Origin: Maylandia zebra
Lineage: Eukaryota; Chordata; Actinopteri; Cichliformes; Cichlidae
DNA: 64,000 nt
Assembly: GCF_041146795.1 (NCBI RefSeq)
Contig: NC_135178.1
Span: 806,001 to 870,000, forward strand
Direction of reading: 5' to 3'
How positions within the stretch are numbered: position 1 is the stretch's first letter; every line of letters begins with the position of its first letter. Under the pieces are notes generated by a model. It was not told the origin of the DNA. It saw nothing but the letters and a program-made list of their open reading frames with translations, and searched no databases. The translations under genes were made by a program, and so were the position numbers. Below, piece after piece: positions 1 through 64,000 of the stretch.

Positions 1-1595
1 ATGTCGGCGGCCTCAGCCATGAACACAGTCCCTGGTGAAATGTAGATGACCTCACCTGGCAACATACACCCTGATTAAAGGTAGTTGGTCTCAGCCAGTG
101 GCACAGGCCCTGGTGTGGTGATGATGGCCTCACAGGAAGCACTGGCAGTGGTGTAATGTGGATCACCTCAGCCAACAACACTGGCCCTGGTGAAATGTGG
201 ATGGTATCGGCAAGCATCACAGGCCCTGGTGTATTATGGATGTCATCAGCAAGCAACACAGGCCCTGGTGTAATGTGGATGGCATCAGCCAGTGTCACAG
301 GCCCTGGTGTAATGTGAATGGCCTCAGCCAGCACCACAGGCCCCGGTGTGGTGGTGGTGATGGCCTCACAGGAAGCACTGTCAGTGGTGTAATGTGGATT
401 CCGTCAGCCAACAACACTGGCCCTTGTGTATTGTGGATGTCATCAGCCAGCAACAGAAGCCTTGGTGAAATGTGGATGGTTTCGGACAGCACCACCAGCC
501 CTGGTGTAGTGTGGATGGCATCAGCCAGTAGCAGGGGCCTTTGTGTATTGTGGACGGGATCAGCCAGCAACACACGCCCTGGTGAAATGTTGGTGGCCTC
601 AGCCATGAACACAGGCCCTGGGGAAATGTAGATGGCCTCAGCTGGCAACATACACCCTGGTGAAACGTAGTTGGCCTCAGCCAGTAGCACCGGCCCTGTT
701 GTAATGTGAAGAGCCTCATCTAATAACACTGGCCCTGGTGAAATATGGATGGTATTGGTCAGCACCACACAACCTTGTGTAATGTGGATGGCATCTACGA
801 GCAGCAAAAGCCCTGGTGTGGTGAAGATGGACTCCCAGGAAGCAATGGCCCTGGTTTAATGTGGATGGTATAATCCAGCATCACAGGCTCTGGTGTAATG
901 TGGATGGCCTCAGCCAGCACCACAGGCTCTGGTGTGGTGATGATGGCCTCACAGGAAGCACTGGCCGTGATGTAATGTGGATGGTATAATCCAGCATCAC
1001 AGGCCCTGGTGTAATGTGTATGGCCTCAGCCAACAACAGTGACCTTGGTGAAATGTGGATGGTATTGGCAAGCACCAAAGGCCCTGGTGTAATGTCAATG
1101 TTCTCAGCCAGTAGCACAGGCCCTTGTGTATTGTGGATCGCATCAGCCAGCAACACAAGCCCTGGTGAAATGTGGATGGTATCAACGAGTAGCACAGGCC
1201 CTGGTGAAATGTAGTTGGCCTCACAGGGAGCACCGGCCGTAGTGAAATGTGGATGGCATCAGCAACTAGCAGAGGCCCTTGTTCATTGTGGATAGCAACA
1301 GCCAGCAACACACTCCCTTGTGTATTGTGGATGGCCACAGCTAGCAACACAGGCCCTGGTGAAATGTAGATGGCCTCAGCCAGCAACATACGCCCTGGTA
1401 AAATTTAGCTGGCCTCAGCCAGTAGCACAGGCCCTGGTATAATGTGGATGGTATCAGCAGGCAAAGCAGGCTCTGGTGAAATGTAGATGTCCTCAGAAGG
1501 CATGACAAGCACTGGTGAATTGTAGTTGCCCTCAGCCAGTAGCACAGGCCCTGTTATAATGTGGATGGCCTCATCTAACAATACAATCATGTGCA
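1..1595. repeat. 39-bp minisatellite, about 41 diverged units
   Basis: Back-to-back units of about 39 bp share the core GGCCCTGGTGAAATGTGG followed by ATGGC/TATCAGCCAGCA-like sequence. A variant unit with CACAGGAAGCACTGGC recurs near 131, 367 and 949, with weaker versions near 833 and 1228, so there is some higher-order structure. Because 39 is 13 codons, several overlapping frames on both strands stay open for 100-170 codons. The minus-strand reading is a 13-residue repeat such as AIHISPGPVLLAE. The frames change along the array and none has splice sites or a start that stands out, so I read it as non-coding satellite rather than a repetitive protein exon. Confidence 0.9.
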
Positions 1596-3176
1596 TGATA
1601 TCGGCGCATGTAACAGTGAGAAACGCACTGTCTGTAGTGCTGATCTGATAGCACTACAGACTGATCTGTAGTCTTTATAAACAGTGATTAAGGGTTTCTT
1701 GGGGACTGGGATAATTGAATATCTTACACTGCGTTAAAAGGAAGTTTTCTCTTTTTGAGCACATCTTTGAATGGCATGAACAAGACAGCTGATGGCATCT
1801 ATATTGTTTATCCAGCAGATCAAATATAACAACACATGGTTTAGATTTCATCTTTTTTATTTCAAGGAGCTTTGTTTCATACAAAATGTATAATGTAGAA
1901 ACAACAACAGAATTCAAAGTCTGGTCAACAAACATAAATTCACGCAAACAAACATTTCACTGAATCCCAAGACCCAAAGAAAGGAATGTTCCTCGTCTTC
2001 TGCAAGGAGTGGAACTACCAGTAATGTTCAATACTGTTTTTTCCAATAGAAATTTGTCTTTTCAACAAACCCCACAGTTTATATCAAATATTAAAAAGTA
2101 ACAACAAAAGGACACATGATATCTAAAAGTAAGTAAGTATATTACATGCACATACACTGTTAGAACATGCATACGTCTGTATTTTTTTCAAGAAGAAAAC
2201 CCACATTTACACCGTCAGTGTTATTCAGGAATAAAGCTGTTGGACTGCTTCTAATGTGTGGAGGCTGACTGGTCCAGACTTGGTCAAAGGTATATTTTTC
2301 TTTAATGTAATACAGACACAATACAGGTATTTTGAGATGTTTTTTTCTTTTTGGCATTATATGTTGAAACTGTTAAAATAATGATTGTATCTGCAAAAGC
2401 ATATGTCTTACACTAAAAGAATGACTTTGACAGTGTTTATTTACGAAAACCTGTTATGGTGACCTAACAGGACACACCTCATCCCTCTTGGAACTATGGG
2501 ATCTACATTTGACACAGTTAAAGTGTAAAGGTAAATGTTATGCATGCAAATATTCATACAAAGTTGCTACAATTTTAAATATTCTTGTTTAGTCTTTGTG
2601 CCTTTATGCATTTTAAATCTTTTTTGTTTGTGTTTCACTTTTTTTCATAGCATTTTTTATAAAATATTTGGTCACAATCATGCTGAAGCCTAAATCTGAA
2701 GAGACCAGCGTGTAATGCTACAGGATGGATGGAGAAACCAGTTTTTCTTGTTGCATAGCCCTACTCAACTGTCTTTAGCTTGTGTCAGGCCCCTGTAGTG
2801 TGTGTTGCTGTGGTTAAACAAACCCCCTGGCTGTTCCCTCCTAACAGCTGAAGGGACAAAGTCTCTCTTCCTCTACTAGTCAGTCAGGTGCTTCAGAGTT
2901 TAACATCTTGTCCTTCATGTAAAAGCACATCAATAGGCATTTCATCAGAGACAATCCACCAAGTTGCATAAAACAGAGATTGCTTGTGTGTAAGTCAGCC
3001 TGCATATGAAATTCAGAGCAAAGTGCAGTGCAGTGTACCATCTGTGGTGACTGGCTGGGGATGTTACTGAACCTGTCCCTGAGCCCGGGTCTGCTGGAGC
3101 TTTCTTCCTATTAAATGAATTGGTTAAATGCAGAGGACAAAATATCTCACGCATGGGGTTTGGAAATAAACTATGT
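1596..3176. other. AT-rich stretch without a recognised gene
   Basis: I see no conserved coding segment on either strand. The only local structure is an 11-bp inverted repeat (1631-1641 against 1650-1660, TCTGTAGTGCT) just past the minisatellite. The short ORFs here have no recognisable composition or splice context. Confidence 0.6.
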
Positions 3177-3180
3177 TTAA

Positions 3181-3461
3181 CCTCGTAGGGCCTGGTGTCC
3201 ACATATGTGGACATTACATTTTGGGTTGTCTAGACCACAAAACTAAATTTTGCTCCACAAGGGCCTGAACTCTTACAAGGATACTGCCACTGTTCTGTCA
3301 AAATTTAAAACAAATGTCCTCATATGTGGATATCCAGCTCTGCGAGAGAGAAAAAAGTCAGGCAAAAAGATAATTCTTTGTTTTGCATCAGGTCCCAATC
3401 ACCCCAAATAGCAAAGTTAAATTAAAAATGCATGCCATGAAAGAGTTTGGGTCTTAGGAGG
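3181..3461. mobile_element. piggyBac-type MITE (281 bp)
   Basis: The element is flanked by TTAA on both sides (3177-3180 and 3462-3465), the target duplication of piggyBac elements. The ends are imperfect inverted repeats starting CCTCGTAGG on the left and ending CTTAGGAGG on the right. The interior has the fish-type GTCCACATATGTGGAC palindrome and no ORF, so it is non-autonomous. Kolobok also uses TTAA, but the CCT... termini favour piggyBac. Confidence 0.7.
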
Positions 3462-3850
3462 TTAATTGCACACTAATATGTTACTATCAATGTGGAAGTA
3501 TTGTTAGTTTGATACAGATTCTACTTGAATATTTCAAAATAAGTGTTCTTTTGAATCTGGCATTTTTGGGTTATGATAGTATTATTCAGTGGTCAGGTGG
3601 ATCTGTTGCCTGGTTACAATCCTCTCACTGTGTTTTGTACAAGCCAACTAGTCAACAATCTGCAAGCTCTGGGTACAACCCTGAAATGAAATACAAGATT
3701 TATATGTGTAAGCAGCATACTTTCAAAGATTATGAATGATTTGGAAGTCACCAGACTTTTGCATATGCATCAATATAGCAACACTAGCCTTTTTAAGATT
3801 GTGATTAAAAGCAAGGCCATAGGAAGTAGAGGTACTGGGGATGCTGCAAC

Positions 3851-4212
3851 AAAGGCTACGTTCACACTGCAGGTGAAAGAGCATCAAATGCGACTTTTTT
3901 GACCCTATGCGACCCATATCCGATCATGGTATGACAGTTTAAACAGCACAAATCCGATATTTTCAAATCCGACCTAGTCCACTTTCATATGTGGTACTGA
4001 ATCCGATACATATCTGATGTTTTAGAAAGCGACTGCTGTTTGAATGGGCATGTCACATTAAATCCATCTTTTACGTCACTGACAAAAGACAGATGCCGGA
4101 CAGTGCAAAACGAGACAAACGAGAAAGCATGGCGGTGAGAAACGAGAAAGCGATAACTTATCATTAAGCAATAACTTAATGATAAGTTATTGCTTATCAT
4201 TAAGCAATAACT
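3851..4212. repeat. Truncated DNA-transposon fragment with a strong hairpin
   Basis: It begins AAAGGCTACGTTCACACTGCAGG, a common type of fish DNA-transposon end, and runs through CCGATCATG/CAAATCCGA repeats. No matching opposite terminus is present, so it is truncated. At its right side a perfect 15-bp stem (4154-4168 against 4175-4189) encloses a 6-nt loop, and part of the motif repeats again to 4212. Superfamily not determined. Confidence 0.5.
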
Positions 4213-4291
4213 TCACATTTGCTGCAAAAGGGTACTTGACTATGTTGTATGCTGTGCAAATTTGACTTTTGGGCTAGACAAAAATATTGAG

Positions 4292-5243
4292 CAGTGTTGG
4301 TCAAGTTACTTGAAAAAAGTAATCCGTATCTAATTACTGATTACTTCCCCCAAAAAGTAATCCCGTTACTTTACTGATTACTTATTTTCAAAAGTAATTA
4401 ATTACTTAGTTACTTAGTTACTTTTTAAAAACACAATTTACAACCTGAAGAGGTGATAAAGCGATAGATCTTTCAGCCCAATTCTACTTTTTCTACATAA
4501 TCCATCATACAAAATGTAATCAAATGGAAAAGTCTCTTTTTTTTAACTTGTTTTATCAATTTTAATCTTAACTTTATGCATCAAGCAAAGATTTAATTAT
4601 ACGCAACATTCTCTGACTTGAATAAATTAGTTTAACATTTAAACCTATTTTCTACACATTCCAGCACATAAAATAAAGTATTTTTTGTGTTTACACTCAC
4701 TCTTTCAAATAGATGCAAGTAAAACACAGCAGAAAATAAATAAAGTCAAAGACTCAGTGGTCCTGTTGCTCTATTTTCACCTGTAAAGCAGGACTGCGGT
4801 AGGCGGAGGTTTACCCTGGTGCAGGTGTGCCGCGGTCAGTGGAAGAATCCGCGAGTTTCTCTGTGAGTTTCCCATTACGTCGTAGCGCACTCGGTGCTTG
4901 CTTGGAAGTTTTTCGCTGTAAAAAGAAGTTTTCTTCCCACGCACGATGGACGCTAATGTTTTTGTCACTTTTTATGGAATCAAACTCAAAGTAAGGTCAG
5001 TACTTCCACGCTTTAAACGCTGCACGCTCATACTCTCTCCCACAATCGATATGTGATCCATTGTTGATCTGCACACAGCTGTTGTCACTAACGGCGCACT
5101 TGCTTACGTCACTGTCATGAGACATTCTCGCAAAAAATCACGGTTTTAGTAACGCAGCATTACTACGGGAAAGTAACGGTAATCTAATCACCGTTTTTGC
5201 AATAGTAATCCCTTACTTTACTCGTTACTTGAAAAAAGTAATC
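4292..5243. mobile_element. Non-autonomous hAT-like element, copy 1 (runs into the gap)
   Basis: It starts CAGTGTTGGTCAAGTTACTTG and carries many AGTAAT/ATTAC motifs at the ends. A second copy in the opposite orientation lies at 54516-55730, where an 8-bp target duplication supports the hAT assignment. The interior of both copies shares the ACCTGCACCAGGGTAAACC block and a short frame around 4777-4968 (minus) that may be a relic of a transposase exon. The far end is lost in the assembly gap. Confidence 0.7.
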
Positions 5244-5343
5244 NNNNNNNNNNNNNNNNNNNNNNNNNNNNNNNNNNNNNNNNNNNNNNNNNNNNNNNNN
5301 NNNNNNNNNNNNNNNNNNNNNNNNNNNNNNNNNNNNNNNNNNN
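5244..5343. other. Assembly gap (100 N)
   Basis: One hundred undetermined bases. The gap interrupts both the hAT-like element on its left and the long minus-strand frame on its right, so neither can be closed from this window. Confidence 0.99.
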
Positions 5344-6803
5344 GTTATACTGTCCCAGGAAGCATGATTCTTAAGGCCAAGACATGATTCATGAACCCAC
5401 ATAAAACAACCAGGACTATGTGCAGATGATTTTAACATAATAATTTGGCAGTCACATAGGAAATAACTACGCTTATTGGAGTCTAAGCCCCCCGTAGGCG
5501 AGACTGAGTTAAGGGGGGGTTCAGCCACACACACTAATCGGCTGTGGAAGGCTAGTGAGTGGAATGCACATGGACCTGGCTTTGCACAGAAAACATAGTG
5601 GACTGGCTCTGAGCCATCCGGCTGAATTGTCTTTAGATCGGCCAGTTCATTAACTGCTGTCAAAAGGTCCTGGCCCAGGGGTGCAGTTAAAGGGCTAGCT
5701 GGGTTGTAATGGCTAGCATGGCGCTCCCCCCCGACAGCCTTTGAAACATGAAATTCAGCCTTGTCATTGGATAATGCGGGAGCATAACTTAAACAGTCCT
5801 TCAGTGTTGTATTAACGGAAATTGCAATGTCATTCACAGACATAGGGAAACCTGGCAGACCCATAATAATCGTCCCGGCCCGATGGACTGGTGTAGAAAA
5901 GCAGTCGCTGATGTCGGGCTCCAAAGCACTCACTCTGGTCAAACCATCAGCAGAGTGAGGAACATGGGGACCGATCAGCACAGGATCATAACAGACATTT
6001 TCATGATCAACACTGGACATTTCTTCTTTCGCTGGTCTAGTTATATAAACAGAACATTTGTTATTTGACTCGGGAACAAAGTAAACTGACTCGGAAATGG
6101 GGGTGCTAGCCAAGGGCAATACAGTCTTACTACTGGTCAGATCAGAAGCTTTCTCACTTGATTTGCGGTTAACAGACAGCAGGGGCTGAGACACGGTCTT
6201 AAATAAGGCCCCAAATGCCCTAGCGGTCTTAAAAGAAGCCCTCTCAGTGGAAGATGGAGGTTCTGGGTGTGCAGAATCATTAGTACATCCTTTTTCGCTA
6301 ATGTCCCCCTCATCCTGCTCATACGTAATACCAGGGTTTAACAGTACATCACTTGGTTTAATTCTCAGGACTGAAGAGTCTATGGTCGGTTTGGCAGTGT
6401 CGGTTTCACAGTTCGGTGATGGCAGTGTGTCTTCCCCAAGAATAGCGTGCCCAACACCAGAAAGTTTAGCTTTGTTGTCAAAACACAACGTGGGCACAGG
6501 ATTAACACCTTCAACATTAGCAGTCAGAGGCATGGAAAAGGCAGCTTCTTCACTGGCCCCCGAGAAAACAGACCGTGATGAGGTGCATGGGGGGGTGACA
6601 GAGTTAACAGTACAGGTAAATTGTGTCTCCATCTCCGAGACCTTAATTGTCTTTCCAAGGCCCTCGCCCTCACTACATCCAGGGCGTTTCAGTGGCAACA
6701 GAACGTTATCACTAACCTCTGAGTGCCATGTAGAGCGACGCCGACGCCGCTTCCTCCTCGGAGCGGCCGCGAGCGCGGCAGCGTTAACTGTTGGGATCGA
6801 GTC
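5344..6803 (-). CDS. Long unassigned reading frame, probably a mobile-element protein
   Basis: The minus strand is open for about 486 codons from just after a TAA at 6804-6806 to the gap, where the end is unknown. No ATG opens the frame; the first in-frame Met lies about 50 codons in. The N-terminus is an Ala-rich stretch followed by a basic run (PRRKRRRRRS). The middle is rich in Ser, Thr and Pro without a domain I recognise. Near the gap a Cys/His group (CDCQ...GCF-WVHESC) loosely resembles a zinc-binding PHD-like pattern. It lies next to retroelement tails, so an ORF1-like or other mobile-element protein is possible, but I cannot name it. It could also be the 3' coding part of a host exon. 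Confidence 0.45.
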
Positions 6804-7116
6804 TTACAGGATGTGCACACAACTTCAGCAAATCAAAGAATATATTTTGTCTCTCATTTCCTGTTTATATATGTATATATTTTTGCAGTTAATAGCCTAT
6901 CATGTGTCTGCGCATCTTAGGGCCATAAATGTAAACATGGCAAACAAGGATGTATTCACTATTCCAACGGATGCTTCAATTGTTTGTATAGATTTTGGAT
7001 TAATTTGTAATGTAATTAATGTAAATGAATGTAACTATGTAAAAATCGTGTTTCTGTTCTGTGTCCTGTTCTGTTTGTATATGTGTGTGTGTGTTTTCTT
7101 TTTTTTGTGCTGCTGA

Positions 7117-7174
7117 TACAACCAAATTTCCCCTTGTGGGACAATTAAAGGATTATTCTATTCTATTCTATTCT
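7117..7174 (+). repeat. LINE 3' tail
   Basis: The segment AATTTCCCCTTGTGGGAC followed by AATTAAAGG and TTCTA pentamers is a common 3' end of fish non-LTR retrotransposons. A nearly identical tail lies at 25850-25900. No reverse transcriptase sequence is attached here. Confidence 0.65.
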
Positions 7175-7308
7175 CATTGATATCATGTCTACCCAGAAAT
7201 CTCAAGTTCATCATTTTGCGCTTCCACAATTATTTGAATAAAAAATTAAAAGAGAAGGAATGTTAAAATGAATATTTATTAGATTTTCAAAACAGTTAAT
7301 TATGGTAC

Positions 7309-7543
7309 AGGGCTAGATTCTAATGAACAGTCTCTACTTTATAATAAAAAACAAACAGAATAATTATTTTATATACCTGTGTATATACATTTACACAAAG
7401 GTCTTCATCTTAATATATACTTTATAATAAAAATAAAAGCATACACAATGGAAAATGGCAAAATTACCCTGAATTGGGCATAATGGACACCAACTAGAAT
7501 TTGTAAACTGGCAAACTTTTCATTTATGTTGCTGTCACTTAAG
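7309..7543. repeat. Left arm of a 235-bp inverted repeat
   Basis: The reverse complement recurs at 8964-9312. Removing a 102-bp insertion and its 12-bp duplication from the right arm leaves exactly 235 bp there too, with about six mismatches by eye. This arm lies downstream of the OB-fold gene's stop codon. Confidence 0.88.
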
Positions 7544-7689
7544 CATTTAACTATGTGTGATTAATTAAAGATTATAAATACACAGAAAATATTAACTTCA
7601 TTGTTTTTAATTTATAAAATATAACATTTTATATTTTTGAACAAACAAACAAGTAACAAACAAAGGAACAAATCAATACATTTTTTAAA

Positions 7690-8188
7690 TTATTCACAGT
7701 GTTTTTTTTTAATCTGCATAATTTGCTTCCCCTTAATTTGAACTTTTACCCTGACCACTGCCTCCTCAAGTTCATCGTCAAATGGTGTCCAGAGCTCACT
7801 GTTGATGAAGAGGCTCTGCCCATCATCCAGAAGAACCTCAAGCTGGTTCGGCTCGTCACTCATGGCCACACCAACGATGAGGACCTCCTCTCTGTCCTCT
7901 ACTTTTGTCTGTTGACAAAGCATAAGCACATATTTAGCCCTGCAAACATTCCCTTTTTTTTAATCCAAAAAGAAAATCTATGGTCATCATGTGGTTTCAG
8001 TAAGTCACCAAGACATACACATTGTGTTTATACGTTTATATGTATGTGTTACATTATGCATTATATGATGCATGATCAATCATGCAGGTAATTAAATCCC
8101 AAAGACGTCTTGGGATTATGTTTATCTGGACATCTATATATGTGTGTGTGTGTGCGTGTGTGTGTGTGTGTGTGTGTATAAGATAATA

Positions 8189-8221
<33 letters not shown>

Positions 8222-9990
8222 TATAGATATATATATATAATTTCATATTTTGACCCAGACTGAAAGAATATGTAGTTACATTTCAAAACCTAGTTCTACA
8301 CATTTGTTGATAAGACAATGCTGTGAAATATTGGTACAAAGGTTTAGCTTCTTCATACCTGAACCTTCGTATAAGTAGTGCTGTGCAGCTGTGGCCCATA
8401 TGCGGTGTGGTTCAGCTTCATGTGGGAGAGGTTAATCTGGTCTCCCACATTAAAGGTGTGAATTCCTGCCTCCCTCCAGAGGCAGACTGAGATAGTATAA
8501 CCATCCTGAAATCACAAATATGACAGAATTATAGATTTATTAATTAAATAATCCAAAATCCAGTAACTAGAAAAAGAAAGCCCACAGCCTCATACACTCT
8601 GCTCATGTACCAGCAATGTTAAATTTGTCACATTAGTTTAACGAATTTCAATATAAAACTAAAATTGCATCATTACCTCCTTTAGCTGGAGATTTCGCAA
8701 GGGAACGTGTTGTTTTCCCGACACTACATCCTTTACTGCAGAAAACTGAAAAGTAAATTGAAATAAAATATCAATAATAGTTAGTGTATTGATATGTGGT
8801 AGGTTTTTATTTCTTCAGTAAGATTTTTAGATTATATTATTGCTGTTATTAAGTATTCTTCATTGAACTTATCAGAAGCAGTTTATTAGGATGTTTTTCA
8901 TGATTATGAAACAGCTTGAAGGAAATCTTTCTACAAACAATACATTTGTAACTTAGTTGGATTCTTAAGTGACAGCAACATAAATGAAAAGTTTGCCAGT
9001 TTACAAATTCTAGTTGGTGTCCATTATGCCCAATTCAGGGTAATTTTGCCAGTTTCCATTGTATCTGCTTTTATTTTTATTATAAAGTATATATTAAGAT
9101 GTCTGTGAAGGTTCTCAGTCATCCAGGTCATCGTAGTCAAAGGAGCTTTCAAAGAAAAGCATCTGGACTTCTTTAAAGAAGAAGTCTTATTAAGTCTTCA
9201 TCTTATATTAAGATGAAGACCTTTGTATAAATTTATATACACAGGTATATAAAATAATTATTCTGTTTGTTTTTTATTATCAAGTAGAGACTGTTCATTA
9301 GAATCTAGCCCTTACAATACAAATGTATGTAGACACAATGCAAATTGGCTGCATAAATACCAGAAACGGTCTTTGGAAAATATTTTTTAAAAATTGTGCT
9401 TAACAATCTTAACAGAATTTAGTCTCTGCTTGACAGCAAAAATTATTTTTAACTGTAAAAAAATACACGCAATAATGGGTTATTTGGAAACCTAAAGCCA
9501 TGTAAATTCTGATGGAACCACAAATACTTACCTCCACCACCTCCCCTTGGACTGTGATGAGCCCGCCACTTGTGGAGCCCATCTTCAGAGGTGTCAGTGG
9601 AGCAGGAGGATGTAGAAGATGCTCTGCTTCGGTGAAACGATCCTCACTAACAGTTAGGTTTGCAGCCTTAAAAAATTGGGTTCGTGCAGTTATATTTATA
9701 TTGTATGGTGGGGCCGTGCCCCTGAGTTCATACCCCCTCATTATGTAGCATCCCCCCTGCTGGATTTTAGAGGAGAATTCCTCAAATATTGTGACCTTGG
9801 TCACAGTCTGGGTATCTGTGATGGCTGCCACAGTGTTCTTTTTGGTAATCAAGGGTGTAGCTGTCCCATCTTGGAAGTGCCAGCTAGTGACCCTCAGCTG
9901 GTCGCATGATCTTAACACTTTGAAATGTAGTGGGGGTGGCCGGAAATACGGTGTGTCAGGGCGAGTATTTAGAAGCTTCATCAAAGCCAT
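7690..9990 (-). CDS. OB-fold (RPA-like) protein, four coding exons
   Basis: CDS read as complement(join(7690..7908, 8359..8505, 8677..8745, 9532..9990)), 894 nt, 297 aa. Every junction is GT/AG and phase 0, and no stop interrupts it. The ATG (MALMKLLN) sits one base after an AG acceptor, so a 5' untranslated exon lies upstream. Exon 1 (153 codons) and exons 2-3 look like two beta-rich OB-fold units of the replication-protein-A type (VSVCLWREAG and the IQGEVVEV / VGDQINLSHMK strands). The last exon is acidic, then basic (KGKQIMQIKKKH). A single-stranded nucleic-acid-binding role is inference; I do not recognise a named gene. Exons 2-4 sit between the arms of an inverted repeat. Possible alternative: a domesticated Helitron-type RPA gene. 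Confidence 0.72.
8139..8240. repeat. TG and TA microsatellites
   Basis: A (TG)n run with few interruptions is followed by a (TA)n run with GATA variants. It lies in the last intron of the OB-fold gene. Confidence 0.95.
8964..9312. repeat. Right arm of the 235-bp inverted repeat, with an insertion
   Basis: Reverse complement of 7309-7543, in the intron between exons 1 and 2 of the OB-fold gene. The arm is interrupted at 9102-9203 by a Penelope-type fragment, so the inverted duplication came first. Confidence 0.88.
9102..9203. mobile_element. Penelope-like element end fragment (102 bp)
   Basis: It contains GTTCTCAGTCATCCAGGTCA and GGAGCTT...CTGGACTTCTT, the same terminal block seen in the Penelope pieces at 30232, 31080 and 46440. 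A 12-bp direct duplication flanks it (TATATTAAGATG at 9090-9101 and 9204-9215). The uninterrupted sister arm at 7309-7543 has only one copy, which proves the duplication. Confidence 0.8.
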
Positions 9991-10739
9991 TCTGAAAAAA
10001 AAGGCAACACAAAAAATATTAAGAAGTTAATACATTTCTGTTACAACCAAGGGTCATATAATATGGTAACACCTGTAGATTTTGTGCAGTCTCTTTGCTT
10101 TCTGATGTCAAACAAAAGTCAAAAATACCTTTCTGAGGTTCCCGCTTAAAAATGACAGGCCAAAAAACCCAGGCCTGTCTAAAAGTATTTTTCTGATATT
10201 AAATACAATTACAATGTTGGTTTTAAAATAAAGCTAACAGTTCTAAGATTTCATTGCCGGAAATGAGGCTTCATTTCCCGCAGGTCTGTCTAAGCAGCCC
10301 GCTGTTTTCCAGCCCGGGGTCAAATGTGGAGCAAGGGCGCCACCCGGTGGACAAATAAAAAAATTACAACTCTAAGGCCCGTACTGCAAAATGAAAATGA
10401 AAGTTAAACATCGACGATCCCTTTGACCGTAATTAATTTGCAGTGAAAAATAGCGTTTATAATGGGTTTCAATGGGGCACAAATCGACCACTAAGCCCAA
10501 TAGTGTAAGTTTGTCTGTAGCTTAGCCACTGAAGCTAATTGAAGGAAGTCAGACTTGAATTTTGAAATAAAATCATATCAAACTTTTTTTTTTGGAGAAT
10601 TTGGCTATAGTCCATTCAACACTGTGCAAATGGCATGTAATCAAAATTTGAAAATAGCCACAAATCGACCCAAGACCTTCCAGGGGTTTTAAATGCCTAA
10701 AATATTTGTTGTTTGTTGGAGATCCCCCCCCCCCCCCCT

Positions 10740-10791
<52 letters not shown>

Positions 10792-12212
10792 AATGCACTT
10801 GCATAGTTCCTGTGGCTGTGGCTCTTTCTATTGGTCCCCTTTGTTAATCATTTGAGCCAATAGAATGACAGTAATCTAGTACGCTTTCATGTCAGTCACA
10901 ACCTCTGTAACCGCGCAGAAAATGGCCTTTTTTTGACGAGTAATGGCTCTGAGGCATTGTGGGAAATGAAGTTATTCATTTTTTGTTGAACTCTTTTAGC
11001 TTAATTCCTATTGGTTATTTAGTTTTTGTATAGCTTAATTGAGAAAGTGCTAGAAAGTGTTGTTGCCAGGGCAGGGTGCCAGCCTTAAGCAAAGTTAGAG
11101 ACTCACAGCTCAAACTTAACATCTTAAAGTTTATAAAACTGTTATAGAGCTTGAAGATTTGTCAAATTCGTTAAGATCTTAATATTTCATATAAAAAATT
11201 AGGACTGAAATTATTTTTCATTAATACGTTTAGATCTTTTTTTCAATTAAACACCCATGAGACAATAAGTTCATCAACTATGACACCCACTAATATATTA
11301 CTGTCAATAGTAAATGTGAATTTATTGATAATGAATTTCTCTGCAATAGAAACGTAACATAGGAAAAAGAAAAGTCAGATTAAGTTTTGGTACTTTGACA
11401 GTCTTTATATTGACAGCAAGTTAAATGGCTAGATCTTGTGTCTTGCCCTATATTGTATTATACATATTATAAGGGTAGTAAAAAAAACACCCTCAAAATT
11501 CAATCCGGTTGTTCAGTCTGACTTCACTAGCCGTGTCTGGACCTAAACTCCATATATCAAACGATCACTATGGCATTACTGAGAGTTGAAAAACTGTCTA
11601 AAGTGTTTCATCTTTAATAAAATGATCAGCGTTCTGCTCTACCAGGTGTAACAATTGAGTTTAACATCCAGGCATCCATGAAAACGGAATTCATGACATT
11701 TAACGGAGTTAGAAGTCGGATACTTACGTTTTGTGAAGTTTTTGAGAACAGTAAAAGCCGTCTGTGTCCCTCGAAGTATCTTAGAAATTAATACACTGTC
11801 ACAGAACGGTAATTCATATTCATCATTTATTACAATTCTGAAAACTTTTATGATTTTACCAGTTTTTCTAATATGGACCTCACATTCTTGTTAACACTCC
11901 ATGGCACAAATACTCTTCCCTTTAGGCTCTGTGTATGTGTGTGTGTGTGTATCAATATTTCTCCTATGTTTAAGTATTACTCCTCAATCATAGTATTGGA
12001 ATCAAGCCGTTTCTTCTCTCGTCATATCTCTGTAAATCGCAGTCAAAGTACACCAAAGTCAGCTGATTCACCCAGTGCAAGAATTATGCTTCTAACCCAC
12101 CTAGTTTTTGAGTTACACAACGTTTTGTAACTCCAAAAAACGGCGTTTTTCGCCTCTCACCGCGATCTAATTCTGACTCCTCATCAGCCTTTTTTTCAAA
12201 TCGCCCGCCCCC
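9991..12212. other. Intergenic, repeats only
   Basis: No coding segment recognised. It contains a poly-C/(CA)n microsatellite (10727-10788); a block at 11602-11715 that recurs inverted near 57844-57960; and one copy of a 197-bp direct repeat (11791-11987) whose partner lies at 15913-16108. The 5' untranslated exon of the OB-fold gene must lie somewhere upstream of 9991, but I cannot place it. Confidence 0.6.
11791..11987. repeat. 197-bp direct repeat, copy 1
   Basis: Starts ATACACTGTCACAGA and includes a (GT)n run. Nearly identical to 15913-16108 in the same orientation. The pair brackets the Harbinger element. Confidence 0.85.
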
Positions 12213-12399
12213 TTACGGTGTGTTCACACCGAACGCGATGGACGCGAATAAAACGCCCCAAACACCCCTAATTTGACGCGTGTACATTCGCGTCTCAACG
12301 CGTGTCCAAGAAAAATCCATCGCGATATTTTGACGCGCGTGAACCGGAAATGTGGGAGGAATGTGGGAGGGAGTTGTGCCAGACCGGTATCTTTGCAAG

Positions 12400-13836
12400 A
12401 TGGCAGCTATCGAGCTAGCGCTTGAAGAGAGAGTCTCCCTTCTCTATGTACTGTGGAGAGCAGAGCAGCAGCGTAAAAGACGTCCTCGCCGTACCTGGGT
12501 CCATCAGGTCCTCCAGAGGCATGAGCAGTTTGGTGAGTTTCACCACTTGCTCCAGGAGCTGCGCCTGGATGACGGCCGATTCCAGCGCTATCACCGTCGG
12601 CCAGTTTGAGGACCTGCTTTCCCTCGTCGGTCCCAGCATCGCCCGCCTAGACACCAACTACAGACGCTCAATCCCACCTGCAGAGCGCCTGTCCGTCTGC
12701 CTGAGGTTAGTAAAACTATTTAATACGGTAGTCCTTTATTGATATCTGTGCTAATATGCTAATCCATCCAGTTATACACTGCTAACATGGATGTGCTATG
12801 CTAACAGTGAATGCTGTCGGTGTTTACTGAAAGCAAACTGTGGTACAGAGACGACTCTTTATAATATTTCTAGTGATACTCAGAAGCTCTCATCAAGTCC
12901 CGATTTAATTCGATTTATGCTGTTATCAGTGTTTGCATGATAGCATGGCTGTGGTGTCACATCAATGTATGCGCTCGGTGTTTGCTGATATCAAACTGTA
13001 GCATTAGGACCACTGAGTTAACCTTTGTAGTGATACTCACTCCTTTTTATTTAGACCTGGTTTAATTCTGGGATAGTTGAATATTTGTATATAATCCCTG
13101 CAGCTGTCAGACTCTATAGCAGGGGTCACAGCCTTTATTAAAACAGAGTTAGATAAAACTGTGAACAGTTTGGTTCATCTCTAGTTACATGGTTCTATCT
13201 TGATAAGCTGTCTTATCACAGATTAATTTTTCAAAAATATTAATGATTTAAGCAAGGAAAGGGCTACATGTCAACACACAACTCTTTATTTCTATTAATG
13301 TCTTACTTCATTCCTACCCGATTGACATGTTTAGGAATTATGAGTGATTGGCTCACTGTAGTTGTGAAAGTTGCTACCAATCAAATTATGATATGTTAAA
13401 GTTAAAACAAAACACAACTGTTTTAGATATTATCTAATATACATTTTGTAATTATCCTTATAATTACAAAATGTTTTATGTAAGATTTAAGTTTTGTGAT
13501 TTATATCTGACATCACAAAAGTATTTTGGAATTTGAATAATGTATTTTGTAACTGCAGTACACATAATACTGATTTTGAACAATTTTGTCCAGGTTCCTT
13601 GTCACCGCGGACTCCTTCAGGACCATCGCGTTCAGTTTCAGAGTCGGTGTGTCCACGGTGAGCCAGATCACCCCCCAGGCAGCGACGTCCATCTGGGACT
13701 GTCTAGTGGACGACTTCATGGCTGTGCCTTCACCTGGAGACTGGCGCTCCATCACAGAGGGATTCCAGGAGCGCTGGAACTTTCCTCTGTGCTGTGCAGC
13801 TCTGGATGGGAAGCACATCCAGACAAAGGCACCCCA
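12400..13836 (+). pseudogene. Harbinger transposase, frameshifted and truncated
   Basis: Exon 1 (12400-12705) has the N-terminal segment (RRTWVHQVLQR, then LDTNYRRSIPPAERL). A donor GTTAGT follows, and exon 2 starts at 13594 after TTTTGTCCAG. The reading frame shifts by one within about 12585-12600, after ERFQ-like residues. Exon 2 runs through VGVSTVSQITP, the helix-turn-helix region, to ALDGKH, which holds the first catalytic Asp of the DDE_4 domain. It then breaks off into Tc1-like sequence, so the second Asp and the Glu are gone. The enzyme cannot be functional. Confidence 0.88.
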
Positions 13837-13845
13837 TATATCATA

Positions 13846-14108
13846 TAGGAGACACACACATTGATATACACTAAATATTCATTTCATTTCTTTTTTGTGG
13901 TGCCCAAATTGATGCACCTGCTTGATTTTGTTTAAACAATTATTGCACACTTTCTGTAAATCCAGTAAACTTCTTTTCACTTCTCAAATATCACTGTGTG
14001 TGTCTCCTGTATGATATTTAACTGACATTTTTTATTGTAACAACCAACGATTTATACAGGAAAATAATGTCTATTAACAAGGTTGCCCAAACTTCTGCAT
14101 CCCACTGT
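13846..14108 (+). mobile_element. Tc1/mariner 3' end fragment
   Basis: The sequence from GAGACACACACATTGATATAC to GCATCCCACTGTA is a familiar right end of a fish Tc1-like family. It sits exactly where the Harbinger transposase loses its catalytic core, so its insertion or a linked deletion removed that part. Confidence 0.65.
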
Positions 14109-14299
14109 ATCAGTATATTTTGTCATTAGTATAATATGAAATAAATTCTACATGTGTCAAGTTGTGTGCCAACATTTGCTGTGTAGTAGAACTGAGACAT
14201 TAGTCATTATAAACATTTATTTGAAATAATATTAAAAGTCTCAAACAGAAAAACATTAAACATAAATATATAAAATATAAGAATTTACAGAGAGACAGG

Positions 14300-15603
14300 A
14301 ATAAAAAGGACCAGCTGCTCTCCAGAGCAGGAACAAGGCTGAGGAGGAAATGCTCCATTGGAGACTGGTGTGGCCTCTTCAGGGACTCCAGGATGGCCAG
14401 CTCCACCGCCGATGGACCGTCCTGGGACCCGTCCCTCATCTGCCTCGGAGCCGTCCTCCTCTGTGGGCCTGTAAAACAGCACAAAACACAAAGAAATGAG
14501 AAGGCTGCTACTAGATTTTAATTTCAACATTGAAAAAAAAAAAAAACAACAGGATATAATCAGATTGGTTGTAGATATTTAGTAAAGGTGATCACAAGGG
14601 AATCCCACCGACTAAAAAGGTATCAGTGCTTGCTGTACATATCTGTGGGTGCAGCAGCAGGAGCTCAGGGACTGGGGATGCTCTGCTGCAGAATCAGTTG
14701 GTTCTATCAATACAGTATTAAATGTTAACAGGTTGGATATAATAATCGTAGAGTAGACAGTGGTCCCTCATTTATTGCAGGGGTTCTCAGAATAACTAGC
14801 CCCTGGTCCAACCCTGGTCACAGTTCTCACAATTGATTCTCAAAGTGCAAACCTTTGTAGATTGCAAAACGTAAAAGTATTATTATGCCGCGGTTTGTCT
14901 TCATCTGCCCGCCACTTTCGTGCGCCTTTTTCCCTCACGGTGCAGGTGTCTATTTCCGAATGAGGCTCATAGTTATGGGTGTTTTTGTGCTGTTTTTTCT
15001 ATTGGATGCGATGGTTATCAAAACCAAACGTGATAAATTTGGCAAGCACAGGAGATTTGTCAATCAGGCTGCAGAATGCAATGCTGTACTGTGCAATAAA
15101 AAATCAGCGAAAAAGCAAAGCAGTGACGGATGAACAGCGGGACCACTGTGTGCTGTTTATTAATAAACAATAAAATATATTCCTAAATGACAACATGCAT
15201 AAAAGCAGAACGGTATTTGTACGTCAGTGGGAAAATAGCGGTGGCTTGCTAGCTTTTGTGCGGCTTCCCCGGGTCAGTGAAAACTTTCAAAAGAGAAATG
15301 AATGAACTTACCAGGTTGCCCGATCTCTTCACATATCTTCCTCCAAGCTCGGTCCTTTTTATTCCTGTCTCAGTACTGAAAGCAGCTGGTGTTGTACAGC
15401 TCCGAGTTGTTTGCTACCGCATTGATTAGCCTTCCCCTCCATTGAAGTATGAAAGGCTTTGGCTGGATCTGCCCCTTTGACCTAGGTAACAGCCACGTCA
15501 CCAGGCTCCTGATTGGTTGTCGCGGCGCGATTTGACGCTGGAGTTCAGATTTTTCCAACTCGAGCGGTAGACGCGAAACGCGCGTATGCACAAAATGCAA
15601 CAC
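14300..15603 (-). pseudogene. Harbinger second protein (MADF/SANT type), broken
   Basis: The first exon (15312-15603, donor GTAAGT) reads INAVANNSELYNTSCFQY, then a TGA, then continues as DRNKKDRAWRKICEEIGQP, the start of a MADF DNA-binding domain. The TGA fits a CGA-to-TGA transition. The last exon begins at 14468 after an AG acceptor and contains SPMEHFLLSLVPALES, the BESS-like C-terminal motif. The middle exon is not visible. In intact Harbinger elements this protein carries the transposase to the nucleus and the TIRs. Confidence 0.75.
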
Positions 15604-15817
15604 AAAAACTCACGCGCGTGGTTTTATTCGCGAGTCAAACGCGCCAGACGCGCTACACTGACGCGCGTTTCACGCGTTTTGGCGTTTTCGCGACGCAAAT
15701 CTGCTTCCGAATTTTCGCGGGACCCGCAATCGCGCGTCATCGCGCCTTTCCATTGACTTTACATGTAAACCTGACGCTCTATTCACGTCCATCGCGTTCG
15801 GTGTGAACACACCGTTA

Positions 15818-15892
15818 GAGGTGGCGCGATTGGTAATCACACGGCTCTTCAGACCAAAGGTCGTGGGTTCGATTCCACCTTGGCCCACATGT
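15818..15892 (+). repeat. tRNA-like sequence (SINE head or tRNA relic)
   Basis: It has an A-box-like GTGGCGCGATTGG, a stem AGACCAAAGGTC and a perfect B box GGTTCGATTCC, and ends in a T run. The order and spacing resemble a tRNA-Arg-type body, but the acceptor stem does not pair well. The Harbinger element inserted directly at its left edge and may have separated it from its 5' part. Confidence 0.4.
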
Positions 15893-15912
15893 TTTTTTTT
15901 AACTACAAATTT

Positions 15913-16108
15913 ATACACTGTCACAGACCAGTAATTCATATTCATCATTTATTACAATTCTGCAAACTTTTATGATTTTACCAGTTTTTCTAATATGGAC
16001 CTCACATTCTTGTTAACACTCCATGGCACAAATACTCTTCCCTTTAGGCTCTGTGTATGTGTGTGTGTGTGTATCAATATTTCTCCCATTTTAAAGTATT
16101 ACTCCTCC
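15913..16108. repeat. 197-bp direct repeat, copy 2
   Basis: Partner of 11791-11987. Differences are a few substitutions such as GAACGG against GACCAG. Confidence 0.85.
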
Positions 16109-16640
16109 ATAATTGTATTTCTGTTAAATCAAAGTACTTTTACTACATCTTAGTACTTCTGCTCAATCATAGTATTTTTGACAAATCATGATTTTTGTGC
16201 CAAATCATAACATTTGTGTTATGTTAAAGTATTACTACTAATTGGAGGAATTTCTGTCATGTTACAGTATATGTGCTAAATATAGTATTTCAGCCAAATC
16301 ATACTATTTCTACTATATTATATTTTTCTTTCTAAATACAGCATTTCTGCTATGTTGTACTATTTTTCTAAATCATAGTGTTTCTGTAATGTTTAAGTAT
16401 TTTTGGCTAAATATATTCTTTCTGCTATCTTATACTATTTCTCCTAAATTCTTGTATTTTTGAGAAGTTATCAAGTTTCTGGTAAGTTACAATATTTCTG
16501 CTAAGTTCTGCTATGCTATTGTATTTCTGCCAAGTATTATGTTTCCTCTAAGATATTGCAGTTTTGCTAAGTTATTACATTTTCGCAAAGTTCTATTTGC
16601 TTCTGCAAAGTTTTTGCAATTTCTGCAACTTTTCAGCTTT
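16109..16640. repeat. Degenerate ~20-bp tandem repeat
   Basis: Loose repeats of AATCATAGTATTTCTGC-like sequence with a period of about 20 bp. AT-rich and without a coding frame. It grades into TTTGCAA/TTTTGC motifs near 16600. Confidence 0.6.
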
Positions 16641-16711
16641 TTCAGCTACTTTTTGCATGCAGCTTTAGCTTTAAGCATCCACACTGCATTTTCGCAGGAA
16701 ATGCAATTTTT

Positions 16712-16970
16712 AAGTGTGCCTATGCCAAAAGGCACACTTATTACTATTGCTCGGATTTATTATTCTTATTAAGTGTGCCTATGCCAAAAGGCACACTTAT
16801 TACTATTGCTCGGATTTATTATTCTTATTAAGTGTGCCTATGCCAAAAGGCACACTTATTACTATTGCTCGGATTTATTATTCTTATTATTATTATTAAG
16901 TGTGCCTATGCCAAAAGGCACACTTATTACTATTGCTCGGATTTATTATTCTTCTTATTATTATTATTTT
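16712..16970. repeat. Four tandem 59-bp copies of the element terminus
   Basis: Copies start at 16712, 16771, 16830 and 16898 (the third is 9 bp longer through ATT expansion). Each holds a 10-bp hairpin, AAGTGTGCCT against AGGCACACTT, then TATTACTATTGCTCGG. The unit equals the terminus of the surrounding element, so a transposon end has become a small satellite. Confidence 0.9.
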
Positions 16971-19915
16971 CCTTTTTCAGCCTGAAATTTCCGCGCGTAA
17001 CTCATCCCACAGTTTTGACACAAGCTTCATATATGTTATATCATTTTGTGCGGCTGGATCAGGAATGGTGTGCTATGACTTTTGGTGTTTATTACTTCTA
17101 TAGTTTTTTAAATATGAATATTTTAATGCAAGTTTTTGCCCATTCAAATGAATGGGAACGAACGAAAGTGAAACTTTACTTACTTTGTGGTGTGTTTGCT
17201 CACTCACTTAATTTGTGGTGTGTTGGCTCACTCTAGTGGTATGTCCCCGTATTTGGATTACCATAATGACAACAATATGAACGGCGCGCACAGCGTCGGT
17301 GCTTTCAGGAACCATTGGAATTCTTAAGGTTGCACGAAGCATTGAATAGTTACGGTAACGGCAAGGGTGTATGCTTGGTGGAAAACTGCATATCCCACAA
17401 TTCAAAGCACGCCTCTACCAGTCAAACAATGGCGGCTGCCACTTGGTTTAATATATTCCTCTTATTTGTGTTTCTAGGTCACAAAGTAAACTTTTAAGAT
17501 ATTTTCAGGTGAGAATGTAGGTGTGTAAACGTCAAATATCTGCTCGTTTTGTCAAAACATCCCATATTGGCAACAGATTTTTCACGATGTTGGCTAGCTA
17601 GCCGGCTAGCGCCGCTTCACTCAAAAGCACCCAGGCTTGGCTTTCAGTGAGGCGTCTCTAACTCCTTTCATCCCCGATAGCTCCGCAAACAGTCTTTGTC
17701 TTAGCTGGACTTATTTTTCGTTTATATGGGCCGATGATGCTGGTCGATGAGGAAAAACTAACTGAGTTGTTTGGTGGTGGCTAACGCAGAGCTAGCTAGC
17801 CACCGGTATGTGTCTCTTTCCCCTCATATGTTGGGAAAGAAACATGTGAGGCGGCCGCCGATCGACCGGTTTTCAGGTGAGAATGTAGGTGTGTAAACGT
17901 CAAATATCTGCTCGTTTTGTCAAAACACCCCATATTAGCAACAGATTTCTCACGATGTTGCTGCTAGCCGGCTAGCTAGTTCGGCCGGCCGGCTAGCCGG
18001 CTAGCTAGCTCGGCTAGCTAGCGCCGCTTCGCTCAAAAGCACCCAGGCTTGGCTTTCAGTGAGGCGTCTCTAACTCCTTTCACCCCCGATCGCTCCGCAA
18101 ACAGTCTTTGTCTTAGCTGGACTTATTTTTCGTTTATATGGGTCGATGATGCTGGTCGATGTGGAAAAACTAACTGAGTTGTTCATATACCGGTGGCTAG
18201 CTAGCTCCGCGTTAGCCACCGGTATATGTCTCTTCCCCTCGTATGCGGGGAAAGAAACACCGATCGACCGGTGGTGGCTAACGCGGAGCTCAATCGTGGA
18301 TAAGGGAAACCCAATGCAGGAGAAGCAGGCGGCTGGTGAACTGAATTTCAGGTAAGACGTTATTAACTGCACTCTATTTGGGTCAGATATAAACCGAGTT
18401 TAGGTGTAGTTTATTTTCGTTGTGCTGACAGTTACAATAACTGTACTGCGTGCTAGCTAGCACGACGGAGTTTCTATACAGCTGTGCGCGCTAAGTTACT
18501 GATTTTGAACTTTATGACAGCCTCCCCTATTTTCAGGCGAGAATGTAGGGGTGTAAACTTCAAATATCTGCTCGTTAAGCGTGCCTATGCAAAGGCACAC
18601 TTAATTTTATCAAGAAGTCCCATATTTTATCAAGAAGTCCCATATCTCTCACGATGTTACTGCTAGCGCCGCATGGCAGCTAGCTGGCTAGGGCGGCTTG
18701 GCTGACACCTAGGCCGGGCTCTCGTTTCACCGCCGCATGGCAGCTAGCCGGCTAGCTGGCTTGGCTGCCACCCAGGTCGGGCTGGCTGACACCCAGGCTG
18801 GGCTGGCTGACACCCAGGCCCGCTCACGCTGTCGTGTCACCCCTAGTCTTTCGTGATGACTCTTGGTTGGCTGCTGGACTTATTTTTCATTTATATGGGC
18901 TGGTGATTCAGTATGAGTGTCCGGTGAACTGAATGTCAGGTAAGACGTTATGTATATGTAAGGTAGTGACTGGAATAAGTCACAAGGTGTCGCTGTTGAG
19001 CTGCATATATGTTGTAAATTTTAGCAATTTTGACCATTTTTCCTCTGCAGGACACCGTAGTTCAGATTTCTCGTTCGCGTGGGCGCCATCTTGGTTCAGT
19101 GTTTACTGTGATGTGCAAAGGTAAGCACTGTCAGTGGCGAACTGCATTGGTTTTGTTTAAAAATAAGTGTTCCACTGTGTAAAATAGCGGTTTGTCATTT
19201 AAGCCGAGCATATATTTTGTTTATTGAGAGGTTCATGTATTGTCTGATGAGAGTATGAGACAAAGATATACTTTTCTTTCTTACTCTCATATAAAATATT
19301 TAGCTTTTATTAAATAGTTATCTGAATCTTACAACCAAAGTTTGTATAATAATACACAAGATTGGCTGTAGACCATTGTTAATCATTCAGAACACTGTGT
19401 AAAAATAACAAAAACAAAAAGTGAATGAAAAGTGCATAAATATTTATTTTACGTGTTTGATGTGTGTGGCAGGGCGTGGTCTGCAGTGCCGCTGCAGGGG
19501 AGGTGGACCCACCTCAGCGGCATCTGCAATCACGCCTCTCAGGTGTAAAGTCTGTGCTCTCTCTGCTTTTTTTTTTTTTTTTTTGTGTATGTGTCGGGCT
19601 ATGAGATGAAAAGCTACAGCCGGCTGTGTGGGTACAGCAACTATGTGTGAAAAGTGGTCCATAACGTAATGCTTCAAAGTGTGTTCATGCAAACATTGTC
19701 GGGTCTGCTTATGAACCTCTGCGCACAGCGTCTACAAATTGGGGCTGTACGAAGTCACCTCATCTTTACACAAAACTGTAAGCTGTCATCTGTGAGGCGC
19801 GAGCGGTGTTTGGTTTTACCATAGTTCATGGTGGAGAATGGCTGCTCTGCTGAGTTTTGCTCTCTGTAGCTGTTTGAATGGCAAACTATACTGATTAGCG
19901 GCGGCATAGGCACAC
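16714..19915. mobile_element. TTAA-flanked non-autonomous element, 3.2 kb (Kolobok-like?)
   Basis: The left end TTAA-GTGTGCCTATGCC (16710-16726) and right end GGCATAGGCACAC-TTAA (19903-19919) form a 13-bp inverted repeat at TTAA sites. No transposase frame is visible. The interior holds four tandem copies of the left terminus, three copies of a 368-bp module and another terminal hairpin at about 18577. TTAA insertion is shared by piggyBac and Kolobok. The termini do not begin CCY, so Kolobok-like is the better guess. It may instead be two or more related elements fused together. Confidence 0.5.
17502..18720. repeat. 368-bp module duplicated in tandem, plus a partial third copy
   Basis: TTTTCAGGTGAGAATGTAGG starts copies at 17502, 17870 and 18530. 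The first two are full and share the AACGTCAAATATCTGCTCG and TCTTTGTCTTAGCTGGAC blocks. The copies contain GCTAGC-rich palindromes. One perfect 16-bp stem with a 13-nt loop lies at 18184-18199 against 18213-18228. Confidence 0.8.
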
Positions 19916-19919
19916 TTAA

Positions 19920-21660
19920 AATTTCTTCAGAAATTTTCGCTTTCTAGTTTTCTTTTTTCTTTCTCAACAGGTGATCCAGGTGATCGATATATGCTTTTTT
20001 TTTTCTTCTTTTTTTTTGCTGCCCATTCTGTTGGTTTTTGTTTTTTGCCCTTCTCCCCCGTCCCTCTTCTCAGCTGTTTCTCTTTCCCTCTTTCTTTCTC
20101 CCCTTCTTTCCTCCAGTCAAGTCTGTCCCGTATTCAGCAAGTGAAAATAAAATAAACAATAAAAGGTGAATCAAATGGACCATTATGGCAAGGCTGGGAT
20201 GGTCAATTTGGTAAAGTAAATCCGTTGGGCATCTTCCTTTGCCTTTAGACAATAATTCTGATGGCAAAAGAGCCAAACGGGACAGGCAAAAAAAAAAAAA
20301 AATGTCTAGCTTTTAAAAAAATAATTATCTGAATCTTACAACAAACGATTGATAGATTGATGCATATATACCATCAAAACAGTGTACATCACTGTCACAA
20401 CAGTGTTTATTTTCATTCAAAGGCTTTATGATTTTTCCTATAATGGTGGGCCAGTCTCTAGTCAAAATGTCCGGGCCAATTTTCTGTCCCAGTCCAGCTC
20501 TGTATGCAGCTCATCTGCAGTCTGGTGTTACCTACATCTTCCTATTCAGAAGGCAGAATTTCCGAGTTCTGAGTACAATCGAAAGCACCACGACTGCAGT
20601 TTTTGTGTTGGATGTAAAAGGCGCACATGATGCTGTGACGTAGGCTAGAATCATGGCAGCAGTCAATGACGGTCCAGGCGTGGGATTTCTCTCGTGGAAA
20701 TATGCACATTATCTTTTCCTTTCTGTTGGTAGGTGGCACAGTGCACTTGTGGCAAGTAAGCAAGCTAGAAGACTGGCAAAGTTATGGAAGAAACACATTA
20801 ACAAGAGAATTCTGAGTAAAACCAAAGTTACTTTCCCTAGTAACTAGTTACTTTGAAAGTAACAAGTAACTTGAAGTAACTGAGTTACTTTTGAGTGAAG
20901 TAACTAGTAATGTAACTAAGTTACTATTTTAAAGTAACTTACCCAACACTGCTCATCAGTAATGTTTTTAGGGGGAGTGCATTTTTAAAACAATTTGTGC
21001 AAACTACACCACAAGGTGGAATATTTGCAAAATCATGACTACTCTGTGAAATTTTGTCTCAAGAATTAACCCTATGAATATGTCAGTACCATTAGGATGA
21101 AATTATTGTGTCACCAACATTTTAACGTTAGACGTATAATTTTAACAGCCTCTGTAAACTAATATCCTGACTTGCTCAAGGCTGCTGTTTTCTCTGACAG
21201 TTTCAATCAAAATTAGAAATGCTACTCTAGGAGACTGAGAGAACTAATAGTGCTGCCTGTTGTGCAGTTAGTTTCCCAAACACGTTATTCATGGTTACAT
21301 ACAATTTTAGACTGATGTGGGCCAAAGCCTACCATAGCCACACATTTGTTGAGTGAAATTGACTTTAAGTGACTTACAGGTTTCTTTGAAAAATACTTTC
21401 TTAGATCCAGTTTCTTCCTTTGTGCTGCCATCCTCCTCTCCTCCTCGCAGATCAGGCTTGCTTCTGCTAAAACTAAACAGAGCTCCCTGAAAAGCACAGC
21501 CAATCACATTGGCCATATTTGTCATATGACGTAGGACTCCAGTAGAGAACGTAATTTAACCCTTTCTGCACCGCTGGGTGAATGAGACGTTGACAGATTG
21601 TTTTTTTCTTACTATCGGGTTTGTTTTTCTTTACTCTAAGAAATCAAATTATTGATGCTG
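19920..21660. other. No gene seen; end of a hAT-like element inside
   Basis: Mostly AT-rich sequence with poly-T/poly-C tracts (about 19990-20100). The segment 20820-20952 is packed with AGTAAC/GTTACT motifs and ends CCCAACACTG, the right terminus of a non-autonomous hAT-like family related to the copies at 4292 and 54516. Its left terminus is not found. Confidence 0.55.
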
Positions 21661-21663
21661 ACA

Positions 21664-22038
21664 TGTCCCTTCCGTCCATGCCAAATCTACGCCCTTGCCT
21701 GAATCCCAGGCTGCTGGGGGATTCCCATGACGCTCTGAGAGTTTCCTCTGGTGTTCATACACCACTCATTTCATTTTGTGTTCTCTCTCATAACTTTGTC
21801 TTGTTTCTCTGTGCTCTCCTTTTTCTCCAATGGGTCTCTATGATGGCTGCCCTTCCCTGAGCCTTGTTCTCTTGGAGGTTACCTCCTGTTGAAAGGGAGT
21901 TTTCCTTCCCACTGTTACCAATTGCCACTCATAGGTGATGATGTGATTTTGGGGTTTCTCTCTAATGCTGTGGAGTCTCTAAATTGAGAGGACTGCAATT
22001 GTGAGGTGGTGCAATAAAAATAAAGCTGAACTTATTTA
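21664..22038 (+). repeat. L2-type LINE 3' end
   Basis: The block GGCTGCCCTTCCCTGAGCC, then GGAGGTTACCTCC and AAAGGGAGTTTTCC, ending near AATAAAAATAAAGC, is a very common fish LINE 3' region. The same block, better preserved, lies at 53873-54118. Confidence 0.7.
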
Positions 22039-22137
22039 AAGAAACTAAATTCCAATTTTGCCATTTTTTTGGTTGCACTAATGCTGATGCACACTATTCA
22101 ATCCATACCTCCTTGCTGATGCCGTGTGTTGTTTCAG

Positions 22138-22988
22138 GCTCTGACCTGAGGGTGGTGCTGGTGGGTCAGGAGAGAGTGGGGAAGAGCTCAGCAGGAAACA
22201 CCATCCTGGGAAAGAAGGAGTTTAACTGTAGGATCAGTTTGAGCCCTCTGACTTTGAGCAGTGAGAAGAAACAAGTTGATATTGACGATCATAGAGTCTC
22301 TGTGGTCGACACCCCCGGACTCTTCAGCACTCGGCTATCTGCAGACGAGGTGAAAGCAGAGCTGGAAAAAGCTCTCCAGCTAAGCTCTCCAGGTCCTCAC
22401 GTCTTCATCCTCGTCCTCCAGCTCGGAAGATTCACTCCACAGGAGCAGGAAGGACTGAAAGCTCTGCAGAAGATGCTTAGCGCTAATGTCTCCAAACACA
22501 CCATGTTGCTTTTCACCTACGGAGACCGACTGGAAGACACCGACATGGACATTGAGATGTTCACCAGAGAGGACAGAAACATCCAGCAGCTCCTGCAAAG
22601 CTGCAGCGGTGTGTACCACGTATTCAACAACAAGATGGAAAACAGGGATCAGGTCAAAGAGCTGCTGCAGAAGATTGATAAAATCTGTGACAGCGGACAG
22701 TCATACTATGGGAGAAGGCCTCAGTCAGTCTGGGGTTCAGTGCTCAGAGCTCTGAGAGAGAACAAGTGGCTAGTGTGTGGTCTGATACCATGTGGTCTGA
22801 TACTGTGTGGTCTGATACTGGGAGATCGTATAATGCTACCCCAGCAGTGTGTAAGAAAATTCAAGATCTTTGTGGTTACGAGCCATATGTGGGACAAAGT
22901 CATTGTTTTCCAAGACTCAAGTAAGTCTCCAATCTTTATCCTCAATTCTCAAGCCCTAAACTTTGAATTTCTTTCAAGTCTTTTTTAA
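22138..22988 (+). CDS. GIMAP/AIG1-type GTPase exon
   Basis: An open exon after the acceptor TTGTTTCAG at 22137. It encodes a septin-like AIG1 GTPase domain: P-loop GQERVGKSSAGNT, switch/G3 DTPGLF, the GIMAP conserved box HVFILVLQLGRFTPQE, a G4-like TYGD and FNN near the G5 position. After the domain come three 15-bp repeats (22776-22823) encoding CGLIx, a hydrophobic stretch that could contact membrane. The frame stops at 22986-22988, but GTAAGT at 22921 is a good donor, so the natural exon may end at 22920. GIMAPs act in lymphocyte survival and vesicle biology and are expanded in fish. No first exon with a start codon was found upstream, so it is a partial or orphan gene. Confidence 0.8.
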
Positions 22989-23408
22989 ACAATGTTGCAG
23001 GTACATATTAAATGTAAATAATAGATCATGTTTTCTCTTTCTTAATCTGTATGTATCTCAACACATAATGAAACAAGTGAACTTACAAAATATACACCAA
23101 GTAATTCTGAAATTGTACCTCTATAATGTACAGCTCAATGAAACTTAGCTGCAAGAATAGTCACAGAAGAAACATTCAATGAAAAATGCAAAAGCAGAAC
23201 TTTCTCTTCAGACAAAAAGTGCTGAGATTGTACAAAGCAAAGAACCATCACAGTAAATTTAGTGCAGTGTGATTAGCATGTCCCGTCTGTCTTATCTAGT
23301 CTCTGTGTGAACATGTGTTTGTATGTGTCCAAGTGTGAGTGACAGCGAAAATAAATAAATAAATAAATATGAATTAAACAATGAACATAATGTGCACTTT
23401 ATGTTATT

Positions 23409-24840
23409 TCATTGCATTTCCAAAAGACCAAACTGGCCAAAAGTCTGGCAGTCATTTGTGCACGATGAGACATAGAATGATGCTTGGAGACTCCTGACCA
23501 GGCCATTCAGGAAACGGACTTGAGGTGTCAGTTTCTCAAGGTGGTAATTGAGAGACAGCACGGATGGAACAACACTACTGATCGTGACTGTTTTCTCACT
23601 ATGTGTCAAATCTGTTGCTTCTCTGAAAGGCTTCCAGATGTCTGCTATCTCCTTCAGCAGGTTCCACTCTTGTGCTGTGAATAATAACTCATTTTGCCCA
23701 GCCATTTTGAGAACAGCACAGAGTTGAAGATGTTCACATTGGAGAACTGCCTTCTCTTGTCTCAGTGTTGAATTCGATCTTGTGATCACAGCCGCTGGGA
23801 TTGCTTTCTGTTCAAATTAAGCTTCAAACACATCTATGAATGTTGTGCTTGTGTGCAGTAAAGAGCTGAGCTTAGATAACTTTGAAAGAGAAGTAGATGT
23901 CACTTTGGTCTCTGACAAGCCATCTCTCACCACCAGAAACCACCAAAACACTGCTGGTGCTGTCTTTGTCATAGCAGCACCACGACTTAACATGATCTTC
24001 CAAGGTTAAGTCATGCCAGAGCTCTGGGTCATCAAGATGATCATCATCATGTGTCTCACCTTGCTCGGCGTGGAAGCACAGAGTTAATGCTTTCGGCATA
24101 TTGGCAACATTGTCAATAATAATATAGTTTATTTTTGTATTCGTCACATATAACTTCAAATTTCTCACAGATTCTCTCACCTGTGTGTAAGCCTATGAAG
24201 CAGTTTGGACTTCAGCCGTATCCTCTATGTCTCTTTCTGTATCCAGTGCACAGTGATACCAAAGTAACCCCTCATCCTTCAGTCCAACCAGAAGTCCACA
24301 GTGACTGAAACATGATCAGTGTCGCTCAGCTGGGTTTTTAACAAGTTCTCTGTTTTTGATGTAATTTTTCTAGGGCCACCGTGGTTCGCTGGTTTGATCC
24401 CCGGGTTCTCTGTCCTGGTTGTTGTGTCCTTGGGCAAGAAACTTTACCCTACCGCCTACTGGTGTTGGCCAGAGGGGCCGATGGTGCGATATGGCAGCCT
24501 CGCTTCTGTCAGTCTGCCCCAGGGCAGCTGTGGCTACAACTGCAGCTTGCCTTCACCAGTGTGTGAATGTGAGAGTGAATGAATAGTGGCATTGTAAAGC
24601 GCTTTGGGTGCCTTGAAAAGCGCTATATAAATCCACTCCATTATTATTATTATTATTACCGGATTCTATTTGCAGTCGACTACTTTCAGAAACTGCTGAA
24701 AACTCTTCTTTTCCACAATAGACAGGGTCAGGTTTCAACCAATATTCAACTCATTTAAAAATAATGCCTTTGTGAAGGCTTTCTGCTGTGGATGAGTCAT
24801 GCTGTACTGCCCGGCACGAGTTTCCAGACGCTGTGATATG
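23409..24840 (-). pseudogene. hAT transposase (ZBED type), broken, with nested SINE
   Basis: Minus-strand fragments read in order from 24840 downward: HPQQKAFTKALF and VEKKSFQQFLKVVD; after the SINE, DTDHVSVTVDFW and NYIIIDNVANMPKAL (a catalytic-core region with the DNAANM-like motif); then DDPELWHDLTLED; then FTAQEWNLLKEIADIWKPF and VTISSVVPSVLSLN. Several stops and frameshifts separate the fragments, and the C-terminal dimerisation domain is missing. This is an old, dead hAT copy. Confidence 0.82.
24373..24658 (+). mobile_element. SINE with AFC-like body and (ATT)n tail
   Basis: Contains GGTTTGATCCCCGGG, a B-box-like segment, then CAGCTGTGGCTACAACTG, CACCAGTGTGTGAATG and the tail GTAAAGCGCTTTGGGTGCC...CGCTATATAAATCC followed by ATT repeats. 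The body and tail match what I know of cichlid AFC-type SINEs. It interrupts the hAT pseudogene on the opposite strand. Confidence 0.8.
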
Positions 24841-25039
24841 GAAGGATGTTGAGGTTTATTTGCTCTTGTTCATCAGGCATTCTTCAAATCTGCTGAGGTA
24901 AGCATATTGGTCTGATATCATTAAATTCATTACAACTATTCATGAACTGGATTTGACTTTAAGTTGTTCCTACTAATGCTAAATAAATATATACACTTAA
25001 ATCCTGAAACGTCTTGATGCATTCTCAATTCTCCAGGAA

Positions 25040-25838
25040 AGCAAATCTCCAAAAGTTGATTCTGTTCATCTGGACAAAGCGTTTTGTGGGAGAAACGTTT
25101 CATCACTCATCCCAGTGACTTCTTCAGTCTCGGCTGACTGCAGTTTCCCCTTTATAAACAGTACATTTGCATAATGACTGAAACCAGCCCACTGAAGGAA
25201 CATAGGGTTGAATTTTGCTGTCACATCGAGACAAATCCCGCTAGTGATGCTGATCACAGCCACAGAAACAACAGTTCGTAACACCAATATTGCAGAAGTG
25301 GAAGCAGAGCAACTACGGACGAAAGTTTCGGCCTGTCTCAGCAATGCAAATCCCCCAGCATCCAACATCACCATGGAGGAGAGGAAGGCACTCACATCAC
25401 TTAGTGATGACAACAACATTATCATCCTTCCAGCAGACAAGGGTAGGTGCACAGTATTGCTAAACCAGAAAGACTATCATGAGAAAATGTTGTCACTACT
25501 CAGTGATGAAAATACTTATGAGCCAATGAAACGAGACCCAGGAAGTGGCTACAGGAAGAAAGTAACATTTCCAAGTTTCTGGCTTCAATCCTCAACCCGC
25601 TGGTGGGCAGCTCTGAACACCATATCCAGAACACCCTGGATTTCGTTGAGAAGGTGAGAGATGTCATTATGGAGGCAGATAAAACCATGGTCTCATACGA
25701 CATTACATCTCTCTTCACTTGTATCCCAGTCACGGAAGCGTTGGAGGTAGTCCGTAAGAGATTACAGGATGACACCAACCTCAGCAACAGGAACACTCTT
25801 AGCATCGACCAACTGTGTTTGCTTTCGGAACTGTGTTT
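25040..25838 (+). pseudogene. Penelope-like element: end plus truncated reverse transcriptase
   Basis: 25065-25150 is a Penelope terminal block (GAGAAACGTTTCATCACTCATCC). The RT follows: NNIIILPADKGRCTVLLN (25400s), then GYRKK, a deletion near 25564, then NISKFLASILNPLVGSSEHH in another frame, and MVSYDITSLFTCIPV, which holds the first catalytic Asp of the palm. The fingers segment and everything after LSELCF are missing. Penelope elements pair this telomerase-like RT with a GIY-YIG nuclease; a separate GIY-YIG piece lies at 30398-30733. Confidence 0.82.
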
Positions 25839-25904
25839 TCATTTCAATCCTTTAATTTCCCCTTGTGGGACAATTAAAGGATTATTCTATTCTATTATAT
25901 TCTT
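25839..25904 (+). repeat. LINE 3' tail
   Basis: AATTTCCCCTTGTGGGAC with AATTAAAGG and TTCTA-like pentamers, the same as 7117-7174. It joins the truncated Penelope RT to the Tc1 remnant. Confidence 0.65.
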
Positions 25905-26893
25905 GACAGGGGATATAATTCACAGCATCAATGCCTTCATCTTGCAGGAACTGCTGACACACTCCAGCCACATGAGGTCTAGCATTGTCTTGCATTAGGA
26001 GGAACCCGGGGCCAACCGCACCAGCATATGGTCTCACAAGGAACCTGAGGATCGCATCTCAGCACCTAATGGCAGTCAGGTGTATAGCAATTTCTTTTAC
26101 TTATGTATTAATCACATTATTTTATTGTATAATGCCTTGGTGCCACTGGAGTTTAACATGTCTGACACTCATACAGTAAGACAAATGGTGGGAGTCTAGT
26201 AAGGAAGTTGGGGGGGAAGCAAACACTCCACAGGAAGAGTCTTTTGTCTCTTCGAGAACTCTGGGAGGTAGCAAGGGAGTGTCAACCTTAAGGTGTGAAA
26301 CAGCTGTGTACTGCCTTTTGTTCCTGGAGAAGGTATTTAACTGAGAGCCATGCTAGGCTCAGTGAGACTGCTGACCCTGCCCCGCGGTCATGTAGGCTCT
26401 CCACAAGCTTGGTTGTCTCTGTTCTTTGTGTGTTTGGATTAAAGAATGTTAGCTACCGCTCACCACTCGTCTACAGGCTTTATTTAATTGGAAAAGTTCC
26501 ACAACACAGGCTACCTCTGCCGAACACATGGAGGACTGTGTTGTCCCCAAAGAAATGCCACCCCACACCAAAACTGACCCACTGCCAAATCGTCATGCTG
26601 GAGGATGTTGCAGGCCGCAGAAGGTTCTCCACGGCGTCTCCAGACTCTGTCACAAGTCCTCAGTGTGAACCTGCTTTCATCTGTGAGGAGCACAGGGCGC
26701 CAGTGGCAAAGTTGCCAATCTTTGTGTTCTCTGGCAAATGCCAAACATCCTGCACGGTGTTGGGCTGTAAGCACAACCCCCACCTGTGGACGTCGGGCCC
26801 TCATAACACCCTCATGGAGTCCGTTTCTGACCGCTTGAGCAGACATGTGCACATTTGTGGCCTGCTGGAGGTCATTTTGCACGGCTCTGGCCT
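25905..26893 (-). pseudogene. Tc1-like transposase remnant, split by a solo LTR
   Basis: The minus strand from 26890 reads LQQATNVHMSAQAVRNGLHE, RRPQVGVVLTAQHRAG and PVLLTDESRFTL (first catalytic Asp, TDES). The frame then breaks: the C-terminal half continues beyond the LTR at 26080-25905. Both ends of the transposon are missing. Related families use DD34E chemistry, but this copy cannot be active. Confidence 0.85.
26081..26506 (+). mobile_element. Solo LTR (426 bp) with 4-bp target duplication
   Basis: Begins TGTATAGC and ends CCACAACA (TGT...ACA), flanked by CAGG at 26077-26080 and 26507-26510. Joining the flanks restores the Tc1 sequence, which confirms the boundaries. A TATA-like GTATTTAAC near 26332 and ATTAAAG near 26439 orient it to the + strand. 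It is an LTR-retrotransposon or endogenous-retrovirus relic after recombination; the family is unknown. Confidence 0.88.
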
Positions 26894-27415
26894 TTCTTTC
26901 CTACCCCACAGTACCTTCCCTTACCATTTGTTTTCTACTCTTTTACTTATTCTTTGATGACGGTTGTCTTTCTAGATAAGCAATTTCATTTGCTCTGGGG
27001 CGAGTCACTGGCTCGGGTGCATTCTGGGACTGTCAGTTCACCAGTGTGCTGGCATGCTTCTTAACAAACACACCACTACAGCAAACATCTCAATTGTACT
27101 TGTTGATTTCTTCGACAAAACACTGAACAAAAAAATTTCCTTATGAGTGTGCTGCCTGGTGCTTTTAAATTTTGTGATAATTTGAGCAGTCCAGAAAGCA
27201 TTCCATGAATTAAATTATGTTATTGTATGTGAACATGTACAGTTGTCATTAAATTAGATGGGAAAGAATGATTCAGGGTAAACTGCACCAAGGAATTTCC
27301 ATTTTTCTTCTTAAAATGTAAAATGTCTGTTGATGATAAGCAATTTCTAAAACAGACATTGTAAAAATCAGATTAAACAGATGTGATTAACTTTTATTTT
27401 ACCAAACATAACATC
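26894..27415. other. No gene seen
   Basis: AT-rich sequence without a recognised repeat or coding motif on either strand. Confidence 0.5.
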
Positions 27416-27419
27416 AATG

Positions 27420-29440
27420 ATGACACAATCAGTCTTCATCAGAAGTGCTCAAATCACTCTCAGTGGCATCGTCTGGAATGTCTTCCTCCTCCTCAGTCCA
27501 TTTCCAGGAGTGGTTGGTGGCTGAGGATTCTCTTTTACGTGTCCTTTACTTTGAGCATTTCAGCTTTCAGTTCATTTCGTTTTTTTAAAACCAGGCTACG
27601 GAGTCCCTTCTGTGCATCCTCCGACATGCCAACAAGGGAGGCTGTAAAAAGAACAAAACAAATAAATATGAGTAAAGCAAAAAAACAAACAAACAAACAA
27701 ACAAAAAACCTCACCTCATGTGGTAGGACTCGACTTAAGCGGTCAAAGAAGTGCAGGAGACCGATGCTGTCCAGTGTAGCAAGTGATTTATTCACCATTT
27801 TGTGGCCCAAACAATATTTACAAAGAAACAAATAAGAAACTCAACTCTATAATTAACTCAATTCAAATAAACATAACGGAACTTAAATCAACAGAAATTA
27901 AAGTCAAACTGCACACAGCTACACCAACCTGAACCTTTCTCCCAAAACACCTGAGTTCTTCTGCTTAAATAGTCCACTTAACCAAACAATTCCTCCTCTG
28001 GACTATTCCATTCAGTAGGTAGGTAAGATGAACATGATTATATTCAAACCTCTACTACTCCTCTTTACTGGCAACATAAACTCTGGTGTAATCAATACAT
28101 ATTACAACAATAAATCTATGTCTTCACAAACACTCTAAAATCAACTTTATTAAATTATAAGAGTTCTTCCCCTTCTGCACTTGGTCTCTTCCTGTGACCT
28201 CAGATGAACCCAGAAGGTATAAAGCAGGAAGTAAAACTACATTTCCTCCTTTTGTTTCTGGAAGACAGGTAGGTAAGGTAAGTTCTAAACAATACAAATT
28301 AACAGTTGAAATAAAGAACATGTTAACTTAACAAACTTGTAGGAATTGATTTAAACCAAGATGTTATATTATATAATCTGTAAAAGTGCAAAACATAAAC
28401 CCGGGATAGTAGATGTTTGCCTATTGCAGATTACATGTGAAATATGGTTAAATCAAAACAAGAATGTTAAGAATATAGACAAATGGTCTTCTCACCCACT
28501 TTGTCACACCTCATAAACACAAGGAATTAGGATCCTGTAATTAAACTTTTTTTTTAAAGGGAGAAAGCAGTGTTAGCCACCAACCTAGATATAGGTAAAA
28601 GATCCAGTAAGACTTTAGCATCTGCTCTTATTTTCAATCGATTCATCAAAAAATTTATAAATAAATAATGTGCTTACAGTCTGAGGAGATTGTCCCCAAC
28701 ACCACAGATTGCATTCGCAACACTGTCCAGTGATGCCGCATCTCCCTGCAAAGGATAATCTCCTCCTCTCTCAGGCGCCTCACAGCCATCACCTTCTCAA
28801 AGACCTTCCTCTTTGTCTGGAGGTCTGCAGCAGCTACAGTTTAACAACATCAGATGGGAAAACATAGTAGCATATTATGATTCAAGAACAAAACATTCAA
28901 CTACTGCTCAGATACTGGGAGCTTGTTTAAAAAGGATATTTATAAATCAAGAGCTTACGTTCACTTGTGCTCTGCTAGGGCCAAATGTCGGTCTGGATGA
29001 GGGCATCGCTGGATACGATTTGCTTTGTTGATTCAGCAAGCTTTTTGTAGTCGTCAACAGCAGCCGCCAAGCATTTCTCAACTAAGATGACTTTGCGAAT
29101 TCTGTGTCGCCTCTTGTTGCTATCTGTAAATATTCATAAAAAATTCACACCTTCACATAATGTATATATTTACATTTTAATCTACACTCATCAATTTGTT
29201 TGCTAGAACACCCATCACATCCATCTTAAACAAACCTGGATCTAATTTTATTCTGTTTACAAAGTAGCTGTACAAACTAAGTATCAAACGGTCCATTTCA
29301 AAGAAACTGGGACGTACCATTTTGTCTGTAAAGACTTTGTGTTCGTATTTTGATGATGACGACAAGCTCCTCTATTCGTGCCTGCAACGCTCCAAGGCTG
29401 CCATCAGTTTGATCAGTTTCTAAGTGAGAGGAATATTAAT
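27420..29440 (-). pseudogene. Multi-exon remnant resembling KDZ transposase C-terminus
   Basis: Minus-strand exons with good splice sites, in order: about 29430-29342 (ALQARIEELVVIIKIRTQSLY, donor GTACGT); about 29127-28958 (KVILVEKCLAAAVDDYKKL, ending at an in-frame TAG after DIWP); about 28832-28680 (FEKVMAVRRLREEEIILCRE); about 27641-27420 (SLVGMSEDAQKGLRSLVL, later an acidic EEEEDIPDDATESD tail in a shifted frame). The helical, charged pattern and order resemble the region after the catalytic core in fish KDZ (Kyakuja-Dileera-Zisupton) proteins. That is recognition by eye, not a search. No catalytic part is visible. Confidence 0.42.
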
Positions 29441-29805
29441 CAGAATATGAGTAACAGTCACCAAACTACAGTGGACTCTGTAATCACTGACTTGATGATA
29501 TTCATTATAAGACATCTGTAGCCTTCATGTGCTGCATTATCATTAGATAACAAGTATGTTGGTGTTCAGGTTTATAAAACCAAACAGTACAACATCATTT
29601 CAACCCAGGTTCAATCCAATTTGATCAAACGCAACAACTCTGCCATAAATTCTGCTTTTACAACGCTTATTTTTCATTGTTTGTTGGCACTGTCAGAAAT
29701 ATCTTAATTCTACCTTAAGTTCTTTAATGAGGCGATGGTGGGTCCTATTGTTATACACGAGTGCATTATATTGAGACTCACCTTCAGCCCATTGCTGCAC
29801 ATCGG

Positions 29806-30231
29806 AAGCCCGGTTGCAGCACCGGTTCAGCATGGTGGTCAGCAGTCCCAGTAACTGCGGCAAGACTTTTTTTTGTTAAAAGTGTCATTGAAAACTCTTC
29901 CAGGATTATATCACACAGCATTGATAACATTGTGTATATATACTCATGCTGGCAGCCACTATATGACCAGCTTCTTAAGATAAAAGACATAAACTTTGTT
30001 AACGGTATACCCGAATCTCTTGCTGATGACACCCTTCTGCCTAAAGACAAGAACAATTTGCTAATTATAGATGATGTGATGAACGATGCCACTAACAATT
30101 TAGAAGTACAAAATGTGTTCACAAAGTATGTGCATCATAGGAATTTGAGTTGTATATAACTAGTTCAGAATTTGTTTATTCAAGGAAAATCCAGTAGAAC
30201 CATTTCCTTGAACACTAACTACCTAATATTC
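29806..30231 (+). pseudogene. P-loop ATPase remnant, viral-packaging type
   Basis: A Walker-A-like segment SPSNCGKTFF is readable at about 29841-29876, a Walker-B LLIIDDVM at about 30058, and then TKYVHHRNLS, a pattern I associate with packaging ATPases of Polinton/adintovirus-like elements. The frame changes in a run of eight T at 29867-29874, and again near 30158, after which QNLFIQGKSSR is visible with a stop before it. The copy is therefore dead. The Penelope piece starts directly after it. Assignment is by motif only; other HerA/FtsK-like or P-loop families are possible. Confidence 0.5.
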
Positions 30232-31115
30232 AAAGGAGCTTGCAAAGAAAGGCGTCTGGACTTCTTAAAGTTACTTGAAGACGTTTCACCTCTCATCCGA
30301 CAAGCTTCTTCAGTTCTAAGGTCAAATGGTGGAGAGTCCCAGATATAAACCTAGTTTTGGCGTTTTGTTTTTCGGGTAAACCAGTTTTTGTCTGAGCGTG
30401 TTGCTGGGTCTGAAATACACTGGGATGTCGTGCTTGGTTCACCCGAAAGACAAAACGCCAAAACACAGACTTAACAATGTGGTGTATGCTGTACAGTGCA
30501 GCGAGGAATGCCCAGACCTCTACATTGGAGAGACCAAACAGCCACTTCACAAGCGCATGGCACAACATAGAAAAGCCACCTCCACAGGACAAGACTCAGC
30601 AGTCCATCTGCATCTTAAGGATAAAGGACACTCTTTCGAGGATGCCAATGTTCACATTTTGGACAGAGAGGACAGATGGTTTGAAAGAGGAGTGAAAGAA
30701 GCATCTATGTCCACTGTGAGCGACCATCTTTGAACAGAGGCGGTGGTTTACGACACCAACTCTCTGCCATCTATAATCCAGTTTTGAGATCCCTTCCCAG
30801 ACGCCTTAACGCCCACTCACATCCTGGGCCATCTGATCTCAGGAATTCGCATGATAAGGTGGGGCCAGGTTTCACAATGAACTCACCCGAAACTCTGGCT
30901 GATTGGGACCCACACCCAGTTTCACACCTTGGCTCAGACGATTAGAGGATCATCAGGGGGTCCTTTTGTCCCTCTGTGGGGGGTTACTCCCACTAGGTTT
31001 ATATCTGGGACTCTCCACCATTTGACCTTAGAACTGAAGAAGCTTGTCGGATGAGAGGTGAAACGTCTTCAAGTAACTTAAAGAAGTCCAGACGCTTTTC
31101 TTTGCAAGCTCCTTT
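30232..31115 (+). mobile_element. Penelope-like element fragment with inverted terminal blocks
   Basis: Bounded by GGAGCTTGCAAAGAAA...CTGGACTTCTTAAAG (30236 on) and its inverted copy ending near 31115. The inverted blocks match over roughly 120 bp (30232-30355 against 31000-31123), including GAAGACGTTTCACCTCTCATC. Only the nuclease part of the coding region is present between them. Penelope elements often carry inverted or tandem terminal copies. Confidence 0.85.
30398..30733 (+). pseudogene. Penelope GIY-YIG endonuclease segment
   Basis: An open frame containing NNVVYAVQCSEECPDLYIGE: VVYAV and LYIG stand for the GIY and YIG strands. It is followed by KRMAQHR (catalytic Arg), then DRWFERGVKEA. 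The downstream AIYNPVLRSLPRRLN continues in a second frame from about 30755. There is no linked RT, so it is a 5'-truncated insertion. The nuclease nicks target DNA during insertion in intact elements. Confidence 0.85.
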
Positions 31116-31123
31116 GACTACGG

Positions 31124-31457
31124 TAGTGACAATTTTTGAAAGGGCAATCCAATGTCTCATGCTGTTTTAGATGTGTCCTTAAGTGACTAAGGACATTTTT
31201 ATCATTGAATGGTTGGTTACAACCACAAAGAGGGCAAAGAAATACTGCACTTTGATCTCTACTTTGCACAACTTTCTGAGAATGTATCCATGTTAAATGA
31301 ATTTTCAAAGCATTCAGTGACTGAAATGTACAGATACAGCAATCATATGGACATGGCAAAGGACTGACTGAGGAAACATTCCTATGATGTAACCGATAGT
31401 GCTCAAGCACCTTTATCTGTTTTCCAAAGATAAGATTACAAAGTTTGCATTTGAACG
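31124..31457 (-). pseudogene. C2H2 zinc-finger exon, cut by the Penelope insertion
   Basis: Exon after an acceptor at 31458-31459 (ACAATAG). Fingers in order: FKCKLCN...HYRLHH, CPYDCCICTFQ...HLTWIH, FLCPLCGCNQPF...HLRTH and a last, cut finger LDCPFKNCHYR. The frame runs straight into Penelope terminal sequence. I recognise the style (HYRLHH, LKIHL) from an abundant uncharacterised fish zinc-finger family, possibly linked to mobile DNA, but cannot name it. Confidence 0.62.
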
Positions 31458-32791
31458 CTATTGTATGATTTTTTTTTAAACTTTTTTAAAGTAACTGTGG
31501 AAGTGCTATCAATGGGGTTTTTTTCTTATTTTTAGCAATCAACATACCAAAATAGTATCTTTCTACACCAGCAAGGAGTTTCAGCCTTAACCTGAAAAGA
31601 GAGATTAAGAAATAGGTATAATACGTTATTGTCCAGCGCTTTGTCACTTTTTTTTTTACATAATCAGTTATCAAACACTGTATACATACAGGTGGTCTAA
31701 CAACAACCACTTTTTAAACATTTGCTAATACCATCACATAGATATACAAACTAGACAAAGAGTTACAAACATCATATTAAAACTGGAACAACAAGGAAAA
31801 TGTAATGCAGGGATCGCTGGTGTGTTTATGGAGTGGACACAAAAACAAACAAACAAAAACAAGCTGTTTATTTCAGGGTGATGTCCAAAAACATAAAAGC
31901 AAGGCAAGGCGAAACAAGGGTGAAACTAAACTAAAACCTTAACTGCGGAAAACCTAAACTAACATTGAAAACAATAACGAGAGACAAGAACATGAAACTT
32001 AACAGGGACATGCAAACATAAAAGTGAAAAATGTCTAAACATGAGCACGAACCTGAGCAGTAGCAGAAATTCTGTGACTTTGACATGAAGATAAATAGAC
32101 ACTGAACAGACGAAGACAGAGGACTTAAATACATAGAAAGGAAAAGAGGGAAGTGGAAACACCGGGGAAACACAGCTGACACAAATGAACCTGAATGCCA
32201 CAGGGTAAGTACAACAAAACAAACTGAACATGGAACCACCAGACTCTTCACAGTAAAACAGAAACAAGAAAGGGACGCAGTCAAGACAACACGAGCTTGA
32301 CAAATAGAACACGGAACACGCATAAATACATGGGGAGACTCAAGGAAACAGATTAGGGAAATGAGGGCATGGACATAAAAGTAAAACACAGAAGACAAGA
32401 CACATAACCAAGGTGACAGATGAAACATAACTAGGCCAGAACTCAACTAATTCTTAACTAATAATAACACAGGAATTTCACCTTATTTCAATATAACATC
32501 AAAATTAAACTCAAAAAGTCCTTCTAATGTACACTGGGGTTGAGAATAAAATTAGAGAAAAAAACTGTTTGGTAAATGTATTATTGATGGGTTCACCCTC
32601 AAGTTAACCTGAAATAGACCAGGCACAACAACTTAATAGTTCAGAAGATTCAACATTCCTACTTGTATACAGAACTATTTGCAATCCAAACCAAGTTCTA
32701 CTGGCTAATTATATGATGATTGATCACTGCTTATATCATCCTATGCCTACAATATTGATGCCCCAGTTTTAATATGTACAATTCCAGAGAA
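31458..32791. other. No gene seen; A-rich repeat-like tract
   Basis: The plus strand at 31780-32450 is rich in AAACA/GGAACAC motifs; its complement gives a 171-codon Cys/Phe/Ser-rich frame with no domain. I treat this as an unclassified repeat. The left target duplication of the HECT element is at 32792-32797. Confidence 0.5.
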
Positions 32792-32841
32792 CTAAACTAT
32801 GGAAGGCCGTTTCCGCCACTAAAAAAAAACAAACGGATACT

Positions 32842-33052
32842 TAACTCGAAATTTCGAGTTATCTTTCTCGAAATTTCGACTTATTTTCTCAAAATTTCAA
32901 CTTAGCAACTCGAAATTTAGACTTATTTTCTCAAAATTTCAACCTAGCAACTCGAAATTTCAACTTAGCAACTCGAAATTTCAACTTAACTCGAAATTAT
33001 GAGAGAAATAACTCGAAACTTTGAGAAAATAACTCAAAATTTCGAGTTAGCT
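32842..33052. repeat. Left subterminal palindromic array
   Basis: About ten short units of AACTCGAAATTTCGAGTTA or partial forms (CTCAAAATTTC, CTCGAAATTTC). The full unit is self-complementary. Matched inverted by 38609-38777. Confidence 0.85.
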
Positions 33053-33369
33053 CTGCCAATCAGTAATCTATGTGAATGACGTCATTTCCGTGTTACCCGG
33101 AAGCTGAAGCCCTCAGCTACAAATGCTACAGAAATGCTAACAGTATTACAGATACGGATCATGAATTCACAAATTGCTGAGTGTTTTAAGCGTATATTGC
33201 ATATTATAGAAACATCAGATATATTAAAGTACACGTGAAAAGTAGTGCTTTTACTAAACATGAAAACAGAAATATAGGAAAATATCTTTTAAATAACTAC
33301 CCCATCGGCTATGCAGTTTTGAAAAAGGGGGTGTGAAATGCACTACACACAGGTCTTTATCACCAGATT

Positions 33370-35050
33370 CCACATTTATTTATAGTTTTCCCTGCGTTAT
33401 GACTGAACACAGTCTGACAGCTGTTGGTCCCAGCTGATTTCCCTCTCCCTCTGCTCCTCTCCGTCTCACTATAAAAAGGGAAGGAAAAAACCATCAGTCC
33501 AAATCGCCATCAGCTGTTTTCACCGGCATCTCCAGCACCGCCCCGTTGAGCTCACTGCACCACTCCTCCCCTGCAGCCGCGCCCGGGACCACACCTCCGC
33601 CACACACCCCCACCGCCCGACTGAGGCCGGGGAGCTGTCCTGCCGAACCTACTCCCCCCCCCCCACCCCCCCGCGAGCGAGAGAGGAAATCGGCCACCGC
33701 CATCTGCGCCCCCAGCCTATGGACCACCTTGAACTTAAAGGGCTGTAAAGCCAGATACCACCGGGTGATCCAGGCGTTGGCATCCTTCATGCGGTGGAGC
33801 CACTGCAGCGGGGCGTAGTCCGAGCAGAGGGTGAATGAGCGCCCCAGGAGGTAATAGCGAAGGGAGTCGACCGCCCACCGGATAGCCAAGCACTCTGCCA
33901 GCTTCCGGCTGATGTAAAGAACGGGACGGTCGGCCCCCCCTTACCTGCTGGGACAAAACGGCCCCCAGCCCTCTGTTCGAGGCGTCAGTCTGCAGAACAA
34001 AAGGGAGGGAAAAGTTAGGAGTGTGAAGCAGCGGCTCCCCACAGAGAGACTTTTTCACCTGCACAAACGCCGCCTGGCACGGCCCCGTCCACTGAACCAG
34101 ATCTGGAGCACCCTTTCGGGTGAGATCGGTCAAGGGGCTGGTCAGCTGCGCAAACCCTGGCACGAAACGGCGATAGTAACCTGCCAGCCCCAGAAACCGT
34201 CTCACCTCCTTTTTAGTCTTGGGGCGCGGGCAGGATGCGATAACCGCCGTCTTCTCCACCTGTGGACGCACCTGCCCGCCCCCCAAGTGGTACCCCAGAT
34301 ACTGTACCTCCCTCCGTCCAACCGCACACTTCTTCGGGTTGGCCGTGAGCCCCGCCCTCCTCAGGGACTCCAGGACCGTGGCCACCCGCTGCACATGCTC
34401 CGCCCAGGTGTCGCTGTGGATGATCACGTCATCCAGGTAGGCAGCAGCATATGCAGCGTGCGGACGCAGCACCCGGTCCATGAGGCGCTGAAAGGTGGCA
34501 GGGGCTCGGAACAAGCCGAACGGAAGCGTAACGAATTGGTACAACCCGTACGGAGTGGAGAAGGCCGTTTTCTCCTTGGACTCGGCAGACAAGGGAATCT
34601 GCCAGTAGCCCTTGGTTAAATCCAGTGTCGTGAAAAAACGGGCCGTGCCCAGCCGATCCAGGAGCTCGTCGACCCGGGGCATGGGATAAGCATCAAAACG
34701 TGACACTTCATTCACCTTGCGATAGTCGACACAGAACCGTATAGACCCATCCTTCTTCACCACAAGAACGATGGGGCTACACCAGGCGCTGTGCGACTCT
34801 TCTATCACTCCCATTTTCAGCATTTCAGCCAATTCCCTCTGATCGATTTGCCGTTTATGCTCAGAAAGCCTGTAGGGCCGTGAACGCACCGTCACGCCAG
34901 GCTGCGTTACAAAATTATGCTCAATGAGAGACGTTCGGCCTGGCAGGGGGGAGAACACATCTGCAAACCGCTGTTGTGAGACCACAACAGGGGTCTCACA
35001 ACCACTACAATACATGTCATCTTGTGACATTAAATTAATAAAATTTGACA
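33370..35050 (-). pseudogene. Ty3/gypsy pol fragment (RT and RNase H), nested
   Basis: Minus strand: the RT runs from HNFVTQPGVTVRSRPYRLS through IVLVVKKDGSIRFCVDYRK, FFTTLDLTKGYWQIPL and the active site AYLDDVI, then the connection KEVRRFLGLAGYYRRF and the RNase H start LQTDASNRGLG. The frame changes near 33930, after which LAIRWAVDSLRYYLLGRSF and VADFLSR of RNase H are readable. Gag, protease, integrase and LTRs are missing. It lies inside the HECT element, downstream of the gene, so it inserted later. Its higher GC content than the surroundings also marks it as an insert. Confidence 0.93.
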
Positions 35051-35472
35051 AATTAAAATTAACCTAATGCATTTTTTAAAGTTGATTTTGGATTCAAATA
35101 ATAGAAAAATTGAATAAAAGGTGGAAAAACTGCTTTCATTGTTCACATGCACACATGCTGACTGAGGAAATGGGAATGCTTATAAATGGTCTCCAGACTG
35201 CCACTCTGAGACCTCTGCAGAAATGCATTTCACAAGTGTTTAGAAAAATATTGCCTCAGTTGTAATAGGAAAACACAGAAACACAAAGAAGTACCTCAAA
35301 TTGCATTACAGTGGTATTTCACCAAAGACTTTTTCTTGGAACTCAGTTTTTAAACACCTGAAACCTTTGCTGTGACATTCACATGGGAACACTTTAGTCT
35401 TAGTTCACAACTCAAATATAATCTGTTGTAAAACAACAATGGCTTTTAAGCCATTGTCCGTGAATCAAACCT

Positions 35473-37511
35473 TTAGATAATGTCCATAACCCACACATTT
35501 GATTCCAACACACTGTTCATCTCCGATCTGAAGTCAGGATAGCTGTCATAATTTATCGACAGCTCCAGTACACACCCACATGTGTGTGCCACAGGTCGTC
35601 TCTGGAAACCTTTAAGTTGATGATGTTCTTTCCCAGATGTAAATCTGAACCTGTGCAAAACCTGAGGAACAAACACAAATGTTCCTTCTCAGCATTCTTC
35701 ACATATGTAGTTAGATATTTCTGAATCAGCTTCTGGTGAGCCGTCATTGTTTCAGGGAAAGTGAGACACTTGAGAACTTTTCTCACAGTTGGTTGGAGGG
35801 TTTCATAAACTGAAGATAGATCACAAAGGCTTTCCCGTGGCATGCTGAGTGTTCTTGCCCACTGTTCAATAACATAGGCAGGCTCTTGGACAAGTGTTTT
35901 GTGTGCAAGCTCCAATAGGACTTCAGTGGCATTGCAGGCTGTTGGTATCTTTCTGCAGCTGTGGTTATCAAGTATGTCTATAAGTTCTTCTTGGTCCACG
36001 GTGCTAAAGTCTGATCGCCGCGCCTCTAACACTGTACGCTCAGAGTCAGGCATGAACTTAAGGAAATTCTCCACAGTATCACTCTTTACATATCCAAAGG
36101 CAGCTTGTTCCAGAATGGCAGGTGCAATTTTCACAGGCAGATATTTCTCTCTAACCCACCCAAATGCAATGATTCTGCCCACACTCTCCCACTCCGGTTG
36201 CCCAAAATCATGCCTTAAGAAGGGCACTTTGTAAACGTTTCCAGTGGTGCACTTGTCATAGAATTCTTTCCAGAATTCTGAAAGACAATCTCTCACAACT
36301 CCCCCATCGTCATGGGCCATTTCAGGTGTTCCATCAGGCAGTAAGACCTGGATTTTGATGTCGACATCTTCAAGGTCCTTATCACTAAAATGTGAAATGA
36401 GCTCTGACATTACCTGCCCTCTGTGGACCACCACTACTCTCCTCACTCTCTCACTGGATGGACCAGGTTGTGGAGAAAAAATCAGGGTGTCATCCAAATT
36501 TATTGGCTCACTGTCAGAAAAGGGGCCAACAAAAATAATGTCACTGCTGTGAGAAGTGTTAGCACTTAGAGACTGCGTGGAAGTTTGTGGAAGGTTATCG
36601 TTTGGGGTGTCTTCAATGTATGTCACATCATGGCTGATTGTTTCAAATGGAGCAGATGTTTGGACTGTAGTGACAGAAAAAGAAGAGGTTTGGTTTTGAG
36701 GACTCGCTTCAATTTCTGAAGATGGATACAAACCTGGGTTGGAGCTCTGAAGGCTGTCATTTTGTTTTTTCTTTGTGGTGAGGTAGAACCTGAGGATATT
36801 TAGTTTTGTGACATGATAAAGTTCTCCTACTGTCAATGCATCATCGACTATCATCTCTTGATAATCCTTCAGATCACAGTCAAAATCTGTTAAGGGCCCC
36901 TGAATGTTTCCCCCATCTGAAAAGAACAGGCCTGTTGCAACCTGTAATATGTCCCTTTTCTTGGCATCCTTGCAAATGTCTATTTTTCTTGTTCCTCCTC
37001 GTCTAGCTCTAACCTGCTTGAAAACCTCAGTGTCTTCATCATAATGCATCCATCCTATTTCTATTTTTCTATTTCTCTTCAGAGCATTTCTTTTATGGGT
37101 TGTTTGGGAATTTTCTTATTGCCGTGTGCTACTGCCATCCTCTTCAGATAATTTTCTTTTGGACAGTTTGGATTTCAGCCGTTCAAAAAGCGCTGACTTG
37201 CGGCTGCTGCCCCTCTATCTGCAAAATCCAAATACTGCTAGACGATCACCGTATGATGGCAAATAAGTCTTCAGCTCCTCATCTGTCATTAGACTTATGA
37301 CACTGGCATCAATCTAAAGATGGAAAAATAATTTAATTTATTGAAACAACCAGCCTTGAAAATACAATCCTATTTTTAACTTAAGAACAATGAGGAAAAG
37401 TTGCATTTCAACCAGTATCTTGTTGGAATTAAGTACCTTCTCATTCTGCAAGGTCTGTATAATTTCCTCAGAGACTTCTCTTTGTTTCAAGAATTCAGTC
37501 AAGTCTCCCAT
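35473..37511 (-). pseudogene. SAM-HECT E3 ubiquitin-ligase gene (G2E3-like), disrupted
   Basis: Read as complement(join(35473..37313, 37437..37511)): exon 1 encodes MGDLTEFLKQREVSEEIIQ... (25 codons, donor GTACTT); a 123-bp intron; exon 2 continues IDASVISLMTDEELKTYLP, together a SAM-like domain of about 60 residues. Then come a basic KSKLSKRKLSEED linker, a beta-grasp-like RKIDICKDAKKRDILQVA region, a Ser/Thr-rich spacer and a HECT domain with a DDGGVVRDCLSEFW N-lobe. The C-lobe ends RRPVAHTCGCVLELS, with the catalytic Cys, and DII. Breaks: TAG at 37215-37217, TAA at 37116-37118 and a one-base shift near 35617 before the Cys loop. Similar multi-copy fish genes are labelled G2E3-like. It appears to be cargo or a native gene of the enclosing element. 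Confidence 0.85.
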
Positions 37512-38050
37512 GCTGTAAGGAAGGATGTAAATTAAAATTACAAAATTAAAATAAAGCCACCATATTATCATCAAAGTATCTGTGCCTACCTACATTATGA
37601 GCTCTGACTATGGTGGAGAAGTGGGAACTGCATTTTTAAGTGTCCATTTGCACTGTAACTACAATCAGCATCACAATACAGTCAATCCCACATTTTCTCA
37701 GTTGTCTGGTTACAGTTTTATTGGTTTTGTTCCTTATTTATATAGTTGTCAGTCATATTCCCTGTTTTGGGTGATTTGTGATTTTGTTTTATACAGTGCT
37801 GTACACTTATTACGCATGCTTTCAGCAAAACGTCTGTTTCACCAGACGTAACAGGTGTCATTAGCGTGTAACAGAAACCTTATAGGTGCCTTTGGTTAAC
37901 CCTCACGTTGCATTCTGTTCAACTTTGTATGTAACAATCGCGGTCACACTGTTTTTGTATACCTTTTATCCAGTTATCATTTGTAGGAAGGCATTCAAAA
38001 CTGAAGAACCTGGCGCCATTTGCTCCCCTCCACAGTCTCACTGAACTCTG

Positions 38051-38051
<1 letters not shown>

Positions 38052-38115
<64 letters not shown>
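38052..38115. repeat. CA microsatellite
   Basis: An uninterrupted (CA)n run of about 60 bp, just upstream of the LINE tail. Confidence 0.97.
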
Positions 38116-38117
<2 letters not shown>

Positions 38118-38119
38118 CT

Positions 38120-38487
38120 GACTCACTCACTGGCCTGCACCAGTTACCAGTCACTTTGTGGAGCATTGGACTGCCATTACCTCATAAGACTTTGTTGTTA
38201 CACTATCTCTTACCGCATACCACTAAATCTCCATTTGCACTATTTGCCTATTTGCACTACTATGCCTCCTTACTTGAATATTGTATATTGTATATTGCAT
38301 AGCTTTTTTTTTTTTTTTTGTTATACGTAAAATTGTATTGTATTTATTTAAATTTTTACTTTTTAATTATTTTATTTGCATTTTTTAATCACTAGGGTTT
38401 GAGAGTAATGAAATTTCTATTCTCTGTATGTCCTGTACATGTGGCAGAATTGACAAATAAAGTTGACTTGACTTGACTTGACTTGAC
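38120..38487 (+). repeat. LINE 3' tail with TTGAC repeats
   Basis: Ends GACAAATAAAGTTGACTTG with tandem ACTTG pentamers, a typical end of a fish non-LTR element. Poly-T and AT-rich sequence precede it. Inserted within the HECT element, between the gene and the right TIR. Confidence 0.65.
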
Positions 38488-38608
38488 ATTTGTTGTTATA
38501 CAGTAGCTCACGACACGATCCAGTTTTGAGTGCGCACCCTTTTGCGCCATATCCTTCCGGGTAACAAGGAAATGACATCAGCCACGTAGATTTCTTATTG
38601 GCACCGCT

Positions 38609-38777
38609 AACTCGAAATTTTGAGTTATTTTCTCAAAATTTTGAGTTAATAACTCGAAATTTCGAGTTATTTTTCTCAAAATTTCGAGTTAATAAGTCGA
38701 AATTTCGAGTTAATAAGTCCGAATTTTGAGAAAATAACTCGAAATTTCAAGAAAATAACTCGAAATTTCGAGTTATG
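38609..38777. repeat. Right subterminal palindromic array
   Basis: Units of AACTCGAAATTTCGAGTTA and variants such as AATAAGTCGAAATTTCGAG, inverted relative to 32842-33052. A poly-T run and the terminal 23 bp follow. Confidence 0.85.
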
Positions 38778-38829
38778 GATCTTTTTTTTTTTTTTTTTTT
38801 AGTGGCGGAAACGGGCTTCCATACTAAAC

Positions 38830-40330
38830 ATAGCTTTCAAGTTCCACCAGTTGGCAAATGAGTTAGCTAAGCAGCGCAGCAGTGCAACAAAGACTCAACA
38901 ATTTATCCACAAGGCAGTTTATAAACTACAAATCTGTTTAGCACTCTAGAAACGCCTGCTAAAGACTTATTTTACAGTAGTAAGAGATTAGAAATGTATG
39001 AGCAGGGCTTAGCTTTAGTGCTCGCCTCTGCTGGGACTAATAATGTGTTATACTAAATGTGAGCTTATTAGCTTCCTGCAAAACACACTTTGGGGCCAAT
39101 GCCACCAAGACCATACACTGGAACCCTATTTTTACATTAGGTGGCATGGATTTTAAAAAAAAAAGAAAAGAAAAAAGCAATTCTTAAATGCCTGCTACAA
39201 TTCAACATTTATGACGATAATAATTCGTATTACAAAGGAGAAATAAGGTTTCAGAAAAAATAAAACTTACCACAAAAGCGCTCACAAAGACAAAATTGCT
39301 GCAAAGGCGGTAAATGCAGCTAGCCAAGTGCAGAGCGTTAGCTGTTCCAGTTCAAAGGTCTGTAACATACCACAGCACGTCCTCCTTTATCCAGCGTCAA
39401 AGACAATGCAGCAAAAAACCTTCCCAAGTGATTTTATTTCTGTTCGGAAATTAACGTTCCACAGCTTTCTTTCGGAGTAATGAGCGGGCATTCGGACTCG
39501 AAGCGACGATTCCAAGATGGTTCCCAGCTCCTCATGAAGAACAGGTGGCACACGTACGTACGTACGTAGGCACGTATGTGATGTCAGTGTCGACTCAAAT
39601 TATTCAAGGGCAATGTCTGAAACTAATCAACATATTCAAGTACTGATAACTTGAAAAAACAAACTTGTTCAAACTACTCAAAGAAATAAGGGTGTATGAA
39701 CTTATAACGGGTTTTTAAGTAGTTGCAACTCATTTCATTTATCAAACTATTACTATTCGGTCTTACAGTGCAGGAATAAATCTGTGATTTCTGAGTTCAG
39801 TCCTGCATTGTGGGTCCTCCCTCTGTTCGCCACACATCTGCTTCCATGGTACTTCTCTATTAAAGTACAGCAAAGAGGAAACGGATGAATCAATATGGAT
39901 TAACATAGCAGGACACGCTGGTGAAGGATATCTGTGGCTATTTGCTCTCTAAAAGTGACGAAGCTTCTCAGTGCTTTTCTGTTATTGACTACTGAATATG
40001 GCAGTAGTTCTGTGAAGTTTCTGTTCTGTGCAATCTTCACCAAAATAAATGTCTGCAGCCTTGAACTTTCTGGTGACGTTGGCCACACTGTCATTTCACA
40101 CAACAGTCTGAATACCTGAAGCTTAAAAGAAACGAGTCTTTCCTGCGCAAATGTTTTATCAAACAACACTGTCTGCACTGTGGATGCTCACAAAAGGATG
40201 TGCCATCACTGGTTGTATGCTTGCTGCTGCATGGTCATTGGCCAGCCTTTTGCTGTCAGCTGACGCATATCAGTCTTCACTCCCTCCTTCCATCAGTCAC
40301 TCCTGTGTGAATGTCTGGTCTCCGTACCTA
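38830..40330. other. Intergenic; possible promoter region
   Basis: No coding exon recognised. Near 39270 the minus strand has a good donor (GTGGTAAGTTTTA) after a GC-richer stretch up to about 39540, which could be an antisense non-coding first exon. A CGTA-repeat lies at 39553-39572. A 92-codon minus-strand frame at 39900-40178 has no domain I know. Confidence 0.4.
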
Positions 40331-40339
40331 CCTCTCAGC

Positions 40340-40409
40340 CTGCAGTCTGACATTTGGCTTTAAACTGCAGTTTGAACATCTCTCACAATAAAGAACGAAA
40401 CTCATTCAG
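40340..40409 (+). other. ankrd34b: Possible 5' untranslated exon of ankrd34b
   Basis: The segment ends with a strong donor, CATTCAG|GTAAGT, at 40409/40410 and faces the ankrd34b coding exons. A CCAAT-like CATTGGCCA lies upstream at about 40236. An acceptor TTGTTGCAG at about 43507 would join it to the ATG-containing exon. This is a proposal from splice signals only; the start of the exon is not determined. Confidence 0.35.
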
Positions 40410-41099
40410 GTAAGTTTTACACACACTAACACGCTGGGAACAAATAGTCATTTCTACTTTACATGTCTCCTTTATTTGCCCAATTTGGTAAGATAAGACT
40501 TAGTAAAATTCTATTGTTAGTGTTAAATCCTATTTAAGGATGCCAGAGCACCCTTGATGCTGCACTAAAATTGTGATAAATTCTACTCTGTGCATAACAG
40601 GAGCTGTCAGTTTGTTCTGAGAGGCAATAAATTCAGACCATTGCAGAACATTAAGAATGTTGCAGGCTGGCAGGAGATGAAATGGATTGTTTGTCCTTGT
40701 AGCCATTTTTTTCTGTTATTTCTTTTCATTTCTATTGACTCCTGTTTTCAAAAGCACTTCTGCGTCAGTGTGTAACTAAACAGAATTCCTCTTTGGCTAC
40801 ATGTGCAAGTAGCTATTAAAATATTTTTGAGACATGTAAGTCCTGGACAAAACCATTTCTATACTAATGTTTCAGTATCTATTTGGCCTTTCTGTGTGAA
40901 GTGTTGTGTTGAGGAATGACATTTTCTCTGCTGCTGCTGTTATCATTAGATATTCTGTCTGTGGTGGTGGAAGACCAGGCCTGACCCCCTCGGATCGGGG
41001 TTTGAATGTCACCCTGCAGAAAAGGCTGCTAAAGTTTAAAACCTGCTGCTCTTTATAAAAACATTTTGGTAAAAAAAAAATTATTCTCCTTGAGCACTC

Positions 41100-41325
41100 A
41101 AACTGTTCTATACAACATTCAAAGATTCACACCCATTCATACAGGCATTGTTTTCTATGCGTTTTCCAGGGAAGCGCTTTCTATCTAACATTCACGCTCC
41201 AATTGATCCATCAGAGTGCAACTTGGCGTTAGTATCATGCCCAAGGATATTTGGCATGTAGACTGGAGCAGCCCAGGACCAAGCCTCCAACCTTCTGATT
41301 AATAGATGACCTGCTCCAACAATTA
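41100..41325 (-). mobile_element. tRNA-derived SINE, degenerate
   Basis: In reverse it resembles the SINE at 54525-54793: TGCCCAAGGATATTTGGCATG, CCTCCAACCTTCTGATTA and AGATGACCTGCTCCAAC (tRNA-type A-box region). Its tRNA-related end overlaps the left arm of the 211-bp inverted repeat. Confidence 0.65.
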
Positions 41326-41513
41326 CTTATTCTTTCCTAAATGAACCTGTACAGCTCTACATTGTTGTACATTTCATAGAGTTAGAACACTGAATGCCTG
41401 TCAGAGATTTATTTTACTGTCTGTGTTTCTTTCTATGGTCTTTCCACCATCTCAGCTCCTGACAGCTTCCTGCCATCCCACCCGGGTTTTTTGTTTTTGC
41501 TCTCCCTTATTAA
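41303..41513. repeat. Left arm of a 211-bp inverted repeat
   Basis: Reads TAGATGACCTGCTCCAAC ... CTCTCCCTTATTAA. The reverse complement lies at 42387-42597 with no mismatch that I can find. The first ~20 bp belong to the adjacent SINE, and only this arm has the rest of that SINE, so this arm is the source and the other the copy. Confidence 0.9.
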
Positions 41514-42386
41514 AGCTTAATTTTCCCAGGAGACCAGGGAACCAGCCTAAATACAGATGATTTCATTATTACATGACCAAACCTCTATACTCCCAAATAT
41601 TTTCATAATGTTTAGTGAAAAAAAGTTGTCTTTAAAGCAATACATAAAATACAAACAACCTGTAAAAAGTTGACATCATAACATATAAGCACAAGATACT
41701 AAAACTGTAAACTATGTCATATCAGGAAAAGAAATGGACTTGAAGTACAGAGTACTCAGTAAATACTGCATTAACTTTAAAGTTTAACGTTTAGGATTAC
41801 GATTTTAAAGAAAGCAATAATTAAATTGAAACCACCAAAATATATAAGGCCCATTCTAATTGCAAGTATTTTAACTCTTGATACTTTAAAAGTGCTAGAA
41901 ATATTTTTATATAATGTAGTTTCCATTGACTGTACACTGTATGTCGTATACTTTTATACTTTTAGCTCTCTTTTGTGGATGGAAGCAGAGCTGGAAGCTT
42001 ACACGGTCACTTGGTGGTGAGGGCGAGTTGTGTATTTTTCTTTAGAAAAAAGTCTGTGACTCTATTTGTTATTAACTTTGTGTTTTGAGTGACAGGATGT
42101 CTCCTCATTGTCACAATGTTGAAATCTATCAGGAGATGTATGTGCAGAGTATTATTGGATAGAATACTAAGTCTCAGTGTCAAAATCAAGACAACAATAG
42201 CTTGTTACAGAGGTGCAAAGACAACAGGTTGTTTCTGTGTGAACTGCTGCTGCTCTGCAAATGCTGCACAGTTATAAAATACTGGAAAGAAGAGCAATGT
42301 TAATTCATGTGTAACTGTGACTTTTCCAGTTTTCTTTCACTTTTACCAGAAACTGAAAGTTTTTCATTCTTAGCAAAACCACATTG

Positions 42387-42597
42387 TTAATAAGGGAGAG
42401 CAAAAACAAAAAACCCGGGTGGGATGGCAGGAAGCTGTCAGGAGCTGAGATGGTGGAAAGACCATAGAAAGAAACACAGACAGTAAAATAAATCTCTGAC
42501 AGGCATTCAGTGTTCTAACTCTATGAAATGTACAACAATGTAGAGCTGTACAGGTTCATTTAGGAAAGAATAAGTAATTGTTGGAGCAGGTCATCTA
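42387..42597. repeat. Right arm of the 211-bp inverted repeat
   Basis: Starts TTAATAAGGGAGAGC and ends GGTCATCTA. Separated from the left arm by 873 bp of unique-looking sequence. The pair lies between the proposed 5' exon and the coding exons of ankrd34b, so a transcript would carry a long hairpin. Confidence 0.9.
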
Positions 42598-42959
42598 CAA
42601 GACAGCTTTCAGCTTGAACTCAATGCAGTATTTTGGTGGGATATGAACTTTCCCAGGTAACAATCGTACTGTGCTGTGATTCTTCTACAGCCATTTATTT
42701 TGTTAATCAAATACTGCTATGGAGACACCCATCAATGTTTCAATGCACCTTCTCTGTTCAGGGTCATGAGTGGGCTAAAGCCTACCTCAGCATGGTTTAA
42801 AGATGAGGTGCACTTCTGGCAGCTTAACATAACAAGTGTTTTAACATACATGGAAAAAGTTGTTGCACTCCAATTTGCACTGTGGTAAGAGTGAAAAGTT
42901 GAGCACTACCTGTTTCTTCCAAAAAACATAGTTTTTATGAAGATAAATACTATGTCTGT

Positions 42960-43215
42960 CTGTATTCATATCTTTTTGGGGCCCAAAAATTGGAAGTTTA
43001 CTATACTTGTGGGGCCCAACAGGCCTTATGGCGCCCAAAATCCTGGTCCACACAAGTTTGAAGGCGTTTTTGAGACTCAAAATGTGGTTTTAGTGACAGG
43101 GTTACAATTGGGTTATGGTTAGGTATAGGGTAAGGGTTAGGCATTCATTTTTCATGGTTAAGGGTAGGGTAAGTGGCTACAGAAAGCATTATGTCAATTA
43201 GATGTCCCCACAAGA
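42960..43215. repeat. Fish repeat with telomere-like core
   Basis: Begins near TTTTTGGGGCCC and ends near GATGTCCCCACAAGATATG, with ACTATACTTGTGGGGCCC and a GGTTAGG/GGGTAAGGGTTAGG core. I know similar blocks as a common non-autonomous fish element. The core is not a real telomere array. Confidence 0.6.
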
Positions 43216-43537
43216 TATGAATACCCAACGTGTGTGTAAGAGAGGGAGAATTAATTTTCCCAAAATTAAGCAAATGCTTAATTTTGCCTCACACTAAAGC
43301 CAACTTTAGTGTAAGGCTGCAATATAAAATAGTGAAAGAGTGACTGGTTTCGAATATCTGAATGCACTGTCAAACAAGAAAACACTATATCAAACAAATG
43401 GTTTCTATAGGTAATGTGATGCTCAGATATGGTTTGGGACCCACAGTGTAAAGCTTCCAACAGCTGCCCACTTGATGGAGACCTAAAAACTTCTTACATT
43501 GTTGCAGGGATGTTTTGGGTGCACCTTCAGACAATGA

Positions 43538-45355
<1,818 letters not shown>

Positions 45356-45733
45356 AAAAAAAAATCTCTCAGGAGAAAATATGTGTGCAATAGCTGTATT
45401 ATAGCTATAACCCCATCTCTAATGCCAATTCATATGTGCTTTAAAAGTGATTATAGATTAGATGTGCTCACCTGTGTCAGTGTGTTGTTTTAGAGTAACA
45501 TTTTAATTATCACCAGGGCAGTTTGGAAATGATAATTATAAATACTTTAGTATGAAACATTGCATTCCAAATACCTTGAAAACAAATGTATTTAAATATT
45601 GTAGTAATTTTGTAAACAGTTGTGAATAGAACAGCCCTCTTCATTAATACTTCGGCCATCCAATCATATCAATTAATGCTGTATGTTTATTGGTGAGTCT
45701 GTTCTGAGAAAAGTGACTAGTGTTATTATATTA
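45356..45733 (+). other. Presumed 3' untranslated region of ankrd34b
   Basis: AT-rich, no ORF, directly after the TAG. No canonical AATAAA is evident in the first 370 bp. Confidence 0.4.
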
Positions 45734-46425
45734 GATTAGATGAAACTTTATTAATCTCACGGGTGGGTTCCTCCGGGAAATTGAGTTTCCAGTAGCACAG
45801 CACCGACAGAAGTTGCATGTTACAGACACAATAAAGGGGAATGAGAGTAAGGATATAAGCATAATTATACCATATATACACATATATAAATACAGACTAT
45901 ATAATAGAGATAAATAGGAATACTAGTGGATTCCACATTTGAGTGAGTCTATTGCACAATGATTATTGCACAGTCGGATGTAAGAAATATATTGCAAATA
46001 TAGCACAAGGAAAAAAGCACTACAGGTCAGTTGTTCCCAACCCTCCTTTGTCCCCGTTTCCTCTCTCTCTCTCCTCCAGTGAGGAGTTAAGCAGTCTGAT
46101 GGCGTGTGAGACAAAGGAGTTTTTAAGTCTGTTGCTTCTTGACTTTGGGAGAAGCAACCTGTTGCTGAATAGGCTACTATGATTATTTACGACCGTGTGC
46201 AGAGGATGCCCAGCATTGTCCATAATGTCCAGCAGTTTCTTTAATGTCCTTTTCTCTGCTACTGTCACCAGAGTGTCCAACTTCATGCCGACTACAGAGC
46301 TAGCCTTTGTTTAGTTTTTCCAGCCTGGATGAGTCCTTCTTTGCTGTGCTGCACCCCCAGCACACCACAGCATAGAACAGTACCCCGACAACCACCGACT
46401 GGTAAAACATCCTAAAGAGCTAGTG
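45734..46425 (-). pseudogene. LINE fragment: RT C-terminus and 3' tail
   Basis: On the minus strand RMFYQSVVVGVLFYAVVCWG (46405 down) is followed by AEKRTLKKLLDIMDNAGHPL, RLLLPKSRSNRLKNSF and HAIRLLNSSL, the usual end of a fish RTE/Rex-type LINE protein. The 3' end GGGATTAATAAAG...ATCTAATCTAA-type sequence is at 45734-45790. One stop separates the first two segments. 5'-truncated. Confidence 0.75.
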
Positions 46426-46429
46426 TTGG

Positions 46430-47054
46430 TTTTGTCTGTGAAGGTTCTCAGTCATCCAGGTCATCGTAGTCTAAGGAGCTTGGAAAGAAAAAAAAGTGTC
46501 TGGACTTCTTTGAGTTGCTTGAAGACATTTTACCTCTTATCTGAGAAGCTTCTTCAGTTCTAGAGTCAAATGTTGGAGAGTCCCAGATTTAAGCCATGTG
46601 GGAGTGCCCCCCAGAGAGGGACAATGGACCCCCTAATGAACCCCTACCTAATTACATGAGCCAAGGTGTGAAAATGGGTGTAGTTCACAATCAGCTAAGG
46701 TTTTCGGTGAGCTCATTGTGAAACCTAGCCCCACCCTATCATGTGATTTCCTGAGGTCAGAAGTCCCGGGATGTGAGTGGGCATTAAGGCGTCTGGGAAA
46801 GGATCTCAGAACTGGATTATAGATGGCAGACAGTGGACACAAAGGGCTTCTTTCACTCCTCTTTCAAACCATCTGTCTTCTTTGTCCAAAATGTGAATAT
46901 TGGTGTCCTCGAAGGACTGACCTTTGACCTGTAGATGCAGATGGTCCACCAAGTCTCTTCCAGTTGACGTGGTATACATATACATATATATACATGTATA
47001 GATATATTTTTTTCGGATCCAAATAAACAGATGCGACCAATTAGATCCCTCCAT
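46430..47054 (-). pseudogene. Penelope-like GIY-YIG fragment with terminal block
   Basis: Minus strand: DLVDHLHLQVKGQSFED, EDRWFERGVKEAL and, in another frame, SAIYNPVLRSFPRRLNAHSH, ending in the terminal block GTTCTCAGTCATCCAGGTCA at 46446. It is parallel to the copy at 30398-30900 but more decayed and 5'-truncated before the YIG strand. Confidence 0.8.
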
Positions 47055-47072
47055 CTGGCAACAAGTGCACTC

Positions 47073-47384
47073 CTAACTCAAGTCATGCGCTAGTACTGAT
47101 ATGGAAATAGTAAAATAATACTTTACCTCAGTCAATGTGGTCCCAATAAGAGCTGAAATTGCCCCATTGGCATCCTGAATATATATGAAAGCTTCAGATC
47201 GTGGATCAAGCCATGACATTTTCCCTGTTGCTGCTGCCTTGAGAGGATTGGATAGACCCAGAATCTGTTTCTTCCTTTTCTTGTTTAGAAAGCTCACGAC
47301 CAGCTTATCGTCAGTTGACTTAAACTTTTTTTCACAGTGCATTTTTTGATGATGAATTTTCAGCAAAAATACAATGCATTCCAT
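47073..47384 (-). other. Unrecognised open frame with donor site
   Basis: A 103-codon minus-strand frame with a composition like a real exon (KKRKKQILGLSNPLKAAATG, KMSWLDPRSEAFIYIQD, ISALIGTTLTE) and a plausible donor GAG|GTAAAG at about 47128. No family recognised. It may be part of a mobile-element gene cut by the Penelope fragment. Confidence 0.35.
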
Positions 47385-47652
47385 TACATGGCAAATTCAG
47401 ATATAGTTCTGCAATCTGTTGGGTGTTTAAAGGCCTTTAGCCTTGCACATACTAATTAGAAAACTGAAAAAAAATTGTGTTATCTCTTATGTACCAACCA
47501 CCTGGTCCTTATGCCCTGATATTGAAAGTTAAAGACCCTACAGTAAAATTTATATCTCAGTGGTGCAAAAATGTTGGAATAAATAAGGGACGGATAAGGG
47601 CCAAAATTAATTATCTCAGTCTCATGTACATGCATTCTTTATTCACATACAT

Positions 47653-47735
47653 ACTCTATATTGTCAAAAGTATTCATTTACCCATCTCCAACTCATTGAA
47701 TTCACATGTCCCAATCATGTCCATGGCCACAGGTG
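47653..47735 (+). repeat. Terminal fragment of a fish DNA transposon
   Basis: CTATATTGTCAAAAGTATTC, CATGTCCCAATCATGTCC and ATGGCCACAGGTG form the known 5' end of an abundant fish non-autonomous transposon. The remainder is absent or too diverged. Confidence 0.6.
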
Positions 47736-47940
47736 CACAGAGGTTGCCAGCTTTCTGCAGAGTCACAGTTCAGCCACAATGACGAATCAACTTCTCCATC
47801 TGGAAATCTTATGAATGCCTAGTTTTGTGGCTGTGGCGCATTTTGTATAGCTTCTGTTCCTTTGTTTAGTAGCTTTCTGCCTTCACCTGAGAGGGTGTGC
47901 TCTAAGTATGTGACTTCATAATTAGAGTTTATTTAAAGAT

Positions 47941-48226
47941 ACCTTGTGGCCTTAACTCAGCCAAGTGACGTAACACAGCCATGGTATTTTGCTTACACCC
48001 TTCCTCTGTGTGGCCAGTCACTAAAATGTCATTACGTAGAGTAGAAACTGTCTCTGCTGCTGGCAGGAGGCAGGACATCATTGATTTCTTTAAAGCTTCA
48101 GCATAGAGAGTGGGGATTTGCTACTACTGGTAGCATCATTTCAGGGATTTCATTTATTGCTCGCTGATCATGCACTAGTTGGTATTTTGCAGTATTAGCT
48201 TTCTTCACCACTTAAACAAAACATCA
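47941..48226 (-). pseudogene. Endogenous retrovirus pol remnant (RT)
   Basis: On the minus strand, one frame shows the RT entry motif VVKKANTAKYQLVHDQRAIN and VVANPH. After a deletion of the central RT, another frame shows DILVTGHTEEGCKQNTMAVL, the sequence after the active-site turn. The active-site Asp pair is not intact. It lies downstream of the env/LTR remnant at 49.2-50.2 kb on the same strand, which is the wrong order for one provirus, so it is a separate copy or a rearrangement. Confidence 0.65.
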
Positions 48227-48229
48227 CTC

Positions 48230-48233
48230 TTTG

Positions 48234-48270
<37 letters not shown>

Positions 48271-49190
48271 AATTCTCCTTTCTCAAAAACAGAAAATGAA
48301 ATCGTAGTTGTTCTTGGCTGAGAAACACAAAACCTCCTTCTTTCTTTTTTTCCCTTCAAGACAAGAAACTAAGTTTTAACTTTTCTGACTTATCACCTAA
48401 AGCAAAGCAGACAACCCAGCTCTCAGCTGGCTCTGAACTTATCATCATCAAGGTCGCATGGTGAGAGCTACTTCAGAAATCACAGTACTCCTCTCTCAAG
48501 CAACACGTCAAAAAACAAAAAAACAAAAAACAAAACTCAGCACACTACACAGAGAACAACAGCCAAGACACAACTGAAGATGCTGTTCTTCTTTGTTCTC
48601 CTTAAATTTTAGAATAAACTTCATCTGCATTAGTAAATCATATGCCTAATCATTATGTGTCACTGTGATCTACAAGTATGGTCACAAATTTATTTATTTT
48701 TCAAAACAAAACAAAACAAGTTGCTGATAGCATGAACACTTTACACACATGTGTCAGGATGCAAAAAAGCTGCTGCCAAAGGCAAATCAGAAGTGTGAGG
48801 GGAAAAAAACTGAGCTCACAGACAGCTGCATGTTTGAATTCTCATGAAGCTCCTGCTGTAAAAAAACAAACATATTACTTGCTCATCAGCTTACAGTGAC
48901 CACATATTTAATTCAGCTTCTCAATTATGTAGCTTTAGCTGTTTAGCTGTTGTCTACAGGGTTTAGCTTATTAGTTGTTAGTATAGGTGTGCTCTATATT
49001 TCTGCAATGTCTCGTCTAGGATGACAGGTTTTCAAGCAGGTCAAGTGCCTCTTATGCACTTAATTAGTTTACATATTTTCTTTATTTTCTTCATCCCATA
49101 TCTCATTATACTGAATTTGAGCAACCTTAAGCTTGATGCAGACTACTTCTAACAATTATCTACCTCACATCATAACTGACTAAGGTGCCT
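48230..49190. other. No gene seen; TTA microsatellite
   Basis: (TTA)n at 48234-48269, then AT-rich sequence with A-runs near 48500-48540. No coding motif found. Confidence 0.55.
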
Positions 49191-49193
49191 CTT

Positions 49194-49651
49194 TGTTAAG
49201 AGATGTATTCTAAAACACTTCTTCAGTAGAGAATCAGAGAAGAGAAACACGCAGAATTTCTTGCTAGCAAGGGCAGCCTCCAGAACTGAGACTCGCACTG
49301 AGAAACTGCCCCGGGTTTTATTTATACTTCAGTGTGTGTGTGTGTGTGTGTGTGTGTGACCCCATAAAGTCCAGCAGTTCATCTAAACAAAAAGCACTTA
49401 GACAGATATAGCTACGTTAATCCTACCGTAAAACAATAAGACAAGGTACGACCTCTCCCATGCTCCTAGGATGTGGGGGTGAACGCCAGAACACCCTGGA
49501 ATGTTACAGACCTCCTAGGATGAGACATTCTTTCAATATGCCACCAACTATATACTTCTAAACACAAATGATTACATGCAGTATTCTACCATATTCAAAC
49601 TTATATCACTAAAAGACTATACTGACTACTAAATACAATTTTCCATTGACA
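49194..49651 (-). mobile_element. Endogenous retrovirus 3' LTR (458 bp)
   Basis: On the minus strand it begins TGTCAATGG right after a purine-rich ACAGGAGGGAA (polypurine tract) and ends CTCTTAACA. A TATA-like GTATAAATAAAA lies near 49327 beside a (CA)n run. Its first 90 bp match 53160-53262, the presumed 5' LTR start. Confidence 0.72.
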
Positions 49652-49734
49652 TTCCCTCCTGTTGTCAGTATATCTTTAGGTGAGATATCAGTATGTAAAA
49701 TCTTGTTGTACATTTTCTGTCACATCGTCATTAA

Positions 49735-50244
49735 TCACACAAAGTCTTCATGTTCATTTGTCACGGCTGTATATGCAGCAACAGTGGAAAATATTATGCG
49801 GTTAATCATGAGTTTTAGACATGGCAGTATACACGTTACAAAAACACAAAATAAAAGTAAAAATATCCCAACTCCGATGAGTAGTCCTTTTAGCACCTGT
49901 AACCAGGAGCCAGTGTATAGCCAAGAAAACCAGTCACTTGTATCACTTACATAGTCCTGATTTTGGGCCTGCTGGATTTGTCTCAAAGCATTCAGGGCGT
50001 CAGTCATGTTTAATGAGCGTACATCGTCCAGTATGTAAGTGCAGCAGGTGTTGTTGAAGAGGACGCAAAGTCCCCTCTCTCTGCTAATATCATGGAGTAG
50101 TTCTTCCCTGGGAGTTGGTCCAGGAACACATATAGTGTGGGGTGTGTTGACGTACTGGCATATGAGAACAGACATAATAGTCTGTATTTGCCGATTCTGC
50201 CTTTGTTCTGTCGTGGATATACTTATGGCTCTTCTACTGTCCAT
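49735..50244 (-). pseudogene. Endogenous retrovirus envelope, transmembrane-subunit segment
   Basis: A 169-codon open frame. It shows a disulfide motif of the CX6CC type (CVLFNNTCC), preceded by a heptad-like helix region and followed by a Trp-rich membrane-proximal part, a hydrophobic anchor (about residues 118-140) and a short tail ending near the polypurine tract. This layout is that of gamma/epsilon-type retroviral TM subunits. The surface subunit, fusion peptide and gag-pol are not intact; upstream sequence to 51 kb is decayed. The host's env in intact viruses drives membrane fusion; this piece alone cannot. Confidence 0.78.
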
Positions 50245-53149
50245 CCTCTGCAGAAAAACCCCTCTGTGGAAAGGGTGCTGGGTCCAGTTATCTTACTGCT
50301 GTTATGATCCCAGCAGTCTTCAGTGTTCCATCGTATGCACAGTATAGTGACACAGCATTAGGTGATGTTCATAGGAAACTGCTGTCATCACCACCATAGC
50401 TTCTGGTTCCTGTGCTTTCACAGAATCATGATGCCATCCTTAGACTCCCTCTGTGCTGTCGATGGAGCTTGGCACGCTCCCCTCATCCTTCAGGTGCCCG
50501 TCTGTTGTCCACAATCTCCTCTGTTGGCCTCTGGAAATCCCCCTTGGCACAGCTCTCATTCCAACGCAGTTTCATGGTCCTTGCTGTGGCTTCAAAGTTT
50601 GATCTCATGATGGGCCCCAACCAGCTCGACCTTTGACCTCAACCACTGCCTGGGCTGTCAGCTATGCCTGGAATGGTTCTCGCTTCTCACTGGGCCTCTG
50701 AAGATTCCTCAGGAGATTACTGCTGCACCTGTATTTCCTTGCTAGGAGGAAAAACTTCTATTTGGAGAGCATGTCAACAATCATCAAACCACATTTTTTA
50801 GTTCAGTGAACTTCACTTATAGGCCATCAAAGCCTCATCTGAACATGGATGCACCACTTGCATAGGTTTAATACCCGTTGAATGAACTGTTAATCACACA
50901 AATCGCTGCAAAAATCATATAAAACATAATTTAATGTTAATTCATTGTTTCATGTTAATCCTGGACCCCTCCTCTTGACGCATGGACACTCCCATGAGTC
51001 AACTCATCAAAGCCAGATTCCTGTCTTAAAGAAAAAGGTTAGCTAGATCATGTCCCAGGCAACATCAGGGCGTCTCCTCCTCTGGAGCAGCACCACCCCG
51101 GACCTATAATCCTGCAATAAAAGATGTTAGCGTGTTTTGCATATTAAGTTTGCTTAAAAACTGGCTCAGCCAGGAGCCTGCATACACACCATCATGGCCT
51201 GAAAAACAAGATCTGGAAGTGAAATCAAACTTCACACTTAAAGTAATAAAGTATTCAGCACCAGCAAGACAAGTATCATGTGCAGGTTTTCTCAAATCAG
51301 TAAACTACAATTATTTCCATAATTTGCCTCAGACATGGATCATCCCATGTACTCAGTCAACATTAATGTAATCGGTGACTTTCCTTAAGCAAAGTCACTC
51401 AACTCATTAATCACTAGTTTCAACACAGGAAATTTATCACATGTTATTCACATTGTCAAAGTAACCTTCACATTTTCCCAAAAACACAGTGTAACAGCAT
51501 CACCAACTCATAACCTGTAAACACAGTTTTCTTCACACATAAACCCAGAAATCCTGTAGTAGAAAAACATTAACTAGTCCTCTTATAAATCACATGATCA
51601 AACACATGAAGAACTGTAATGCTGTAGAAAAGAAAATGCAAATGTTAGCGCTGCGCAGGCGTATGCATACTTTGTCACAGTTACCTCTGTAAGCAACACA
51701 AGGTAGTGAACAACACCCCTGGTAGATGCACAGACACAGAAAGTGGCATTTAAAAGGTTAAATCGTCATGCAACCTCGGATGTTGCTGTTATCTTTCTGC
51801 TCCTGTAAAAGGAAACACACATAGATTCATCTGCACCTTTGTCAGGTGGGGGTTAACTTCACACAGTCATGTTACATCAGTAAAGTCTTGTTAGCTTTTG
51901 TCAGCTTTTACCAGTCAGTCAGTTTTATTTTCTCTCACTTATTCATTCATCCATTCTTTCTTTCTTTCTTTGCTGATAGTGGAAACCATCGCCGCATTTG
52001 ATTTCCACCCTCAGCAAAATGACGTCATTTCAAAAGAAAAAGAAGAACTTTAGATCGGATTACCTCACTGAATCCTTTTTGGGCAGGGACTCTCATTTTC
52101 TAATTGTCCCAAATAAGTGGCTTTCTCCTGAGCCCATTTTAATGTGGAGAAACTCACTTGTAACAATTTTCTCGACGACGTGTAGCACTTTTAATTCCCG
52201 TTGTGCAGATCTGCTTAAAGAAAAGAAATTCACAAAGAGAAATTAGTGCACTGTTCAAAAAATAAAAATAAAATGAAAAATAACAGAGATTATCAAACAA
52301 AACTTTCAGTGCACTGTGAAAGTATCAAAATAAAAGGCCTTGTTACGTCATGACACAAGCTCCTTATCTCAGGAGGGTAAATCATACCATTAGCATGGTT
52401 TATCATACCATCATACTAATTGGCAGGCTCAACTTCACAACAAAAGAAAAACCATCAGCTAGATTCACTCCAAACCAACCATCAGCTGCACAACACACAA
52501 CATAATCCTAATATGTCTCATTAGCTATGAGTTTAATCCCCAGGTCTGTGCTCTTCACTCATTTAGGCCACAGACACATTTTATTCAGCTTTCCTTTTTT
52601 CCCGTCATCATAAAACATGTGACATGTTGTCATGCACTTCACAAAAGAAGTTTGTTCTTATGTATTCAGAGTTGTGTATCTGGGTGCAGGATTCACTCAC
52701 ATATCAAAACAGGAAACTCAGTGTTTTAGAGTCTCCACTCTAACAAACTCCAAACATCCCATTCACTCGTGCTAGAATTCAGTCACCTTTCCTTAATCTA
52801 AGAACGATCAACTAATTTGTATATCAGCTATTAACCCACTAAGATGACAGGACAACAGAAATGCATGTTGAAAATGTTATCACAAAAATAGAATTTCCCT
52901 CATACAGTAAATTACTTGTGCTGCATCAGTCAAGCAGAAAGCATTTCCCAATTTACTATATTAACAACTAAATTTATTGTCAGATCACTGGTTGGTCAAA
53001 CCAGAATCTTTTTTTTTCCACAAAAGTTAAACTGTTGTCCTGCAACCTAGAGAGTCAATTTTTTGCATTGGATAAATTCAGCATTTGATAACAGGTGTCT
53101 GCTAAATTTACCCTATTTTAACACTGATGAGACTTAACAAGCTAATTTT
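50245..53149. other. No gene recognised; presumed decayed proviral interior
   Basis: Lies between the env segment and the putative 5' LTR relic. Six-frame reading shows only short frames without retroviral or host motifs. A CTTT/TTTC run is at 51955-51972. Confidence 0.45.
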
Positions 53150-53262
53150 CATTGCATAATCAGTTCTACGCAGGGAAAAGGTCATCATGCAGTATTCTAT
53201 CACATGTAAACTTATATCATTAAAAGTTTATACTGACTACTAAGTACAATTTTCCCTTAACA
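53150..53262 (-). mobile_element. 5' LTR relic of the retrovirus
   Basis: On the minus strand TGTTAAGGGAAAATTGTAC and about 90 bp onward match the start of the 3' LTR (49651 down). The rest of this LTR is missing or diverged, so the provirus spans about 49194-53262 with a large loss. Confidence 0.6.
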
Positions 53263-53345
53263 ATGACTGAATGTAGTGTAAAGCGCTTTGGGGTCCATAG
53301 GGACAAAGTAAAGCACCATACAAATACAGGCCATTTAGCATTTAT
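53263..53345 (+). repeat. SINE 3' tail (AFC-like)
   Basis: GTAAAGCGCTTTGGGGTCC, then AAATACAGGCCATTTAGC, matching the tail of cichlid AFC SINEs. It abuts the LTR start directly. Confidence 0.7.
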
Positions 53346-53872
53346 TTAGCAGCTCCTGGCTCCTACTAACTCTCTTAGTTCCAGTGGAAGCAGTAAGGGT
53401 GTAGTTAGTTTTTCACATTTATGCATTTTGGCGTAAGTTTTGTACATAATGATAATATGGTATATATAATTAATTTTAAGACCTTTTTTTCCTGTTCTGA
53501 TATGCTGGAACTGAAACAAAGCATGCTTTTTTTCCCACACTTTTGTCATTTCAAAAAAGTGATAGCATTGGCTCTCAGTCCAGTTTAAACAATAAAAGAG
53601 ACTTCTCCTTGTACAGGCATACAGTACTGTAGCACATTCACACCCATTGATTTGGGCTGCTACAACCGCACAAGGTGGAAAGCTGAATCTCCATAAACAA
53701 AAACACAAACTGGTATGGATTTTACTTTTTAAGAGGAGCAGTTTCTTATTTGATTAGATCCATAGTCATTTATAAATGGAGCAAATTAGCAGTGACTATG
53801 TGTTTATACACCACTCAATATTTAATTAGTTATTATAATAGTATTTTCTCTGTTATTATCTCTGTTTTTTTC

Positions 53873-54118
53873 CCCAGTGTGTCTTGTCTTCGTCCCATCA
53901 CTCACAGCCTGTGGGGGCAGATGGCCACCCCTCCCTGAGCCTGGTTCTTCTGGAGGTTTCTTCCAGTTAAATGAGAGTTTTTCCACTCCACTGTCACCAA
54001 GTGCTTGCTCATAGGGGGTTGTCTCTCTATTATTGTAGGGTCTTTAAATTACAATATAAAGTACCTTGAGGCAGCTGTTGTTGTGATTTGTGGTAAAATA
54101 AATTACACTGAATTGAAT
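53873..54118 (+). repeat. L2-type LINE 3' end
   Basis: CCCTCCCTGAGCCTGGTTC, GGAGGTTTCTTCC, CACCAAGTGCTTGCTCATAG and a final TGAATTGAATTT tail. Same family as 21664-22038. Confidence 0.85.
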
Positions 54119-54515
54119 TTTTAAAAAAGTACTATTCAACATCAACTACACAACCAGAAAAACACAACATTTTTACTTTTTTGCAATAACTTTCTCTTTT
54201 TGAAAACCTTTTTTATAAATTGCCATTTCATAACGCTGCATCCTTGAAAATCTAAAACATTTATAGCTTTTATCTCCATCCCACTGAGTTGCCAGTAGCA
54301 ACACTTCAGGGACCCAAAGGTGTTAACCATTATACTGCATTATATTGCACTTCTGCTTCAATCCTTTTTGTGCTAAACTATGGAGAACATAATGTCTCTC
54401 TTGCAGGTAGGTGTACTGAAAGCATGTCTTGAATTTTCCTCAGCATTTTTGTTTGCGGAGAACAAGACAATCTGCCCCAAATGATTAACAGATCTTCATC
54501 CAGTGCTGTCACAAC

Positions 54516-55730
54516 CAGAGATGGTAAATGGTAAATGGACTAGTTCTTATATAGCGCTTTTCCACTCTTCTGAGCACTCAAAGCGCTTTACACAACTTGT
54601 GCATTCACCCATTCACACCAGCACAACTGACATTCACACACATTCATACTCCGATGAATGCATCGGAGAGCAATTTCGGGTTAGTATCTTGCCCAAGGAT
54701 ATTTGGCATGCAGACTAGGGGAAGCCGGGAATCGAACCACCAACCTTCCGATTAGTAGATGACCTGCTCTACCACCTGAGCTACAGCCAGCCATGGGCAG
54801 TAACGCGTTACTGTAATCTGATTACTTTTTTCAGGTAATTAGATTACTGTTACTTTCCCATAGGAACGCTGCGTTACTAAAACCGTGATTTTTTTTGCGA
54901 GAATGTCTCATGACAGTGATGTAAGCGAGTGCGACGTTCGTGACAACAGCTGTGTGCAGATCAACAATGGATAATATATCGAGTGTGGGAGAGAGTATGA
55001 GTGTGCAGCATTTAAAGCGTGGAAGTACTGACCTTACTTTGAGTTTGATTCCATAAAAAGTGACAAAAACATTAGCGTCCGTTGGGCGTGGGAAGAAAAC
55101 GTCTTTTTACAGCGAAAAAAAAACCCCTAAACAAGCACCGAGTGCACTACGACATAATGGGAAACTCACAGAGAAACTCGCGTATCCTTCCACTGACCGC
55201 TGCACACCTGCACCAGGGTAAACCTCCGCCTCCCCAACTCCTGCTTTACAGGTGAAAATAGAGCAACGGGACTGCTAGTCTTTGACTTTATTTATTTTCT
55301 GCTGTTTTACTTGCATCTATTTGAAAGACTGAGTGTAAACACAAAAAATATTTTATTTTATGTGCTGGAATGTGCAGAAAATAGGTTTAAATGTTAAACT
55401 AATTTCTTCCAGTCAGAGAATGTTGCATATAATTAAATTTTTGCTTGATGCATAAAGTTAAAAGATTAAAACTAATAAAACAAGTTTTAAAAAGAGACTT
55501 TTCCATTTGATTACATTTTGTATGATGGATTATGCAGAAAAAGTAGAATTGGGCTGAAAGATCTATCGCTTTATCACCTATTCAGGTTGTAAATCGTGTT
55601 TTTAAAAAGTAACTAAGTAACTAAGTAATTAATTACTTTTGAAAATAAGTAATCAGTAAAGTAACGGGATTACTCGGTAATCGGTAATTAGTTACTGATT
55701 ACTTTTTTTCAAGTAACTTGACCAACACTG
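54516..55730. mobile_element. hAT-like non-autonomous element, copy 2, with SINE in its left TIR
   Basis: Left end CAGAGATGG, right end CCAACACTG (reverse complement CAGTGTTGG), flanked by the 8-bp direct duplication GTCACAAC at 54508-54515 and 55731-55738. The tRNA-SINE splits the left terminal repeat, which resumes at 54794 with CATGGGCAGTAACGCG. The body is the reverse of the copy at 4292-5243. The 8-bp duplication supports hAT. Confidence 0.85.
54525..54793 (-). mobile_element. tRNA-derived SINE
   Basis: In reverse: GGCTGTAGCTCAGGTGGTAG (A box), GTTCGATTCCCGG (B box), CTGCATGCCAAATATCC, then a LINE-like tail GTAAAGCGCTTTGAGTGC and CTATATAAGAACTAG, ending in TTTACCA repeats. It is inserted 9 bp inside the hAT-like element with ATGG on both sides as a possible target duplication. 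Confidence 0.88.
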
Positions 55731-55738
55731 GTCACAAC

Positions 55739-56230
55739 ACATGGTCTCTCGCATTGTGGCAGTGTACAACAGAAAGACTACTGACAGTATGTGCAGCAGC
55801 AGCTGCAATGGCAAAACAATTGAATATCAAGCAGCTTGCCCTTGTCAGTTACTGATACTTTTAACTCATTACAGGTACAATCACACTCAGCCTGTAAGTT
55901 TAAAGAAGGAAATGTGTCACAATGAACACACGAGAATGGAGAATAAGGACTTTATGTCAAACCAGTGATTTATGGCTCCCTCTCAAATGATTTATAACTA
56001 AGGAAGTATTCAAAGTTAATGGCAGCCATAATTTTTAGGAATATTGTAAAAGTACAATATGTAATAAATCAGTAATAATCAATTATCATACTGTGGAGGA
56101 TCATAAAATATGATTATGAAAATATGATGATGAATAAGATGTTTGAATTAAAAATGGCGTGCTGTTGTCATTTTAAGCCAAAAAGTTTACTTTTTAGACA
56201 AAAAAATGCCACCTTTTTAGACAACTGTTT
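55739..56230. other. No gene seen
   Basis: AT-rich sequence with only short frames. Confidence 0.5.
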
Positions 56231-56237
56231 TAGGGAC

Positions 56238-56510
56238 CTATGTAGGGGGGTGTGTATGTGTGTGTGTGCGTGCGTGTGTGTGTCTGAGGTATTCACTGAG
56301 CATGTGGTCAGTTGGGGCCATCTTCCTGATGTATTCATGGATGTTTGTCGTCTCATCCTGGACCGTGGTGCTGACACTCATCAGTCCCCAGCCTCCATCC
56401 TTCTGCTTAGCGTACAGCCTCAGGTTGCTGGACTTGGGGTGAAACCCTCCATGCATGGTCAGGAGCTTCCTTGTCATTTGGAAAATCACAGAATAATTAG
56501 TATTTGAGAT
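56238..56510 (-). pseudogene. LINE reverse-transcriptase C-terminal fragment
   Basis: Minus strand: TRKLLTMHGGFHPKSSNLRL, then YAKQKDGGWGLMSV, TTNIHEYIRKMAPTDHMLSE. I recognise this as the post-RT region of a fish non-LTR element. It ends in a GT-rich microsatellite (56248-56285). Confidence 0.65.
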
Positions 56511-56559
56511 CAACACTAACATGTAGTTTAAAGGTGTGAGAAGTAAATGCATCACAGAA

Positions 56560-58835
56560 ACTAAAAAGGAGCTGCTTCTCCTCTACATTTGTCCAAATAA
56601 AGTACAAGTGATTTGCAATAAAGTTGATACAAAACACACAAAAGAGATCCATGAGATGGTTCACATCATCTAAACAAGACTCGAACAGAACCTAAATTGT
56701 TAAAGTTCACTTCCTGTCTGTGGGGGGATTGTATTTTTTATTACCTGAGCTACTGTTGATGCTGTAAAAGCACCCTCACTGAAAGAGAAGTACACATTTG
56801 GAGAAACTGTGCTGTAACTTCACATATTGTAAATGTTTCTGTCATTTCTTTCAGAAAAGAAAAATAAATAAGTTATAAACTCCTTGATATGGTGATGTCA
56901 GTATTTCACACAGACATCACATGTTAAAAACAGGTAAGGTACGGTCCTCCATACAGACTGAACACACTTTGTCATAGATGTAAGAGGACTGGAAAAAAAG
57001 GTGTAATAATAAATACAACCAAAAATGTTAATAGAGTCATTTGATTTATTCTAAATTTGAAAATTGCTTTATGTCCACCATTCTTGTGACTGACAGTCTC
57101 ACTGCCAGGTCACTGTTGTTGTAATTTAGTGATCTATAGATAAAACTAGCGGTGTGCGATACTGCATATTTTGGAGGTGAGATGGACTCACCTGTACGGC
57201 ATCTACAATCACACCTGGCCAGCTTAAAACCTGTGCTCTGCTTGTGTTGTTGTTTCTGGTGGTGATGTGTACATCTGGCAGCGAGAGAGCTGCAGCCGTT
57301 GAATGTACTGTTACAGCAACCGTGTGATTATTGTAAATGTGGACAGTGCGTGGGAAGGACTGGAGGCTGGCGGGCCAGCGGGACTTGCCAAGCTGGAGAC
57401 GTAGGTCAAGGTGGGGGTCCTGCCACACCCGAGGGCGGCGTGGTCCTGCGAGCTGGCTGCCTGCCCAGCTGCCTGTGAGCCCTGGCTCACTTCCACGCCT
57501 GCTGCATTGCCACTGCTTGCCACATGGGTGGCCCCTGGACCAGCTCTGGGTCTGCCGCTGCAGGCAGCCCCGGGAATCACTCTCGTCACCGCCGCCGCTG
57601 GATACGAAGTGGTTCATCATCAGGAACCCTCACATTAACTTTTATAGACTGGAAAGAGTTAGCGTTCATCCTCCAGCTTCACTGTGTTTATGTTATGCTA
57701 ACATAGCTGTGTAGCTAGCGATCATGTAGCACATCATTATATACCAGCTAGCCCAACTTCAGTAACCCTGCAAACATCACTGCTGTTTAGTTTTCTCTCT
57801 TCATTTATGTTGGAAGTGAAACTAGCGAGCTAACTTCCTGCTAACTTCTAACTCCGTAAAAATTCATAAATTCTGTTTTCATGGATGCCTGGATGTTAAA
57901 CTTCATTGTTACACCTGGTAAAGCAGCAACGCTGATCATTTTATTAAAGATGAAAGAATTTAAACAGTATTTAAGTCTCGGTAATGCTGCAGTGATCATT
58001 TGACTTTGGGACCTGAAGCTGAGTTTGAACCCGGAAACAGCTAATGAGATCAGACTTAAAGACCAGATTACAGGTACTGCACTGCAGTGATTTGTATTAT
58101 AACTATTTAATGATGGCTGAGGGTCGAGGCCAACACTCTTTGAATAGAGGGGGTGGCTTAATGACACTGTATGCTTATGACACTGGGTGGCTTATGACAT
58201 AAAACACTTATTTGTACGTTATAATGTTATAATTTTCTTACACTGTGTGTAATTTTTATAGACACTTTGTTCATTGTATCAATGTGTAATTATGTATCTT
58301 TGATAAATAAATTATTTAATCTTGTATTTGTGTACTTTCTGGTTATTGAATAAAAAATTAGTCACACATCCATGGCTGAAAGAAATGTTTGATGGAAAAA
58401 AGGAAACAAGTGTCTTGCTGCAGTAGTACTAGAAGTAGTACTAGTAGTCCTAGTATTGTGCAACAACGAGGCTTCAAGAGCGATCACTCTTCTGGCTTGC
58501 AAATGGTGAAATAATGTCACAGTCTTAGCTGCAAATCAGAAATCTTAGTAAATTAAAAAAATGAGTTTAAACTTTAGGTTTGGCATAGACACAGACTTTA
58601 TTAATGCCACACTCAGGAAATTCACGTTACAGGAGCACAACGGTCAGTAAGAAAACGTGGATCAGAGATATATTAGAAAAATACAAAAAAATAGTGCACA
58701 AATTTGCAGCCAATAAACTCAGGGAATTTTATATCAGCATATCAGTATAAAGCTGTCTGTAATTCCTGGACAGTTCATGAAATAATTTTAAATTAAAGCT
58801 GCACTCCAGTTAACTTTAATAACTAATAACAGGTT
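56560..58835. other. No gene recognised; scattered repeats
   Basis: 57165-57640 is GC-rich and shares GCATCTACAATCACACC-type sequence with 19495-19560. 57844-57960 is the inverse of 11602-11715. A LINE-tail-like piece, TTATTAATGCCACACTCAGG, lies near 58598. None of the long GC-rich frames here has a domain. Confidence 0.5.
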
Positions 58836-58837
58836 TA

Positions 58838-60440
58838 CAGTGGGGCAAAAAAGTATTTAGTCAGCCACCGATTGTGCAAGTTCCCCCACTTAAAATAATG
58901 ACAGAGGTCAGTAATTTGCACCAGAGGTACACTTCAACTGTGAGAGACAGAATGTGAAAAAAAATCCATGAATTCACATGCTAGGATTTGTAAAGAATTT
59001 ATTCGTAAATCGGGGTGGAAAATAAGTATTTGGTCACCTCAAACATGGAAAATCTCTGGCTCTCACAGACCTGTAACGTCTTCTGTAAGAAGCTTTTCTG
59101 TCCCCCACTCGTTACCTGTATGAATGGCACCTGTTTGAACTCATCATCTGTATAAAAGACACCTGTCCACAGCCTCAAACAGTCAGACTCCAAACTCCGC
59201 CATGGCCAAGACCAAGGAGCTTTCGAAGGACACCAGGAAAAGTATTGTAGACCTGCACCAGACTGGGAAGAGTGAATCTACAATAGGCAAGCAGCTTGGT
59301 GTGAAAAAATCAACTGTGGGAGCAATCATCAGAAAATGGAAGACATACAAGACCACTGATAATCTCCCTTGATCTGGGGCTCCACGCAAGATCTCATCCC
59401 GTGGGGTCAAAATGATCATGAGAACGGTGAGCAAAGATCCCAGAACCACACGGGGGGACCTGGTGAATGACCTGCAGAGAGCTGGGACCAAAGTAACAAA
59501 GGTCACCATCAGTAACACACTACAACGGCAGGGAATCAAATCCCGCAGTGCCAGACGTGTTCCGCTGCTGAAGCCAGTGCATGTCCAGGCCCATCTGAAG
59601 TTTGCCAGAGAGCACATGGATGATACAGCAGAGGATTGGGAGAATGTCATGTGGTCAGATGAAACCAAAGTAGAACTTTTTGGTATAAACTCAACTTGTC
59701 GTGTTTGGAGGAAGAAGAATACTGAGTTGCATCCCAAGAACACCATACCTACTGTGAAGCATGGGGGTGGAAACATCATGCTATGGGGCTGTTTTTCTGC
59801 CAAGGGGACAGGACGACTGATCCGTGTTAAGGACAGAATGAATGGGGCCATGTATCGTGAGATTTTGAGCCAAAACCTCCTTCCATCAGTGAGAACTTTG
59901 AAGATGAAACGAGGCTGGGTCTTCCAACATGACAATGATCCAAAACACACCGCCCGGGCAACAAAGGAGTGGCTCCGTAAGAAGCATTTGAAAGTCCTGG
60001 AGTGGCCTAGCCAGTCTCCAGACCTCAACCCCATAGAAAATCTGTGGCGGGAGTTGAAAGTCCGTGTTGCTCGGCGACAGCCCCAAAACATCACTGCTCT
60101 CGAGAAGATCTGCATGGAGGAATGGGCCAAAATACCAGCTACTGTGTGTGCAAACCTGGTAAAGACCTATAGTAAACGTTTGACCTCTGTTATTGCCAAC
60201 AAAGGTTATGTTACAAAGTATTGAGTTGTATTTTTGTTATTGACCAAATACTTATTTTCCACCCTGATTTACGAATAAATTCTTTACAAATCCTACCATG
60301 TGAATTCATGGATTTTTTTTTCACATTCTGTCTCTCACAGTTGAAGTGTACCTCTGGTGCAAATTACTGACCTCTGTCATCATTTTAGGTGGGGGAACTT
60401 GCACAATCGGTGGCTGACTAAATACTTTTTTGCCCCACTG
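58838..60440 (+). mobile_element. Tc1-like transposon, full length (1603 bp)
   Basis: TA duplications at 58836-58837 and 60441-60442. The ends CAGTGGGGCAAAAAAGTATT... and ...AATACTTTTTTGCCCCACTG are long inverted repeats: more than 200 bp match, through TTGTAAAGAATTTATTCGTA. One transposase gene lies between. The near identity of the TIRs points to a fairly recent insertion. Confidence 0.95.
59202..60224 (+). pseudogene. Tc1 transposase, one premature stop
   Basis: ATG at 59202 (CCATGG context), 340 codons to the TGA at 60222-60224. N-terminus: paired-type helix-turn-helix ([18 protein letters not shown], then [15 protein letters not shown]). Catalytic DD34E: Asp in VMWSDETK, Asp in [10 protein letters not shown] and Glu in NPIENLWRE, with 34 residues between the last two. 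The only break I find is TGA at 59370-59372 (codon 57), in the linker where a CGA Arg would be usual, consistent with a C-to-T change. The rest is continuous, and a downstream Met at 59412 could give an N-truncated protein without the DNA-binding domain. Confidence 0.93.
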
Positions 60441-60442
60441 TA

Positions 60443-61127
60443 TGTCTTAGATCTACGGACACAGCCAAAACATATTGCTTGTATAATGCTGTATTCTCTC
60501 CCAGCTTACCATTTTCTCACAATCAAAGATTAAGGATTGTGTTTTTATAGCACGTAGTAAACTATCCCCTTTTCTTCTAGGCCTTGTTGTGTGTATCTCA
60601 CAAGTCAAATTATACATTAGTGATACCAAAAACATTTTGAATTTCATTTATAACCGAGATGCCAAGCTGATATCAGACATCTTATGCTCACCAGGAGCAT
60701 ATGTGTGATATGTGATTGGTAGCGGGCGAAGTTAGGCACGCCTATGAGGCAGAGTTGGTCTCGGGCACAAAGTTTCAAAAAAGAGGTAAGCATCACTCGG
60801 GAGCTGAGACGAGGCGAGTAAGACGGACAATTTAGGCTGTGCGCTGGATGTGAGAAGTTAGGAGTGCTGTGAGTTTGGAGGAAGACACAGGGTTTTTTCA
60901 GGAGAACACTGTTAACTTGCCTGAGGTTTGGGGGATAGACGGGAGATGCTGGGGGGTTTTCGGGATCGTGAGAGTTTGTGACTCGGACTTTGATTGTAAA
61001 TTTCCTAGTTCGTATTAAACAAATGGAAATAAATAGTAATAAAGCTTTCCATCGGGGCATGCAGCCTGTATCTCCATTCTAAATATTACAAAAGCACAAG
61101 ATTAACTAAGCACTAAGAACTATGGTT

Positions 61128-61167
<40 letters not shown>

Positions 61168-62038
61168 CATTTTTGGCCATAAAAAAATAAACTTCTTTTG
61201 GCTTAAAAATTGCATTTTTTTAAAAATATTTTTAATAATCAAATAATTTTTTAATTATTGAATGAGTTATGAAATATGATCATTTTAATAATAGTTTTAT
61301 TAATATGATAATTTCATGTTATTAAAATGTTATTAATAATTTTATTAATAACATATTTTTATGACTGCCATTTGTTTTATTACGTCCTTTATTACTCATA
61401 AATCATTTTATCGTGGGTCATAAATCACTCATTTGAAGGGGTATAACATCCCTCCTCATATGCACTTTAGCTAGTGTAACTTGAACTAAATATATTTTTA
61501 AGAGAATCTGTTAAACTCAGCTTCTGAAAGACACAAAGGCTCAGCTAAAAGGCCGTGTAAGTGAAGGAAAGTCCAACCTGTGTGGGAAAGAGCCCCCTTC
61601 TGCTCGAAACTGTCTGATTCGTCCCACTTGAAAATAGACTAACACTCTTTAATTAAAAAACAAACAAACAAAAACACAACGTGACTGGACTCGGCTGATT
61701 TGCAAATTTTTTTATCCCACCCAAAAAAAAGAATCAGTAGAGAAAACAGAAAATATTACATGCAAGTGGGCTTAGAGCATCTTTTGATTTGAAATGCACC
61801 AGGCCCAGTAACATTAATGTCATGGCCTTAATACTGTGAGGCAGACACCTTACAGTACTGCAGAGGATCCTCATGAATAGACGATTCCTATGAGCAAGCA
61901 GTCGGTGACCGTGGGGAGGATGAACTCTGTTTTAACAGGAAGCGAGCTTCAGATAAATTCAGGATGAAGTTAGTTTCCACTTGCAGGTGCACCAGTTAAT
62001 GTCACAGCCAGACAACTTCTCACTGGATTCATATGTGC
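60443..62038. other. Intergenic; LTR-like tract and CA microsatellite
   Basis: 60700-61080 has a GC-richer block followed by ATTAAAC and AATAAAG signals and might be an LTR, but I cannot fix ends or a target duplication. (CA)n at 61132-61164. The rest is AT-rich. The 3' untranslated region of fam151b should occupy the right side. Confidence 0.45.
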
Positions 62039-62874
62039 TTATTGTGCTGAACTGATCCGTGCTCTTAGAGAGTCTGGCAGGTCAAAGTAAATCCTGCTCG
62101 TGGCAAACTCTTCTCTGTAGGGCAGCAAGTCCTGCAGTGAGAACTCATCACTGTGGCCCGTCCACACAGTTAGAGTGTACCTGTCAATGTCAAGGAAAAA
62201 AAGGTATTAACATATGTCAGAATGGTTTTGGAAACTCCGCCCATTTGACTTTATTCTGATTTTTTCAACTTTATTGTAACAACAGATGAAAATCTAACTT
62301 TGTGGCATTGAAACATTAAAATGGTCCAATGAAATCACAACTATGAGACGAGTGTGGATCGAGTTAAACTGTGATGCACACATGCTTCTGTCCAGTGATG
62401 ACACTTTCTCTCTCACTGCTTGGCAGACAGAGATCTTATCGAAGAAGCTAAAAGGACAGTTTATGATTATATGGTAACATAACGCTTCAGCTGTGTCCCA
62501 CACCAATGTGTGAGAAGTAAAAAGGAGAAACTACTGTGACTGCTTGCAGCCTACTGACTACCTCTGATCCACAATGAGGCTAATTAGACGAATACAGTGT
62601 TTGCTGATTTTGATTTGCTCTCCTTTACTGATATCGAGCATATATATGGCTTCTTCAGACAACCAGGAGACAGCAAAGAAGCCACTGCATGTTTGTGGTG
62701 TTGTTCTGAGAAAAAGGTCCCATGTGGCCGACATTCACCTGTCTGACTGCTTCAGCAGCCATGTCAGCTGGGAGAAGGACTTGGCCAGCAGAGCTGCACG
62801 TACTGGGAATGTTACGGGATGTTTAAGGTCTCTACAGATCTTCTCCATCATATGAACCATATCCCAGCTGTAGC
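62039..62874 (-). CDS. fam151b: fam151b (menorin family), last two coding exons
   Basis: Read as complement(join(62039..62180, 62739..62874)). The penultimate exon starts after TTTTGTTCAG and encodes YSWDMVHMMEKICRDLKHPV, TFPVRAALLAKSFSQ, LTWLLKQSD; donor AG|GTGAAT. The last exon (acceptor GACATTGACAG) restores Arg and continues YTLTVWTGHSDEFSLQDLLP, REEFATSRIYFDLPDSL, ending SSAQ-TAA. PVTFPVRA and SLTxWT...DLL are signatures of the FAM151/menorin domain, a TIM-barrel-like family that includes the nematode dendrite-branching factor menorin. FAM151B is needed for photoreceptor survival in mouse, as I recall. Upstream exons lie beyond the window or are unseen before 64000. Next to ankrd34b in convergent orientation, as in human. 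Confidence 0.88.
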
Positions 62875-62881
62875 CTGAACA

Positions 62882-64000
62882 AAAGAGAAACAAAACATAA
62901 ACGTGTTATGTGAGATGTGTCACTATGGTCTGCTGAGGACTCACTGACTCTCGTTCTAACCTCACTCAGGAAGTGCTCTCAGGTGAGACAGGCACATGGT
63001 CCCACAGTTCCCAGTATAACAGCCAGGCATTCTTGCCTTCTTCCCCATGAAAACTCACCATGAGCTCCTTAGTGGTTCTGGACCAACATTAGCCACCTGA
63101 CTGCTGGCTGACTCGGCTGTCAAGGTAGTCCATGAACATGGGTTCTTCTAGTGTCAGGATGAACTCTTATGTTGCATGCATGTATTTTCCTGGTGAGAAT
63201 TTTATTTTTACTCTGCCAAGATGGTGTCAAAGAGACGGATGTTGTCCAAGACATGGAGGATGCTGGACAACACCTCCCACCCACTCCGTGATGTGCTGAG
63301 CATGCTCAGTGAGAGACAGATTTACCCAAATGAGACAGAAAATAGTTCCTGCCTGTGGCTACGTCCATCTAATGTGCAGCAACAGCTGCACATCCTCTAC
63401 AAAGGAGAGTGTAAGAGGGCATCTCAATTTCAGCTTTATCTACACTCTCTTCCATGTGAGATAATGGGATATTTATTTATTTATTAGAACTATTGTGTAA
63501 TATACTGTAATTTTTTATTGGTACTGTAACTTGTTAGTTACTGTCCTTACTGTCTTGGAGCAACTGTGACTGCAAAGTTTCCTCTTGCATTGATAAAGTA
63601 TTCTGAGTCTCCTCACTGTTCGGGTACCTAAAGGCACTGAGCTGCTGCACCACCTGCCCTTTGACCTCCAGGTGCTGAAACAGCGTGTGAGTTGTATTTG
63701 CTGACAACATGCTGCCAGGCTATTAGAGTCGGGTGCACCACCATGTTGTCTGCATATTTGAGAACTGTCATACTGTCCATATTACAGGTTATATTATACG
63801 TGTAGAGACTACATCTCCATCACCCCTCAGGTCTGTTGAGGACGCAAGATCCTCAGCTCTGGATACGCGGACCCATGCGAACCTAGAACTCCCCTAGGGT
63901 GGACACAAAGCTATATATAACAGAGTTGTTGATTTAAACAACTCTGTTATTTAAATCAATAATAACATGAAGAGGGTTTTGTGTTTCTCAGCCTAGAACA
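62882..64000. other. fam151b intron with LINE-like sequence and a hairpin
   Basis: A plus-strand piece at 63227-63420 (MLDNTSHPLRDVLSML) resembles the C-terminal part of a LINE protein, like the fragment at 46020-46286. A 14-bp perfect stem with a 6-nt loop lies at 63917-63930 against 63937-63950. No further fam151b exon identified. Confidence 0.45.

Follow-up and report, generated by a model that had tools for sequence, protein, structure and literature searches.

A broken HECT ubiquitin ligase gene lies in a dead, internally deleted copy of a probable two-gene IS3EU-type DNA transposon in Maylandia zebra

Introduction

In the genome of the cichlid Maylandia zebra, a gene for a HECT ubiquitin ligase lies between long terminal inverted repeats (TIRs), which raises the question of what kind of element this is and whether such elements have spread HECT genes through fish genomes. 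The locus belongs to a 64,000-bp stretch of contig C12 (C12:806001-870000), referred to here as the window; positions given without a contig or locus name are those of the window. The original prediction, made from the letters of the window, described a 6-kb element with long TIRs and a two-exon ligase gene, saw no transposase, and proposed that elements of this kind may account for part of the HECT gene expansion in fishes. The best explanation, to which we assign a probability of about 0.85, is that the element in the window is a defunct copy, shortened by internal deletion, of an IS3EU-type DNA transposon with two genes.

Results

Ends and arms of the window element

The boundaries were re-derived in the window, and the predicted 6-kb element was found again at 32798-38823 (6,026 bp), with its long arms and with the 6-bp target-site duplication (TSD) CTAAAC on both sides. 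The element begins with TATGG and ends with CCATA. The outermost 36 nt (32798-32833 and 38788-38823) are 94% complementary. Aligned over their whole length (32798-33103 against 38554-38823, inverted), the arms show 75.5% identity. The terminal features are as follows.

32792..32797, no strand: left copy of the TSD, CTAAAC, directly outside the element
32798..33103, plus strand: left TIR, 5' letters TATGGAAGGCCGTTTCCGCCACT, from inverted-pair comparison
32843..33046, no strand: subterminal tandem 21-bp palindromic repeats of the left arm, from repeat search
38608..38775, no strand: subterminal tandem 21-bp palindromic repeats of the right arm, from repeat search
38554..38823, minus strand: right TIR, its outer 23 nt with one mismatch to the left TIR
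38824..38829, no strand: right copy of the TSD, CTAAAC, directly outside the element

When the window was scanned for TIRs matching at 18 or more of 20 positions together with an exact 6-bp flank repeat, 10 places passed. Nine of them had self-complementary flanks, as is expected within longer inverted repeats, and only 32798-38823 had a nonpalindromic duplication; the same scan on 10 dinucleotide-block shuffles of the window returned no places. The 21-bp units number 6.9 copies (32843-32988) plus 2.8 copies (32987-33046) in the left arm and 8.0 copies in the right arm, and 150-nt single-strand pieces of these palindromic arrays folded better than 200 of 200 shuffles (z scores of −4.7 and −11.7). 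The units form a probable transposase-binding array. Rfam at the gathering threshold gave no match on 32700-38900, and a literature search for the exact TIR letters gave none.

Other inverted-repeat elements occur in the window. A Tc1/mariner-type element at 58836-60442 has 202-bp inverted ends (97.5% identical) and a 283-codon transposase frame (HTH_Tnp_Tc3_2 and DDE_3), and a 1.3-kb stretch at 41303-42597 has perfect 211-bp TIRs. Two further inverted-repeat stretches have arms of 129 bp (30227-31120) and 117 bp (7301-9319, with nested inverted repeats at 7406-9101).

The HECT gene of the window copy is broken

With an Oreochromis niloticus protein (P0001, 95% identical) as the reference for the gene model, the HECT gene lies on the minus strand between 37511 and 35476, in two exons separated by a GT..AG intron.

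37437..37511, minus strand: HECT exon 1, 75 nt, start of the SAM-like region, with its ATG at 37511 and the GT donor at 37436
35476..37313, minus strand: HECT exon 2, the remaining SAM-like region, ubiquitin-like domain, linker and HECT domain, from protein comparison

Both exons and the catalytic Cys (in an HTC motif) were thus present as predicted; the gene itself is not intact. Exon 2 has a TAG at 37217 and a TAA at 37118, and a frameshift lies at about 35600-35618, just ahead of the catalytic Cys, so the window copy encodes no full-length ligase.

The remaining interior was compared with a related element on contig C9 (locus L009).

33161..33193, plus strand: remnant of the transposase gene, its first 11 codons, from reading frames and the DNA match to L009
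33197-33252 and 33256-33331, no strand: two short interior remnants, equivalent to 1170-1225 and 2921-2996 of the C9 element
33332..34999, minus strand: later insertion, a gypsy pol fragment of about 1.7 kb, with Pfam RVT_1, RT_RNaseH_2 and RT_RNaseH
38023..38486, no strand: about 464 bp inserted later, containing (CA)n and a (TTGAC)n tail, absent from the C9 element

Window positions 33104-33193 are 98.9% identical to L009:1747-1836, and from about 35000 onward the window element is 96.4% identical to the C9 copy. The gypsy stretch, which has reverse transcriptase and RNase H domains as predicted and in which no long terminal repeats were noticed on reading, is unmatched in the C9 element and sits between C9-element coordinates 2996 and 3334; across the 38023-38486 insertion, presumably LINE/SINE-like, those coordinates continue uninterrupted. 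The comparison also shows that the body of the transposase gene is deleted from the window copy, and it was only through this DNA comparison that the transposase and interior remnants were recognized. Pfam searches of the leftover stretches gave nothing at the curated cutoff and three weak matches (E of 0.07 to 0.26). The window element is a dead, internally deleted copy.

Fuller copies of the family carry a transposase gene beside the HECT gene

A search of the whole genome (962 Mb) with the TIRs gave at least 153 matches (the best 40 of 393 candidates were scored). The matches listed fall at 37 places, the window included, and at 28 of the 37 they form opposed, MITE-like pairs with a spacing below 1 kb. 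Of seven regions opened because their TIRs were long or lacked a partner, three contained a HECT gene.

C9 copy (L009): 6,630 bp, TSD GACATG
C6 copy (L010, completed by L016): 6,670 bp, TSD TAAGTG
C12 copy (L012, completed by L017): 6,672 bp, TSD TATATG

The four regions without HECT comprised a 753-bp TIR pair with the TSD CTCTTG (L011), a 676-bp pair whose flanks do not match (L015), and two places with a single TIR end (L013 and L014). Pairs of these TIRs that never enclose a HECT gene had been named beforehand as the finding that would count against the prediction, and pairs that do enclose one were found, although many are short and empty. The HECT gene is dispensable in cis, since 28 of 37 TIR places are short pairs and four of seven opened regions are HECT free.

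In the C9, C6 and C12 copies, a transposase frame lies just inside one TIR, and the HECT gene is convergent to it. The absence of a transposase therefore held for the window copy, apart from the first 11 codons, and did not hold for the family, whose fuller copies retain the gene. The transposase matches Pfam PF24764 (rva_4, integrase core) with E of 1.8e-31 in the C6 copy and 7.8e-19 in the C9 copy; the C12 copy has the same 281-codon frame. HECT exon 2 of the three copies is 95 to 97% identical to P0001 and is open for 618 codons in the C6 and C12 copies, where the TAG that was counted is consistent with the splice-acceptor AG. Both genes are broken in the C9 copy, with HECT split over two frames and the transposase frame interrupted. 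Pieces of transposase (88%) and HECT (92%) of this family also lie at C1:26500753-26501295 (L027).

Three further families have the same two-gene plan

At least 84 HECT matches were found in the genome, with exon pieces counted apart (the best 69 of 131 candidates were scored), and many of those listed fall in groups of near-identical copies. Further HECT loci were opened in four regions and then three additions.

C20 element (L048, L052), C20:21986454-21996766: 10,313 bp, HECT frame of 600 codons, TSD GTTTAT
C4 element (L049, L053), C4:26031103-26041534: 10,432 bp, HECT frame of 600 codons, TSD CAGTCG
C5 element: 7,319 bp, HECT frame of 655 codons, ends TACGGAGC, TSD GTTTTT
C1 element: 6,099 bp, HECT frame of 647 codons, TSD GATAAT
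C9:18.64M (L051): HECT frame of 647 codons, right terminus lost

A transposase gene is convergent to the HECT gene in all five. The transposases of these three further families are 49 to 52% identical to that of the C6 copy, with D132, D191 and E230 invariant, and match rva_4 with E of 6.5e-28 to 2.4e-25, so that the integrase core is present in four families; their HECT proteins are 33 to 38% identical to P0001. The C20 and C4 elements have the ends TACGGAAG and inverted arms of more than 1 kb. These arms extend into the HECT exon, with part of the SAM-like coding region in both arms, and repeats with a 60-bp spacing lie close to the right end.

Nine HECT loci with both flanks examined were tallied: the window, C9, C6, C12, C20, C4, C5, C9:18.64M and C1. 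The counts describe these loci, which were chosen rather than sampled; most of 30 HECT loci from the protein search lie outside the tally, as do the C3 cluster and the 380-codon group. TAYGG..CCRTA ends with an exact 6-bp TSD were found at eight of the nine chosen loci (the exception being L051), and a transposase at eight of the nine (the exception being the window), convergent to HECT in 8 of 8. At seven of the eight TSD-bearing loci, the TSD-flanked ends enclose both genes. The fuller HECT-bearing copies span 6.1 to 10.4 kb, and at L050 no frame other than those of transposase and HECT reaches 130 codons. Elsewhere, L029 and L031 (the 647-codon group or its kin) have a C-terminal transposase part convergent to HECT, L031 also having a TACGGAAGCGTAG end, and transposase pieces were seen at L027 and L046. 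Spread of HECT genes by such elements, as originally proposed, is supported by three other copies of the same family and five loci of three other families that combine TIRs, transposase and HECT (one without its right end). Whether some copies also hold a transposase had been asked originally, and the fuller copies do.

Eight HECT matches (37 to 38% identical to P0001) lie within 1.1 Mb at C3:6.38-7.51 Mb, possibly a segmental duplication of one insertion.

Near-identical copies and possible weak constraint

The C20 and C4 elements are on different contigs, and their HECT exons show zero differences over 600 codons; identity is 99.975% over 4,080 bp around HECT (L036/L037) and 99.0% over 9,167 bp. 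In the dN/dS comparison of HECT copies that had been proposed, pairwise values within groups were 0.33 to 0.70, from as few as 5 to 29 changes, with no sign of strong purifying selection, which suggests at most weak constraint on the HECT sequence. For the C6 and C9 transposases, dN/dS was 0.85 from 8 changes, and dS between families was saturated.

The HECT protein family and its spread among animals

The protein has about 640 aa and comprises a SAM-like region, a ubiquitin-like domain, a linker and a HECT domain. Profile and fold searches recovered the HECT fold and the family profile, with matches to UBR5, HUWE1, UBE3C, TOM1 and E6AP. In an alignment of 67 proteins, the catalytic Cys of the C-lobe is present in 65 (two are gapped), and Met occupies the fourth position from the C-terminal end in 62 (four are gapped); the linker diverges fast (median identity, 20% in the family). 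The transposon protein shares the HECT fold and catalytic Cys with UBR5 and HUWE1 but is 13 to 15% identical to them by structural alignment, and it differs in its length of about 640 aa, its SAM-like and ubiquitin-like parts, and its Met at −4. Among 17 proteins of at least 707 aa checked for HECT-transposase fusions, one (P0127) had another precomputed domain (PF13843).

Protein searches found relatives in many fishes, frogs, molluscs, a hemichordate and beetles. Scans of viral contigs and genome contigs outside this genome with the protein, an alignment and the terminal 20/23-mer found no relative. A bullfrog HECT relative (P0170) belongs to a cluster found on 23 contigs (possibly redundant) and could be mobile in frogs.

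Trees were built from 49 and 74 named proteins hand-picked from the matches, several long-branch placements being unsure. They conflict with the host phylogeny in placing gar beside Danio and loaches and, in both trees, Dallia beside Paramisgurnus; the 74-protein tree also places Paramormyrops beside Monopterus (support of 0.85). Proteins of Fundulus heteroclitus (P0090) and Menidia menidia (P0096), fishes of different orders, are 99.4% identical over 674 aa, whereas identity to Cololabis is 80%. Their four differences (positions 87, 396, 534 and 663) all lie outside the region read as the linker, and over 360 aa another Menidia protein shows no difference. The protein trees suggest horizontal spread, for which the Fundulus/Menidia pair is a strong candidate.

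Discussion

Eight of the nine HECT-bearing elements have 6-bp TSDs and TATGG or TACGG ends, and the transposases are of the integrase-type DDE class, as in the IS3EU/GingerRoot group. The assignment to IS3EU, which is a matter of ends, 6-bp TSD and integrase core rather than of a tree with reference IS3EU transposases, is highly probable. According to PMC10045372, IS3EU elements terminate in TA..TA and mostly make TSDs of 6 bp, and Repbase contained 45 IS3EU families, 17 of them autonomous, in May 2022. IS3EU elements are annotated in fish genomes (PMC12763893, PMC10338511 and PMC9945428). The elements described here resemble IS3EU in their TA..TA or TAYGG..CCRTA termini, TIRs of more than 30 bp, 6-bp TSDs and integrase-type DDE transposase; they differ in having a HECT ubiquitin ligase as the second gene. 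A parallel exists with TET+ IS3EU elements of rust fungi, which, according to PMC12730594, have TAYGG..CCRTA ends and carry alpha-kinase and TET/JBP genes, the alpha-kinase gene being oriented opposite the transposase. The 6-bp TSD, the TAYGG ends and an accessory enzyme opposite the transposase (there the kinase) are common to both, but the rust elements encode an alpha-kinase and a TET/JBP dioxygenase, the fish elements a ubiquitin ligase.

An unclassified repeat candidate from Cottus with a blastx match to G2E3 (PMC5638112) is likewise a repeated HECT-ligase-like unit in fish, but it is not recognized as a TIR/transposase transposon in the available part of that paper. No paper that joins IS3EU and HECT was found; Repbase, Dfam and subscription papers lay outside this search, and an earlier notice is possible. 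Literature searches on HECT with transposons, Kolobok, horizontal transfer or passenger genes returned nothing relevant among the papers listed.

How might the two genes work together? The transposase would bind the 21-bp subterminal palindromes and pair the ends; it would then cut the ends and join them to the target at strand positions separated by 6 bp, as we infer from the integrase family. The HECT protein would act in trans, ubiquitinating a substrate that limits the element, and short TIR-only (MITE-like) and deleted copies could be mobilized in trans. The recurrence of the two-gene design suggests that protein ubiquitination helps these elements persist in genomes, and the pairing of transposase and modifying enzymes in rust IS3EU elements is the best hint, by analogy, that the element benefits from its accessory gene. 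The most likely target may be a host repressor or a repair or chromatin factor, to which we give even odds. Action of the ligase on its own transposase or integration complex, in turnover or remodeling, comes second and is rather unlikely; it would suit a gene encoded beside the transposase at 8 of 8 transposase-bearing HECT loci, and assembly could proceed through the ubiquitin-like and SAM-like parts, but the fast-diverging linker (20% median identity) would also suit changing host targets.

Whether the HECT gene is native to the element or was captured had been left open originally, and the evidence leans toward native, a reading favored because the gene is kept across four families with transposases about 50% identical. 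The contrary view, that a TIR element captured a host HECT gene once, and that the gene is present by chance at this locus or in this family and plays no role, could draw on the broken HECT genes of the window and C9 copies and on the many short, empty TIR copies. It is very improbable given that the gene recurs, always convergent, in four families (transposases 49 to 52% identical to that of C6), that HECT frames of 600 to 655 codons are open in several copies, and that relatives exist across fishes, frogs, molluscs and beetles.

Placement in a different superfamily with 6-bp TSDs is slightly less probable still. Dada is a superfamily with 6-bp duplications, and Polinton/Maverick elements carry an integrase together with polymerase and capsid genes. 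Polintons do share 6-bp TSDs and a related integrase, but the elements described here span 6 to 10 kb, have TAYGG..CCRTA ends as in IS3EU and, at L050, show only transposase and HECT among frames of 130 codons or more. Least probable of all is an ordinary host HECT family flanked by transposons by chance, with a tree of old paralogues: NCBI lists these as uncharacterized host proteins and several groups coexist within one species, but exact 6-bp duplications enclose HECT at eight of nine loci and both genes at seven of those, near-identical copies lie on different contigs, and identity between the proteins of Fundulus and Menidia reaches 99.4%, against 80% for Cololabis.

Beyond the IS3EU-type reading of this locus, we tentatively consider a broader possibility, less likely than its negation: that a widespread animal IS3EU lineage carries a conserved HECT effector that destroys or remodels limiting host factors, spreads horizontally between fishes, and is the source of many annotated fish "HECT domain-containing" genes. 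Transposons with enzymes that act on host chromatin are already known (TET/JBP in fungi). If their standard second gene is a ubiquitin ligase, animal transposons would also exploit the ubiquitin system. This would also partly explain the growth of HECT copy number in fish annotation, would call for caution in counting these copies as host genes, and would allow counter-silencing by a DNA transposon to be tested with young, near-identical copies.
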